A stretch of DNA of 52,413 nucleotides from positions 1 through 52,413 of the forward strand of contig CALGYB010000095.1 in the NCBI GenBank assembly GCA_937935075.1. Direction: 5' to 3'. The position numbers were made by a program, and so were the translations under genes. The DNA is from an uncultured Roseiflexus sp. (GTDB lineage: Bacteria > Chloroflexota > Chloroflexia > Chloroflexales > Roseiflexaceae). The stretch's first letter is position 1, and each line of letters begins with the position of its first letter. The notes beneath the pieces are model-generated. The model did not search any database. It had not been told where the DNA came from and worked only from the letters and a program-made list of their open reading frames with translations. Shown piece by piece: positions 1 through 52,413 of this stretch.

Positions 1-115
1 GAGCGCGCGCTACGAAGTGCTCAACCTGAGCGCCGGTGAACCCGCCGATGGGCTGCAACCCGACGAGATCCGCGCCATTGCGCGCGCCCTGGGTATTGAG
101 CAGACGATATGCTAA
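1..115 (+). CDS. C-terminal end of an unidentified protein (partial)
   Basis: The frame starting at base 2 stays open to a TAA at 113-115 and encodes about 37 residues ending GIEQTIC. The other forward frames meet early stops, so this is probably the tail of a gene that begins before the window. The residues look like a small acidic helical C-terminus (DEIRAIARALGI). The fragment is too short to name a family. The next gene, lspA, lies about 230 bp downstream behind a heptamer repeat, so it need not share an operon. Confidence 0.55.
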   Translation, partial: SARYEVLNLSAGEPADGLQPDEIRAIARALGIEQTIC

Positions 116-116
116 A

Positions 117-175
117 GAGGCGTGAGGTGAGAGGTGAGAGGCGTGAGGTGAGAGGTGAAAGGGTTGAGAGGTTGC
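117..175. repeat. Heptanucleotide repeat array (GAGGYGW type)
   Basis: A run of degenerate 7-nt units built on GAGGCGT / GAGGTGA fills the space right after the upstream stop codon. It belongs to the same family as the arrays at about 8.0, 17.8 and 43.0 kb. No coding function is suggested. Confidence 0.8.
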
Positions 176-179
176 GGTA

Positions 180-202
180 GAGACATTGCGTTGCGACGTC
201 TC
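180..202. repeat. Imperfect palindrome GAGAC...GTCTC
   Basis: GAGAC and GTCTC flank a 13-nt centre. A close relative (GAGACGTTG ... CAATGTCTC) lies at 39166-39188 after the JAMM gene. Two related copies in intergenic DNA suggest a dispersed palindromic repeat and not a gene-specific operator. Confidence 0.5.
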
Positions 203-299
203 ACGGGGTTGAACGGCACATGCTGAATGCGGGCGGGTGGCCGGGCGTAAGACTGATCAAGGGTGACAGAGAACAGGTTACCAGTTAAGTCGAGCGATC

Positions 300-319
300 T
301 AACCCCTAACCCCTAACCC
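300..319. repeat. CCCCTAA heptamer repeat
   Basis: About three units of TAACCCC precede lspA. The same telomere-like heptamer recurs at 5811-5829. With a 7-nt period it fits the general heptamer theme of the intergenic DNA here. Confidence 0.7.
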
Positions 320-343
320 GTGCACAGAAAGTGAAAGATCGCA

Positions 344-919
344 TTGACCAATACACGCCGGACAATCTGGCATGAACTGCAACGGTACTGGTTGCGTCCC
401 GCTATGATTGCAGCAACCATTCTCGCCGTCGATCAGGCGACCAAGGCGTGGGTGCTCAGCACCCTGGGCACGGTTGAAGGAACCTCTCGACCATTGATCG
501 ATGACTGGCTGAGTCTGACGTTGATCCACAATACCGGCATTGCGTTCGGGATGTTCGATGTTGGCTTCTCACACTTTTTCACAGTCACATCGATCATCAT
601 CAGCCTGGGCGCCGTGTATTTCTATCGCTATCATCTGCCCGGACCACATCTCCTCTCCCAGGCATGCCTCGGTCTGATCGTCGGCGGCGCAGTGGGGAAC
701 ATTATTGATCGGGTGCGCTTCGGCTACGTCATCGATTTTGTTCATGTGCACTGGTTTCCCGGCATCTTCAATGTTGCCGACAGTGCAATCACCATTGGCG
801 TGGCAGCTCTGGCGCTCTTCCTGCTGTTGACCGGTGACGGGGATCGACGCCGCACCGCATCAGATGATGCGCTTTTGAGCGATCTCCTCAACCAGGATCC
901 GCGCGGACCCGGTTCGTAG
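344..919 (+). CDS. lspA: Lipoprotein signal peptidase (signal peptidase II)
   Basis: An integral membrane aspartyl protease that cleaves signal peptides from diacylglyceryl-modified prolipoproteins. Visible hallmarks are VDQATKAW near residue 29, NTGIAFGMF (63-71), GNIIDR with catalytic Asp122 and FNVADSAI with catalytic Asp146, plus about four hydrophobic segments. Upstream of the TTG at 344 the frame is closed by a TGA at 332. An internal ATG at 404 (MIAATILAVDQ) would give a 171-residue protein closer to the usual family length, so the true start may be 404. The C-terminal tail of about 25 polar residues is longer than in E. coli LspA. rluD follows, a linkage common in bacteria. Confidence 0.95.
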   Translation: MTNTRRTIWHELQRYWLRPAMIAATILAVDQATKAWVLSTLGTVEGTSRPLIDDWLSLTLIHNTGIAFGMFDVGFSHFFTVTSIIISLGAVYFYRYHLPGPHLLSQACLGLIVGGAVGNIIDRVRFGYVIDFVHVHWFPGIFNVADSAITIGVAALALFLLLTGDGDRRRTASDDALLSDLLNQDPRGPGS

Positions 920-1005
920 GAGACCATTGCAGTGTTGCCGCACCGGCGCGCCTGGAGTAATGACGAGTGGCAGGATGTTCGATACGGGGTTTGAGCGAGG
1001 CGGTT

Positions 1006-1950
1006 GTGAGTGCTGAACTGCTGCAATTGGTCGTTGAGGCTGCTGATGAGGGCGATCGTCTGGATCGGTACGTCGCCGGCAAGACGCCTGACCTCTCGCG
1101 CACCTATGCTCGCCATCTCATCGAAAACGCGCGCGTGCTTCTGAACAATCGCCAGGCGCGCCCCAGTTCACCGGTGCGCGCTGGCGACATCGTGACGGTG
1201 CATCTGCCCGAACCGCAACCGGTTGGCCTTATCGCTGAAACAATCCCGCTCCAGATCATCTATGAGGACGACGATGTCGTTGTGATCGACAAGCCGGCGG
1301 GTATGGTCGTCCATCCCGCCCCTGGTCATGATCACGGCACTCTGGTGAATGCGTTGATTGCGCGCTACCCCGAAATGGCGATCAGCGGCGATCTGCGCCC
1401 TGGCATTGTGCATCGCCTGGACCGCGATACGTCGGGGTTGCTGGTGGCGGCGCGCAACGACCGCGCGCTGCGGGCGTTGCAGGCGCAACAACAGGCGCGC
1501 CGCATGCTGAAAATCTATCTGGTCGTCGTCGAAGGACGGATGAACGATGCAGAAGGTGTGATCGATGCGCCTGTCGCGCGTCACCCGACCGACCGCGTGC
1601 GTATGGCGGTGATTGCCGGCGGGAGACCGGCGCGCACCCATTGGCGCGTCCTCGAAGCATTGGGGGAGTATACGCTGATCGAGGCGCGCCTGGAGACTGG
1701 ACGCACCCATCAGATTCGGGTGCATTTTGCATCACGTAACCGACCGGTGCTCGCCGATCCGCTCTATGGTCCGAAGCGTCCCCGGGCAACCTTCGGGTTG
1801 ACACGGCAGTTTCTCCATGCGCATCGCCTGGGATTCGCGCTGCCATCGAGCGGCGCGTGGGTCGAGTTTACCTCGCCGCTGCCCGCCGACCTGGAAGCGG
1901 CGCTTGCCCGGTTGCGCCAGCGCACCGCTGCGTCGGTCCGACGATCATGA
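1006..1950 (+). CDS. rluD: RluD-type 23S rRNA pseudouridine synthase
   Basis: Converts uridines of 23S rRNA to pseudouridine. An N-terminal S4-like RNA-binding segment (DEGDRLDRYVAG through VLLNNRQARPSSPVRAGD) is followed by the catalytic domain with IDKPAGMVVHPAPGH and the signature HRLDRDTSGLLV. GTG 1006 was chosen because GCGAGG lies just upstream and because it removes 13 unconserved residues. It also places the catalytic Asp of HRLD at position 139, the number used for E. coli RluD. An upstream GTG at 967 in the same frame is the alternative start. The C-terminal RTHQIRVHFA motif is intact. Whether it is strictly RluD or a paralogue of the RluA family cannot be settled from sequence alone. 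Confidence 0.9.
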   Translation: MSAELLQLVVEAADEGDRLDRYVAGKTPDLSRTYARHLIENARVLLNNRQARPSSPVRAGDIVTVHLPEPQPVGLIAETIPLQIIYEDDDVVVIDKPAGMVVHPAPGHDHGTLVNALIARYPEMAISGDLRPGIVHRLDRDTSGLLVAARNDRALRALQAQQQARRMLKIYLVVVEGRMNDAEGVIDAPVARHPTDRVRMAVIAGGRPARTHWRVLEALGEYTLIEARLETGRTHQIRVHFASRNRPVLADPLYGPKRPRATFGLTRQFLHAHRLGFALPSSGAWVEFTSPLPADLEAALARLRQRTAASVRRS

Positions 1951-2127
1951 AAACGTTCGGTTCGGTTTACAGAGCATAACCATTGTTGAGGTCCGGTCAC
2001 GTTATGACGATAATCGTCACCCTGTCTGTTCAGGATGCTCTGCAAACGAGTATGATTCGCAGGTGAAGTTTCAACAGTCTGACGAAGAAGCGGTTGGAAT
2101 GTCCATACGGTTTCGCAGAGATTGTAA

Positions 2128-3078
<951 letters not shown>

Positions 3079-3102
3079 GTCTGGTAAAGTAATGCTCGCC
3101 TT

Positions 3103-3136
3103 CTCCGAGATCGTGTCATACGGCACGATCTCGGAG
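3103..3136. terminator. Perfect 13-bp hairpin after mdh
   Basis: Arms 3103-3115 and 3124-3136 (CTCCGAGATCGTG and its exact complement) enclose an 8-nt loop. There is no T-run after it, so a classical intrinsic terminator is not proven. The right arm contains GGAG 14 nt before the kinase ATG, so the hairpin could also limit translation of the next gene. Confidence 0.55.
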
Positions 3137-3150
3137 TAACATACCATACT

Positions 3151-4926
3151 ATGGACGCAGCGGAGCACATCCCGCTTTCATCGAAGATTTCTCTGCAACG
3201 CCAGATGCTCGGCGGCGACCGCTTTTATAATCTGTCGCGCTGGGGCGTGATCCTCTTACTCATTGGGATTGTTCAACTGCTCTCCGGCGAATCGCTCTGG
3301 TCCCCTGCAAACGCCCAGAGTCCAATGATCATCGTCATGTGGGGGTATGCGATCTTCGCGGCGCTGGCGACGATCCTGGTGTTTATTCCGCAGGCGGTGA
3401 CGTTCCTGCGGTTCAGTTTTGCGGTCGATATCCTGACGCTGCTGCTCCTGACGCTGTTCAATCCGGATCCGCGTGAGGTGCTGTATCCTCTCTTTCTGCT
3501 GCCGCTGGTCAACGCGGCATTCCGCCTGAACTCGTCGGCAAGTCTGCTTACCGGACTGATCACTGCGTTTGTGTACGTCGGCGCTTACCTGGTCGCGCGG
3601 ATCGGTCCGGGCAATGGCACGATCCCGACCGATCCGCTTGGGTATGTCGGGCTGGCATTGCGTGCGCTGGCGCTGGTGTTCATTCCCTGGATCACCGGCG
3701 GCCTGGCGGAGCGCTGGAGCGCCAGCAACCGGTTGAGTGTGGCGCTGGCGGAAGAAAAGGCGGCGCAGGCGTTGCGTGAGGCGAATGCCTATCGCGATCA
3801 GACGCGCGCGCTCTACGAGGCGGCGTACACGCTGGCAACAACCAACGATTATCAGAATGTGCTCGAAGTGGCGCTGACCGAAAGTCAGAAACTGGCGCCG
3901 TATACCTCCGGCATGGTGCTCCTCTCCACCGGACAACCCAATCAACTGTTTGTCGCTGCATCGCGCGGGCTGGACGCCGACGACCGGGAACGCACGGTGA
4001 CCGTTGCGAACGGCGCGATCGGTCGGGCATTACGCGAGTCGAGTCCCGTGGCACTGGATCACATTCAAGATGATCCGGAAATGATGGCGTTCACATCGCT
4101 GCGCCGATGCCGCACTGCCTGCCTGCTGCCGTTGCGCTTCGGGTTGAATATCTATGGGGTCATGGTGTTTGCCAGCGACCAGGAGCGCGCCTTTGGCGAC
4201 GAGGAGGTCGAGAAACTTGCGGCGCTGGCATCCTATGCGCTGGTGGCGCTGCAGAACGCGCAACTGATCTACGACTTGCAGCAGGAACGCTCGAAACTCC
4301 TCTCGAAAGAAGAAGAGGTGCGCCATCAATTGGCGCGCGACCTGCACGACGGACCGGCGCAGGCGCTGGCGGCGATCACGATGAACGTCGAGTTCATCAA
4401 GCGGTTGCTCGAGCGCGACCCGGCGCGCGTGCTGCCTGAACTCGACAAACTGGGGCAACTCGCCAAGCGCACAACCCACGAAGTGCGCACCATGCTCTTC
4501 GAATTGCGCCCGCTGGCGCTCGAAACGCAGGGGCTCGACGTGACGCTGCAACAGTACTTTGAGCGCTTCCGCGACAATCCGACCAAAATCATCCTCGAAG
4601 CCGATAAAATCGATGCGCACCTCGATACAAAAGTCGAAGGCACGCTGTTCAACATCATTCAGGAAGCGGTCAACAATGCGCTGAAACACGCCAAAGCGCA
4701 CCACATCCGGGTGCGCCTGCGCCAGACGCCAACCACGCTCGAAACCATCATCGAAGACGACGGACGCGGTTTCGATGTCGAGAAGGTGCGCGCCAGCTAC
4801 GATCAGCGCGGTTCATTCGGCTTGCTGAACATCGAGGAACGCGCCTCCCTCATGGGTGGCGTCGCCGAAGTGACGTCCACACCAGGCAAGGGCACCACGT
4901 GGAAGGTGATTGTGCCACTCCAATGA
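3151..4926 (+). CDS. Membrane sensor histidine kinase (GAF, HisKA_3, HATPase_c)
   Basis: A NarL-type sensor kinase. The N-terminal 200 residues hold several hydrophobic segments. A GAF-like domain follows (about 215-385), then a HisKA_3 dimerisation segment with LARDLHDGPAQALA (phospho-acceptor His399). The HATPase domain has N box EAVNNALKHA (about 505-514), DDGRGF and the G2-like GSFGLLNIEERA. It should autophosphorylate and pass phosphate to a LuxR/NarL-type regulator, but no such regulator lies nearby, so it is an orphan here. Its TGA overlaps the rsmA ATG as ATGA, suggesting translational coupling to an rRNA methyltransferase. The sensed signal is unknown; GAF ligands are diverse. Confidence 0.9.
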   Translation: MDAAEHIPLSSKISLQRQMLGGDRFYNLSRWGVILLLIGIVQLLSGESLWSPANAQSPMIIVMWGYAIFAALATILVFIPQAVTFLRFSFAVDILTLLLLTLFNPDPREVLYPLFLLPLVNAAFRLNSSASLLTGLITAFVYVGAYLVARIGPGNGTIPTDPLGYVGLALRALALVFIPWITGGLAERWSASNRLSVALAEEKAAQALREANAYRDQTRALYEAAYTLATTNDYQNVLEVALTESQKLAPYTSGMVLLSTGQPNQLFVAASRGLDADDRERTVTVANGAIGRALRESSPVALDHIQDDPEMMAFTSLRRCRTACLLPLRFGLNIYGVMVFASDQERAFGDEEVEKLAALASYALVALQNAQLIYDLQQERSKLLSKEEEVRHQLARDLHDGPAQALAAITMNVEFIKRLLERDPARVLPELDKLGQLAKRTTHEVRTMLFELRPLALETQGLDVTLQQYFERFRDNPTKIILEADKIDAHLDTKVEGTLFNIIQEAVNNALKHAKAHHIRVRLRQTPTTLETIIEDDGRGFDVEKVRASYDQRGSFGLLNIEERASLMGGVAEVTSTPGKGTTWKVIVPLQ

Positions 4927-5813
4927 CGTCTGCAAATCCTTACCTCTCCCCTGCGCGCGTCCGTGCCGCGCTCCGCGCTCTGGATCTGCGCCCTTCCCGA
5001 GGTATGGGGCAAAACTTCCTGACCGACGGCGCCGCACTGACGAAGATCGTCAACGCCGCTGAATTGACTGCCGACGATACGGTGATTGAAGTCGGACCCG
5101 GTTTGGGCGTGTTGACATGGGAACTGGCACAGCGCGCCCGCACGGTGATTGCCGTCGAACTCGACCGCCGCCTGGCAGAGCGGCTGCGCGCCGAGTTCCG
5201 CGCCTTCTCGAACCTGGCGATTATTCAAGGTGATGTGTTGCACCTGCCGCCAGAAATCATGCTGGCAGAACATGCCCCCGACGTGGCCGCCGGCGCCCAA
5301 CCGTACAAGGTCGTCGCAAATCTCCCCTACGCCATTACATCGGCGGCATTACGCCATTTCCTCAGCGACCCGCTGCGCCCGACGCTGATGGTCGTGCTGG
5401 TGCAGCGCGAAGTCGCCGACCGGATCTGCGCGCGCCCTGGCGATCTGAGCGTTCTGGCGCATGCCGTGCAGATCTACGCCGAACCCGAGATCATCGCGCG
5501 CATTCCGGCGTCCTGTTTCTTCCCAACACCTGAAGTCGAGTCGACTATCCTGCGGCTGCGCATTCGCCCACAGCCGGCTGTTGCGCCCGAGCAACCGGAA
5601 GCGCTGCTGCGCTTGATCAAAGCCGGCTTCCTTCACCCGCGCAAACAGTTGGGAAATGCCCTGCCGGGCGGGATGGCTGCTATGGGAATGAAAACCGATA
5701 AACAGCGGATCCTGGAAGCGCTCGCCGCTGCTGGCATCGACCCTGCCCGCCGCGCCGAAACCGTAACCCTCGACGAATGGGGAGCGGTGTACCGGGCGTT
5801 GAATGTTCCCTAA
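4923..5813 (+). CDS. rsmA: 16S rRNA adenine-N6,N6-dimethyltransferase
   Basis: The KsgA/Dim1 family dimethylates two adjacent adenosines in helix 45 of 16S rRNA using S-adenosylmethionine. GMGQNFLTD (28-36) is the family N-terminal motif. VIEVGPGLGVLTWELA is the SAM-binding motif I, and NLPYAIT (from residue 133) is the catalytic N-[LI]-P-[YF] motif. The C-terminal part has the CFFPTPEVEST motif. ATG 4923 was chosen because it overlaps the kinase stop (ATGA). A GTG at 4899 lies within the kinase gene and adds only eight unconserved residues. The 3' end overlaps the convergent HAD gene by four bases. Confidence 0.93.
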   Translation: MTSANPYLSPARVRAALRALDLRPSRGMGQNFLTDGAALTKIVNAAELTADDTVIEVGPGLGVLTWELAQRARTVIAVELDRRLAERLRAEFRAFSNLAIIQGDVLHLPPEIMLAEHAPDVAAGAQPYKVVANLPYAITSAALRHFLSDPLRPTLMVVLVQREVADRICARPGDLSVLAHAVQIYAEPEIIARIPASCFFPTPEVESTILRLRIRPQPAVAPEQPEALLRLIKAGFLHPRKQLGNALPGGMAAMGMKTDKQRILEALAAAGIDPARRAETVTLDEWGAVYRALNVP

Positions 5814-6487
5814 CCCCTAACCCCTAACCATTCCACAAACGCCCGCAAATCAGGAACTTCGATAAATGGCGCGGGACCATCCGGCGGTAGAGGTTCTCGT
5901 TTGCGGTTAACCCACACGACCGGCAACCCCAGGCGAGCGGCAGGCACAACATCGTGGAAGTGGCTCTGCGCAACATGGAGCCAGCGCAATCCGCCGATCC
6001 GCTCGCGGGCAGCGATGAAATGACCGGTGTCCGGCTTGTACGAGCCAACCTGCTGTGCTGTGACGATCAGATCGATTGGCGCAGTAAAATGCCGGATCGT
6101 CGCCGCCAGCAGGTCATCATCCACATTCGACAGGATGCCCAGACGGTACCCGGCGGCGTGCAGCCGTTCGAGCGCCGGATTCGTGTCGTCGAACGGGGTC
6201 CACTGCGGCAGCGTCGCCGCAAAAAACCGAGCGGTATCATCGTCCATGGGCCAGCCGAGCGTTGCGGCTGCACGCTGCGCCGTCTCTGCCAGCACCTGGC
6301 GATAGGGGCGGTACTCAGCCGCCTCGACCTGCGGCTCGATAGCGTGATAGGCAGTCAGCGCAGCGTCAAGGTCGATGTTCACGCCAGCGCGCTGCGCCGC
6401 AGCCGCGAATGCGCTGCGAATGCCGCCGTCCCAGTCGATCAGCGTGCCGTAGCAATCGAATGTGATCACATCATACTCACGGGTCAT
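5810..6487 (-). CDS. HAD-superfamily hydrolase (haloacid dehalogenase type II-like)
   Basis: A 225-residue HAD phosphatase or dehalogenase-like enzyme. Motif I is FDCYGTLIDW with the nucleophile Asp, motif II is GILSNVDDDL, motif III is the Lys in SYKPDTGHF, and motif IV is HVAQSHFHDVVPAARLG. DCYGTLIDW and the HxxxSxxHDV pattern are typical of the 2-haloacid dehalogenase subgroup. The substrate cannot be assigned. It starts 21 bp after the LytR-CpsA-Psr gene on the same strand with an AGGAG upstream, so the two are probably co-transcribed. Its stop overlaps that of rsmA on the other strand. Confidence 0.85.
   Translation of the reverse strand: MTREYDVITFDCYGTLIDWDGGIRSAFAAAAQRAGVNIDLDAALTAYHAIEPQVEAAEYRPYRQVLAETAQRAAATLGWPMDDDTARFFAATLPQWTPFDDTNPALERLHAAGYRLGILSNVDDDLLAATIRHFTAPIDLIVTAQQVGSYKPDTGHFIAARERIGGLRWLHVAQSHFHDVVPAARLGLPVVWVNRKREPLPPDGPAPFIEVPDLRAFVEWLGVRG
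5811..5829. repeat. CCCCTAA heptamer repeat
   Basis: Two to three TAACCCC units lie exactly at the junction of the convergent rsmA and HAD genes and supply both stop codons. Same unit as at 300-319. Confidence 0.65.
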
Positions 6488-6508
6488 TGATATGCTCCTG
6501 AAGAGAAG

Positions 6509-7891
6509 TTACTTAACCCGATCCTGCCCCAGCACCACGACAATGTCAACCGTCGGGGCGACGCCCTCAGGCGGACCGCGACGGATCTCGGCGTCGAGCA
6601 GCGCCGCCAGGCGGCGGGCAGTGGCGGGTTTGCCGGTGACATCATACACGATGGTGCGGGGAACATCGCTGCGCGGTGCATCGGCGGCGGGCACGACGGT
6701 GAATCCTGCCGACTCCAGTTCGCCGCTGACACGCCGCGCCAGCCCGGTGACGCCGGCGCCGTTCAGCACCTGAATGCGCGCATCTTCGGTTTCGACGCCA
6801 GGTGTTGCCAGAAAGTCGCGCACCACCTCGCGCACCTCTGCCGGATCCCAGAGAATATCGGACCCGATTTCTCTGAAGTTGGGCGCGGTATCGGGCGCGA
6901 TGCGGAACTGCCCGATCGTCGCCGGATCAAGCCCGGTTGCAATCCACGCCATCCCCAATAGCATATCGGGGCGCGATAGTGGCAGTGTGGCAGCAAACGC
7001 ACCGTCGAGCGCCTGACCGAGCGCCGGCATTAGGAATGCTGCACCGATAGGTCCACGGGCGTGAAGTTCGTTGACAACAGCCCGCACGACCTGTTGCTGC
7101 CGCTCGGCGCGCCCGAAGTCGCTATCAGCGTGGCGAGTGCGGGCGTAGATCAGCGCGCGCGCCCCATCCATCCGCTGCGGACCAGGCTCGAACTCGACGC
7201 GCACCGTGCCGAAATCGGGGGTCGGGTAGGCATCATCGACAATCCGGCGCGGCACATCGATGGTGACGCCGCCAAGCGCATCGATGACGCGCGCAAAACC
7301 GTCGAAATTGATCTGCGCCGTGTAGTGAATCGGAAGATCGAGAAATTGCTCAACAGTCTCGGCGGCCAGCGCCATCCCCCCCTGCGCCGGCGTCGTCGCC
7401 TCGCCATAGAGTTTCGCGGCAGACGCATAGCCATGCCCATAGGCGACATTGATCTTGGTTGGACCGATGTCGCGCAGGTCAACACGCGTGTCGCGCGGGA
7501 TGGAGAGCAGACTGACCCGCCGACCAAAGGTGTCGAGGCGAACGACGATGAGGGTGTCGCTGCGCACCCCTTCTTCCGGGTGATCGGGACGCTCATCGAC
7601 GCCGATGAGCAGGACATTGATCGGCGTGCCAGGCGGATTGAGGGGCGGGAACGGTCGTGCATCGGCGATGATCAACGGCGCCACAGCGGCGGCGAATTGC
7701 CAGTAGAACAGCGCGATAAGCGCCGTCAGCAGCACACCGATCAGTATCAGCGCGCGTCGGATGCGCCGCCGCACGTTGCGTCGAACGGGAAGCGCAGCGT
7801 CTCGCGCACGCCGGATGACGATCGTCTCGCCAGTATACGCGCGCTGCCGCGCCTGCCGATCGGTTGTGTCACTGTCATATCTGTCGCGCAT
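6509..7891 (-). CDS. LytR-CpsA-Psr family protein with LytR_C domain
   Basis: LCP enzymes are membrane-anchored phosphotransferases that attach glycopolymers to peptidoglycan or related wall components. After a basic cytoplasmic stretch comes one membrane helix (ALILIGVLLTALIALFYW), then the LCP core with NVLLIGVDERPD, RSDTLIVVRLD, LLSIPRDTRVD, KINVAYGHG and YARTRHADSDFGRAERQQ. The C-terminal LytR_C domain is VLNGAGVTGLARRVSGEL. ATG 7891 was chosen; an in-frame TTG at 7918 is possible but adds nine non-basic residues. Roseiflexus-like cells lack a classical outer membrane, so the acceptor wall polymer is an open question. Confidence 0.9.
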   Translation of the reverse strand: MRDRYDSDTTDRQARQRAYTGETIVIRRARDAALPVRRNVRRRIRRALILIGVLLTALIALFYWQFAAAVAPLIIADARPFPPLNPPGTPINVLLIGVDERPDHPEEGVRSDTLIVVRLDTFGRRVSLLSIPRDTRVDLRDIGPTKINVAYGHGYASAAKLYGEATTPAQGGMALAAETVEQFLDLPIHYTAQINFDGFARVIDALGGVTIDVPRRIVDDAYPTPDFGTVRVEFEPGPQRMDGARALIYARTRHADSDFGRAERQQQVVRAVVNELHARGPIGAAFLMPALGQALDGAFAATLPLSRPDMLLGMAWIATGLDPATIGQFRIAPDTAPNFREIGSDILWDPAEVREVVRDFLATPGVETEDARIQVLNGAGVTGLARRVSGELESAGFTVVPAADAPRSDVPRTIVYDVTGKPATARRLAALLDAEIRRGPPEGVAPTVDIVVVLGQDRVK

Positions 7892-8001
7892 ATGACAGAG
7901 TATAGCGCATGCAATCAACGATCAATCTGACAGATTGATGGCATCGTATGTCAGAGAGCGATCATCAAATTGTAAACTGTGTGTGGTATGCTGTGAAAGG
8001 T

Positions 8002-8156
8002 GAGAGGGGCGAGGCGTGAGGCGTGAGGGGCGAGGCAAGAGACGTGAGGCGTGAGGGGCGAGGCAAGAGGCGTGAGGGGCGAGGCAAGAGGCGTGAGGGG
8101 CGAGGCAAGAGGCGTGAGGGGCGAGGCAAGAGGCAAGAGACGTGAGGCGTGAGAGT
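8002..8156. repeat. Heptanucleotide array with a 21-nt superperiod
   Basis: Units GAGGCGT, GAGGGGC and GAGGCAA recur in that order four to five times, giving a 21-nt higher-order repeat. It lies between the divergent LCP and metallophosphoesterase genes. Because 21 is divisible by three, all frames stay open through it, which creates spurious repetitive reading frames. Confidence 0.9.
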
Positions 8157-8245
8157 TGAAGGTGAGAAAGTTCAAAGGCAGACGAACGGATAGCGGAACA
8201 ATTTGTCAAACTCCATATTAGTTCTCGGTTCTCGGAGTCAATCGC

Positions 8246-9274
8246 ATGACACTACTGACCGCACCAAAATCAGCATTCATCCCAGCAAAGGAATATCACG
8301 TGCCTATCGAGATACATCCACACGAACCGCCGCTGCAGGGCGTGCGTCCGCGCAAACGGCGAGCGCTGCGCGGACGCCAGACGATCGAGGTGGCGCAACT
8401 GCACGTCAACCGTGGATGGCTTGGTCTTGGCGCAGTAGCGACCGCTGCCGGGCTTGCGGGGGTCAGTCTGTTCGGCTGGCGCGTTGCAGCGGCAGGAGGA
8501 GCGTTCGGTGCGGCAGCGCTTGGTCATATGCTGCTCGGAGAACCGGCGCGCCCGATCCTGGAGCGCATCACTCTGCCCATCCCCGCGCTGCCGCCGGAAC
8601 TCAACGGGTTGCGCATTGGTCATCTGACCGATAGCCACCTTGGTTTCCGCTACAGCGAGGCAAACCTGGCGTGGGGCGTTGCGCAGATGCAGCGTGAGCG
8701 CCCCGACCTGATCGTGCTCACCGGCGATATTGTCACACATCACTGGGCAATCCCCGATGTGCCGCGGTTGCTGCGCGGCTTGCATGCGCCGCTCGGCATC
8801 TATGCCGTGCCAGGCAACCACGACCACTGGGAAGGTCTGGCAGACCTGCGTGCCGCGTTGACGCTGGCAAACATTCCGCTGCTGCTGAACGAACACCGCC
8901 GGCTGTCATGGAACGGCAGCGATCTGTGGCTGATCGGCATCGACGATGTGTGGGACGGGCGGCCATCATTGCGGCAGGCGTTGCGTGGCGTGCCGACCCA
9001 CGGGTTCAAACTGCTCCTCTCCCACGCGCCTGATGTCGCCGAAAGCGCAGCACACGCCGGCATCCACGTGCAACTGTCGGGTCACACGCACGGCGGCCAT
9101 CTGCGTCTCCCGCTGCTCGGTCCTTTCACCCTGCCGCGCTACGGCAAACGCTACGTCATCGGCAAGTATCAGGTCGCTGGGTTGACCCTCTATGTGTCGC
9201 GCGGGATCGGCGGCGCGCCGCTGCGCCTTCTCTGCCCGCCGGAAGCGACGATCATCACCCTGCGACGACCGTAG
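8246..9274 (+). CDS. Membrane-associated metallophosphoesterase (YkuE/YaeI-like)
   Basis: Calcineurin-like phosphoesterase of 342 residues. The dimetal motifs are in order: HLTDSHLGF (D-x-H), VLTGDIVTHH (GD), VPGNHDHWEG (GNHD/E), LLLSHAPD (H) and LSGHTHGGHLRLP (GHTH). The first 115 residues include a basic region and two hydrophobic segments (GLGAVATAAGLAGVSLFGW and the following one), so the enzyme is probably membrane anchored. Relatives act on UDP-2,3-diacylglucosamine-like or other phospholipid substrates, but the substrate here is not known. Stands alone, with repeats on both sides. Confidence 0.88.
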   Translation: MTLLTAPKSAFIPAKEYHVPIEIHPHEPPLQGVRPRKRRALRGRQTIEVAQLHVNRGWLGLGAVATAAGLAGVSLFGWRVAAAGGAFGAAALGHMLLGEPARPILERITLPIPALPPELNGLRIGHLTDSHLGFRYSEANLAWGVAQMQRERPDLIVLTGDIVTHHWAIPDVPRLLRGLHAPLGIYAVPGNHDHWEGLADLRAALTLANIPLLLNEHRRLSWNGSDLWLIGIDDVWDGRPSLRQALRGVPTHGFKLLLSHAPDVAESAAHAGIHVQLSGHTHGGHLRLPLLGPFTLPRYGKRYVIGKYQVAGLTLYVSRGIGGAPLRLLCPPEATIITLRRP

Positions 9275-9473
9275 ATTGCATGGTATACTGCCTGGGAGGG
9301 AAACATCGGCATGCTCATACCCATGCGCGGTCATTCGTCGTACAATACTGCCGGGGCGCGTAGCGAGACGCCAGGGCGCTGCGGGCTGAAGCCCTCGCTG
9401 AGCACGTGCAAGCCCCGTTGGGGCTGCTGATGCCAAGGCGTTGTAGATTGTTACGCTGTGCGAACCGAGCGCT

Positions 9474-9507
9474 CGAACATCTCGTCTGACTGACCGCACG
9501 TTAGTAT
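9474..9507 (+). repeat. Dispersed intergenic repeat, copy 1 (CGAACATnTYGTCTGACTGACCG)
   Basis: Shared core with 24881-24914, 34845-34877 and, inverted, 39350-39376. All four copies are intergenic, and two lie close to copies of the TCGACARGCTC hairpin. Confidence 0.75.
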
Positions 9508-9510
9508 AAG

Positions 9511-9546
<36 letters not shown>

Positions 9547-9552
9547 CTCTTG

Positions 9553-9685
9553 TAGAGCGATCAACCCCAACCTGGACAATCAAGGACGTGGAGCGGCTGA
9601 TGTTGGCTTCGACAGGCTCAGCCAACATCAGCCGCTAGACGGGCGCCACGGGCAATGATTGGGCAACATCGGGTTGTTCGCTCTA
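9553..9685 (+). repeat. 133-bp palindromic element with terminal inverted repeats, copy A
   Basis: The ends TAGAGCGATCAACCC (9553-9567) and GGGTTGTTCGCTCTA (9671-9685) are inverted repeats matching at 14 of 15 bases. The centre is a perfect 17-bp stem (9592-9608 / 9620-9636) with the 11-nt loop TCGACAGGCTC. Copy B at 23.2 kb is the same element in the opposite orientation. The right end runs into TATAAT (9684-9689), which could serve as a -10 box for the next gene. Confidence 0.85.
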
Positions 9686-9730
9686 TAATAAGACAGGGCG
9701 CCAACAGGCAGACTCACAGGAAGGACGGTA

Positions 9731-10156
9731 ATGGCGCTTCACGAACAGTCGCATGCTCCATCAACCGCCGGGCGTCGAATCATGCTGCTGGTCGTCGGCG
9801 ACGCGCTGGCGCTCATGATCTTCGCAGCCATCGGGCGCGCCAGTCACGGCGAGGAGGCCGGTTTGACAGCGCTGGCGCAGGTGGCGGAAACGGCGGCGCC
9901 GTTCATGATCGGGTGGTTTGCCGTGGCGCCGCTGTTCGGCGCCTATCGCGCCGATGTCGCCGGAGCGCCGCCGCGGATGCTGGCGCACACCGCGCTGACC
10001 TGGCTTATCGCCTGGCCCATTGGTCTCGGATTGCGCGCATTGATCCGCCAGACGACCATTCCGCTCTCGTTCGCACTCGTCACATTCATCACAGTATTGA
10101 CGATCATGACCCTCTGGCGCGGCGCATTTGCGTTGATCGCCGCCAGGCGGGCGTAG
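9731..10156 (+). CDS. DUF3054 family membrane protein
   Basis: 141 residues with about four hydrophobic segments, starting LLVVGDALALMIFAAIGRASHG. Later features are FMIGWFAVAPLFGAYR, a long segment with TWLIAWPIGLGLRALIR, and ALVTFITVLTIMTLWRGAFAL. The pattern D-x-L-A-L-x-x-F-A-x-x-G-R-x-S-H is characteristic of DUF3054, a family of unknown function. AGGAAGG precedes the ATG at good spacing. Promoter elements may come from the repeat element ending about 45 bp upstream. Confidence 0.78.
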   Translation: MALHEQSHAPSTAGRRIMLLVVGDALALMIFAAIGRASHGEEAGLTALAQVAETAAPFMIGWFAVAPLFGAYRADVAGAPPRMLAHTALTWLIAWPIGLGLRALIRQTTIPLSFALVTFITVLTIMTLWRGAFALIAARRA

Positions 10157-10289
10157 ATAACGGCGGGATACACTTGCCGAATGGCTCACAGTACGACCAG
10201 GGCTGGCCCGCGTAAGGGCGACTCGGAGCGCAGTAGCCGGCTCAGGCACGCAGAGGACCAGACGGGAGCGGCAAAAGTTCGAGGTTACA

Positions 10290-10952
10290 ATGACAACCAA
10301 TCTGTATCTGATCCGCCATGGCGAGGCGTATTCCAATGTTGAACCGATCATGGGAGGAATGCATGGCGATCGGGGGTTGACAGAACGGGGAATGGCGCAG
10401 GTTCACGCGCTGGCGCGTCGCCTGGCGCTCGGCGAGATTGCCGCCGATGTCCTGTACGCCAGCACATTGCCGCGCGCCCGTATGACCGCCGAACCTGTGG
10501 CGGAGGCGCTCAATCTGTCGATCCACTGGGACGATGAGCTTCAGGAATTGCGTCCTGGCGAAGCGGATGGGATGCACATCGACGAGGCGCGCGCCCGCTT
10601 TCCGCAGATGACGTTGTTCTTCAAAGAATATTTCACGCCTATCGCTCCCGGCGGCGAAAGCTGGGCCAGTTTTCAGTTTCGCGCCTCGGCAGCGCTCGAA
10701 CGGTTGATCACCCGCCATCGCGGGCAGACGATTGTGGCCGTTTGTCACGGCGGCATCATCGAAGTGTCGTTCCTCTTTATGCTCGGGCTTGGACCTCACG
10801 CACGCGGGAGGAATGCGTTCCACGTGCAGAATACCGCCATTACCCACTGGCGCCAGACGACCAGCCGCGATGGACGGCTGGAGTGGCAGTTGATCACGCA
10901 TAACGACTGCTGGCACCTTCGTGAACTGGAGTTCGAGCGTGACCGCGTCTGA
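10290..10952 (+). CDS. Histidine phosphatase superfamily protein (phosphoglycerate mutase-like)
   Basis: Branch 1 histidine phosphatase. LYLIRHGEAYSN gives the catalytic RHG near residue 9. Other elements are LTERGMAQVHALARRL, the Arg in YASTLPRARMTAEP, an acid/base Glu in ELRPGEADG, and the second catalytic His in VCHGGIIEV. At 220 residues it fits phosphatases of the PhoE/GpmB type; substrate unknown. GAGG lies about 6 nt before the ATG. The 3' end overlaps the start of the Crp/Fnr gene, so the pair is likely an operon. Confidence 0.88.
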   Translation: MTTNLYLIRHGEAYSNVEPIMGGMHGDRGLTERGMAQVHALARRLALGEIAADVLYASTLPRARMTAEPVAEALNLSIHWDDELQELRPGEADGMHIDEARARFPQMTLFFKEYFTPIAPGGESWASFQFRASAALERLITRHRGQTIVAVCHGGIIEVSFLFMLGLGPHARGRNAFHVQNTAITHWRQTTSRDGRLEWQLITHNDCWHLRELEFERDRV

Positions 10953-11622
10953 TCCGCCCCCGCCGGTCGATGTCATCACCGATGCCGATCTCTTTCCACA
11001 GTTGATGTCGGCGCTGCACGACATTCACGGCGAGATTGCAGCGGTTCAGCGTCCTGCCGGGCACCTGTTCTACAGCCTGGAGGATCCAGGCGCGGAGATG
11101 TACCTGCTCTACCGGGGGCGAGTTCGGTTGTACACCATTTCGCCCGAAGGACGCGCCCTCACCGTCCTGTTGCTTGACGCACCGGCGGTCTTTGGCGAGG
11201 TGACGCTGGCGGAGGGATCACACCACGATAGTTACGCGATCAGCGTCACGCCCTGCATGGTTGGCATTGTGCACCGTGAGACGCTGCGCCGCGCACTGCG
11301 CACCCAACCATCGCTTGCCCTGCGGTTTATGACCGTTATGAGCCGGCGGCTGCGCGCTATTGAGCGTAAACTGGCGGATATCGCCTTCAAGAGCGTGCCG
11401 CAACGTCTGGCGGCGGCGCTGCTTGGACTGTGGGCGGAACGACAGGATATGCCGCCAACTGTGCGATCGACCCATCAGCAACTCGCCGAATTGATCGGAT
11501 CGCACCGCGAAACGGTCACCAAAGCAATTGGCGATTTTCGCGCCGCCGGGCTGATCCGGGTCGATGACGAAGCCATTCATCTGATCGATCTGGTGCGGCT
11601 GAGAAATCTGGCATATTCGTGA
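10939..11622 (+). CDS. Crp/Fnr family transcriptional regulator
   Basis: An N-terminal cyclic-nucleotide-binding fold (about 15-135: HLFYSLEDPGAEMYLLYRGRVRLYTISPEGR, then VFGEVTLAEG) joins a C-terminal winged HTH (TVRSTHQQLAELIGSHRETVTKAIGDFRAAGLI). The binding pocket lacks the RxS/T pair of a true cAMP receptor, and no Fnr-type N-terminal cysteines are seen, so the effector is unknown. GTG 10939 overlaps the phosphatase stop; an in-frame GTG at 10921 is the alternative. It may regulate the glycosyltransferase genes downstream, but that is only inferred from position. Confidence 0.87.
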   Translation: MTASDPPPPVDVITDADLFPQLMSALHDIHGEIAAVQRPAGHLFYSLEDPGAEMYLLYRGRVRLYTISPEGRALTVLLLDAPAVFGEVTLAEGSHHDSYAISVTPCMVGIVHRETLRRALRTQPSLALRFMTVMSRRLRAIERKLADIAFKSVPQRLAAALLGLWAERQDMPPTVRSTHQQLAELIGSHRETVTKAIGDFRAAGLIRVDDEAIHLIDLVRLRNLAYS

Positions 11623-11679
11623 CCTCTAGCGCGGTTCTCACCGGGCGATCAAGATAGTGCAATACGGGTTGACCGTCCT

Positions 11680-11722
11680 GCGCCAGGCGTTGGCTTCGAC
11701 AAGCTCAGCCAACGCCTGGCGC
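11680..11722. repeat. TCGACARGCTC-loop hairpin, copy E
   Basis: Perfect 16-bp stem (11680-11695 / 11707-11722) with loop TCGACAAGCTC. Only the central hairpin of the element family is present, without recognisable terminal repeats. It follows the Crp/Fnr gene and could act as a terminator there. Confidence 0.8.
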
Positions 11723-11737
11723 CAATGATGCTGTAAC

Positions 11738-11767
11738 TTGCGGTTCCTCTCATGTATCGTGTACAAT
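11738..11767 (+). promoter_or_regulatory. Candidate promoter for the first glycosyltransferase
   Basis: TTGCGG (11738-11743), an 18-nt spacer and TACAAT (11762-11767), about 40 bp before the ATG at 11809. Moderate match to a housekeeping sigma promoter. Confidence 0.45.
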
Positions 11768-11808
11768 CTCGCCGTGGCTGAATACCGGAGGTCATTGAGC
11801 TACGAACC

Positions 11809-14307
11809 ATGTCGATTGCCGAACTTCCGCCACAGGTCACTGCACCGCCTGGCGACAGCGTATCTGCTGCGACGACGCGCCCACGCGCAGCGACCGTCTC
11901 GCTCGAACAGGCCGCCTATCTCGTCATTCTTCTGCTGGCGGTGATCTCGCGCCTGTGGGGGCTTGGCGATCGTGCGCTTCACCACGATGAGACGCTGCAC
12001 GCCTACTTTTCGTGGCTGGTCTTCCGCGGCGAAGGGTACGTTCACGACCCGCTGCTACACGGACCATTCCTCTATTTCTTTGGCGCGCTGATCTATTTCT
12101 TCTTTAGCGTCAGCGACACCACTGCACGCCTGGGTCCGGCATTGTTTGGCATCGCACTGGTGATGCTGCCCTACCTGTTGCGCCGCGAATTGGGGCGCAG
12201 CGCGGCGCTGCTGGCTTCGAGCTACATCCTCATCTCTCCGGCGTTCATGTATATTGCGCGCTTCATCCGCCACGATCCCTACACCATCCTGTTCGAGTTG
12301 CTGGCGCTGATCGGGGCTCTGCGCTATGCAACCACCCGCCGCCCATTGTGGCTGTATGTGGTCGCCCTGGCGCTGGCGTTCATGTTCGTGACGATGGAGA
12401 CGTTCTTTCTGTATATGGCGATCTTCGCGCCGCTGGTTGCGCTGGTGTTTTTCTGGAAGGTGTGGAAACCAGGCATGGCGATCCTGGCGGCACTGGGCAT
12501 CGCAGTCGTGGCGCTGGTCTTCTGGCTGCCAGGGCGCCCGGAACGCCCCTTCCCGACCAGCGATACGGTCAATCGCATCGCCGGGCCGTATATCTGCCCG
12601 AGCGAACTGCAACCCTTTCCGCCACCCAACCCGATGCGCGTCGCGCGTCCCGGACCGATCTTCGGCTGGCCCCCGCTGGCGACGTTCGATAACAACTATG
12701 CGTTGTGCGTTCGCCACCAACCGGACGATAATTTCGGGTTGTATTTCATCAAACTTGGCGAGTTTGTCAGCCATCCGGCGATCCTGACCGGGCTTGCGCT
12801 GGTTCCGGCGACGCTGGCGGCGCTGTGGTGGGTCGTCTGGCGGCGACGTGATGCGACCGGTGCGACGATTTGGGAACGCGCATGCGCCAGCGGCGATGCG
12901 GCAGTAGCGACGTTCGCAAGTCTGGGGCAGGGACGCCGCCTGCTGATTGCCGGCGGGTTGTTCTTTCTTGTCTATACCCTGTTTTTCACCGCCTTCCTCA
13001 CCAATACCGCCGGGGTGATCACCGGCACGACCGGCTCGCTCCTCTACTGGCTGGCGCAGCATGAAGTCGAGCGCGGCGGGCAGCCACGCCACTACTACGC
13101 TGTGCTGCTGGCGATCTACGAGCCGTTGCTCATTCTCTGGGGATTGATTGGTCTGGCGATGGCAGGGGTGCTGGGATGGCAACGGCTGATGCGCAGAAAT
13201 CGCGATGCCGTCTCTCCTGCAAATGGGCGCGAATCTGGCACGGACGCAGAAACAACGTCGCGTAACGCTGATCCGTCTTCCTGGCTGCCGTTTGTGCTGG
13301 CGTGGTGGAGCATTGCGACATTCATGCTCTACTCGTGGGCGGGCGAAAAGATGCCGTGGTTGACGGTGCACCTTGCGCTGCCGCTGACGCTGCTGGGCGC
13401 GTGGGCGGCGGGGCGCACCCTGGCGTGGTGGCGACGCAGCATCAACGATGAGCAATCGCTCGATGGCTTTTCCCTGAGCCAGATTGTGCGCCCCTTCCCG
13501 GTCTTTCTGGCGCTGCTGACGATTATCAGCGTCTACTGCCTGCTCCTGATTACGGTAGCCATTCATGTCAACACGCAACTGGCAGGACTGACGCCGTGGA
13601 TTACGCCGCTCTGGATCGTGCTGACGGCGCTGCTTACGGCAGGCGCATGGATGCTGCGCGGCCGGCGCTGGGCCATCGGCGCGCTGGCTACTGGCGTGAC
13701 GCTGATCGTTGCGGTGTATACGCTGCGTAGCGCCTATCAACTCAGTTTCCGCTACGGCGACATCCCGCGTGAGATGATGATCTACACCCAGACATCGCCG
13801 GATGTGAAGCGGGTGATCGACCGGCTCGACGAAGCGCTCCGCCGCCGCAGCAATGCAACGACAGCAACAGTCTGGTACGACAACGAAACGGTGTGGGACT
13901 GGTACCATATCCGCTTCGCGCGCGCCGAAGAGCAGCCGCCGCTATTGCAGCGCGCACCGGGAGATGATGTCATTGCTGTGCTCATGTTGAGCGAGAACTA
14001 CGCGAATGAGCAGAACCGCCGGTTTCTGGAAGGGTTCCAGGTGCAGCGCTACCCCTTGCGCTGGTGGTTCCCGGAAGAGGAAACCTACCGCTTGCCGCGC
14101 GACTGGATGACAGCGCCGGTCGATGAACGCTCTTCGCTCCTGATGCGCATGCTGCGTCAACCATTCAACGCGCGCACCTCACAGCAATTCTGGCAGTATA
14201 TCCTGTATCGCATTCCGCCGCACCCGCTCGGCTCGACCGATTTTGTCGTCGCGGTGCGCCCCGAGGCGGCGCCGGAGATGGGGCTGGGGTTCGGCGGCGA
14301 GCGGTAG
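11809..14307 (+). CDS. TIGR03663-type membrane glycosyltransferase (GT39-like)
   Basis: An 832-residue polytopic protein of the dolichyl-phosphate-mannose protein mannosyltransferase-like (GT-C) superfamily, matching the TIGR03663 / Agl23-associated group. The diagnostic acidic motif of the first external loop is ALHHDETLHAYFSW (HHDE at 58-61), followed by YVHDPLLHGPFLYF and FIRHDPYTILFE. About a dozen membrane segments follow, then a soluble C-terminal domain from about residue 655. It should transfer a sugar from a lipid-linked donor outside the membrane; donor and acceptor are unknown. A paralogue follows 24 bp after its stop, so the two are probably co-transcribed. No signs of frameshift. 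Confidence 0.82.
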   Translation: MSIAELPPQVTAPPGDSVSAATTRPRAATVSLEQAAYLVILLLAVISRLWGLGDRALHHDETLHAYFSWLVFRGEGYVHDPLLHGPFLYFFGALIYFFFSVSDTTARLGPALFGIALVMLPYLLRRELGRSAALLASSYILISPAFMYIARFIRHDPYTILFELLALIGALRYATTRRPLWLYVVALALAFMFVTMETFFLYMAIFAPLVALVFFWKVWKPGMAILAALGIAVVALVFWLPGRPERPFPTSDTVNRIAGPYICPSELQPFPPPNPMRVARPGPIFGWPPLATFDNNYALCVRHQPDDNFGLYFIKLGEFVSHPAILTGLALVPATLAALWWVVWRRRDATGATIWERACASGDAAVATFASLGQGRRLLIAGGLFFLVYTLFFTAFLTNTAGVITGTTGSLLYWLAQHEVERGGQPRHYYAVLLAIYEPLLILWGLIGLAMAGVLGWQRLMRRNRDAVSPANGRESGTDAETTSRNADPSSWLPFVLAWWSIATFMLYSWAGEKMPWLTVHLALPLTLLGAWAAGRTLAWWRRSINDEQSLDGFSLSQIVRPFPVFLALLTIISVYCLLLITVAIHVNTQLAGLTPWITPLWIVLTALLTAGAWMLRGRRWAIGALATGVTLIVAVYTLRSAYQLSFRYGDIPREMMIYTQTSPDVKRVIDRLDEALRRRSNATTATVWYDNETVWDWYHIRFARAEEQPPLLQRAPGDDVIAVLMLSENYANEQNRRFLEGFQVQRYPLRWWFPEEETYRLPRDWMTAPVDERSSLLMRMLRQPFNARTSQQFWQYILYRIPPHPLGSTDFVVAVRPEAAPEMGLGFGGER

Positions 14308-14331
14308 CGTAAGCACGATTGGGATGGAACG

Positions 14332-17300
14332 ATGGCGATTCTTTCACGTGATCCTCGCAGCGTCGCAGCCGCTCCCGCCGGGCTGGATCGCCCTTTGAAC
14401 CTGGCGTGGCTGTCGCGCGATGTGTTGCTGTTTACCTTGCTGGTGATCGCCAGTGTCATCGCACATCTGTACGGACTAGGGCGCATGGCGCTTCACCACG
14501 ACGAGTCGATCCACGCCTGGATGAGCTGGAAGTTCTACACCGGTGCAGGCGGCTTCGTATGCTGGGGTGGGCGCATCTCGGCGACCTACTGCTACGATCC
14601 GGTGTACCATGGACCATCGCTCTACGTGCTGACCCTCTTCTCTTATTTTCTGTTCGGCGACGGCGACATGCAGGCGCGTCTGCCGCAGGCGCTCGCCGGG
14701 ATTGCGCTCGTCGCCTCCGCCTGGATGCTGCGCCCCTACCTGGGAACGCGCGGCGCGTTGCTGGCGGGCGTGCTGCTGGCATTCACGCCGACGCTGCTCT
14801 ATTACACCCGGTTTGCCCGCCACGACGGGTTGATGGTGCTGTGGACGCTCTGGATCGTTATCGGGTTTTTCCGCTACCTCGATACAGCACAGCCGCGCTA
14901 CCTGTATCTGCTGGCGGTCGGCATCGCGCTGGCGCTGGCAACCCACGAACTCTACTACATCCTGGGGTTCATCTTCGGTTGGTTCCTGATCATCCGGGTG
15001 CTGTACGAACTGCTGCCGCGCCGGACGATGACCATTGCCCTGGGAAGCATTGCCGGCGTCGCGGCGCTGGTCGAGTTGAGCATCATCACCGGGTTGTGGT
15101 ACGGTCGCCTGACGCCGACACTGCGCGCCGACGGCATTTCGTTGCTCTTCTTTACGGTCGCCAGCGGCGGGTTGATTATGTCGCGGGTGTGGGACCCGAC
15201 GCCGTTGTTTGTGCCGCGCTTCGTCGCGCTCTGGCAGGAGCAGCGCACGGCGCTGTGGGTGGCGCTCGGCGTTCTTGCGTCGATCTTCGTGGTGCTCTAC
15301 AGCGCGTTCTTTGCCGATATGCAGAGCGTGTTCGCCGGATTGTACGCCGGTCTGGCGTACTGGCTCGGATCGCAGCAGGAATATGCGCGCGGCGATCAAC
15401 CATGGTACTACTACCTGATGCTGATGTCGCTCTACGAGCCGCTGGCGTTTTTTGGCAGCCTGGCGGCGACCATCTATCTCTTCACCCGCGGCGTGCGGCT
15501 GCACCGTAAAGAGCAGAACGCTTCGGACCAGACAGAGCAGTCGTCGAGCGACGGTAGCGAAACCATTGAGTATGCGCCGGGCAATGCAGAAACGCACATG
15601 TCATTCGTCGGGCGCCGGGCGACGGCGCTCTTTCCGCTGTTTCTCGCATTCTGGTTCCTCTGCTCGTTCGTGGCATTCTCGTGGGCAGGCGAGAAGATGC
15701 CCTGGCTCAACTCACACATTGCGCTGCCCGCCAACCTGCTGCTGGCATGGGCGCTGGCACGGCTGGGTGCGATCCTGAACCCATCAACGCTCGACCGCCG
15801 CGCATGGCTTGCGCCGCCGGCGCTGACATTGCTGCTCATTGCGATCGCCGTTGCCTTCTGGCGCTTCGGCCAACCTGCGGTCGGGCAACAGGCACAGACG
15901 AACCTGCTCCAGGGAGCGCTGCTGCTCATGCTGGCAGGCGCACTGATCTACCTGATGGTTCGTGTCACTCAATGGGCCGGGGTGCGCGCAACGCTGGCTC
16001 TCTGCGCACTGACGGTTGCCGCACTGGCAGGCGCGTATACGCTACGCTCCGCCTGGCTGGTCGTCTATGACCACCCGGATACGCCGGTCGAGCCGCTGGT
16101 CTACACCCAGAGCACACCCGACACGCCGCTGATCGTCGCGCAGATCGGCGACCTGGCGATCAACCAGACGCGCAATGCGCGCGGCGTAAACGACCCGACC
16201 GGCGGTCTCTCGATGCCGATTATCATGGATACAGGCGACCCGGCGCAGGACGGCGAGGGCAGCCTGGCATGGCCCTATACCTGGTATTTGCGCGACTTCA
16301 AGCGCCTGGAGCTGCGCAATTCCGATACATTTCGTTCCGCAACCGCCGACACTTTTCTTGTCGATCCGCCGCAGGGGGCGGGGGAACGTATTCTGGCGCC
16401 GGTGGTGCTGGTGTCGCGCGTGAGCCTGAACAGCACGGCACAGCAGGCGCTCGAAACCAATTATGTGCGCTTGTACGACACGAAACTGAACTGGTGGTTC
16501 CCCGAAGGCAACAAATGTGACCCGCAAAGCGCTGGCTACAAACGATTCTACTTCGCCTATCCGGGCAGCGCAGGCGATATTGCGAAAGCCTGCCCTGGAT
16601 TGCAGCCGGCGGATGCGCCGCCAGTCTGGGCGCCGATCTTCTGGATATTCGACAGTTCCCATTGGGCAAACACAGGTCGGTATCTGCTGTACCGCGAACT
16701 GCCGCCGCCGCTGCGTCTCGACGGGCGCGAGATGTCGGTGTGGGTGCGGCGCGATCTGGCGCGCGTCGGCGATGCGCCTGCCGTCGCTGCAACCGGCAGC
16801 GTCATCAAACTCGTGGCAACCGACATCTTCGGCGAATTCGGCAGTGAACCCGGGCAACTCGTCCAGCCGCGCGGCGTCGCCGTCGATCCGCAGGGGAACG
16901 TCATCGTGTCCGATAGCGCCAATCACCGCCTGATCGTCTTCGACCGCTCCGGGACGCCGATCCGCACTATTGGCGGGTTCGGCAGCGGTGATGGGCAGTT
17001 CTACGAACCGCGCGGCGTCGCCGTCGATGCTGTCGGGAATATTTACGTCGCCGACACCTGGAATGCACGGATTGTCAAACTCGACCCGCAGGGCGCATTC
17101 CTCGCCAGTTGGGGCGTCGGGAGCGAAGATTTCGGCGATGGACGGCGCGCCTCGCCAACTGGCGGCACGCAGGAACAGAACCTTGCCCGACCGCTCGACT
17201 TCTTCGGTCCGCGCGGCGTCGCCGTCGATGCTGAAGGAAACGTCTACGTCGCCGACACCGGCAACAAGCGTATTGTGGTGACCGACAGCGACGGCAACTA

Positions 17301-17772
17301 CAAGTATCAGTGGGGGTACGACGGCAGCGCCGCCGGGCAGTTCAACGAACCGACTGGCGTGGCCGTCGATGAAAACGGCACGGTCTTCGTCGCCGATACC
17401 TGGAATAGCCGCGTGCAGGCATTTGCGCGCGGCGAGGATGGACAGGTCGATCCGCAGCCCTATACCACCTGGCGTATTCCCGGCTGGCAGCCGCAAACCT
17501 ATGAGGACCCCTACATCGCTGCACAGGGAGGTCGAGTGGTCGTCAGCGTTCCTTTGCGCAATCTGCTGATGCTGACCGACGACAACGGCGTTGGATTGCT
17601 GTCGTGGGGCGGAGCCGGCAGCGACGGCGCATCGGTCAACCTGCCGTGTGGGATGGCATTCGCTCCAGATGGTTCGGTGGTCGTCGTTGATCGGGGGAAT
17701 GCGCGGGTGCTGCGGTTCAGCCTGCCGAACGTGGCGCCGCCGACAACAACCGACGGCGCTCTGCTGCGGTAG
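14332..17772 (+). CDS. TIGR03663-type glycosyltransferase fused to an NHL-repeat propeller
   Basis: 1146 residues. The N-terminal two thirds parallel the preceding gene: MALHHDESIHAWMSW (HHDE at 55-58), YDPVYHGPSLYVL, FARHDGLMVLW and many membrane segments. From about residue 825 to 1140 there are five to six NHL-type blades, for example GVAVDPQGNVIVSDSANHRL, GVAVDAVGNIYVADTWNARI, GVAVDAEGNVYVADTGNKRI and GVAVDENGTVFVADTWNSRV. They should form an extracytoplasmic beta-propeller. The fusion suggests a GT-C enzyme with its own protein- or glycan-binding module on the outer face. The sugar donor and target are unknown. A heptamer array begins about 60 bp after the stop. Confidence 0.82.
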   Translation: MAILSRDPRSVAAAPAGLDRPLNLAWLSRDVLLFTLLVIASVIAHLYGLGRMALHHDESIHAWMSWKFYTGAGGFVCWGGRISATYCYDPVYHGPSLYVLTLFSYFLFGDGDMQARLPQALAGIALVASAWMLRPYLGTRGALLAGVLLAFTPTLLYYTRFARHDGLMVLWTLWIVIGFFRYLDTAQPRYLYLLAVGIALALATHELYYILGFIFGWFLIIRVLYELLPRRTMTIALGSIAGVAALVELSIITGLWYGRLTPTLRADGISLLFFTVASGGLIMSRVWDPTPLFVPRFVALWQEQRTALWVALGVLASIFVVLYSAFFADMQSVFAGLYAGLAYWLGSQQEYARGDQPWYYYLMLMSLYEPLAFFGSLAATIYLFTRGVRLHRKEQNASDQTEQSSSDGSETIEYAPGNAETHMSFVGRRATALFPLFLAFWFLCSFVAFSWAGEKMPWLNSHIALPANLLLAWALARLGAILNPSTLDRRAWLAPPALTLLLIAIAVAFWRFGQPAVGQQAQTNLLQGALLLMLAGALIYLMVRVTQWAGVRATLALCALTVAALAGAYTLRSAWLVVYDHPDTPVEPLVYTQSTPDTPLIVAQIGDLAINQTRNARGVNDPTGGLSMPIIMDTGDPAQDGEGSLAWPYTWYLRDFKRLELRNSDTFRSATADTFLVDPPQGAGERILAPVVLVSRVSLNSTAQQALETNYVRLYDTKLNWWFPEGNKCDPQSAGYKRFYFAYPGSAGDIAKACPGLQPADAPPVWAPIFWIFDSSHWANTGRYLLYRELPPPLRLDGREMSVWVRRDLARVGDAPAVAATGSVIKLVATDIFGEFGSEPGQLVQPRGVAVDPQGNVIVSDSANHRLIVFDRSGTPIRTIGGFGSGDGQFYEPRGVAVDAVGNIYVADTWNARIVKLDPQGAFLASWGVGSEDFGDGRRASPTGGTQEQNLARPLDFFGPRGVAVDAEGNVYVADTGNKRIVVTDSDGNYKYQWGYDGSAAGQFNEPTGVAVDENGTVFVADTWNSRVQAFARGEDGQVDPQPYTTWRIPGWQPQTYEDPYIAAQGGRVVVSVPLRNLLMLTDDNGVGLLSWGGAGSDGASVNLPCGMAFAPDGSVVVVDRGNARVLRFSLPNVAPPTTTDGALLR

Positions 17773-17831
17773 CGCGACATGAAGATGGGAAAAGCGGTTG
17801 CGGTTTGCAGGTTGCAGGTGGGAAGTGAAGC

Positions 17832-18241
17832 AAGGCGAGAGGCGAGAGGGGTGAGGCGAGAGGGGTGAGGCGTGAGGCGAGAGGGGTGAGGCGAGCGGCA
17901 CGAGGCGAGCGGCACGAGGCACGAGGCACGAGGCGAGCGGCACGAGGCACGAGGCATGAGGCGAGCGGCACGAGGCGAGCGGCACGAGGCACGAGGCGAG
18001 CGGCACGAGGCACGAGGCGAGCGGCACGAGGCACGAGGCACGAGGCATGAGGCACGAGGCGAGCGGCACGAGGCATGAGGCGCGAGGCATGAGGCGCGAG
18101 GCGAGACCTCTCACTCCTCACTCCTCACTCCTCATTCCTCACGCCTCACCCCTCACGCCTCACCCCTCTCGCCTCACCCCTCACCCCTCTCGCCTCACCC
18201 CTCTCGCCTCACCCCTCTCGCCTCACCCCTCTCGCCTCACC
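17832..18241. repeat. Large heptanucleotide array with an inverted second half
   Basis: About 275 bp of GAGGCGA / GCGGCAC / GAGGCAC / GAGGGGT units switch near 18107 to about 135 bp of the complementary type (CCTCACC / CCTCTCG / CCTCACG). The first part of the left arm (GAGGGGT GAGGCGA...) is complementary to the right arm, so a stem of over 50 bp could form. It fills the gap between convergent genes and ends one base before the copZ-like stop codon. Confidence 0.9.
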
Positions 18242-18242
18242 C

Positions 18243-18458
18243 CTACACCAGCACCGCCACCTCATCATACCCGGCGTCGTTGATCGCCCGGATCAGATCA
18301 TCGGCAGTCACCTGCTGGTCGTGATCGACACGCACACTCTTGTCACTCAGATTGACGACGACCTGGCGCACGCCAGGCAATGCGTTGACGGCTCTGGTAA
18401 TGGCGTTGACGCAGTGCTGGCATGATATGCCCGGCACTCGAAATTGATCGGTGATCAT
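18243..18458 (-). CDS. copZ: Heavy-metal-associated (CopZ-like) copper chaperone
   Basis: A 71-residue HMA domain with the metal-binding loop PGISCQHCVNAI (Cys14 and Cys17), then NALPGVRQVVVNLSDKSVRVDHD and a C-terminal DDLIRAINDAGYDEVAVLV, the usual beta-alpha-beta-beta-alpha-beta order. The motif reads GISCQHC where GMTCxxC is commonest. The start is ATG 18458 with GGAGAGA upstream; longer in-frame starts would add an unconserved extension. No copper ATPase or CopY/CsoR regulator is nearby. A Cu(I) shuttle role is the family expectation; the partner is not visible here. Confidence 0.88.
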   Translation of the reverse strand: MITDQFRVPGISCQHCVNAITRAVNALPGVRQVVVNLSDKSVRVDHDQQVTADDLIRAINDAGYDEVAVLV

Positions 18459-18553
18459 GATGTCTCTCCATCCCTCGTCGGTGCGCTCGTGGGAAACGAC
18501 GGAACGCGCAATGTGTAAAAGAGTATACGTCCCCCGATCGTGGGTGTCAATTG

Positions 18554-18600
18554 AGCTGAGAGCCAAGAACTGTGAACTGAGAACCGAGAACTGAGAACGA
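18554..18600. repeat. GAGAACY heptamer repeat
   Basis: Degenerate 7-nt units (GAGAACT, GAGAACC) upstream of copZ. The reverse complement, GTTCTYR, recurs at 8221, 39449 and 44271. Confidence 0.7.
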
Positions 18601-18693
18601 ACTCCTCACTTCTCTCCCTTCACTCCTCGGCGCACCGCCCGCAATCCCTGGAGCGGCGGGAAAAATGACACTGGAAGCGCTGTTGCTCTACCG

Positions 18694-18702
18694 TGGTATA
18701 AT
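18694..18702 (+). promoter_or_regulatory. Extended -10 promoter element for pepA
   Basis: TGG-TATAAT at 18694-18702 is a strong extended -10 box about 95 bp before the pepA ATG. No good -35 hexamer is seen at normal spacing. Confidence 0.5.
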
Positions 18703-18797
18703 ATACCTCCATTCTCAAAGCGGTGTTTGCATAACGTCAACCATCTGTTTCAGGGCATCCTTACCCGTGACCTGCTGACGGCATACGGAGTTCTCAT

Positions 18798-20264
18798 ATG
18801 CGCATAACGGTTACTACTGGCGATCCTCTGACCACCGCCACCGAACTGCTGGTTCTTGCTTTGTGGGAAGAGGAACCGCTTGCATCGCCTCTGACCGATC
18901 TGATCGAACCGGGCGACTGGTCGGGCAAAGCCAAACAGACATTGTTGATCTACCCGCGTGGCGCGCTTCCTGCACGGCGGGCGCTGCTCATTGGTTTGGG
19001 CAAACGTTCATCGCCCGACCTCGACCAGGTGCGTGAAGTGGCGGCGCTGGCAACACAGCGCGCGCGAGAACTGAAGGTCGAGCGATTCGCGTTTGCACTA
19101 CCGGTCGTGCCCGATCAGACCCCCGAGACGGTTGCTGCTGCCATTGCTGAAGGCAGTCTGCTTGGGGGGTACCGCTTCCTGGAGTACAAGAGCGACCTCA
19201 AGCCAGAAGATCGCCGCGAGGTCGATGAATTGACCCTGGTGGCGCCGGTTGATGCAGCGGAGGAAGCCGCACGCGGCGTTGCGCGCGGTGGAGCGGTTGC
19301 GCGCGGCGTCAATCTGGCGCGTGACCTGGCAAACCTTCCTCCTAACGATCTGACGCCGGCGCGCCTGGCGGAACGCGCGCGTGAACTCGCTGCAGCATTC
19401 GATCTGCCTATCACGGTGTTGGGTCCGGCGGAGATGCGCGAGCAAGGGTTCGGCGGCATTCTTGCCGTCGGGCAGGGGTCGGTGAACGAGCCGCGCTTCA
19501 TTGCTATCGACTATGGCGTGCAGTATGCCGGGGCGCCTACCATCTGCCTGGTAGGAAAAGGAATGACGTTCGACTCAGGCGGAATTTCGATCAAGCCCGC
19601 CGAGAATATGGACGCAATGAAAATGGATATGAGCGGCGCAGCCGCAGTGCTCGGCGCACTGCACGCCATTGCCGAAATGCAACTGCCGCTGCACGTGGTG
19701 GCGTTGATCGGCGCAGCCGAAAATATGCCAGGCGGGTCGGCATATCGCCCCGGCGACATCCTGAAGACCCTCAGCGGCAAAACCATCGAGGTGCTGAATA
19801 CCGACGCCGAGGGACGGATTGTGCTGGCAGACGCCCTCGCCTATGCGCAACGCTACAATCCGTCGGCGATCATCGATCTTGCGACGCTGACCGGCGCGAT
19901 CGGCGTGGCGCTCGGACCACACGCCATCGGCTTGTTTGCGAATGACGACGCACTGGCGCAGCGGTTGCTGCGCGCCGGCGAGGCGGCGGGCGAGCGCGCC
20001 TGGCAATTACCGCTGTGGCAGCCGTACCGCGAGATGGTCAAAAGCGAGATCGCCGATGTGCGCAATACTGCCGGGCGGCAGGGCGGCGCGATCACGGCTG
20101 CCGCGTTTCTCAATGCCTTCGTCGGCGACTATCCCTGGGTACATCTCGACATTGCCGGAACGGCATGGACCGACGCGAAACCCAAGGCGTATCAGCCGAA
20201 AGGCGCAACCGGCGTCGGTGTACGCCTGCTCCTCCAGGCGCTGCGCGACTGGACCCAGGGGTGA
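18798..20264 (+). CDS. pepA: Leucyl aminopeptidase (M17)
   Basis: Cytosolic dimetal aminopeptidase that releases N-terminal residues from peptides. Family signatures are VGKGMTFDSGGISIKP (metal ligands Lys254 and Asp259), MKMDMSGAAAVLGALHA and the M17 pattern NTDAEGRIVLADAL (334-347, with Asp336 and Glu338). GPHAIGLFAND lies in the C-terminal domain. At 488 residues it has the usual two-domain length and looks intact. The small membrane-protein gene 20297-21145 follows after 32 bp on the same strand and may be co-transcribed. Confidence 0.95.
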   Translation: MRITVTTGDPLTTATELLVLALWEEEPLASPLTDLIEPGDWSGKAKQTLLIYPRGALPARRALLIGLGKRSSPDLDQVREVAALATQRARELKVERFAFALPVVPDQTPETVAAAIAEGSLLGGYRFLEYKSDLKPEDRREVDELTLVAPVDAAEEAARGVARGGAVARGVNLARDLANLPPNDLTPARLAERARELAAAFDLPITVLGPAEMREQGFGGILAVGQGSVNEPRFIAIDYGVQYAGAPTICLVGKGMTFDSGGISIKPAENMDAMKMDMSGAAAVLGALHAIAEMQLPLHVVALIGAAENMPGGSAYRPGDILKTLSGKTIEVLNTDAEGRIVLADALAYAQRYNPSAIIDLATLTGAIGVALGPHAIGLFANDDALAQRLLRAGEAAGERAWQLPLWQPYREMVKSEIADVRNTAGRQGGAITAAAFLNAFVGDYPWVHLDIAGTAWTDAKPKAYQPKGATGVGVRLLLQALRDWTQG

Positions 20265-20296
20265 CCGTCATTCAGGACGACAGGAGTTGAGGGGAT

Positions 20297-21145
20297 ATGA
20301 ATCCTGCACCACGGTATGATCGGATCGTGTCGCTGGTGCTGCTGGCGCTGCTGGGGCTGGCAGTCGTCTTTCTGATCGACATCAACCCGAATATTCTGCG
20401 CGCGCGTTTCGGCGGCGACTTCCCCGCCATTACCGTCTCGTGGCTGTTGATCGCCTCGCTGGTGGTGATTGCCGGCACCGGGGCGGATATCTTCATTCGC
20501 GCACATCCACAGATGCAGACACGATCCCTGCCAACGATAAACCTCGGTATTGCGCAGATTGAACTGGCGCCCTCATTCTGGATTCTGCCGGCATTTGCGA
20601 TCATTGCGTCCTTTGCCTTCTTCCGCCTCTTCAGTGCGAGTCTCGAGACACTGGCGTTCGTGCTGGCGCTGATCGCAGCCGGCGGGTTTCTGTTCGGCGC
20701 ACTGGTGGCGCAACACTATTCGATCGACCGCCGACCCAGTGTGCGCCAGGGCGCGCGTCTGGCGCTACAAGCGATGACGCTGCTACTGGCATTCGGAGTG
20801 TTCAGCGCCATTTACTACACGCGCATGCGCACTCTTTACTCCGCCACGCTGATCGGCGTCAGCGCCGCGCTTCTCGCGTATGCGTTGCTCTCACAGACCT
20901 CCGCGCGCAACCTGTTCACGCTGTCGCTGCTCGTCGGTCTGACACTGGCAGAAGCGACATGGGCGCTCAATTATTGGGCAGCGTCGTTTCTGATCGGCGG
21001 CGCCTTGCTGCTGGCATTGTTCTATAGTATTACCAGCCTGCTCCAGGGGCATCTCGAAGGAACGCTGACTCGCCGCGTGATGTGGGAGTATGGCGCGCTT
21101 GGCGGTGTCATGCTGCTGGTAAGCGTGTATGTAACCCTGCGCTGA
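20297..21145 (+). CDS. Polytopic membrane protein of unknown function
   Basis: 282 residues with about eight to nine hydrophobic helices, for example IVSLVLLALLGLAVVFLID, WLLIASLVVIAGTGADIFI, FVLALIAAGGFLFGALVA and the last, GALGGVMLLVSVYVTLR. Between helices 2 and 3 is a soluble loop with RAHPQMQTRSLP. No catalytic motif was recognised. AGGAG and GGGG precede the ATG. It ends directly before the broken yhfC-like gene with no gap, so the two were probably one operon. It could be a small transporter-like or accessory membrane protein, but nothing in the sequence decides this. Confidence 0.8.
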   Translation: MNPAPRYDRIVSLVLLALLGLAVVFLIDINPNILRARFGGDFPAITVSWLLIASLVVIAGTGADIFIRAHPQMQTRSLPTINLGIAQIELAPSFWILPAFAIIASFAFFRLFSASLETLAFVLALIAAGGFLFGALVAQHYSIDRRPSVRQGARLALQAMTLLLAFGVFSAIYYTRMRTLYSATLIGVSAALLAYALLSQTSARNLFTLSLLVGLTLAEATWALNYWAASFLIGGALLLALFYSITSLLQGHLEGTLTRRVMWEYGALGGVMLLVSVYVTLR

Positions 21146-22010
21146 ATGGAGCCTTCTTTTCAGATAAGCGCATGGCGAGTCGCTGCAACGATCGTTGCGA
21201 TCCTGTCTGAAGTAATCTTCCCACTGGCAGCAGCATGGTTCGTCAGTCGCAGACTGCACATTTCCTGGCGCTATTTCGTTTACCAAGTAGACTGGAGTGC
21301 ATGCGCCGACATGAACAAGTCGCAGACTGCACATTTCCTGGCGCTATTTCGTTTACGGCGCCCTCATTTTTCTCATCTTCCAGTTGATCACCCGCATCCC
21401 GATTGTGCTGGCGATCCAGGGGGTGCTGGCGACACAGTTGCAGGCGTCGCGTCCGCTGCTCTTCGGCTGGCTGGCGGCGCTGGCGCTGACCGCCGGGCTT
21501 GCGGAGGAGATTGGTCGGTATGTTGGGTATCGCTGGCTGTTTCACGAAGAAAAAACCTGGTCGCGCGCCGTGATGTATGGTCTGGGGCATGGCGGTCTGG
21601 AGTCGATGGTGCTGGTCGCTGGTCTGACCCTTCTGGGGTTGATCAATCTTGTGGCGTTGAGCGCAGTCGATCTGGCGGCGCTGACGGACAGGCAACGTGA
21701 ATTGGCTCACCAGCAGTTAGCCGCAGTCGCTGCACAACCCGACTGGCTGCCGCTGGTTGGGGCGTGGGAACGCCTCTGGACGCTGCCGGTGCACGTGGCG
21801 CTGTCAGTGATGGTGGTGCAGGTCTTTCGACGTGGACAGATCTGGTGGCTCTGGCTGGCTCTTGCGACTCATACGCTGGTCAACCTGCTGGTTGCAGGGG
21901 TCGCGCCTGCGTTTGGGTTGCAGGGTGCGACAGACATCCTGATACCCGAGATGATCGTCACGCTGGCAGGCATGGCAGGTCTGTGGGTCATCTGGATCAC
22001 TCGTCACTGA
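21146..22010 (+). pseudogene. YhfC-family intramembrane metalloprotease gene broken by a 73-bp insertion
   Basis: The first frame encodes MEPSFQISAWRVAATIVAIL... through RRLHISWRYFVY and then runs out of frame. The correct continuation is in another frame: GALIFLIFQLITRIPIVLAI, the family motifs AEEIGRYVGYRW and YGLGHGGLE, and a C-terminal helix ending WVIWITRH. The break is caused by a 39-bp direct repeat (21245-21283 and 21318-21356) separated by 34 unrelated bases. Removing one repeat plus the spacer (73 bp) restores a single open frame of about 263 codons. So this is a recently disrupted gene, a reversible switch, or an assembly artefact. YhfC proteins are glutamyl/metal intramembrane proteases of the CPBP-like group with unknown substrates. 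Confidence 0.82.
21245..21356. repeat. 39-bp direct repeat with 34-bp spacer inside the yhfC-like gene
   Basis: Copies at 21245-21283 and 21318-21356 are identical. Both encode the natural protein segment RRLHISWRYFVY, so this is a duplication of gene sequence with extra DNA and not an independent array. Confidence 0.9.
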
Positions 22011-22016
22011 CGTGCG

Positions 22017-23012
22017 TCACGCCGCCGAGGTATGATGCGCAATACCAGTATCATTTGGCGCAATCAGACGTTTTTGCTCGATCAGCGCAATAAACAGCGC
22101 CGTCAGATCCGGATCCCACTGAACTCCGCTTCGTGCGCGCAACCGCTGAACGGCGCGCTCTGGCGACAGCGCCCGCCGGTATGGGCGATCCGTGGTCATG
22201 GCATCGTAGGCGTCGACGATAGCAATGATCCGCGCGCCAATCGGAATCTCCTCACCCCGCAGTCCACACGGATAGCCGCTGCCGTCCCAATGCTCGTGGT
22301 GACCGAGCACAATCGGCGACACCTCGCGCGCAAAGCGCATGGGAGCGATGATCCGCGCGCCGCACTCAGGATGCTGCTTGATCTGCGCATACTCTTCAGG
22401 AGTCAACGGCGCCGGCTTCCGCAGAATACTGTCTGCCACGCCGATCTTGCCAATGTCGTGCAACAACCCGCCCTGCCACACGGCGCGCCTCAGGTCGCGC
22501 CCCATGCCGGCGGCAGTCGCAAGTTGCTCGCCATAGTACGCCAGACGCCAGAGATGCCCCTCGGTATACATGTCTTTCGCCTCAACCGCCAGCGCCAATG
22601 CAACAATGACGCTTTCGGTGCGCTCGAGTTGATCGGTCAGGCGTTTGGTGCGCAGTTGCGACTGAATTCGGACGCGGAGCAGACGCTCATCGAACGGCTT
22701 GGTCAGAAAGTCATCGGCGCCCGCCTCGATGCCGCGCCGACGGTGCTCCGGGGCATCGAGCACGGTCAGCATGGTGATCGGTATCAGCGCAGTGCGTGGC
22801 TCCTCCTTCAGCCGACGGCACACCTCGAATCCGTCATAGTCCGGCATCGTGACGTCGAGCAGCACCAGGTCTGGCAGTTCTTTCAGCGCCAGGGTCAGCG
22901 CCTCACGCCCATTGCACGCTGCCAGCGCGACATACCCTTCCGCTTCGACAAAGCGGACAATCGCTTCACGCATGACGGGGTTGTCATCTGCTACCAGGAT
23001 TTTTGCCGCCAA
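22017..23012 (-). CDS. Response regulator with HD-GYP domain (c-di-GMP phosphodiesterase)
   Basis: A receiver domain (residues 1-120) has acidic pocket Asp9/Asp10, phospho-acceptor Asp53 in LVLLDVTMPDYDG, and Lys105 in FLTKPFD. A short helical linker leads to an HD-GYP domain with HDIGKIG (185-191), HHEHWDGSGYPCGLRGEEIP (238-257) and DAYDAMTTDRPYR. HD-GYP enzymes degrade cyclic di-GMP to pGpG or GMP, and all main motifs are present. No cognate kinase is adjacent; the nearest kinase is 17 kb away and of the NarL partner type. It converges on the broken yhfC gene with a six-base gap. Confidence 0.92.
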   Translation of the reverse strand: MAAKILVADDNPVMREAIVRFVEAEGYVALAACNGREALTLALKELPDLVLLDVTMPDYDGFEVCRRLKEEPRTALIPITMLTVLDAPEHRRRGIEAGADDFLTKPFDERLLRVRIQSQLRTKRLTDQLERTESVIVALALAVEAKDMYTEGHLWRLAYYGEQLATAAGMGRDLRRAVWQGGLLHDIGKIGVADSILRKPAPLTPEEYAQIKQHPECGARIIAPMRFAREVSPIVLGHHEHWDGSGYPCGLRGEEIPIGARIIAIVDAYDAMTTDRPYRRALSPERAVQRLRARSGVQWDPDLTALFIALIEQKRLIAPNDTGIAHHTSAA

Positions 23013-23084
23013 CGTTCGCTCCTTCTCTGCTACAGGGCATTGAGCAGGATTGTACCGACGGATGTGTCCGTCCCAACTTATGGA

Positions 23085-23110
23085 ATAACACCTGGATTAC
23101 CAGGTGTTAT
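23085..23110. promoter_or_regulatory. Perfect 11-bp inverted repeat upstream of the HD-GYP gene
   Basis: ATAACACCTGG and CCAGGTGTTAT with loop ATTA, in the divergent region between the HD-GYP regulator and the C-S lyase, 73 bp before the regulator start. Because transcription diverges here, an operator is more likely than a terminator. Confidence 0.5.
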
Positions 23111-23223
23111 AGTACAATAAGAATTCCCTGGATCTTTCAGGCGATGCGCACATGAGGCATTACAATGGCATCTCATGCGGACGCACCGGAGCGTGCGGCG
23201 CCCCTGACGCCCATTCCGATCCG

Positions 23224-23357
23224 TAGAGAGCGATCAACCAGAAGTTGCACAATGTTGCCCATGTTGACCGTCTCGCGGCTGGCGTTGGCTTCGACAGGCT
23301 CAGCCAACGCCAACCGCTCCATGTTCGTGATTGTCCAGGTTCAGGTTGATCGCTCTA
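23224..23357 (-). repeat. Palindromic element with terminal inverted repeats, copy B
   Basis: The same element as 9553-9685 but inverted. Ends AGAGCGATCAACC (23227-23239) and GGTTGATCGCTCT (23344-23356) are inverted repeats, and the core hairpin GGCGTTGGCT-TCGACAGGCTC-AGCCAACGCC lies at 23281-23311. It lies just before the C-S lyase gene. Confidence 0.85.
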
Positions 23358-23409
23358 TGAGAAATAATCGCTGCCAACCGCCCAAAAGATACCCTGGAAG
23401 AAAGGAATC

Positions 23410-24606
23410 ATGCCATCTATGCCACACGACTTCGATCAGGTCTTTGATCGCCGCCGCACCGGAAGCATTAAGTGGAGGTTCTATGGTGATGATGTGCTCC
23501 CTATGTGGGTGGCGGACATGGACTTCCCTGCGCCGCCGCCGATCCGTGCTGCGCTGCACGCCCGCGTCGATATGGACGATTTTGGCTACGAATTGCCATC
23601 ACCCGCGCTCGGTGAATGTATCTGCGAGCGGATGCACCGTCTCTACCGATGGGAAGTCACGCCGGATCAGATCGTCTACATCCCCAGCCTGGTCACCGGT
23701 CTCAACGCCGTCTGCCGCGCCGCCGGCGAACCCGGCGACGGCGTGTTGGTGCAGACGCCGGTCTATCCGCCGTTCCTCACCGCTCCGACCAATCAGGGGC
23801 GCGTGGTGCAAATGGCGGAATTGGCGCCGATCCCAAATGGACGAACCTTCGCGTATCGGGTGGATTACGAGCGCATGGAAGCGGCTGTGAATGACCGCAC
23901 GCGCCTCTTTATTCTGTGTAATCCGCACAATCCAACCGGCGAAGCATATAGTCGCGAAGAATTGATGCGGATGGCGACCTTTTGCGAGCAGCACGATCTG
24001 ATCATCTGCTCCGATGAGATCCATTGCGATCTGTTGCTCGGCGATACGCGCCACACGCCGATTGCCACACTCGCGCCTGAGATCGCCAGCCGCACCATCA
24101 CTCTGATGGCGCCCAGCAAAACCTTCAACATCCCGGGCCTCAAAGCCAGTTTTGCCATTGTGACCAACCCGAACCTGCGAAAGCGCCTGATGACCGCAAT
24201 GGACGGCATCGTGCCCTGGCTCAACTCTTTTGCGCTGGCGGCAATGGAGACGGCGTACCGCGATTGCAGCGACTGGCTGAACGATCTGCTCGCTTATCTC
24301 ACAGAAAATCGTAATGTTGTTACGCAGTTTGTCGCCGAACAGATGCCGCAGATCAAAACGACTGTACCGCAGGCGACCTATCTGGCATGGTTCGATTGCC
24401 GTGAGGCGGGCATCAAAGGCAACCCATACGAGTTTTTCCTCCGCGAAGCAAAAGTGGCGCTGAACGACGGAACGCCGTTCGGCGCCGGCGGCGCAGGGTT
24501 CGTCCGCCTCAACTTCGGTTGCCCACGAACGCTGCTGCTGGAAGGGCTGGAACGGATGAAGTTCGCTCTGGATCGGATTCCGCCTGATAGCCTCTCACAA
24601 GGGTAA
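23410..24606 (+). CDS. patB: PatB/MalY family PLP-dependent C-S lyase (aminotransferase fold)
   Basis: 398 residues, fold type I. The family start DFDQVFDRRRTGSIKW is followed by LPMWVADMDFPAPPPI (typical MalY/PatB), FILCNPHNPTGEAY, CSDEIHCDLL with the PLP-contacting Asp, and MAPSKTFNIPGLKASF with the Schiff-base Lys237. The C-terminal carboxylate-binding Arg is in FVRLNFGCPR. Such enzymes cleave cystathionine or other cysteine S-conjugates to pyruvate, ammonia and a thiol. This fits a sulfur-oriented genome region, although the sulfur block proper begins 4 kb further on. A second ATG at 23419 (MPHDFD) is an equally possible start. Confidence 0.9.
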   Translation: MPSMPHDFDQVFDRRRTGSIKWRFYGDDVLPMWVADMDFPAPPPIRAALHARVDMDDFGYELPSPALGECICERMHRLYRWEVTPDQIVYIPSLVTGLNAVCRAAGEPGDGVLVQTPVYPPFLTAPTNQGRVVQMAELAPIPNGRTFAYRVDYERMEAAVNDRTRLFILCNPHNPTGEAYSREELMRMATFCEQHDLIICSDEIHCDLLLGDTRHTPIATLAPEIASRTITLMAPSKTFNIPGLKASFAIVTNPNLRKRLMTAMDGIVPWLNSFALAAMETAYRDCSDWLNDLLAYLTENRNVVTQFVAEQMPQIKTTVPQATYLAWFDCREAGIKGNPYEFFLREAKVALNDGTPFGAGGAGFVRLNFGCPRTLLLEGLERMKFALDRIPPDSLSQG

Positions 24607-24770
24607 CTCTTTTTCCGGCAACACACCTTGCCGGTCATTAGAACGCCGGTACAGACGAGGCAGCGCCCCACCCATCCGCCTCATTAAGCAGGGGCGGGGC
24701 TGAGACTCGCCTCTGTCTGATCTTGCGCGGGCATGAATTCGGTATAGCCTGCGCAGGCGGGCTTTGCAAC

Positions 24771-24917
24771 CGTAGCCCGCGGCTTCAGCCGCCGGACAGA
24801 CCGAGGTTGCTCATACCAGCTGCGGTCCACGACACGCCTGCCGATGCTCGTTGACCGTTGCGCCTTGCCCAACGAACGCACGAACATGTCGTCTGACTGA
24901 CCGCAAGTTGGTATTGA
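24771..24917 (+). repeat. Long dispersed intergenic repeat, copy 1
   Basis: The stretch from CGTAGCCCGCGGCTTCAGCC to the CGAACAT...GTCTGACTGACCG core is closely matched at 34647-34877. The second copy carries about 85 extra bases in the middle. Shared segments include GGTTGCTCATRCCARCTGCG and the following GTCCACGACACGCCTGCCG. Confidence 0.85.
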
Positions 24918-24932
24918 GTCCACTGCACACCG

Positions 24933-25333
24933 GCTTCACTACCAAGGGCACGAAGCGCACGAAGGGGAATAAAAACGAAGTGCATGTCCTTCGTGTCCCT
25001 TGGCGACCTTCGTGGTTGCTGCACAGAGGCTTCACCACCAAGGGCACGAAGCGCACGCAGGGGAAGAAAAACGAAGTGCATGTCCTTCGTGTCCCTTGGT
25101 GACCTTCGTGGTTGCTGCACAGAGGCTTCGCCACCAAGGGCACGAAGCGCACGAAGGGGCAGAACCATGAAGCGCATGTCCTTCGTGTCCCTTGGCGACC
25201 TTCGTGGTTGCTTGTTGCGGTGAAGTCATGGAAGGCTTCACCACCAAGGGCACGAAGCGCGCGAAGGTGAATAAAAACGAAGCGCATTTCCTTCGTGTCC
25301 CTTGGCGACCTTCGTGGTTACCTTCGTGGTTAC
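24933..25333. repeat. Tandem array of about 96-bp palindromic units
   Basis: Four units start at 24933, 25029, 25125 and 25235. The first two are exactly 96 bp, the third 110 bp. Each contains ACCAAGGGCACGAAGCGCAC and, inverted, CTTCGTGTCCCTTGG, so each unit can fold as a hairpin. The last unit has a duplicated CCTTCGTGGTTA. Sequences of this ACCAAGGxCACGAAGG type are common in repeat-rich bacterial genomes. Confidence 0.9.
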
Positions 25334-25422
25334 CGCTTTTTGCAGCAATGACCTACATTAGTATCAGCTTCGTGCCCGCAGCGGCGCCGGGCGCATCATG
25401 CCTGCATTCACAACCACCATCC

Positions 25423-25452
25423 TTGACAAAACCCGTGCAAAGAGTGTATTGT
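25423..25452 (+). promoter_or_regulatory. Candidate promoter for the PTPS gene
   Basis: TTGACA (25423-25428), an 18-nt spacer and TATTGT (25447-25452). The start codon is 220 bp downstream, leaving a long leader in which no known riboswitch was recognised. Confidence 0.5.
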
Positions 25453-25674
25453 TATACAGGCGCATAACGCGGTACACTTCGGTCATACGCCCCCGGTCTC
25501 GCCCGGCTCCCCGAACGAGAAGCAAGAGGTCGGCTTCCCTGCTGTTTCGCCCAAAAGGCGAGGCAGATACTGCGTGCGTTATGCAGATGAGACTTGTCAA
25601 CCCTCTGTCGCTGAAGCCCGGTCGAGCCTGTGTGAATGCGGGCGATGTATGCGCTGAGGGTAAGGAAGGAGAAC

Positions 25675-26514
25675 ATGCTCATGGTTTACGCAACTCGTCG
25701 TTTCGAGTTTTCCGCAGCGCATCGCTACTGGCGAGCCGACTGGAGCGCTGAGGAGAACGAGCGCGTTTTTGGACCGTGCGCCAATCCATATGGGCATGGG
25801 CACAATTATACACTCGATGTCACGATTACCGGCGATCTCGACCCACGCACCGGCATGGTCATGAATATGACCGAACTCAAAGCGCTGGTGTCGGAAGTGC
25901 TGGAAGAGTTCGATCACAAGCACCTGAATGAGGATACGCCCTACTTTCGCGATCAACTGCCGACGACCGAAAACATTGTGCGGGTGCTGTGGCGATTGAT
26001 AGCGGCGCGTTTGCCGGACACAGCGCGCCTGGTGCGGTTGCGCCTGTATGAAACCGGCGATCTATGGGCGGAGTACGACGGAGCGGATGACACGACCTTT
26101 GCGCGCATGTACGCGTTCTCTGCTGCACATCGGCTGCACTCGCCGATGCTTTCCGATGAAGAGAACCTGGCAATCTACGGCAAGTGCAACAATCCGAACG
26201 GGCACGGTCATACGTATACCCTTGAGGTGAGCGTCGATGGGCCTGTTGACCCTGATACCGGCATGGTCATCGACCTGACAGCGATGGACCGCATCGTGCG
26301 CAGCGTACTCGACCGTCTCGACTACCGGCATCTCGACCGTGAAATTGCTGCGTTTGCCACACAACCCTCCACTGCCGAGAACATTGTGATCTATCTGTGG
26401 CAGGAACTCGCGCCGCGCTTCGAGGGGCGGCTGCGCCATCTGAAGTTGTGGGAAACGCGCAAAAACGTGTTTGAATATGCCGGACCGGGCGCATCGCTGC
26501 CGAACACGAGGTAA
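25675..26514 (+). CDS. Tandem-domain 6-pyruvoyl-tetrahydropterin synthase (PTPS/QueD family)
   Basis: Two complete PTPS domains in one 279-residue chain. Domain 1 (about 1-138) has zinc ligands His16, His41 and His43 and Cys35 in FGPCANPYGHGHNY. Domain 2 (about 139-275) has His152, His177 and His179 and Cys171 in YGKCNNPNGHGHTY. Both have the TGMVMN/TGMVID strand, the DHK/DYRHLD catalytic region, TTEN/STAEN and the terminal Glu of YETGD/WETRK. The C-N-N-P-N-G-H-G-H pattern resembles animal PTPS more than E. coli QueD. PTPS converts dihydroneopterin triphosphate to 6-pyruvoyltetrahydropterin; QueD makes carboxytetrahydropterin for queuosine. folE and an SDR follow, favouring a biopterin role. 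ATG 25675 has AAGGAAGGAG upstream. Confidence 0.88.
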   Translation: MLMVYATRRFEFSAAHRYWRADWSAEENERVFGPCANPYGHGHNYTLDVTITGDLDPRTGMVMNMTELKALVSEVLEEFDHKHLNEDTPYFRDQLPTTENIVRVLWRLIAARLPDTARLVRLRLYETGDLWAEYDGADDTTFARMYAFSAAHRLHSPMLSDEENLAIYGKCNNPNGHGHTYTLEVSVDGPVDPDTGMVIDLTAMDRIVRSVLDRLDYRHLDREIAAFATQPSTAENIVIYLWQELAPRFEGRLRHLKLWETRKNVFEYAGPGASLPNTR

Positions 26515-26629
26515 AGCCTCAGAATCTGAGGTTGCCGTTCACGAGACTGCCCAAACGCCCATATGCCACCATCACCGCGAAGCAACAAGGGATAAGGGCG
26601 GGCTTGAGATCTGCTCTAGCGTCGCCTTA

Positions 26630-26750
26630 TAAGGAAGATCAATCTAAACCCGGACAAACACGCTTGCGCTTGTGGAGCGGTTAGCATTGGCTTCGACAAG
26701 CTCAGCCAACGCCGATCACGAGATTGTCTGGTATCCGGTTGATCTTCCTA
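26630..26750 (+). repeat. Palindromic element with terminal inverted repeats, copy C (diverged)
   Basis: Ends AGGAAGATCAA (26632-26642) and TTGATCTTCCT (26739-26749) are inverted repeats. The centre is GCATTGGCT-TCGACAAGCTC-AGCCAACGC with one mismatch. The terminal repeats differ from copies A and B at GGAAG versus AGAGC, but the layout is the same, and both halves resemble the left half of copy A. Confidence 0.78.
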
Positions 26751-26807
26751 CTTAGACCGCCTTGAAGTACCGGGCAACCGGATTTGTAGTATCGAGGACC
26801 AACACCG

Positions 26808-27476
26808 ATGACATACCATAATGGCCACCATGACCGTGCACTTGCAGATATCGACGAGCATGAGTACGAACCGCTCATCGTTCAGGGGCGCGGCAAACTC
26901 GAAGGCGTGAGTTATCACTCCGACCCGGCGATTGAAGACGCCGTGCGCGTCATCCTGAAACAGATCGGTGAACAACCCGAGCGCGAAGGGTTGCTGAAGA
27001 CCCCGTCGCGCGTCGCCAAAATGTACGCGGAACTGACCGCCGGGTACCACATCGATCCCGATGCGCTGATCAACGAGGCAGTCTTCAGCGTCGGCTATGA
27101 CGAAATGGTGCTGGTCAAGAATATCGAGTTCTCCAGCCTGTGCGAGCACCATATGCTCCCCTTTATGGGACGGGTGCACGTTGCCTATATTCCCAACGGC
27201 AAAGTCGTGGGATTGAGCAAGATCCCGCGCATCGTCGAGATGTTCGCACGGCGGTTGCAGGTACAGGAACGGATGACAGTGCAAATTGCCGATTTCATCA
27301 ATCAGCGGCTCGAACCGCTGGGTGTGGCGGTCGTCGCCGAGGGCGTGCACATGTGCGCGGTTATGCGCGGCGTTAAGAAGGCGGGCGCCACCATGGTCAC
27401 ATCGGCGATGCGCGGCGTCTTCCGTGACGATCCGAAGACGCGCAGCGAGTTTATGGCGCATATCGAGCGCGCATGA
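26808..27476 (+). CDS. folE: GTP cyclohydrolase I
   Basis: Converts GTP to 7,8-dihydroneopterin triphosphate, the first step for folate and biopterin. Zinc ligands are Cys112 ([10 protein letters not shown]) with His115, and Cys183 ([10 protein letters not shown]). Other conserved parts are [34 protein letters not shown] and [14 protein letters not shown]. At 222 residues it is a normal type I enzyme with a polar N-terminal extension of about 35 residues. It sits between the PTPS and SDR genes; the three activities in this order of function would yield tetrahydrobiopterin. A folate role is equally possible for this gene alone. Confidence 0.95.
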
Positions 27477-27495
27477 TCCCGTAGGGGCTGATAGG

Positions 27496-27561
27496 GGGCA
27501 GGTCTGAGACCTGCCCTTACGGGTACGGGCATTGTTGAAGTAGGGCCAGGTCTCAGACCTG
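27496..27561. repeat. Two GGTCTSAGACC hairpins between folE and the SDR gene
   Basis: Hairpin 1 is GGGCAGGTC-TGA-GACCTGCCC (27496-27516) and hairpin 2 is CAGGTC-TCA-GACCTG (27547-27561), each followed by a CCCTTACGGGTA-type sequence. Related hairpins lie at 47858-47878 and 47938-47966. They could terminate or attenuate the folE transcript. Confidence 0.65.
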
Positions 27562-27587
27562 CCCTTACGGGTAAGGGCATTTTGAAG

Positions 27588-28286
27588 ATGAAGACCATCC
27601 TCATCACCGGCGCCAGCCGGGGCATCGGGCGAGCGACGGCGCTCGCGCTCGCTGCGCCGGGTGCGTCCATGACCCTGGCGGCGCGCTCGGTTCACCTGCT
27701 GGACGATGTGGCGGCGGAAGTGCGCGCCGCCGGCGCCCTGGCGACGATTGCGCCATGCGACGTTACCGCCGAAGATGATGTCCGGCATCTGGTAGCGCAG
27801 GCAGCCGCAGCAACCGGACGGATCGATCTGATCGTCCACAGCGTCGGCGGCGCCTATGTTGCACCGGTCACGCAGATCAGCCAGGAACACTGGGAAGAGC
27901 AGGTGCGCGTTCACCTGACGAGCCTCTTCCTGGTCTGCAAACATGCAACGCCATTCATGCACAATGGCGGCTTGCTGGTGTACGTCGCTTCAGTGGCGGC
28001 ACGTCAGGTCTTCCCCAACTGGTCGGCCTACTGCGCCGCCAAGCACGGCGCCCTGGGGTTGCTCGGCGCGGTGCGCGAAGAACTGCGTCCACATGGCGTG
28101 CGCGTCACGGCGGTGCTGCCGGCGGCAACCGATACCGGATTATGGGACGATCTTCCGGGCGACTGGAACCGCGCAGCGATGCTGCAACCGGCGGATGTCG
28201 CCGCTGCCATCGCTGGCCTGGCGTCCCATCCGCCGCACGTTGTGGTGGAGGAGTTGGTCGTCGGGCATGTCGCCGGCAGGTTGTAG
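27588..28286 (+). CDS. Short-chain dehydrogenase/reductase (possible sepiapterin reductase-like)
   Basis: Classical SDR of 232 residues. The cofactor motif is TGASRGIGRATA (from residue 7), APCDV marks the adenine site, and the active site is Ser135 / Tyr148 / Lys152 (YVASVAA ... SAYCAAK). AARS after the third strand suggests NADPH. The NNAG motif is replaced by SVGGAY. ATG 27588 is preferred over the TTG at 27582. SDRs have very many substrates. The position next to folE and a PTPS makes reduction of 6-pyruvoyltetrahydropterin the best hypothesis, but sequence alone does not prove it. Confidence 0.85.
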   Translation: MKTILITGASRGIGRATALALAAPGASMTLAARSVHLLDDVAAEVRAAGALATIAPCDVTAEDDVRHLVAQAAAATGRIDLIVHSVGGAYVAPVTQISQEHWEEQVRVHLTSLFLVCKHATPFMHNGGLLVYVASVAARQVFPNWSAYCAAKHGALGLLGAVREELRPHGVRVTAVLPAATDTGLWDDLPGDWNRAAMLQPADVAAAIAGLASHPPHVVVEELVVGHVAGRL

Positions 28287-28292
28287 CGCCAT

Positions 28293-28306
28293 TATTGAGA
28301 TCAATA
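28293..28306. promoter_or_regulatory. Candidate SufR operator (TATTGAGATCAATA)
   Basis: A 14-bp palindrome 23 bp upstream of the -35 box of the sufR promoter. A second TATTGACAATA palindrome (28327-28337) overlaps the -35 itself. The shared TATTGA half-site suggests autoregulation. Confidence 0.45.
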
Positions 28307-28328
28307 TTCACGGTTTCTTCTGTTTTTA

Positions 28329-28357
28329 TTGACAATAGCATCACCGTCTGGTATACT
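28329..28357 (+). promoter_or_regulatory. Near-consensus sigma-70 promoter of the suf operon
   Basis: TTGACA (28329-28334), exactly 17 nt, TATACT (28352-28357). Transcription would start near 28364, about 20 nt before the sufR ATG. This is the best promoter match in the window and implies a strong promoter that needs repression. Confidence 0.8.
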
Positions 28358-28384
28358 GCGCATGAAGCGTGGAGGAATAATGCG

Positions 28385-29014
28385 ATGACACTGGCGCAGT
28401 ATACCGAAGATTCGCCGGCAGGGAAGATTCTGACCTACCTGCGGCGTCATGGCGAAGCGACGATCAAAGACCTGGAAGAGTTGTTGGGCATCAGCACGAC
28501 GGCAGTGCGCGAGCACCTGGCACACCTGGAGGCGAAAGGGTTGCTGACGACGCGGCAGGTGCGCGGCGGTCCGGGGCGTCCCAGGCTGGTCTACTCGCTG
28601 ACATCGCGCGCTGAAGACCTGTTCCCCAAAGAGTACGATACGCTGGTGACGATGCTGATGCGTGAGATTGCCAGCCGCGAGGGGAAAGAACGCCTCAATG
28701 CACTGCTCGAAGCGGTTGGGCGCCGCATGGCGGAGGAGTATCGCGGTCATGTCGTCGGTGATGATGTGGAGGAGCGCCTGATGCGTCTCCGCGTCGTGCT
28801 CGAAGCGCGCGGCATTCCGGTTGCCGTCACGCCCGAGGGCGCCTTGCAGGTGTTCTCATGCCCATACCACGACGTGGCGCAGGAGCATGCCGGGGTATGC
28901 ACAATGGAGCGCCGCATGCTCGAACAGGTGCTCGGCGAGCGGGTGGAACTCGAAGGAACCATCCGCGAAGGGCGTCGCAATTGCCATTTCCAGATTGCGC
29001 GATCTTCGGATTAG
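28385..29014 (+). CDS. sufR: SufR-type Fe-S sensing transcriptional repressor
   Basis: 209 residues: an N-terminal winged HTH (ILTYLRRHGEATIKDLEELL, then STTAVREHLAHLEAKGLL) and a C-terminal domain with Cys159 (VFSCPYHD), Cys172 (GVCTMERRM) and Cys200 (RRNCHF), likely Fe-S cluster ligands. SufR represses suf genes while it carries a cluster and releases them under iron or oxidative stress. It is the first gene before sufCDSUB, as expected. ATG 28385 has GGAGGA 8 nt upstream; a minimal ATG-CGA-TGA reading frame overlaps just before it. An upstream extension of the open frame lies inside the promoter and is rejected. Confidence 0.92.
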   Translation: MTLAQYTEDSPAGKILTYLRRHGEATIKDLEELLGISTTAVREHLAHLEAKGLLTTRQVRGGPGRPRLVYSLTSRAEDLFPKEYDTLVTMLMREIASREGKERLNALLEAVGRRMAEEYRGHVVGDDVEERLMRLRVVLEARGIPVAVTPEGALQVFSCPYHDVAQEHAGVCTMERRMLEQVLGERVELEGTIREGRRNCHFQIARSSD

Positions 29015-29069
29015 CGCGTTTCCATAGTGGTCATTCAACCGTTTGTCTATGAATACAGGAGTTCCTGCA

Positions 29070-29852
29070 TTGAACAGCGATCTGGTCATTAACGATCTGC
29101 GCGTCAGCGTCGAGGACAAAGAGATCCTCAAAGGGGTCAATCTGACGGTCAAAGCCGGTTCGATCCATGCCATCATGGGACCGAACGGCAGTGGTAAGAG
29201 CACGCTGGCGTACACCCTGATGGGTCACCCCGGCTACACAGTCACCGGCGGCGAGGTCTGGTATCAGGGGCGCAACATTCTCGAACTTGAGCCGGACGAG
29301 CGCTCGAAACTCGGGCTGTTCCTCGCCTTCCAATACCCGGTGGCCATTCCAGGAGTGACGGTGGCGAACTTCCTGCGCGCGGCGATCAACGCCCATCGCG
29401 CCGAGGAGGGGAAGGACCCGAAGGAAACCGCCATTCCGATGGCGCAGTTCCGCAAGCAACTGCGTGAGCAGATGGCTGCGCTTGGCATCGATGAGGGTTT
29501 TGCCCGCCGCTATCTGAACGAAGGTTTCTCCGGCGGTGAGAAGAAGCGCATCGAGATTCTCCAGATGGCGATGCTGGAACCCAGCATGGCAATTATGGAC
29601 GAGACCGATTCGGGGCTTGATATCGATGCGCTGAAAATCGTTGCGCAGGGTGTGAACACCCTCTATGCGCAGCATCCCGAGATGGGCGTGCTGGTCATTA
29701 CTCACTACCAACGTTTGCTGAACTATATCAAGCCGCATTTTGTATCGGTGCTCATGGATGGTCGGATTGTGCGCGAGGGTGGACCCGAACTGGCGCTCGA
29801 ACTCGAAGAGAAGGGGTACGACTTCATCCGCGAGGAGGTTGCAAGCGCGTGA
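29070..29852 (+). CDS. sufC: Fe-S cluster assembly ATPase SufC
   Basis: ABC-type ATPase of the SufBCD scaffold. Walker A is MGPNGSGKS (36-44), the signature is [14 protein letters not shown], Walker B is [11 protein letters not shown] and the switch His is in [10 protein letters not shown]. The SufC-specific [10 protein letters not shown] and NFLRAA are present. TTG 29070 was chosen because AGGAG lies 8 nt upstream. ATG 29049 is in frame but has no visible ribosome binding site. The stop overlaps the GTG of sufD. SufC energises assembly or transfer of clusters on SufB/SufD in the cytosol. Confidence 0.94.
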
Positions 29853-31066
29853 CTATGAAGACGTTCCCTCCACTTGGCGAAATCAGCGACGCTCTGGTAA
29901 CCGAGATGTCGCAGGCTGCGGGCGAACCGGAATGGCTTACCGCGCAGCGCGTGGAAGCATGGCGTTTCTTCGCCTCGGCTGAACCGCCCTACTGGCGTCG
30001 TACCGATCTGTCGAAGTTCAGGCCGGAACAGGTGATCGCCGCCGCCGACACCGCTGCGACCAGCGTCTATTACGAAGAAGACCTGACGGAAAAAGGAGTG
30101 GTGCTGGTCACGCTGGAACAGGCGCTCCGCTCTCACGAGGCGCTCATCCGGCAGCATCTCGGCGCTGCCATCGAGCCGACGCGCCATAAGTTCCTGGCGC
30201 TCAACGCGGCGCTCTGGCGCGATGGCGTCTTCCTCTATGTGCCGAAGAACGTTACCGTCGAACTGCCACTGACGGCAGTCTTCTCGATGCCGATCCCTGG
30301 CGGGGCGATCATGCCGCGCAACCTGATCATCCTCGACGACGGCGCCAATGTGACGTTCGTTGAGGAGTATCATTCGACTGCGGCGTCCGATCAGGCGTTT
30401 GCGGCGCCGGTTACTGAAATGTTCCTGGGAAATGATGCGACGTTGCGTTTCATTGCGGTGCAAACGTGGGGCGAAGATGTGTACCACATTGGCGCCCAAA
30501 AGGCGCGTGTCGGGCGCGGGGCGACGATTGAGTGGGCAGCGGTGAACCTGGGCGCGCGCGTCCAGCATATCGAGGCGGAAACATCTCTCGAAGGGGATGG
30601 TTCGCGCGTCGAATGGGTGGCCGCCACGTTCGCCGGCGATCATCAAAATCTGTTGACGGCGCCCTGGCTCCGCCATATCGGTGCGAAAACCGAAGCGCAT
30701 ATGGATTTCAAGACCGTGGTGAAAGATCAGAGTTACACGACCTTCGATGGAATGATCAAGATCGAGCGTCAGAGCCGCGCTACGGTTTCGCGCCTGGAAG
30801 AGCACGCGCTGCACCTGTCGCCAAAGGCGCGTAGCGACTCGATCCCTGGTCTGATGATCGACACCAACGATGTCGCCAGAGCGGGGCACGCCTCGACGAG
30901 CGGCGAGGTGGACGAGGAGCAGTTGTTCTATATGCGTTCGCGCGGTATTCCGCGGGACGACGCTATCCACCTGATCGTCACAGGGTTCTTTGAGCCGGTG
31001 CTTGATCGCATTCCTCATGATGCTCTGCGCCGGCGCATCGCAGACATGATCGAGGCGAAGATTTGA
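29849..31066 (+). CDS. sufD: Fe-S cluster assembly scaffold SufD
   Basis: 405 residues with the SufB/SufD beta-helix core: [34 protein letters not shown], then [19 protein letters not shown] and a C-terminal helical part with [26 protein letters not shown]. It pairs with SufB and SufC as the SufBC2D complex. Compared with the SufB in this operon it is shorter and lacks the cysteine-rich scaffold residues, so it is called SufD. The GTG at 29849 overlaps the sufC stop and is 9 nt after GAGGAGG; ATG 29855 is the alternative. Confidence 0.92.
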
Positions 31067-31127
31067 TGTTCGCCGGTATGGAACGGCGCACCGTCGCCGT
31101 TCCGTCCTTTATTTGCGAAGGTGCGCA

Positions 31128-32372
31128 ATGACCGCGAGCGCTGCTTTGAACCTGTTCGATATCGTTGCACTACGGCGTGAGTTCCCGATCCTCAATCAGT
31201 CGGTGAACGGCAAAACGCTCGCGTTTCTCGACAGCGCCGCGTCGTCGCAGAAACCGCGCCGCGTGATCGATTGTCTGGAGGATTATTATCGGCGCTATAA
31301 CGCCAATGTGCACCGCGGCATCTATCGCCTGAGCGAAGAGGCGACCTTCGCCTTCGAGCGGGCGCGCGGCAAGGTGGCGCGCTTCATCAATGCATCCAGC
31401 CAGCGCGAGATTGTCTTTGTGCGCAACACCACCGAGGCGATCAACCTGGTGGCGCGCAGTTGGGGCGATGCGAACCTGCGCAAGGGAGACCGCATCCTGC
31501 TCAGCATTATGGAGCACCATTCGAACCTGTTGCCCTGGCAGATGCTGGCGCAGCGCACCGGCGCAAAACTGGAGTTTCTGCCGATCGACGGTGAGGGCCG
31601 CCTGATGCTCGACAACCTGGACGCGCAACTCGCAGGGGTGCGCATAGTGGCGATCACCCAGCAGTCGAATGTGCTGGGGACGATCAATCCGGTGGCGGAG
31701 ATTGCGCAACGCGCGCACGCCGTCGGCGCGCTCGTGCTGGTGGACGGCGCGCAGAGCGTGCCCCATATGCCGGTGGATGTGCAGGCGCTTGGCATCGATT
31801 TCCTGGCGTTCAGCGGGCATAAAATGTGCGGTCCGACCGGCATCGGCGTGCTGTGGGGGCGACGCGCGATCCTGGAGCAGATGCCGCCGTTCCTGGGCGG
31901 CGGTTCGATGATCAAGGTGGTAGGTCTGTACGAATCGACCTATGCTGATATTCCGGCGCGCTTCGAGGCGGGTACGCCAGCAATTGCCGAGGCGATTGCG
32001 CTCGGTGAGGCGGTCGATTTCCTGCAGGAAATCGGGATGGATCGAATCTATGCCCACGAGCGCGAGTTGCTGGGGTATGCGCTCGAACGCCTGAGTGAAG
32101 TCGAAGGGCTGCGGGTGTATGGTCCAGCCACCACTGAGATGCGCGGCGGCGCAGTGAGTTTCACGCTCGATAACGTGCATCCGCATGATGTCGCGGCGGT
32201 GCTCGACAACGAGGGGATTGCCGTGCGCGCCGGGCATCACTGTGCGCAACCGCTGCACGCGCACTACGATATTCCCGCTACCACGCGCGCATCGTTCTAT
32301 CTGTACAACATTCCAGAAGAGGTTGATCGATTGGTTGCCGCGCTGCACAAGGCGCGCACGCTGTTTGGATAG
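31128..32372 (+). CDS. sufS: Cysteine desulfurase SufS
   Basis: PLP-dependent group II desulfurase that removes sulfur from cysteine as a persulfide. The N-terminal FLDSAASSQKP, the PLP Lys232 in LAFSGHKMCGPTGIGVLWGR and the catalytic Cys372 in VRAGHHCAQPL are all visible. The RAGHHCAQPL loop defines the SufS class, which depends on SufE or SufU as acceptor, and both are encoded nearby. ATG 31128 was chosen because GAAGG lies just upstream; a TTG at 31113 is in frame. The sufU ATG follows 6 bp after the stop. Confidence 0.95.
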   Translation: MTASAALNLFDIVALRREFPILNQSVNGKTLAFLDSAASSQKPRRVIDCLEDYYRRYNANVHRGIYRLSEEATFAFERARGKVARFINASSQREIVFVRNTTEAINLVARSWGDANLRKGDRILLSIMEHHSNLLPWQMLAQRTGAKLEFLPIDGEGRLMLDNLDAQLAGVRIVAITQQSNVLGTINPVAEIAQRAHAVGALVLVDGAQSVPHMPVDVQALGIDFLAFSGHKMCGPTGIGVLWGRRAILEQMPPFLGGGSMIKVVGLYESTYADIPARFEAGTPAIAEAIALGEAVDFLQEIGMDRIYAHERELLGYALERLSEVEGLRVYGPATTEMRGGAVSFTLDNVHPHDVAAVLDNEGIAVRAGHHCAQPLHAHYDIPATTRASFYLYNIPEEVDRLVAALHKARTLFG

Positions 32373-32377
32373 AGGGT

Positions 32378-32776
32378 ATGGACGACCTGTACCGCGAACT
32401 TATTCTCGAACACTACAAACATCCGCGCCGTCGCGGTCGGCTTGAGCGCCCCGATGTCAGCGCCGAGGAACACAACCCGCTGTGCGGCGACCGGGTGCGG
32501 ATCGATCTGCAGATCGAGAATGGCGTCATTACCGATGCGCGCTTCGATGGGCGCGGCTGCGCGATCAGTCAGGCGTCCGCCTCGATGCTGACCGATGAAA
32601 TCATCGGGATGCCGGTTGAGCAGGCAAAGCAGTTCAGTAAGGAACAACTCCTGGCGCTGATCGGTATTCCGTTGAATCATAATCCGGTGCGCATCAAATG
32701 CGCACTGCTTCCGCTCAAAACACTAAAGGCAGGGTTGTATGGCGTGGGTCATGCGCCCGATGACGACGAGTTATAA
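32378..32776 (+). CDS. sufU: SufU sulfur acceptor / scaffold-like protein
   Basis: 132 residues. Conserved ligands are Cys36 and Asp38 (NPLCGDRV), Cys61 (GRGCAISQASASM) and Cys108 (RIKCALLPLK). SufU accepts persulfide from SufS through a zinc site. The Cys61-Cys108 distance (47) is shorter than in Bacillus subtilis SufU, whose extra insert between these cysteines is largely absent here. The protein is therefore intermediate between IscU and SufU in spacing. The position directly after sufS supports SufU. It starts 6 bp after sufS and is 28 bp before sufB. Confidence 0.92.
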   Translation: MDDLYRELILEHYKHPRRRGRLERPDVSAEEHNPLCGDRVRIDLQIENGVITDARFDGRGCAISQASASMLTDEIIGMPVEQAKQFSKEQLLALIGIPLNHNPVRIKCALLPLKTLKAGLYGVGHAPDDDEL

Positions 32777-32803
32777 CCATCTTTCGGGAGAGGAGTGCAA
32801 TCA

Positions 32804-34219
32804 ATGGCGGTCACAGCAACAAACCTGGATTTCGATTACACGAAGTACGCGTTCCGCAACGAAGAGCGATATATTTTCAAGTCTGAAAAAGGCTTGAATG
32901 AAAAGGTCGTTCGCGAACTGTCGGGCATGAAGGGCGAGCCGGAGTGGATGCTCAAGCGCCGGTTGCAGGCGCTCGAAATCTTCCGCAAGAAGCCGACGCC
33001 GCTGACCGGCATGTGGGCGAACCCGGAACTGGCGGAATTGAACTACGACGAGATCCACTACTTCGTGCGCGCCGGCGAGCGCCCACAGACCGACTGGGAC
33101 GCCGTGCCGGCAGAGATCAAGCAGACCTTCGAGCGGCTGGGCATTCCTGAAGCAGAGCGCAAGTTCCTCGCCGGCGTCGGCGCACAGTACGAGTCGGAAG
33201 TCGTCTACCACTCACTGCGCGAGGAGTGGGCAAAGCAGGGGGTGATCTTCCTCGACACCGACACCGGCCTGAAGGAGTACCCGGAGATATTCAAGCAGTA
33301 CTTCGGCACAGTGGTTCCGGCAGCGGACAACAAGTACGCCGCGTTGAACACGGCGGTCTGGTCGGGCGGGTCGTTCGTCTATGTGCCAAAAGGAGTGCAT
33401 GTCGATATTCCGCTCCAGGCGTACTTCCGCATCAATGCGGAGAACATGGGGCAGTTCGAGCGCACCCTGATCATCGTCGAGGAAGGCGCCTCGGTGCACT
33501 ACATCGAGGGATGCACGGCGCCGATCTACAGCACCAACTCACTGCACTCGGCGGTCGTCGAGATTATTGTGATGAAGGGCGGCAAGTGCCGCTACACGAC
33601 CATCCAGAACTGGGCGAACAATATCTTCAATCTGGTGACCAAGCGCGCCATTGCCTACGAAGAGGCGAGTATGGAGTGGGTCGATGGCAACATTGGTTCA
33701 CGCCTGACCATGAAGTATCCATCAGTCTACCTGATGGGGCGCGGCGCGCGCGGCGAGGTGCTCTCAGTGGCATATGCCGGCAAAGGGCAGCACCAGGACG
33801 CCGGCGCCAAAATGGTGCACATTGCGCCGGATACGACCAGCCGCATTACGAATAAGTCGGTCTCGAAGAACGGCGGTAAGACGACCTACCGTGGTCTGGC
33901 GAAGGTGGCGCCTGGCGCGACTGGGGCGAAAATCAATGTGAACTGCGACGCGCTCATCCTCGATGAGAAGTCGGCATCGGACACGATCCCGTACATCGAA
34001 ATCGAGGAAGATCGCTGCACCCTGGCGCACGAGGCGACTGTCGGGCGTATCGGCGAGGAGCAACTGTTCTACCTGATGAGCCGTGGCATCGGCGAGGCGG
34101 ATGCGCTGTCGATGATCGTGCTCGGCTTCATGGAGCCGTTCACACGCGAACTGCCGATGGAGTACGCCGTCGAACTCAACCGCCTGATCCAGCTCGAAAT
34201 GGAGGGATCGGTCGGATAG
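32804..34219 (+). CDS. sufB: Fe-S cluster assembly scaffold SufB
   Basis: 471 residues, full-length SufB. Typical motifs are YKYAF-like [101 protein letters not shown] and [16 protein letters not shown]. The C-terminal helical region has [19 protein letters not shown]. Cysteines of the EGCTAP and GGKCRY segments are candidates for nascent cluster binding. ATG 32804 follows GGGAGAGGAG; a GTG at 32795 lies inside that site. This is the last suf gene before an 830-bp gap, although sulfur-related genes resume at 35.6 kb. Confidence 0.95.
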
Positions 34220-34344
34220 CAGGCAAGAGCAAGATATGTCTCTGCTGCTGATCGATGTCTGCAATGGAACGGCGCCAGCGGCATCATCCTTGCGTCCCGC
34301 TGGCGCATGGCTCGACCTCAAGTGTCTTAGGAAAAGGCATCGTA

Positions 34345-34367
34345 GGGGCGCCCTGTGTGGGCGCCCC
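34345..34367 (+). terminator. GC-rich hairpin GGGGCGCCC / GGGCGCCCC
   Basis: A perfect 9-bp stem with loop TGTGT, about 125 bp after sufB. No T-run follows (AACTATTT), so termination of the suf operon is only plausible. Confidence 0.45.
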
Positions 34368-34646
34368 AACTATTTGCCCATCGAACGCATCACTATCCTT
34401 CCCCAGGTTCATGATAGGCGCGCGGGCGCACCGGCGTCTCGCCTTGGGAGCGCCGGCGTCTCGCCCGCATGGCCAATAATGCCGAATACTGGAACGCCTG
34501 TGCGATGATTGGGACCGGGGACAGTGTGCGTCTGATCAACGGTCGCGCAGCGGACCTCATACTAATGCGCAGTCATTTAGACAATCATGGTTGTTAAGCA
34601 CATCATCCGGCATCGCCCGGTGAAGCCCGCGCAGGCGGGCCTGGCG

Positions 34647-34877
34647 CCCGTAGCCCGCGGCTTCAGCCGCCGGGCGGACGAGCGGATAGCGGAATACGTA
34701 TTCAACAACCATGATTGCCGGAGCGCTGCGGGCGAACGCCTCCGCTGAGGACGCGAAAGCCCCGCCGGGGTTGCTCATGCCAACTGCGGTCCACGACACG
34801 CCTGCCGGCGCGCGTTGACCGTTGCGCCGTGCCCAACGAACGCGCGAACATCTTGTCTGACCGACGGCGATTAGTAT
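34647..34877 (+). repeat. Long dispersed intergenic repeat, copy 2
   Basis: Matches 24771-24917 at both ends. The about 85 extra bases in the middle include AACAACCATGATTG (34704-34717), which is the inverse of 34582-34595, suggesting a smaller element inserted into the repeat. Confidence 0.8.
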
Positions 34878-35049
34878 CAGAACGAGAACCGGCGGCAACA
34901 AAACGACATATTTCCGTCATTCTCCCCAGAGCCGCACACCCGCCCCTCATCCCTAACCCTCCTAAAACCGTTGCTCCAACAATAATTACGACGTGGTACA
35001 ATAATACCGTCTATACGACAGGTCGCCACTCGTTGGAGGTGCTGCACCG

Positions 35050-35460
35050 ATGCAACCGATAGCCCTAACCCCCGAACTCGTCGCCCGCGCGGGCAAACAT
35101 ATTGCAGCAGCGTTGCGGCGCAATCCAGGAATCGACGCAGCAGCGCTCTGCGCTTTGAACGGTCAGGTGCTGTGGGCAAGCGACCCGGCATTCGAGCGCG
35201 CTGCCCCTTCGATTGCTCGAATCGGGATTATGTCGCTCAAACTGTGGGTCAAGGTGCGCTCGGGTAAACTGGATCGGATTGGACTGGTGACGGGGCAGGG
35301 CACGGTTGATATCATTTTCGTCCCTCCTATCGGTTCGGTGCTGGTTGCCAGCGGGCGCGATGCGGGAAGCGGTTGGCTGGAGAATGAACCGCTGGCGTTA
35401 CTCGAAGCGCTTGGACTACCGGCGCGATCCCCGCTCGTCTCGCCGAATGGACGTCCGTGA
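35050..35460 (+). CDS. Small protein, possibly roadblock/LC7-like
   Basis: 136 residues, not firmly recognised. The layout resembles a roadblock/LC7 (longin-like) fold: an N-terminal helix (ELVARAGKHIAAALRRNPGI), a strand with ALCALNGQVLWASD, a helix with APSIARIGIMSLKLWVKV, then GLVTGQGTVDIIFVPPIGSVLVASGRDAGSG as two strands. Such proteins usually serve small GTPases in polarity or motility, but no GTPase is nearby. GGAGGT lies 10 nt before the ATG. It sits between the suf operon and the Rieske gene on the same strand. Confidence 0.7.
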   Translation: MQPIALTPELVARAGKHIAAALRRNPGIDAAALCALNGQVLWASDPAFERAAPSIARIGIMSLKLWVKVRSGKLDRIGLVTGQGTVDIIFVPPIGSVLVASGRDAGSGWLENEPLALLEALGLPARSPLVSPNGRP

Positions 35461-35587
35461 TCCGCAGTTCGGTTCCGGCGCTATCAGGCGCATTCGCATC
35501 CTGATCTGACAGTCGGATCCGCGCCCGATTCGCTTTTGACCTCTGGCAGCCCGCCATACTTCGTTGTTTTCTGAGGACCTCGCAATC

Positions 35588-35905
35588 ATGGCTGATTTCG
35601 TCAAACTTGCCACTATTCACGATCTGCCCGACGGCGGCATGCGCGCCGTTGAGCATCATGGTCGGCGCATCGCTCTGTTTCGCGTCGGTGACACCGTCTA
35701 TGCCACCGACGATATCTGCTCGCATGACTACGCGGAACTGAGCGATGGGTTCTTCGACTCCGACGACTGCGTCGTCGAGTGCCCGCTGCACGGCTCGCGC
35801 TTCGATGTGCGGACGGGACGCGCACTGACCCTCCCGGCATTCAAACCGATTGATGTCTTCGAGGTGCAACGCCAGGGTGATGATGTGCTGGTGCGGGTCG
35901 GCTGA
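35588..35905 (+). CDS. Rieske [2Fe-2S] ferredoxin-type protein
   Basis: A 105-residue single-domain Rieske protein like the ferredoxin component of aromatic dioxygenases or NirD. Cluster ligands are Cys44 and His46 (DICSHDYAELSDG) and Cys65 and His68 (VVECPLHGSRFD), followed by TGRALTLPAFKPIDVFEV, the usual end. It should be a soluble electron carrier. No oxygenase gene is adjacent, so its partner is unknown. The cluster would be supplied by the SUF system encoded upstream. ATG 35588 (MADFVKL) follows TGAGGA; an upstream in-frame ATG at 35564 has no conserved sequence. Confidence 0.92.
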   Translation: MADFVKLATIHDLPDGGMRAVEHHGRRIALFRVGDTVYATDDICSHDYAELSDGFFDSDDCVVECPLHGSRFDVRTGRALTLPAFKPIDVFEVQRQGDDVLVRVG

Positions 35906-35913
35906 GTGGACGC

Positions 35914-35942
35914 TTGACTCTTTCCCCCTCTGGGCGTACAAT
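35914..35942 (+). promoter_or_regulatory. Strong promoter upstream of the first sulfurtransferase
   Basis: TTGACT (35914-35919), a 17-nt spacer, TACAAT (35937-35942), 52 bp before the ATG at 35995. Confidence 0.7.
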
Positions 35943-35994
35943 ATAGTTGAATAAATTGAGTGGTCTACTTCAGAATATCAGAGGGGAGGTCCTG

Positions 35995-36840
35995 ATGAGT
36001 GGCTACGCTCACCCCGAGGCGCTGGTTGATACCGCATGGGTCGCCGATCACCTGGACGACCCGAAGGTGCGGATTGCCGAGTGTGATGAAGATATTCTGC
36101 TCTACGATCAGGGGCATATTCCTGGCGCCGTCAAGATCGATTGGGTCGGCGAACTCAACGATCCGATCGTGCGTGATTACCTGGATCGTGAACGGTTCGA
36201 GCAGTTGATGGTCTCGAAAGGGATCAGCAACGACACGACGGTGGTGTTCTACGGCGACAAGCATAACTGGTGGGCTACATATGCGCTGTGGGTGTTCAAA
36301 CTGTTTGGTCATCCTGATGTGCGGATCATGAATGGCGGACGCGCCAAATGGATTGCCGAAGGGCGACCGCTGACGCGCACGGTTCCGTCCTACCCGCCAG
36401 GCGAGTACCATGCTCCCGAGCGGAACGATGCGGCCATTCGCGCGTTCCGCGACCAGGTGCTGGCGCATATCCGCCAGCCCGGTACGGCGCTGGTCGATGT
36501 GCGCAGTCCGCAGGAATACACCGGCGAGCGTCTGCACATGCCGGAGTATCCGCAGGAAGGCGCGCTGCGCGGCGGACATATCCCCACGGCGGTCAATATC
36601 CCGTGGGCGAGTGCCGTGCGTGAGGATAGCACCTTCAAGAGCGCCGACGAACTACGCGAACTGTACGTCAGCAAGGGTATTACGCCAGATAAGGATGTGA
36701 TCGCATACTGCCGCATTGGTGAACGGTCCAGTCATACCTGGTTTGTGCTGACCTACCTGCTTGGATATCCGAAAGTGCGCAACTATGATGGCAGCTGGAC
36801 TGAGTGGGGCAATGCGGTTGGTCTGCCAATCGAGAAATAA
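35995..36840 (+). CDS. Thiosulfate sulfurtransferase (tandem rhodanese)
   Basis: 281 residues with two rhodanese domains. The N-terminal inactive domain begins [23 protein letters not shown]. The C-terminal catalytic domain has [27 protein letters not shown] and the active loop [14 protein letters not shown] with Cys239. The CRIGERS loop is the one found in CysA-type thiosulfate sulfurtransferases, distinct from the CGSGVTA loop of 3-mercaptopyruvate enzymes. It moves sulfane sulfur from thiosulfate to an acceptor. GAGGGGAGGT precedes ATG 35995. It overlaps no gene, but sufE follows 5 bp later and so is very likely co-transcribed. Here the acceptor could be SufE or the downstream carrier. Confidence 0.93.
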
Positions 36841-36845
36841 TCCGT

Positions 36846-37304
36846 ATGCCTGCATCAGAAATCCCGCCCGGTTTGCCGCCGCGCCTCCGCGCGATTGTCG
36901 AAGAGTTCCGCGCGGCAGACCGGGCAGAAAAACTGGAATTGCTCCTCGACTACTCCGACCGCCTGCCGCCGTTGCCGGAGGAGTGGCGTAGCAATCGCGC
37001 CGCCATGGAGCAGGTGCACGAGTGTGCCACGCCGGTGTACGCGACGGTGGAGTCACGCGAGGGAGGCCTGACGTTCCACATCGACGTCGCCGAAGAGTCG
37101 CCGACGGTGCGCGGGTATGCTGCGCTGCTGCGCGAAGGGCTGGAAGGCGCCACGCCAGAGATGGTGCTCGCCATTCCGGGCGATTTCTTCTACGCGATGG
37201 GCTTGCAGCACGTGCTATCGCCGCAGCGTTTGAATGGCATCAGTTACCTGCTCGCGTATCTAAAGCGACTCGCAGCGCGCGAATTGGCAAAACAGAGTCC
37301 ATGA
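36846..37304 (+). CDS. sufE: SufE-type sulfur acceptor
   Basis: 152 residues. The SufE/CsdE motif with persulfide Cys60 appears as QVHECATPVYATVE, with upstream YSDRLPPLPEEWR and downstream FHIDVAEESPTVRGYAALLREGL and SPQRLNGISYLLAYLKRLA. SufE takes sulfur from SufS Cys and passes it to SufB. It is unusual to find it beside a rhodanese when sufU is already in the suf operon. The pair with the rhodanese suggests a second route of sulfur into or out of the SUF machinery. ATG 36846 lies 5 bp after the rhodanese stop. Confidence 0.92.
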   Translation: MPASEIPPGLPPRLRAIVEEFRAADRAEKLELLLDYSDRLPPLPEEWRSNRAAMEQVHECATPVYATVESREGGLTFHIDVAEESPTVRGYAALLREGLEGATPEMVLAIPGDFFYAMGLQHVLSPQRLNGISYLLAYLKRLAARELAKQSP

Positions 37305-37502
37305 AGGATGATCCATCCCCTGGCAGGCGGCGCCATCATGAGCGAGCGTTCCATTGGTGCAACGTTCGCGGCGGTTGAGACAATGACCCTGGAGGAGATG
37401 ATCGATCTCCCCGGTCGTGAGCAGTCGCAACGCGGCTGCGCTGCGGATATGGCAGGCGGCGATTGTGACCTATTGGACAGGAACAGTACCGTGATCTCCG
37501 GG

Positions 37503-38456
37503 ATGCTTGATGAACGCATTGATCGCCGTAGCACGCTGGTCGATCTGGTCGGGAATACGCCGCTTCTGCGCCTGACCCGGCTCGATCCCGATCTGTCGCC
37601 TGAGGTTGCGGTGTATGCCAAGGCGGAGTGGTACAACCCCGGCGGTTCGGTCAAGGATCGCCCGGCGCTGTGGATGATCCGCGACGGCGAACGACGCGGT
37701 CTGCTGCGTCCTGGCATGCGCATCGCCGACGCCACAAGCGGCAATACCGGCATCGCCTATGCCACACTTGGCGCTGCGCTTGGTTATCAGGTAACGCTGG
37801 CGCTGCCCGCCAATGCAAGCCCGGAACGGCTGCGCATTCTCCGCTCTCTCGGCGCCGAACTCGTGCTCACCGATCCACTTGAGGGGATGGATGCGGCGAT
37901 CCGCAAGATTCGCGTGCTGGTGCAGGAACATCCGGAACGCTTCTTCTACCCCGATCAGTACAACAATCCGGCCAACCCGCGCGCTCACGAGAAGAGCACC
38001 GGTCCCGAAATCTGGGCGCAGACCGGCGGACAGGTGACGCACTTTGTTGCAGCCCTGGGCACCAGTGGCACATTTATGGGAGTAGGACGCTTCCTGCGCG
38101 CGCAGAACCCGGAGGTGCGACTGTTCGCCGTCCAGCCCGACGGACCCTACCACGCGCTCGAAGGCGTCAAGCATATGGCATCGACGGCGCTGGTTCCGGG
38201 TGTCTACGACCCATCGCTTGCCGATGGCATCATTGAAGTCCGCAGTGAAGAAGCCTTTGCAATGGCGCGACGTCTGGCGCGCACCGAAGGACTGATGGTC
38301 GGCGTCTCCGCTGCCGCCAATGTCGTCGCTGCCCTGCGCGTCGCGCGCGAGCTGCGCCGGGGAGTTGTGGTGACCATTCTGTGCGATGGGGCTGCCAAAT
38401 ATCTCAGCGATCAGTTCTGGGACGACGGCGATGGACGGGATGGCGAGGGCATCTGA
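37503..38456 (+). CDS. cysM: CysM-type cysteine synthase
   Basis: PLP enzyme of fold type II. LVGNTPLLRLTRL is followed by PGGSVKDRPALWMI with the Schiff-base Lys51, then ATSGNTGIAYATLGAALGY and GTSGTFMGVGRFL. YNNPANPRAHEKSTGPEIW and EGVKHMAST lie around the substrate. Sequence and operon (JAMM protease, Ubl, E1) match the CysO-dependent O-phosphoserine sulfhydrylase of actinobacteria. ATG 37503 was chosen because it gives the usual length (317 residues) and Lys51 as in Mycobacterium CysM. The frame is open back to ATG 37308, so starts at 37338 or 37491 (GTG) remain possible and would add up to 65 unconserved residues. Confidence 0.9.
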   Translation: MLDERIDRRSTLVDLVGNTPLLRLTRLDPDLSPEVAVYAKAEWYNPGGSVKDRPALWMIRDGERRGLLRPGMRIADATSGNTGIAYATLGAALGYQVTLALPANASPERLRILRSLGAELVLTDPLEGMDAAIRKIRVLVQEHPERFFYPDQYNNPANPRAHEKSTGPEIWAQTGGQVTHFVAALGTSGTFMGVGRFLRAQNPEVRLFAVQPDGPYHALEGVKHMASTALVPGVYDPSLADGIIEVRSEEAFAMARRLARTEGLMVGVSAAANVVAALRVARELRRGVVVTILCDGAAKYLSDQFWDDGDGRDGEGI

Positions 38457-38463
38457 GCGTTGC

Positions 38464-38577
38464 ACGCGGGAGGGCGTATCCGACCTGGAAGTGTTTCACG
38501 TGAAACACGCATGTTGAATGTTGCACGTGGGAAGGCGCATCCGACCCTTGAGGTCTTCGCCGCTGATCAATGGCTGC
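38464..38577. repeat. Repeated GCACGYGGGARGGCG...ATCCGACC segment around parS
   Basis: Two near copies, GCACGCGGGAGGGCGTATCC (38462-) and GCACGTGGGAAGGCGCATCC (38523-), flank the parS site. The second continues into CCCTTGAGGTCTTCGCCG (38545-38562), which recurs before the second sulfurtransferase at 43198-43215. Confidence 0.65.
38492..38507. promoter_or_regulatory. parS centromere site (TGTTTCACGTGAAACA)
   Basis: A perfect 16-bp palindrome, extending to 18 bp with the outer G/C pair, identical to the bacterial parS consensus bound by ParB. It lies in the 218-bp gap between cysM and the JAMM gene. Chromosomal parS sites usually lie near the replication origin. No parA or parB genes are in this window. 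Confidence 0.85.
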
Positions 38578-38674
38578 CGTGGAACCGCGCCGGCAGAAGA
38601 GTCTTTGCTCCCTGCCAGCCCGTCTCCTGACCGCAAGATTCTTGGAGGGGAATTCTCAACCGGAAAATGCCCGA

Positions 38675-39166
38675 ATGATGATCGTTCTTCCTGACCACGT
38701 TCGTGTCGCCATCGCGCGGCATGCCGAAGAAACCTATCCCAATGAGTGCGTCGGGTTGCTGCTGGGACGGCTCGATGGGGTGCGCACTGAGGCGGAGGAA
38801 GTCTTTCCTGTTCCCAATCGCTGGACGGTTGAGGTGGGGCTTACGCCAACCGACGCGGAACATTCGCTGCGCGACCGCTTCTACCTCGATCCGCGCGACT
38901 ACCTGCGCGCCGAGCGCACCGCGCGCGAACGCGGCCTCGACGTGGTCGGGTGTTACCATTCGCATCCCGACCATCCGGCAGTCCCATCGCCGCGCGATCT
39001 GACCGGCGCCCAGGGCATCGGCGGCGGTTCGCGGTTTGCGTTCCTCATTCAGAGCGTGCGCGAAGGACGCGCTGTCGAACTGACCGCTTGGACGCTGAAC
39101 GATGGCGGCACGCGCTTTGTGGCAGAGGAGACGATCAGGGGTGAGGACGGGGAGGTTGAAGCGTAG
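38675..39166 (+). CDS. mec: JAMM (Mec+/M67) metallopeptidase
   Basis: 164 residues with the JAMM zinc motif: catalytic Glu in NECVGLLLG and H-x-H-x7-S-x2-D as YHSHPDHPAVPSPRD. Mec+ of Mycobacterium hydrolyses the CysO-cysteine adduct to release cysteine. Related JAMM enzymes trim C-terminal extensions from ubiquitin-like carriers. Here both jobs are plausible, because the Ubl protein encoded next ends in GGVR and not in GG. ATGs at 38675 and 38678 are both possible; no strong ribosome binding site is seen. The gene lies after parS and before a repeat cluster that separates it from the carrier gene. Confidence 0.9.
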   Translation: MMIVLPDHVRVAIARHAEETYPNECVGLLLGRLDGVRTEAEEVFPVPNRWTVEVGLTPTDAEHSLRDRFYLDPRDYLRAERTARERGLDVVGCYHSHPDHPAVPSPRDLTGAQGIGGGSRFAFLIQSVREGRAVELTAWTLNDGGTRFVAEETIRGEDGEVEA

Positions 39167-39188
39167 AGACGTTGTGCTGCAATGTCTC
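39166..39188. repeat. Palindrome GAGACGTTG...CAATGTCTC
   Basis: A 9-bp stem with one G-U pair and a 5-nt loop, right after the JAMM stop codon. Related to 180-202. Could serve as a weak terminator. Confidence 0.5.
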
Positions 39189-39231
39189 CACACGGAATCG
39201 CAAAGTACGAAGGTTTGGTCGGTGTGAAAAG

Positions 39232-39334
39232 ACGTGGAGCAGCGGACGTTGGCTTCGACAGGCTCAGCCAACGTCCGCTGCTCGATGGTCGCCACGGGCA
39301 AGCATTGGGCAACATCTGGTTGTTTGCTCTATTA
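39232..39334 (+). repeat. Palindromic element, copy D (left end lost)
   Basis: Perfect 18-bp stem (39237-39254 / 39266-39283) with loop TCGACAGGCTC. The right half GCCACGGGCAAGCATTGGGC and on to GGTTGTTTGCTCTATTAG matches the right half of copy A closely. No left terminal repeat is found. Confidence 0.82.
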
Positions 39335-39349
39335 GTTCTTACACCAGGC

Positions 39350-39376
39350 GGCGGTCAGTCAGACAAGATGTTCGAG
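39350..39376 (-). repeat. Dispersed repeat (CGAACATCTTGTCTGACTGACCGC), inverted copy
   Basis: Reverse complement of the core at 9474, 24881 and 34845. It lies directly after copy D of the palindromic element, as the plus-strand copy lies directly before copy A. Confidence 0.75.
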
Positions 39377-39448
39377 CGCCCGAATTCACGTAGAACAACG
39401 CGCAATGTTCATCAGGAGTATTGCACAAATGCCCGCACATTGGCATTC

Positions 39449-39474
39449 GTTCTTAGTTCTCGGTTCTTGGTTCT
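39449..39474. repeat. GTTCTYR heptamer repeat
   Basis: Units GTTCTTA-GTTCTCG-GTTCTTG-GTTCT just before the ribosome binding site of the sulfur carrier gene. Confidence 0.75.
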
Positions 39475-39487
39475 GCGAGAGGTCACA

Positions 39488-39769
39488 ATGGCAATTACCG
39501 TAACGATCCCAACCGCACTGCGCCAGTACGCTGGCGGGAATGCCAGCATCACGCTGGCGGCTGGTTCTGTGGGGCAGGTTCTGACAGCATTGATTGAACA
39601 GCACCCGCAACTCGGCAAACATCTCTACAACGAGCAGGGAGCGCTGCGCAGCTTCGTCAACATTTATGTTGGCGACGAGGATATTCGCCACCTCCAGGGA
39701 ATCGAAACCCCGGTTCCCGACGGCGAAACCGTCAGCATCATCCCGGCAATCGCCGGCGGCGTTCGGTAG
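39488..39769 (+). CDS. cysO: CysO/MoaD-like ubiquitin-fold sulfur carrier with C-terminal GGVR
   Basis: 93 residues, beta-grasp fold of the ThiS/MoaD/CysO family. It begins ITVTIPTALRQYAGGNASIT, continues VGQVLTALIEQHPQLGKHLY and ends ETVSIIPAIAGGVR. The carrier would be adenylated and thiocarboxylated by the adjacent E1-rhodanese and donate sulfur to CysM. Unlike carriers that end in GG, two residues (VR) follow the diglycine, so a protease must expose it first; the JAMM gene just upstream is the natural candidate. ATG 39488 was chosen because it starts the conserved fold and has AGAGG upstream. The gap before it is full of repeats. Confidence 0.88.
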   Translation: MAITVTIPTALRQYAGGNASITLAAGSVGQVLTALIEQHPQLGKHLYNEQGALRSFVNIYVGDEDIRHLQGIETPVPDGETVSIIPAIAGGVR

Positions 39770-39799
39770 TGTTCAGTCATGTTTGTGGAGCGGAGCGCC

Positions 39800-40951
39800 A
39801 TGGTTTTAGCTTCTCTGTCGAATGAAGAGATCCGTCGGTATTCGCGGCATCTGATCCTGCCTGAGTTTGGTATGGAAGGGCAGCGCAAACTCAAGCAGGG
39901 CAGCGTGCTCCTGATCGGAACCGGCGGGCTTGGCTCGCCGCTGGCGCTGTACCTCGCCGCTGCCGGCGTGGGGCATATTGGCCTGGTTGATTTCGACATC
40001 GTCGACGAAAGCAACCTGCAGCGCCAGATTATTCACGGCACATCCACTCTGGGCATCCGTAAAACCGAGTCGGCGAAAATGCGGCTGCGTGACCTCAATC
40101 CACATATCGACATTGCCACCTACGAGACGCAGATCACATCCGAGAACGCATTCGACCTGATTCGCCCGTATGATGTGGTTGTCGATGGCACAGACAACTT
40201 TCCAACCCGCTATCTGACAAACGATGCCTGTGTCATGCTTGGTAAACCCAATGTCTACGGATCAATCTTCCGCTTTGAAGGGCAGGCGACGGTCTTCTCA
40301 CCGAAGCATGGCGGTCCATGCTACCGCTGCCTCTATCCCGAGCCGCCGCCGCCGGGTCTGGTGCCGAGCTGCGCCGAAGGCGGCGTGCTCGGCGTGCTGC
40401 CCGGCGTCATCGGGACAATCCAGGCGACCGAAGCGATTAAACTGCTCACCGGCATCGGCGAGCCTCTGATTGGCCGGTTGCTGCTCTACGACGCTCTGTC
40501 GATGCGCTTCCGCGAATTGAAACTGCGTCGTAACCCCGATTGCCCGGTGTGCGGCGATCATCCGACCGTGACGGAACTGATTGACTACCAGCAATTCTGC
40601 GGCATCTCATCCGAAGAAGCGCACCGCGACTCAACCATCGACATCATGCCAATCGAAGTCGCGGAATGGTTGCGGAGCGACCATCCGCCCTTCCTGCTCG
40701 ACGTGCGCGAGGCGAATGAGTGGGAGATCTGCCACCTGCCCGGCGCCGTCCGCATTTCGGTCAACGAACTCGCAGAACGGATGAACGAACTCGACAGCGC
40801 CGTCGAAATGGTCGTCTACTGTCGCAGCGGCGTGCGCAGCGCACGCGCCGTGGACCTGCTGCGCCAGGCGGGCTTCCGCAAGGTGAAGAACCTGGCCGGC
40901 GGCATCCTGCGCTGGGCAGACGAGGTAGACCCCAGTATGCCGAAATACTGA
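39800..40951 (+). CDS. moeZ: E1-like adenylyltransferase/sulfurtransferase (MoeB-ThiF fused to rhodanese, MoeZ type)
   Basis: 383 residues. The adenylation domain (1-265) has RYSRHLILPEFG, the nucleotide loop IGTGGLGSPLALYLA, DFDIVDESNLQRQ, DGTDNFPTRYL, zinc cysteines CYRCLYPEPP and CPVCGDHP, and CAEGGVLGVLPGVIG. The rhodanese domain (about 280-383) has LLDVREANEWEICHLPGA and the catalytic Cys in VVYCRSGVRSARAV. It activates the C-terminal glycine of the carrier and converts it to a thiocarboxylate. ATG 39800 follows GTGGAGCGGAG; ATG 39779 would add seven residues. Confidence 0.92.
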   Translation: MVLASLSNEEIRRYSRHLILPEFGMEGQRKLKQGSVLLIGTGGLGSPLALYLAAAGVGHIGLVDFDIVDESNLQRQIIHGTSTLGIRKTESAKMRLRDLNPHIDIATYETQITSENAFDLIRPYDVVVDGTDNFPTRYLTNDACVMLGKPNVYGSIFRFEGQATVFSPKHGGPCYRCLYPEPPPPGLVPSCAEGGVLGVLPGVIGTIQATEAIKLLTGIGEPLIGRLLLYDALSMRFRELKLRRNPDCPVCGDHPTVTELIDYQQFCGISSEEAHRDSTIDIMPIEVAEWLRSDHPPFLLDVREANEWEICHLPGAVRISVNELAERMNELDSAVEMVVYCRSGVRSARAVDLLRQAGFRKVKNLAGGILRWADEVDPSMPKY

Positions 40952-40953
40952 GG

Positions 40954-40982
40954 TTGGCATTCCGCCGCGCTGATGCTATAAT
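40954..40982 (+). promoter_or_regulatory. Promoter of secG
   Basis: TTGGCA (40954-40959), 17-nt spacer, TATAAT (40977-40982), about 40 bp before the secG GTG. Confidence 0.75.
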
Positions 40983-41021
40983 ACCGCCCTGTAATCGGAA
41001 GTTGAAAAGCAGGACGAAAAC

Positions 41022-41231
41022 GTGGAAATCGCTCTGTATACCGCTCTTATTATCGTCAGCGCGGCATTGACCTTTCTCGTCGTTGTGCAGGGGCGCACCG
41101 CCGGTCTGCAACAGCGCGATACCATCTACCGCACGAAACGCGGCATCGAAAAGACAATGCATCAGGCAACGATTGCACTGGCAGTCGTGTTTCTGCTGCT
41201 GGCGCTGATTGCCAGCCTGCCAATCTGGTGA
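41022..41231 (+). CDS. secG: Preprotein translocase subunit SecG
   Basis: A 69-residue two-helix membrane protein. Helix 1 is LYTALIIVSAALTFLVVVQG and helix 2 is TIALAVVFLLLALIASLPIW. The loop between them, QGRTAGLQQRDTIYRTKRGIEK, is typical of SecG, which assists SecYE channel cycling with SecA. The start is GTG 41022. The short length and the strong own promoter are normal. No other sec genes are near. Confidence 0.85.
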   Translation: MEIALYTALIIVSAALTFLVVVQGRTAGLQQRDTIYRTKRGIEKTMHQATIALAVVFLLLALIASLPIW

Positions 41232-41366
41232 TATCGATGCTTCGCCGCAAGGACAGGTTCCCTATCGACAGAACCGCGCGAGCGTCAGCCTGCAGGCGCT
41301 CGCGCCTCACAGTCGCGGCTGCGCCTGCCGTTCAGGGCGTGTGCCGTCGCTCTCCTTGCTAAGCCC

Positions 41367-43037
41367 ATGGCACGCCGCATTCGCTGGCAAATCCTGATAG
41401 CAGCAATCAGTACGCTCACGGTGCTCCTGCTTATGAGTTACCTGGCGCTGACCCGCGCATCGGTCGCGCGCCCCATGGCAGGCGGCGATTACGTCGAAGG
41501 GGTTGTCGGCGCACCGCTGCATCTCAATCCACTGCTGGTCGATCCTGCCGCCGATCCCATCGCTGCCGATCTCCATCGCCTGATCTTCGAAGGATTGACG
41601 CGCCCCGGTCCAGATGGACTTCCTATGCCGGCGCTCGCGGAATCCTGGACGGTCGATGACAGTGGGACGGTGTATACCTTTACCCTGCGCAGTGGCGTCG
41701 CCTGGCACGACGGCGCACCTGTGACCGTCGATGATGTGCTGTTTACCTTCCGCGCAGTACAGGGACCGGCATTTGCCGGTGATCAGAACGTCGCCGCCTT
41801 CTGGCGCACCGTGCTGGTTGATCGCGCCGGAGAGCGCAGCGTCAGTTTTCGGCTAGAGACCCCCTTTGCACCCTTTCTACGGCTGACCGGCTTCCCGATT
41901 CTGCCAGCGCACCTGTTGCGCGATGTGCCGCCGGAACAGTGGGAGGCGACCGCCTTCAACCAAATGCCGGTCGGCGCCGGTCCGTACCAATTGATCGAAG
42001 TGGATGATCAGCATGCGTTGTTGCGCGCCAATCCTTTCTACTTTGGATCACCGCCGTTTATCGACACGATTGAACTGCGTTTTTTTCGCACCGAACAGGA
42101 AGCGCTTGCAGCCCTGACACGCGGCGAGATCCAGGGGCTGGCATTCCTCAGCACAAGTGCATTGGCGGACGTGACCCTGCCGCGTGGCGTGGTGCGGCGC
42201 CAGGCGCTGTTGGATGCATGCACTGTTCTGACCTTCAACCTGCGTGACGGCTCGCTTGCGGAGATCGGGGTGCGCCGCGCTCTGGCGATCGCGCTCGACA
42301 AAGACGCACTAATTGCTGGAGTGTTGAATAATCAGGTCAAGCGTCTCGACACACCGATCCTGCACGGGTGGTGGGCTGAGTCGCCGGACGTGGGGTGGTA
42401 CGAACCCGATCCTGCACGGGCGGCATCTGCGCTCGAGGCGCTGGGATACGCGGTTGGCGCCGATGGCGTTCGCGCGCGAGACGGTCAACCGCTCGTCTTC
42501 AACCTGCTGACCGACAATTCGCCAAAACGGCGCGCCGTGGCGGAAGAGATCGCTCGTCAGTGGAGCGCCATCGGCGTGCGCACCGTGATCGAACAGATCG
42601 AGTCTGGCGATTTACAGCGCCGGCTGGAAACGCACAACTTCACCATGGCGCTGCATGGCTGGCAGCGGCTCGGTTCCGACCCCGACGTCTTCGAACTCTG
42701 GCATTCGAGCCAGGCGGAGCGTGGACGGAACTATGCCGGGCTTTCAGACGCCGATATTGACGAACTCCTTTACACCGCGCGCACGATCTACGACATTACC
42801 GACCGCGCCGCGCTCTACGGCGAATTTCAGCAACGCTGGGTCGATCTCGCGCCGGGGATCATGCTCTATCAGCCGTTCCTTATTCACGCTACCGTCGCTG
42901 ACCTTGGCGACACAATCGCCCTCGCGCCCGACGAAACGGTTGCGCTGCGCATGATTATTGGACGCGAGGGGCGCTTCGCCAATGTCAATCGCTGGTATTT
43001 GCGCAGTGACCGTGAGATCCGCGGCGACCTGCGGTGA
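41367..43037 (+). CDS. Extracellular solute-binding protein family 5 (oligopeptide/nickel type)
   Basis: 556 residues. An N-terminal anchor (RIRWQILIAAISTLTVLLLMSYLAL) without a lipobox cysteine precedes an SBP_bac_5 domain: LNPLLVDPAADPIAADLHRLIFEGL, LAESWTVDDSGTVYTFTLRSGVAWHDGAPVTVDDV, ALLRANPFYF and GVRRALAIALDKDALI. It probably binds peptides or metal chelates at the outer face of the membrane for an ABC importer, but no permease or ATPase genes adjoin it, so it may work with transporters encoded elsewhere. A heptamer array begins within 10 bp of its stop. Confidence 0.88.
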   Translation: MARRIRWQILIAAISTLTVLLLMSYLALTRASVARPMAGGDYVEGVVGAPLHLNPLLVDPAADPIAADLHRLIFEGLTRPGPDGLPMPALAESWTVDDSGTVYTFTLRSGVAWHDGAPVTVDDVLFTFRAVQGPAFAGDQNVAAFWRTVLVDRAGERSVSFRLETPFAPFLRLTGFPILPAHLLRDVPPEQWEATAFNQMPVGAGPYQLIEVDDQHALLRANPFYFGSPPFIDTIELRFFRTEQEALAALTRGEIQGLAFLSTSALADVTLPRGVVRRQALLDACTVLTFNLRDGSLAEIGVRRALAIALDKDALIAGVLNNQVKRLDTPILHGWWAESPDVGWYEPDPARAASALEALGYAVGADGVRARDGQPLVFNLLTDNSPKRRAVAEEIARQWSAIGVRTVIEQIESGDLQRRLETHNFTMALHGWQRLGSDPDVFELWHSSQAERGRNYAGLSDADIDELLYTARTIYDITDRAALYGEFQQRWVDLAPGIMLYQPFLIHATVADLGDTIALAPDETVALRMIIGREGRFANVNRWYLRSDREIRGDLR

Positions 43038-43041
43038 ACGG

Positions 43042-43178
43042 TATGAGGCGAGAGGTGTGAGGCGAGAGGCGAGAGGCAAGGGGCGAGAGGTGTGAGGCGA
43101 GAGGCGAGAGGTGTGAGGCGAGAGGCGAGAGGCAAGGGGCGAGAGGTGTGAGGCGAGAGGTGTAAGGCAGGAGGGTTG
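43042..43178. repeat. Heptanucleotide array (GAGGYGW type)
   Basis: Units GAGGCGA, GAGAGGT, GTGAGGC and GCAAGGG in a 7-nt register, directly after the solute-binding protein gene. Same family as at 117, 8002 and 17832. Confidence 0.85.
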
Positions 43179-43300
43179 CAGGTGAGAATATACCCGACCC
43201 TTGAAGTCTTCGCCGTTAATCGATTGCTGCGGCCGAACCTCATCAGGGGGCGCTTCTGGCTCTCGGTCCGAACGTATGCCGACCTCGAGGGACTTCAAGT

Positions 43301-44167
43301 ATGACTACTGACCTCCTCGTCTCTCCCGCATGGCTCGCGGATGGCCTGAATGATCCGCATATCCGCATCGCCGATCTGCGCTGGTATCTGCTGGAGCCGG
43401 GGCGTGGACGCACGGAGTATCTGAAGGCGCACATTCCCAGAGCCGTTTATCTGGATATCGACACCGATCTTGCGGCTCCGCCGTTCCAGGGACCGGGACG
43501 CCATCCCATCCCGTCGCCAGAAGCGTTCGCCGCTGTCGCATCGCGCGCCGGGATTGGTCCTGCAACCCACGTTATCGCCTACGACAGCGTTGGAGGCGCG
43601 TATGCGGCGCGTCTCTGGTGGTTGCTGCGCTACTTCGGGCATGAGCGCGTATCGCTCCTCGACGGCGGCTGGCCTGCATGGGTTGCTGCCGGTTTGCCGG
43701 TTGAAGCAGGCGAAGTGATGCCGCCGCCAGCCGTATTCATCCCGCGCCCGAATCCGGCGATGGTGGCGGATGCTGATGCGGTTGATGCGCTGCGCCGCGA
43801 TCCGCGCGCACTGATCCTCGATGTGCGCGCTACGGAACGCTACCGGGGAATCGCCGAACCGCTCGACCCGCGCGCAGGTCATATTCCGGGAGCAGTGTCT
43901 GCGCCGTACACCGACAATGTCGATGCTGAAGGGCGAATGCTTCCGGTAGAGACGCTGAGAGTGCGCTACGCCGCGCTTGGCGCTGATCACGCCGAAACCA
44001 TTGTGTGCTACTGCGGCTCCGGCGTTACCGCCGCGCACACTATCCTGGCGCTCGAACGCGCAGGCTGGAAGAACACGCGCCTCTACGAAGGCTCCTGGAG
44101 CGACTGGTCACGCGATCCTTCCCGCCCCGCTGCAACCGGATCGGAACCGTGGGGCGGTGAAGGTTGA
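43301..44167 (+). CDS. sseA: 3-mercaptopyruvate-type sulfurtransferase (tandem rhodanese)
   Basis: 288 residues with two rhodanese domains. Domain 1 starts VSPAWLADGLNDPHIRIADLRW and has VIAYDSVGGAYAARLWWLLRYFGH. Domain 2 has LILDVRATERYRG, AGHIPGAVSAPYTDN and the active loop VCYCGSGVTAAH with Cys238. The CGSGVTA loop is the signature of 3-mercaptopyruvate sulfurtransferases, so this enzyme differs in likely donor from the CRIGERS rhodanese at 36 kb. GAGGGA lies about 10 nt before the ATG. It is alone on its transcript as far as can be seen, and the T-box leader of ileS follows. Confidence 0.9.
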   Translation: MTTDLLVSPAWLADGLNDPHIRIADLRWYLLEPGRGRTEYLKAHIPRAVYLDIDTDLAAPPFQGPGRHPIPSPEAFAAVASRAGIGPATHVIAYDSVGGAYAARLWWLLRYFGHERVSLLDGGWPAWVAAGLPVEAGEVMPPPAVFIPRPNPAMVADADAVDALRRDPRALILDVRATERYRGIAEPLDPRAGHIPGAVSAPYTDNVDAEGRMLPVETLRVRYAALGADHAETIVCYCGSGVTAAHTILALERAGWKNTRLYEGSWSDWSRDPSRPAATGSEPWGGEG

Positions 44168-44270
44168 AGACCTGCCCGACCCCTGCGGATGTGACTGTCA
44201 CCATCCTGGCTCGCGTCCCGCCAGGGGCAGGCAGGAAACGTGCGCGATGTCGGTCGCCGTGAGGCGCCCG

Positions 44271-44297
44271 GTTCTCAGTTCTCAGTTCTTGGTTCTA
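44271..44297. repeat. GTTCTYR heptamer repeat
   Basis: GTTCTCA-GTTCTCA-GTTCTTG-GTTCTAT runs directly into the extended -10 box of the ileS T-box transcript. Confidence 0.75.
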
Positions 44298-44306
44298 TGG
44301 TATAAT
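44298..44306 (+). promoter_or_regulatory. Extended -10 promoter of the ileS T-box transcript
   Basis: TGG-TATAAT at 44298-44306 places the transcription start near 44313, just before T-box stem I. The region of the -35 box is occupied by the GTTCTYR repeat. Confidence 0.65.
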
Positions 44307-44312
44307 ACAGCG

Positions 44313-44588
44313 CAAAGGCCGTGACGGAGACGAGTAAGCGGCAGTAAACCGGTCAGCGAGCGCGCAGGCGGTGTGAGGCGCGTCGGTGTTCGGTCGCTGA
44401 AAATCACTCCTGAGCCGAAGGGCGAACGCGCCTTCCAGGCGCCAGTAGTCTGCTCCGGTTTCGCCGACCGTTATCCCGGCGGAGGCGTGATAGCGCCTCG
44501 ATGAGTGCAGTCGATGATACACCGGCTGAACCAGGGTGGTACCGCGGGGCTTCACACCTCGTCCCTGCTAAGGGGCGGGGATTTTTTG
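44313..44588 (+). promoter_or_regulatory. T-box riboswitch (isoleucine specifier) controlling ileS
   Basis: Stem I: GGAG (44326-44329) can pair with CTCC (44407-44410). AGTA (44333-44336) faces GAAA-ATC-A, placing an AUC (Ile) specifier codon at 44403-44405. The T-box sequence AGGGTGGTACCGCGG is at 44533-44547. A terminator follows: CCTCGTCCCT (44557-44566), loop GCTA, AGGGGCGGGG (44571-44580), then ATTTTTT. Uncharged tRNA-Ile would pair with the specifier and the T-box bulge, favour the antiterminator and allow ileS transcription. Confidence 0.95.
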
Positions 44589-44606
44589 TTGGCAAGGAGG
44601 TTGTGC

Positions 44607-47600
44607 ATGGCGTTTCAGCCTGTCGATACCAGGGTCAACTTTCCGCGACTCGAAGAACAGGTCCTTGACCTCTGGCAGCGCAAACAGATTGTCGAACGCA
44701 GTCTGGAGTCCGGCAATAAACCGTTTGTCTTCTACGAGGGTCCGCCGACGGCGAACGGTCGTCCGGGGATTCACCACGCCATCTCGCGCATCTTCAAGGA
44801 CGTCATCTGCCGCTATCGCGCCATGCAGGGGTACAAGATCATCGGGCGGCGCGAAGGGTGGGATACTCACGGTCTGCCGGTGGAGATCGAGGTCGAAAAG
44901 AAACTCGGCTTCAGCGGCAAGCCCGACATCGAAAAATACGGCGTGGCGGAGTTCAATGCGCAGTGCCGCCAGAGCGTCTGGGAGTATATCCAAGACTGGC
45001 GGCAGTTCACCCGCCGTATTGCCTACTGGGTGAGCGAAGACGCCTACATCACCTACGAAAACGACTATATCGAGTCGCTCTGGTGGATCTTCCGTCAGTT
45101 GTGGGATCGCGGGCTGCTCTTCCGCGATTACAAGGTCTCGATGCACTGCCCGCGCTGTGGTACGTCCCTCTCAGATCACGAAGTGTCGCTCGGCTTCAAG
45201 GACGATGTGGATGATCCGAGTGTGTGGATAAAGTTCCACGTGCGTGAGACGCGCCACGAGGCGCTGCGCGGCGCGTCGTTCGTGGCATGGACGACCACTC
45301 CCTGGACGCTGCCCGCCAATGTGGCGCTGGCGGTCAAACCCGATGCCACCTATGTCGTGGTGTCGCACGACGGCGAGCGCCTGGTGCTGGCAGAGGCGCT
45401 GGTCCACTCCGTCCTCGGCGATGGCGTGACCGTCGAGCACACGTTCCAGGGCGCCGATCTGGTCGGCGCACGCTACGAAAACCTGTTCGACGGCGTGCCT
45501 GCGCCGGGTGACACAGTGGACTGGTCACGCGCCTACACCGTCGTCGCCGACGATTTCGTGTCGCTGGAGGACGGCACCGGCATTGTGCATATCGCGCCCG
45601 CCTATGGCGACCTTGAGATCGGCAGGAAGTACGGGTTGCCGACACTCTTCTCGGTCGATCTGGCGGGCAACGTGCTGCCGGAGTTCGCGTCGCTCGGGTT
45701 CGCCAGCAAGTTCTTCAAACAGGCGGACCCAGACATTACGCGCAACCTGAAGTCACGCGGCCTGTTGCTGAAGAGCGGGCGCGTCAAGCACTCATACCCC
45801 TTCTGCTGGCGCTGCGACACGCCGCTGCTCTACTACGCCAAACGCTCATGGTACATCCGCACAACGGCAATGAAGGATCGCCTGGTGGCGAACAACCTGC
45901 TGATCCACTGGGTGCCAGAGCACATCCGTGACGGACGATTCGGTAACTGGCTGGAAAACAATATCGACTGGGCCGTAAGCCGCGAGCGTTACTGGGGCAC
46001 GCCCATCCCGATCTGGATGGCAGAAGACGGCTACGCCGAATGCATCGGCTCGCTGGCAGAGTTGGAGCAGAAAGTCGGGCGCAGCCTGAAGGACCTGGAA
46101 TTGCACCGTCCCTATGTCGATGAGATCACCTGGGTCGATCCACAGCACGGGCTGATGCGGCGCATTCCCGACGTCGCCGACTGCTGGTTCGACTCGGGCG
46201 CTATGCCGATCGCGCAGTGGCACTATCCGATGGAAAACGCCGAGATCTACGAACTGGCAAAGCAGGCGGACTACATCTGCGAAGCAGTGGATCAGACGCG
46301 CGGTTGGTTCTACACGCTGCACGCGATCGCAACCCTGCTGTTCGACCGTCCGGCGTTCAAGAATGTCATCTGTCTGGGGCACATTCTCGATGCCGAAGGT
46401 CAGAAAATGAGCAAATCGCGCGGCAATGTCGTCGATCCCTGGTCGGTGATGAATGAGCATGGCGCCGACGCGCTGCGCTGGTATCTGTTTACTGCGGCGC
46501 CTCCTGGCAGTCCGCGCCGCTTCTCGGCAGGGCTGGTCGCCGAAAGTCTGCGTAAGTTCCTGCTGACACTGTGGAACACGTATGCGTTCTTCGTGACCTA
46601 CGCCAATCTCGACGGCTGGACGCCGACGAAGGACGGCGTTGATCAGCATCTCGATCCGGCGACTCTCGTTCCCATCGACCGATGGGCGCTGGCGCGGCTC
46701 AACAGCCTGGTGCGTGACGTGACCGACGCATTCGAGGCGTATGATGTCACGACGGCAGGGCGCGCCATCGAAGACTTTGTCGATGAACTGTCGAACTGGT
46801 ATGTGCGACGCAACCGGCGACGCTTCTGGAAGAGCGAGCACGACCGCGACAAACAGGCGGCATACGCGACGCTCTACACCTGTTTGCTCACGGTGGCGAA
46901 ACTGGCGGCGCCATTCGTGCCGTTCGTCGCCGAGGCGATCTACCGCAACCTGGTCGGGCTGGAAGGTCACGAGGGGCAGACCGACGCACCGGAGAGCGTG
47001 CACCTCGCCGCGTGGCCGCAGGTCCACGAGGCGTTGCTCGAAGAGCGTCTGGTAGCCGACACCGAAGTGCTGTTGAAAGCGGTCTCGGTCGGGCGCGCAG
47101 CGCGGCGCGCAGCGGGGATTAAGGTGCGCCAGCCGCTGCGCGAGTTGTGGGTGCGCGCGTCAACCCCGGCTGCGCTCGAAGGTCTACGGCGCTTCGAGGC
47201 GGAACTGCGCGACGAACTCAATGTCAAAGCGGTGCACTACCTCGACAGCGCCGCCACGCTGGTCGAGTACCGCTTCAAACCCAACCTGCGCCTGGTTGGT
47301 CGCAAATACGGAAAACTGGTGCCTGCCATCACAGCGGCGCTCCGTGATCTGACCGGTGATGCGGCGCGCGCTGCCGCGCAGGCAGTTGAAGCGGGAGAGA
47401 CCATTACGCTGACCGTTGAAGGGCGGGCGATTGACCTGTTGCCGGAAGAAGTGCTGGTCGAAAGCAGTTCACCAGAAGGATATGCGGTAGCGGAAGATGG
47501 CGGCGTGCTGGTGGCGCTCGATACCACCCTGACGCCGGAACTGACCATGGAGGGGTTGGCGCGCGAGTTGGTGCGTAACATCCAGGATGCGCGCAAAGAT

Positions 47601-47846
47601 GCCGGGTTTGCCATCAGCGATCGGATCATCGTCTTCCTTGGCGGCGCCGATGGCGACGCCGAAGTGGAAGCGACGCTGCGCGCCTGGGGCGACTATGTGC
47701 GCGAGGAGACGCTGGCGGACGACCTGCGACTCTGTGCGCCACCGGATCACGTGCATACGACCGTGCTCGAACTCGATGAAGGGCGCGCGCTTACGATTGG
47801 TGTGAGCAGGGGCGGGGCTGAGACCCGACCGCACGGGTACGTCTGA
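44607..47846 (+). CDS. ileS: Isoleucyl-tRNA synthetase, type 2 (eukaryote-like)
   Basis: 1079 residues. The HIGH motif reads GIHH (54-57) in NGRPGIHHAIS and KMSKS is at 600-604 in QKMSKSRGNVVDP. The editing domain has FVAWTTTPWTLPANVALAV. WYVRRNRRRFWKSEHDRDKQ and the long C-terminal region with a beta-grasp-like end are features of the eukaryote-like IleRS2 class, usually less sensitive to mupirocin. The zinc-binding C-terminal cysteines of bacterial IleRS1 are absent. AAGGAGG is 6 nt before ATG 44607. Expression is controlled by the T-box directly upstream. The 3' end converges on a Uma2-like gene with strong hairpins between. Confidence 0.96.
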   Translation: MAFQPVDTRVNFPRLEEQVLDLWQRKQIVERSLESGNKPFVFYEGPPTANGRPGIHHAISRIFKDVICRYRAMQGYKIIGRREGWDTHGLPVEIEVEKKLGFSGKPDIEKYGVAEFNAQCRQSVWEYIQDWRQFTRRIAYWVSEDAYITYENDYIESLWWIFRQLWDRGLLFRDYKVSMHCPRCGTSLSDHEVSLGFKDDVDDPSVWIKFHVRETRHEALRGASFVAWTTTPWTLPANVALAVKPDATYVVVSHDGERLVLAEALVHSVLGDGVTVEHTFQGADLVGARYENLFDGVPAPGDTVDWSRAYTVVADDFVSLEDGTGIVHIAPAYGDLEIGRKYGLPTLFSVDLAGNVLPEFASLGFASKFFKQADPDITRNLKSRGLLLKSGRVKHSYPFCWRCDTPLLYYAKRSWYIRTTAMKDRLVANNLLIHWVPEHIRDGRFGNWLENNIDWAVSRERYWGTPIPIWMAEDGYAECIGSLAELEQKVGRSLKDLELHRPYVDEITWVDPQHGLMRRIPDVADCWFDSGAMPIAQWHYPMENAEIYELAKQADYICEAVDQTRGWFYTLHAIATLLFDRPAFKNVICLGHILDAEGQKMSKSRGNVVDPWSVMNEHGADALRWYLFTAAPPGSPRRFSAGLVAESLRKFLLTLWNTYAFFVTYANLDGWTPTKDGVDQHLDPATLVPIDRWALARLNSLVRDVTDAFEAYDVTTAGRAIEDFVDELSNWYVRRNRRRFWKSEHDRDKQAAYATLYTCLLTVAKLAAPFVPFVAEAIYRNLVGLEGHEGQTDAPESVHLAAWPQVHEALLEERLVADTEVLLKAVSVGRAARRAAGIKVRQPLRELWVRASTPAALEGLRRFEAELRDELNVKAVHYLDSAATLVEYRFKPNLRLVGRKYGKLVPAITAALRDLTGDAARAAAQAVEAGETITLTVEGRAIDLLPEEVLVESSSPEGYAVAEDGGVLVALDTTLTPELTMEGLARELVRNIQDARKDAGFAISDRIIVFLGGADGDAEVEATLRAWGDYVREETLADDLRLCAPPDHVHTTVLELDEGRALTIGVSRGGAETRPHGYV

Positions 47847-47857
47847 AACCGCAGTAG

Positions 47858-47878
47858 GGTCGGGTCTGCGACCCGACC
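47858..47878. repeat. GGTCGGGTC-TGC-GACCCGACC hairpin
   Basis: A 9-bp perfect stem just after ileS. The same GGGTCT...AGACCC design occurs at 27496 and 47938. Confidence 0.7.
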
Positions 47879-47937
47879 GGGTCACATACCCGACCGCACC
47901 GCCACGTCGCAGACCCGACCGCAGCCCCATGCCCGTG

Positions 47938-47966
47938 GAAGGGGCGGGTCTGAGACCCGCCCCTTC
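47938..47966. terminator. Bidirectional 13-bp hairpin between ileS and the Uma2-like gene
   Basis: Perfect arms GAAGGGGCGGGTC (47938-47950) and GACCCGCCCCTTC (47954-47966) with loop TGA. It ends at the first base of the minus-strand stop codon, so it can serve both convergent genes. There is no T-run. Confidence 0.6.
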
Positions 47967-48820
47967 TACCCCCCGCCACGCAATCGGCGCAACTCCTCTT
48001 CCAGGGCGCGCAGGCGCGCTTCGGCTTCGCGGCGCGCCCGCGCTTCCGCTGCGCGCGCTTCCGCCTCCCGCTGCGCCCGTTCCGCCTCCCGCTGCGCTCG
48101 TGCTGCCGCCTCCGCCGCCTGCCGCACGACGGTCGCGTAGCTACCGAACGGTACGCCGCGTTCGTCGTAGCAGACCACGTGATCCCGCTCGATACCCAGC
48201 CACAGGTTGGCGATCACCAGATGCACCCGCCCCGCTGCATCCGGCGGGTGCAGCCGGTACGCATCCCCCTCCAACCGATAGTCAAGCAGGCGCAGACGTC
48301 GCTCACGACCGCCGCGACTCATATTGTCCACAATCACGTACTGCGCCACCCCAGCGCGCGCGTAGTGTTCCACCTTGCGCTCCAGGTCGTTCACGCGCGT
48401 CTCTGGCGAGGTGATTTCGATAATCAGCGCCGGACGCACCCCTTCGACCGCCACCTCGAATGTGCTCCAGTCCTGACGTTCGTGGATGCCGGGAATGACC
48501 ATCACATCCGGTCCGTGCGGGCGCAAGTCGGGAACGTCCCACGCGACACGTACATCGCTGAGCACAATCGCCGCACCCGACTCCTCCAGGCGCGCGCGCA
48601 GCACGGCAGTGAGATACATCCGGTCGGTCTCGTGGCGGTCGCTATGCACGATGAAATCTCCCACTTCAGGGTGCAGGACATCCTCCAGCGTCAGCGGAAC
48701 CTGTTCCAGGTGATGGGGATCATCGGGGGTTGGTCGCGGCACGAAGCGCCAGCCGTAGCGGAAGGGATCGTCAGCGGGCGCCGCATCCGGCGGCTCGGCG
48801 GGGATGGTCGTCTGGGTCAT
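47966..48820 (-). CDS. Uma2 family (DUF820) restriction-endonuclease-fold protein
   Basis: 284 residues. The PD-(D/E)xK-like core has RPHGPDVMVIPGI, then FEVAVEGVRPALIIEITSPETRVNDLERKVEHYARAGVAQYVIVD, with the E-x-x-S motif and the Lys of the Uma2 family, and YRLEGDAY. The C-terminal 60 residues are a highly charged coiled coil (AEAAARAQREAERAQREAE and on), common in cyanobacterial and Chloroflexi members. Biological role unknown; many genomes carry dozens of copies. ATG 48820 follows GGGAGG. Confidence 0.85.
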   Translation of the reverse strand: MTQTTIPAEPPDAAPADDPFRYGWRFVPRPTPDDPHHLEQVPLTLEDVLHPEVGDFIVHSDRHETDRMYLTAVLRARLEESGAAIVLSDVRVAWDVPDLRPHGPDVMVIPGIHERQDWSTFEVAVEGVRPALIIEITSPETRVNDLERKVEHYARAGVAQYVIVDNMSRGGRERRLRLLDYRLEGDAYRLHPPDAAGRVHLVIANLWLGIERDHVVCYDERGVPFGSYATVVRQAAEAAARAQREAERAQREAEARAAEARARREAEARLRALEEELRRLRGGG

Positions 48821-48982
48821 CGCGGGTCCTCCCTGGCGCGTCCGGTTATCAGGACAGGTGTGGCGGTCAGGCAATTCTGCACAGCATCATTGTACCATAT
48901 CCGCACACGTGTGCGGTGCGAGAAGGAAGCGCAGCACCCGGCAGTGCAAGAGGCTTCGTTTTCAACAGCAGTGAAAGCACTG

Positions 48983-49020
48983 AAAAGGAAGGGAGGCAAC
49001 TTTCTGCATCCCTTCCTTTT
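48983..49020. terminator. Hairpin AAAAGGAAGGGA / TCCCTTCCTTTT
   Basis: 12-bp perfect stem with a 14-nt loop, with A- and T-rich ends and a further T at 49021. It lies about 80 bp beyond the stop of the minus-strand secreted protein gene and could terminate that operon. Confidence 0.55.
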
Positions 49021-49102
49021 TGACATCAGTAGTCGAATAATTCTATCAGAAATGCGGGTATTCGTGCATATCGTGTGAACATCGATCCTGCCGCGTCGAA
49101 GT

Positions 49103-49570
49103 TTACCGGGCCAGACAATTCTGACATAGCCAGATGACCGGCGCAGCGCTGCTTCCAGGCGCTGTTGCTTCGGCATACACGACGCAGTGCTCACCCTGTG
49201 CTGAAATGCCGTCTGGTAGAGACTGGCTCTCATCCGCGTCTGAGTTCGACTCCGAAACCGGTGGCGCCACACTCGAAGCAGCGGGGAAAGCGCTCTGCGC
49301 GTCTGTCGGATTATCCTCGGAAGAGGACGGAGGAAGCTGCCCGCCATCGGTTGCAACCGCGATGGCTTCAGCAAAGGTCGGATAGCACCCGCGCCAGATG
49401 ACCGGCGCAGCGCTGCTTCCAGGCGCTGTTGCTTCGGCATACACGACGCAGTGCTCACCCTGTTCTTGTGCATTGCTTATCGGGAGACGCGATTCGCTTG
49501 TGCTCACGAGAGCGCTTATGACCAGCAACAACCCGATGATGATGGTGAACAGCGTTGGCTTGAGAGTCAT
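49103..49570 (-). CDS. Small secreted protein with a duplicated segment
   Basis: 155 residues, not a recognised family. The start ATG 49570 follows AAAGGAGG. A signal peptide is evident (LFTIIIGLLLVISALVSTSES). The mature part holds EHCVVYAEATAPGSSAAPVI, then WRGCYPTFAEAIAVATDGG. After a Ser/Pro/Asp-rich linker the segment EHCVVYAEATAPGSSAAPVI returns and ends WLCQNCLAR. The DNA of the duplication is identical over 71 bp (49129-49199 and 49393-49463) and in frame, so the copy is recent. It is downstream of the ECF sigma and anti-sigma-like genes and may be a regulon member. The truncated second copy suggests loss of the FAEAIAVATDGG tail. Confidence 0.75.
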   Translation of the reverse strand: MTLKPTLFTIIIGLLLVISALVSTSESRLPISNAQEQGEHCVVYAEATAPGSSAAPVIWRGCYPTFAEAIAVATDGGQLPPSSSEDNPTDAQSAFPAASSVAPPVSESNSDADESQSLPDGISAQGEHCVVYAEATAPGSSAAPVIWLCQNCLAR

Positions 49571-49651
49571 GGTGTTCCTCCTTTTCGTATTCTGGCGGAT
49601 AAGATACGACTTCCAGCACATCTTGCGATGATGCACCAGGAGATTTTCTAT

Positions 49652-50434
49652 TTATCTTCGGGTAATTCCCACGGTGAAGTCGTACACGAACGGATGATGG
49701 ATGATCAAGGTTCGTGTCTCGTTCGTTGCCGGCATAATCTCAATAGCTTGCAGAGCATTTGCTTCCAGCCTGAGATTCAGCTTTTCAACGGATTCTTTTA
49801 GATCATTGATCTCATACTTCAGTATATACCCGCCATAACCATCATATACCCCAGAACCCCAAGAAGTAGAACTTGCCAGGTATAATCTCCCTTCATCATC
49901 AAAAAGAAGGGGCATCGTCGCAATCAATCTATTTTCATCATAAGAATAAGTTCCAAAGAGCGCGAAATTACTAAATTTCCTTTCAGGAGGACCACTTACT
50001 GTATACCCCACAATAATCTGCTTCTCGTCGGCATATACCCGCTCGAAGGTCACAGTAAAACCATCAAATGACTGGGATAAAGACAGAGTTTGACCCCGAT
50101 TACCGATAATAATACCGGCTGTTTCCGGTTCAGAAAGAAAAGCTCGATCAAGAATCGAAAACACCCCTAAAGATGATCCGGTTAAAAAAATCGCAAGCAA
50201 GAACATCAGAATATCAATCAACGGACGAAGGTTCCTACTTCCATAGAAATTTTTATACATCTTCTTGTTCGACGAAAGACGATTACTTTGCTCAATATCG
50301 AGCGGAGGTTTCAAAAAAGGCACCTCTATTGCGCGTGAAGATCTTTCGAGATACTCGACTACACGAGCCATCTCCGGGTCAGATACCAGATCTTGAATAT
50401 CATGATACCTGTCATGCATTTTCGTCTGTCTCAT
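49652..50434 (-). CDS. Single-pass membrane anti-sigma-like protein (DUF4179-like)
   Basis: 260 residues. A cytoplasmic N-terminal 70 residues is followed by one membrane helix (LRPLIDILMFLLAIFLTGSSLGVF) and an external domain of about 165 residues with SLSQSFDGFTVTFERVYADEKQIIVGYTVSGPP, the DUF4179-like core. It overlaps the ECF sigma gene by 23 bp and has AAGGAGAGG upstream. The arrangement suggests it holds the sigma factor at the membrane until an outside signal arrives. No zinc-binding HxxxCxxC anti-sigma motif is seen. AT content is clearly higher than in the surrounding genes. Confidence 0.78.
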   Translation of the reverse strand: MRQTKMHDRYHDIQDLVSDPEMARVVEYLERSSRAIEVPFLKPPLDIEQSNRLSSNKKMYKNFYGSRNLRPLIDILMFLLAIFLTGSSLGVFSILDRAFLSEPETAGIIIGNRGQTLSLSQSFDGFTVTFERVYADEKQIIVGYTVSGPPERKFSNFALFGTYSYDENRLIATMPLLFDDEGRLYLASSTSWGSGVYDGYGGYILKYEINDLKESVEKLNLRLEANALQAIEIMPATNETRTLIIHHPFVYDFTVGITRR

Positions 50435-51008
50435 CGTCTATCCTCTCCTTCAGGATATTCAAAGCATCGGACAGATAACGGTATACGGTGGCCTCGCTTT
50501 TTTCCAGAACTGTCGCAATTTCGCGTACTGTTAGACCCGCAATAAAGCGAAGTAGTACAACTTCCCGATATGAAGACTCTAGATCGTTTAGTAATCGCTG
50601 AATCCTTAAAACGGCTTCATTCCTTAAGATCGCACCTTCAACCGATTGCTCGGCGAGTGGATGTTGATTTTCGGGAATTTTCTCCAATTCTATCGTTGAA
50701 TGCTTGCGACGTCTAACATTAGTGACAGTATTAGCAGCGATACGAAACAAACATGCAGAAAAAGGGACTCCGCGATTTTTATATTTTGGAAGCGCCGTGA
50801 AAGCCTGTAAAAAAACCTGTTGTGTAAGATCGGCTGCGTCATCATCATTGTCGAGGCGCGTTCGTAAGTACTTATAGACACGAGAGGCATAGCGATAGTA
50901 CAACACACCAAAAGCAGCCCGGTCTTGTTTCGCTGCTTCAACGAGCATTGATTCATCTTTCTCGAATAGTGAAACTTGAAAAATGAGCGTGTCTGGACTG
51001 ATATCCAT
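50412..51008 (-). CDS. ECF-type RNA polymerase sigma factor
   Basis: 198 residues. Region 2: AFGVLYYRYASRVYKYLRTRL and DAADLTQQVFLQAFTALPKY. The linker region is followed by region 4: RIQRLLNDLESSYREVVLLRFIAGLTVREIATVLEKSEATVYRYLSDALN. It directs RNA polymerase to promoters of an extracytoplasmic response. The gene uses AT-rich codons relative to neighbours, as does the anti-sigma gene, hinting at a separate origin. It starts at ATG 51008; no strong ribosome binding site is visible. Confidence 0.9.
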   Translation of the reverse strand: MDISPDTLIFQVSLFEKDESMLVEAAKQDRAAFGVLYYRYASRVYKYLRTRLDNDDDAADLTQQVFLQAFTALPKYKNRGVPFSACLFRIAANTVTNVRRRKHSTIELEKIPENQHPLAEQSVEGAILRNEAVLRIQRLLNDLESSYREVVLLRFIAGLTVREIATVLEKSEATVYRYLSDALNILKERIDDETDENA

Positions 51009-51340
51009 GTATCAACCCCCATATGTGCCACTCAAAGCACCTCTCGGTCGAACAGCGCATATTTTACTTACGTCACTCATGGAAACGTAGAAATCGAAAA
51101 AATCTCTCACACCCGTTTCGACCCTATCGGTCAACACTCGAGCGATGGACTGCAACAGGCGCTGCCCGACGCAGTGCGCTGCTTGTCGTGAGATGCGCGC
51201 CATCGCCACGTTGATGCACGACATTAGCGACACCGCTGGCCCCGGCGCGATCATCGCGCACACGCACGACACCACGGCGCCCTGTGTGATATGCTGGCAG
51301 CAGTGGGAGGGGTGACGGACATGCGAGAGGTGGAAGATGG
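51009..51340. other. Intergenic region without a recognised gene
   Basis: 330 bp between the divergent sigma and tcmP-like genes. Base composition shifts from AT-rich to GC-rich near 51200. Nothing beyond the tcmP promoter at its right end is recognised. Confidence 0.6.
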
Positions 51341-51369
51341 TTGACCTATCGTACATGTTGCAGTACAAT
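51341..51369 (+). promoter_or_regulatory. Promoter of the tcmP-like gene
   Basis: TTGACC (51341-51346), 17-nt spacer, TACAAT (51364-51369), 27 bp before the ATG at 51396, with GGAG at 51385-51388. Confidence 0.7.
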
Positions 51370-51395
51370 TGTGCTAGACATATCGGAGCAACTGT

Positions 51396-52327
51396 ATGAC
51401 CCCTCATACCTTTGGCGGCGACTGGACAGACGATAAGTTAGAGCGATTGCGGAAGTACCTGGCGGCATACACAACGATAATAAGAATGAGCGCGCACGAG
51501 AACTGAAAACCATCTATGTGGATGCCTTTGCCAGAACAGGGTACCGCGCCAGGAAGACGCAACCGAATTATCAATCGCCTCTCTTTCCTGAACTGGCAGA
51601 ACCCGAAGCGGCTGCGTTTCTCGACGGCAGTGCGCGCATTGCGCTCGGAGTCGAGCCGCCGCTTAAGCAATACCTGCTTATCGAACGCGATCCGGCGAGA
51701 GCGCAGGCGCTGCAACAACTCAAACACGATTTTCCTGACAAACAGATCGAGATTGTCGTAGAGGATGCCAATAACTATCTCACGCAGTGGTGCGCTGAGC
51801 AAAAATGGCAATATTCTCGCGCCGTGGTTTTCCTTGATCCTTATGGCATGCAGGTATCCTGGGATTTAATCGAGGCATTGGCTCGAACTGAAGCAATAGA
51901 TCTATGGCTTCTGTTTCCCCTGGGTGTAGCGGTCAATCGTCTGCTGACGAAAAAAGCGCCGCCAACCGGCGCGTGGGCTGATGCGTTGACCAGAATTCCA
52001 GGCACGGATGCTTGGAAGAGAGAGTTTTATGTTCAAAAGAAACAGCCTACGCTCTTTGGTGAGGAAGAGTCCTATGAGAAAGAGGCTGATTTTGAACTGA
52101 TCGGACGTTTCTTCGTCGAACGACTGAAGACGGTTTTCCACAAAGTGGCAGAAAATCCCTTGCCCCTGCGCAATTCTTGTAATAATCCACTCTATTTGCT
52201 CTGTTTTGCGTCGGGCAATCCAAAGGGGTCACAGACAGCTATCAAGATCGCCCAAGATATCCTGAGCAAGCGAGCATGGCTGAACACTCCCACATCGAGT
52301 GGACCGAAGCGACATGGAATCCGGTAA
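51396..52327 (+). pseudogene. tcmP: Three-Cys-motif partner protein TcmP, frameshifted
   Basis: The first frame from ATG 51396 reads MTPHTFGGDWTDDKLERLRK and continues to YLAAYTTI, a typical TcmP start, then stops at a TGA near 51504. From about 51479 a second frame carries NKNERARELKTIYVDAFARTG and the rest: LIERDPARAQAL, VVFLDPYGMQVSWDLIEALA and WLLFPLGVAVNRLL, ending HGIR. One base change in length between 51470 and 51480 would join them. The usual DAFAGTG motif reads DAFARTG. TcmP pairs with Gp37/Gp68-type three-Cys-motif proteins, and the start of one overlaps this 3' end by 52 bp. The shift may be real inactivation or a sequence error. Confidence 0.8.
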
Positions 52328-52413
52328 CGGGCTGCTCGAAAGTCAGCAGCGGATGCAAACACTGCTACGCCGAGCGCCTTGCGTTGCGGCTTCAGGCAAT
52401 GGGCAGCGTCCGC
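52276..52413 (+). CDS. Phage Gp37/Gp68-type three-Cys-motif protein (DUF5131), N-terminal part
   Basis: 46 codons are visible before the window ends: [20 protein letters not shown] then [20 protein letters not shown]. The start [27 protein letters not shown] is the hallmark of this radical-SAM-like family, with three cysteines in C-x6-C-x2-C spacing. It overlaps the end of the tcmP-like gene, the usual arrangement for this pair. The function of the pair is not established; it occurs on phages and mobile islands. Confidence 0.85.

Follow-up and report, generated by a model that had tools for sequence, protein, structure and literature searches.

A CysO-like sulfur carrier that continues past its diglycine in Roseiflexus, and its predicted trimming by a neighbouring JAMM peptidase

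To our knowledge, all sulfur carriers studied so far require a C-terminal Gly-Gly for adenylation. How, then, could a carrier be used that is encoded with residues beyond it? The question is raised by a gene at 39488-39769 of a 52,413-nucleotide stretch from an uncultured Roseiflexus sp. (contig CALGYB010000095.1), the whole of which we call the window. A first-pass annotation had read the product as ending in IAGGVR, two residues past the diglycine, with an intact HxHx7SxxD JAMM peptidase encoded upstream and an E1-rhodanese downstream; translation of the gene (C-terminus ...SIIPAIAGGVR, then stop), both neighbouring reading frames and the motif itself agree with this. It had also proposed protease maturation at the diglycine, and that the same JAMM may later release cysteine. 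Comparison with about 200 related genes strongly supports the first of these proposals, through hypervariable tails, fusions, a signature at the residue after the diglycine (P1') and JAMM-less genomes whose carriers end exactly in GG.

The operon and its capped carrier

The operon encodes, in order, a Rieske protein, a tandem rhodanese, SufE, a CysM-like synthase, the JAMM, the carrier, the E1-rhodanese and SecG, with these features:

35947-36840, + strand: tandem-rhodanese sulfurtransferase, 3-mercaptopyruvate sulfurtransferase-like (profile matches)
36804-37304, + strand: SufE-family protein, upstream of the CysM-like gene and in the same direction (profile match)
37308-38456, + strand: CysM-like cysteine synthase, a PLP enzyme (homology begins near residue 75)
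38675-39166, + strand: JAMM/MPN+ metallopeptidase, Mec+-like, upstream of the carrier (Prok-JAB 83 bits; motif intact)
39488-39769, + strand: CysO-like pro-sulfur carrier, 93 aa, ending Gly-Gly-Val-Arg-stop (ORF translation, Pfam, structure-sequence match)
39755-39760, + strand: invariant Gly-Gly, G90-G91 (invariance in alignments, P1' signature)
39761-39766, + strand: Val-Arg cap, predicted to be removed (tail differs between sister genomes)
39767-39769, + strand: carrier stop, TAG
39779-40951, + strand: E1-like adenylyltransferase with C-terminal rhodanese (ThiF 283 bits, Rhodanese 69 bits)

The carrier matches the ThiS-family profile (Pfam ThiS, 44.6 bits). Its best solved relative is Mycobacterium tuberculosis CysO (3dwg_C; 68.7 bits, E 3e-18), together with a ThiS/MoaD-family protein (4n6e_B; E about 3e-18), both aligning over the full length and each reaching its last GG, as expected of a CysO-group beta-grasp carrier. 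Where the CysO route has an exact Gly-Gly C-terminus, however, the window carrier has GGVR, and in its post-GG residues and clustered JAMM gene it resembles the capped carriers of the QbsE, PtmS2 and HcyS type. It has its own stop and is not a carrier-enzyme polyprotein of the MoaX/DR2607 type, although some relatives are fused. Cleavage is predicted directly after G91, which would then become the adenylation site.

The peptidase contains HSHPDHPAVPSPRD, an intact HxHx7SxxD motif that is kept in all 146 distinct JAMM relatives collected. E24, H95, H97, S105 and D108 are invariant among 31 aligned JAMMs, and the window protein thus has the glutamate and HxHx7SxxD zinc site of JAMM/MPN+ enzymes. 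Its structure model (pLDDT 91) adopts the MPN fold, with PfJAMM1 (5ld9) as the closest solved structure (Z 19.5, rmsd 1.6 over 129 residues) and SAMP2-bound PfJAMM1, DSY2949 and CsRpn11:Ub also close. No other JAMM in the genome scores above cut-off, and this makes the window JAMM the best candidate for a trimming enzyme. The same genome encodes two MoaD-MoaE fusions with an internal GG (G000:C40, locus L001; G000:C33, locus L003), and here too it is the only above-cut-off JAMM that could act as the cutting enzyme. A second carrier matching the CysO-like query (G000:C161, locus L002) ends exactly in GG.

The cysteine synthase linked to this pair, as in the CysO-CysM-Mec+ system, scores 356 bits against TIGR01138, under the 394-bit cut-off, and is nearer to the CysM of E. 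coli than to that of M. tuberculosis. In MoeZR-type E1 proteins the second CXXC motif is missing and the first reads NYRD (PMC3227635), whereas the window E1 has both (CYRC and CPVC) and, judged by them, is MoeBR-like and not MoeZR-like. The SufE-family protein may have a part in the pathway. A second tandem-rhodanese sulfurtransferase (43301-44167) lies on the far side of the operon from the one at 35947-36840, and the flanking pair are possible persulfide donors for the E1-rhodanese. The 321-nt gap between JAMM and carrier holds a perfect inverted repeat (39237-39283; 18-nt arms, 11-nt loop), present in one copy within the window and perhaps an attenuator or a small mobile repeat. An interspersed repeat at about 34587-34740 and 43030-43188 matches dozens of sites in the sister genome G004.

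Tails, fusions and the residue after the diglycine

These genes recur in unchanged order in five more genomes, four from the genus and one from the family, and there the diglycine is followed by VRL, ARS, V, I and VLDGAR. In the closest three genomes the stop codon has shifted: the window reads GTT CGG TAG, its sisters GTC CGG TTA TAA and GCC CGG TCG TGA. Throughout genus, family and order, GG is invariant and what follows is VR, VRL, ARS, V, I, VLDGAR, MR, SC, VVRDA, GAV, N, K, INQ, SYV, GRS, GRL or nothing, with capped carriers in the genus and in the majority of independent family genomes. When close relatives with a JAMM nearby were compared in 36 disjoint pairs of 80-99% core identity, tails were unlike in 29 and of unlike length in 14; the last ten core residues were 98.6% identical. 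The gene order CysM-JAMM-carrier-E1 is kept in genus, family and order and across phyla. The first-pass annotation had suggested aligning related Chloroflexota carriers to see whether a two-residue tail accompanies JAMM genes: tails and JAMM genes do occur together, but tail length ranges from 0 to 50 residues, only the diglycine is conserved, and the idea of a tail fixed at two residues, as in QbsE, was rejected. Its caveat that a sequencing error might hide a GG-stop does not apply, nor does an assembly error account for the tail, since sister genomes with the same gene order hold other tails after the invariant GG. Near a JAMM, tails are mostly of 1-5 residues, less than expected from a random reading frame, and their length thus seems limited while their sequence is not. 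A tail is also not required, as M. tuberculosis CysO and 13 carriers with a nearby JAMM end at GG.

Two further carrier groups were seen along the way. Ten operons encode two carriers (L216, L218, L219, L224, L227, L244, L245, L252, L258 and L273), one ending in LIPSIAGG or similar, capped or not, and the other in an uncapped LMASAAGG or similar, the latter possibly a specialised partner. Carrier-like paralogs of family group f2 (L032-L037) end in IVPEGDL, IVPEGSM or similar and, lacking the diglycine, are probably not sulfur carriers.

Fusions were sought in 80 loci of other genomes, from Chloroflexota, Acidobacteriota, Ignavibacteriales, Gemmatimonadetes, a Kiritimatiellae, a Hydrogenedentes and a Desulfovibrio. 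The carrier is joined in frame to the E1-rhodanese in 23 of these 80, and the loci together with the Chloroflexota set yield 36 carrier-E1 fusions after duplicate removal. One carrier is joined in frame past AMAGG to CysM (L222:2656-3876, - strand), where a JAMM lies some 1.3 kb downstream from the start of the carrier, and another, inside a CysM-JAMM locus, to DUF4395 (L188:3431-4294, + strand), a hydrophobic part that is probably a membrane domain. A-G-G is invariant in 19 aligned fusions, the most variable stretch starting directly after it. In the AlphaFold2 model of the L080 fusion, junction residues 86-97 have pLDDT under 50 with ordered domains either side, and the junction is thus modelled as disordered between folded domains. 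A quick E1 tree requires 12 changes between fused and split states, at least five of them on starred branches. All 38 fusions come from JAMM-bearing genomes, 32 with the JAMM within the locus and six with it elsewhere in the genome. The internal glycine of a carrier cannot be adenylated unless the chain is cut, and carrier-fusion loci therefore need an endopeptidase.

If a peptidase cuts after GG, the residue at P1' may bear its mark. Across 174 distinct capped or fused carriers, the residues at P1' include A, S, R, V, G, I, T, N and L. Proline is absent there (0/174) against 36/454 at P2'-P6' (Fisher p 6e-6), and likewise 0/136 against 77/799 in untranslated in-frame post-stop codons (p 3e-6), both p values being optimistic because rows are related. 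With one row per 70%-identity cluster the counts are 0/68 and 16/185 (p 0.006); at 60% clustering (37 rows) the proline depletion is not significant. Asp or Glu occurs in 4/174 against 53/454 at P2'-P6', and aromatic residues or His in 1/136 against 82/799 post-stop codons; the proline test was expected beforehand, these two depletions were spotted post hoc. Fusions show the same bias (Pro 0/36). Mutational access, proline being more than one step from a stop codon, is insufficient as a cause, since the same holds for Ala, Val, Ile, Thr and Asn, and Ala is the commonest P1' residue (42/174). The exclusion of Pro and rarity of Asp/Glu indicate selection at this site. The archaeal JAMM CsRpn11 cuts pro-ubiquitin exactly after GG, and P1' Glu abolishes and P1' Gly speeds cleavage (PMC6043591); the bias of the carriers fits these mutants.

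JAMM genes and carrier ends across Chloroflexota

ThiS failed as an uncapped control, as it is capped or joined to a further domain in some JAMM genomes, and we hence compared with genomes in which JAMM is missing. A JAMM search of 300 Chloroflexota genomes left a few that had carriers and no clear JAMM. Ten of these genomes, drawn from five family groups, encode 16 ThiS-family carriers (MoaD-like, ThiS-like and CysO-like), every one of which ends exactly in GG. Exceptions are two JAMM-less MAGs, G243 and G283, with capped or fused carriers and also MoaD-MoaE fusions; they are 91-93% complete, and JAMM is present in other genomes of their genera. In G177 the carrier ends in GA and the JAMM match is borderline; G157, contaminated and with no clear JAMM, encodes a carrier ending exactly in GG and a capped one. 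A genome-level table of JAMM and caps gave 15/17 versus 2/12 (p 3e-4) with kinship ignored and G157, G177, G004 and G008 omitted. JAMM is not adjacent to the capped carrier in many JAMM genomes. Where a JAMM is present, genomes of the same order mostly encode MoaD joined to MoaE; in family group f3, without a strong JAMM, MoaD is unfused and ends in GG. Genome G004, of the same genus, was considered as a natural mutant without JAMM and rejected: the stretch 34500-44300 used as query meets only short repeat-like pieces there, so that the locus looks like an assembly gap. Taken together, the P1' results, the exact-GG ends of JAMM-less genomes and the sole above-cut-off JAMM of the window's genome, with its two MoaD-MoaE fusions, favour endoproteolysis after GG.

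A trimming route, its rivals and its meaning

We consider it probable that the JAMM both trims the carrier and later frees cysteine from it. The 39488 gene product would be the pro-form of a CysO-type carrier, and the JAMM of the same operon would hydrolyse the bond after the second glycine, with loss of Val-Arg. By homology with MoeZ/MoeB, the E1-rhodanese would adenylate the exposed glycine carboxylate and make it a thiocarboxylate. As in M. tuberculosis CysO/CysM/Mec+, CysM would then pass the sulfur to activated serine, giving carrier-Cys, which the JAMM would hydrolyse to cysteine and regenerated carrier-GG. Each carrier molecule would need trimming a single time and release in every cycle, with the same Gly-X bond cut in either step. 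Since the JAMM would remove anything after GG, the stop position would be loosely constrained and fusions to E1, CysM or MoaE possible. The trimming step is well supported by the sequence comparisons; release by the JAMM, with cysteine as the product, is by gene order and by homology to the mycobacterial route the most likely outcome.

The closest parallel, CysO-CysM-Mec+-MoeZR of M. tuberculosis (PMC3227635; 3dwg), has a homologous carrier, cysteine synthase, JAMM and E1-rhodanese, and Mec+ cleaves after the last glycine of the carrier (PMC3227635). CysO, however, ends in GG and has no trimming step, MoeZR is without the two CXXC motifs, and the window CysM has its nearer relative in E. coli; the window system thus looks like one of the CysO/Mec+ kind plus a maturation step. 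Capped carriers with a JAMM are known in QbsE/QbsD (thioquinolobactin) and in PtmS2 (cap MV, with PtmS1) and PtmS3 (cap C) (PMC6006322). These share with the window carrier post-GG residues, a clustered JAMM gene and the need for a protease to expose GG (PMC6006322), but these systems feed natural-product thioacids, whereas the window operon has a cysteine synthase. DRJAMM cuts a MoaD-MoaE fusion of Deinococcus (PMC8832034), and archaeal substrates include pro-ubiquitin with CsRpn11 and SAMP precursors with CsJAMM (PMC6043591); in each, as proposed here, a C-terminally extended beta-grasp protein is cut after GG and P1' matters, although carriers and pathways differ. JAMM removal of caps or fused partners is therefore already established or assumed elsewhere (QbsD, PtmS, DRJAMM, CsRpn11, CsJAMM).

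The principle of a JAMM that trims and then releases is not new either. In Wolinella succinogenes, one JAMM, HcyD, reportedly trims the carrier HcyS-Ala and later frees the amino acid from the adduct (Krishnamoorthy and Begley 2011). The likeness to our proposal lies in this dual role; the HcyS route yields homocysteine via MetY and has a one-residue cap, and with a CysM-type synthase in place of MetY we expect cysteine in the window route. The operon itself corresponds to type 4c of Iyer et al. 2006, which includes Chloroflexus and has the same four genes (ThiS/MoaD, E1, JAB and cysteine synthase); in the excerpted text of that paper, the JAB is suggested to free ThiS/MoaD fused to other proteins, an E1-thioester or protein-conjugation role is favoured for the operon, and we found no caps, carrier-E1 or carrier-CysM fusions or P1' signature (PMC1779556). 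In the literature consulted we likewise found no precedent for general capping of CysO-type carriers, carrier-E1/CysM polyproteins, the P1' rule or the contrast with JAMM-less genomes, which is weak evidence of novelty.

Could another cellular peptidase remove the cap and the JAMM, like Mec+, serve only to free cysteine from carrier-Cys? CysO, the substrate of Mec+, needs no trimming (3dwg_C ends in GG), and for many capped carriers the fetched locus contains no JAMM. Yet JAMM-less Chloroflexota tolerate no caps (16/16 exact GG); characterised JAMMs cleave after GG (PMC6043591, PMC8832034), and carrier-E1 fusions are beyond the reach of exopeptidases, which together make this account improbable. 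We find it even harder to credit that the tail is a mistake without consequence (a slipped stop codon or an assembly error) or that the E1 activates the uncut form anyway. The cap sequence is indeed not conserved, but most independent genomes of the family carry caps, the P1' pattern speaks for selection on the site, GG stays invariant in E1 fusions and the carriers studied need that end to be free for adenylation; we give this account very little weight.

A doubt of another kind concerns the product. Trimming could be as we propose and still lead to no free cysteine, the carrier serving other thiolations or acting as a SAMP-like protein modifier that the JAMM would deconjugate. Against SAMP1 the carrier reaches 59.4 bits (cut-off 60), and against desampylase the JAMM reaches 50 bits (cut-off 130). 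The E. coli affinity of the window CysM points the same way, as does the MoeBR mark of the window E1, given that M. tuberculosis MoeBR, with both CXXC motifs, does not activate CysO (PMC3227635). Against this, the operon includes a cysteine synthase in nearly all relatives, one carrier is fused to CysM, and CysO is the carrier's best solved relative, so that we regard the absence of a cysteine product as unlikely.

If trimming and release by one JAMM hold, carrier-route cysteine synthesis across much of Chloroflexota and Acidobacteriota would involve maturation of a ubiquitin-like kind, and JAMM cleavage could be read out in silico from the P1' rule. The polyproteins that join a carrier to E1 or CysM would correspond, in bacteria, to ubiquitin fusions, cut at one conserved GG, and annotating the fused form as a plain MoeB adenylyltransferase overlooks the carrier. 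More tentatively, and in our view less probably than not, this lineage's single JAMM may mature several carriers (capped CysO, MoaD-MoaE and, in related genomes, E1/CysM polyproteins and ThiS) besides freeing cysteine. One enzyme would then gate the sulfur supply of cysteine, molybdenum cofactor and thiamin, and its presence would let carrier genes lose their stop codon and fuse.
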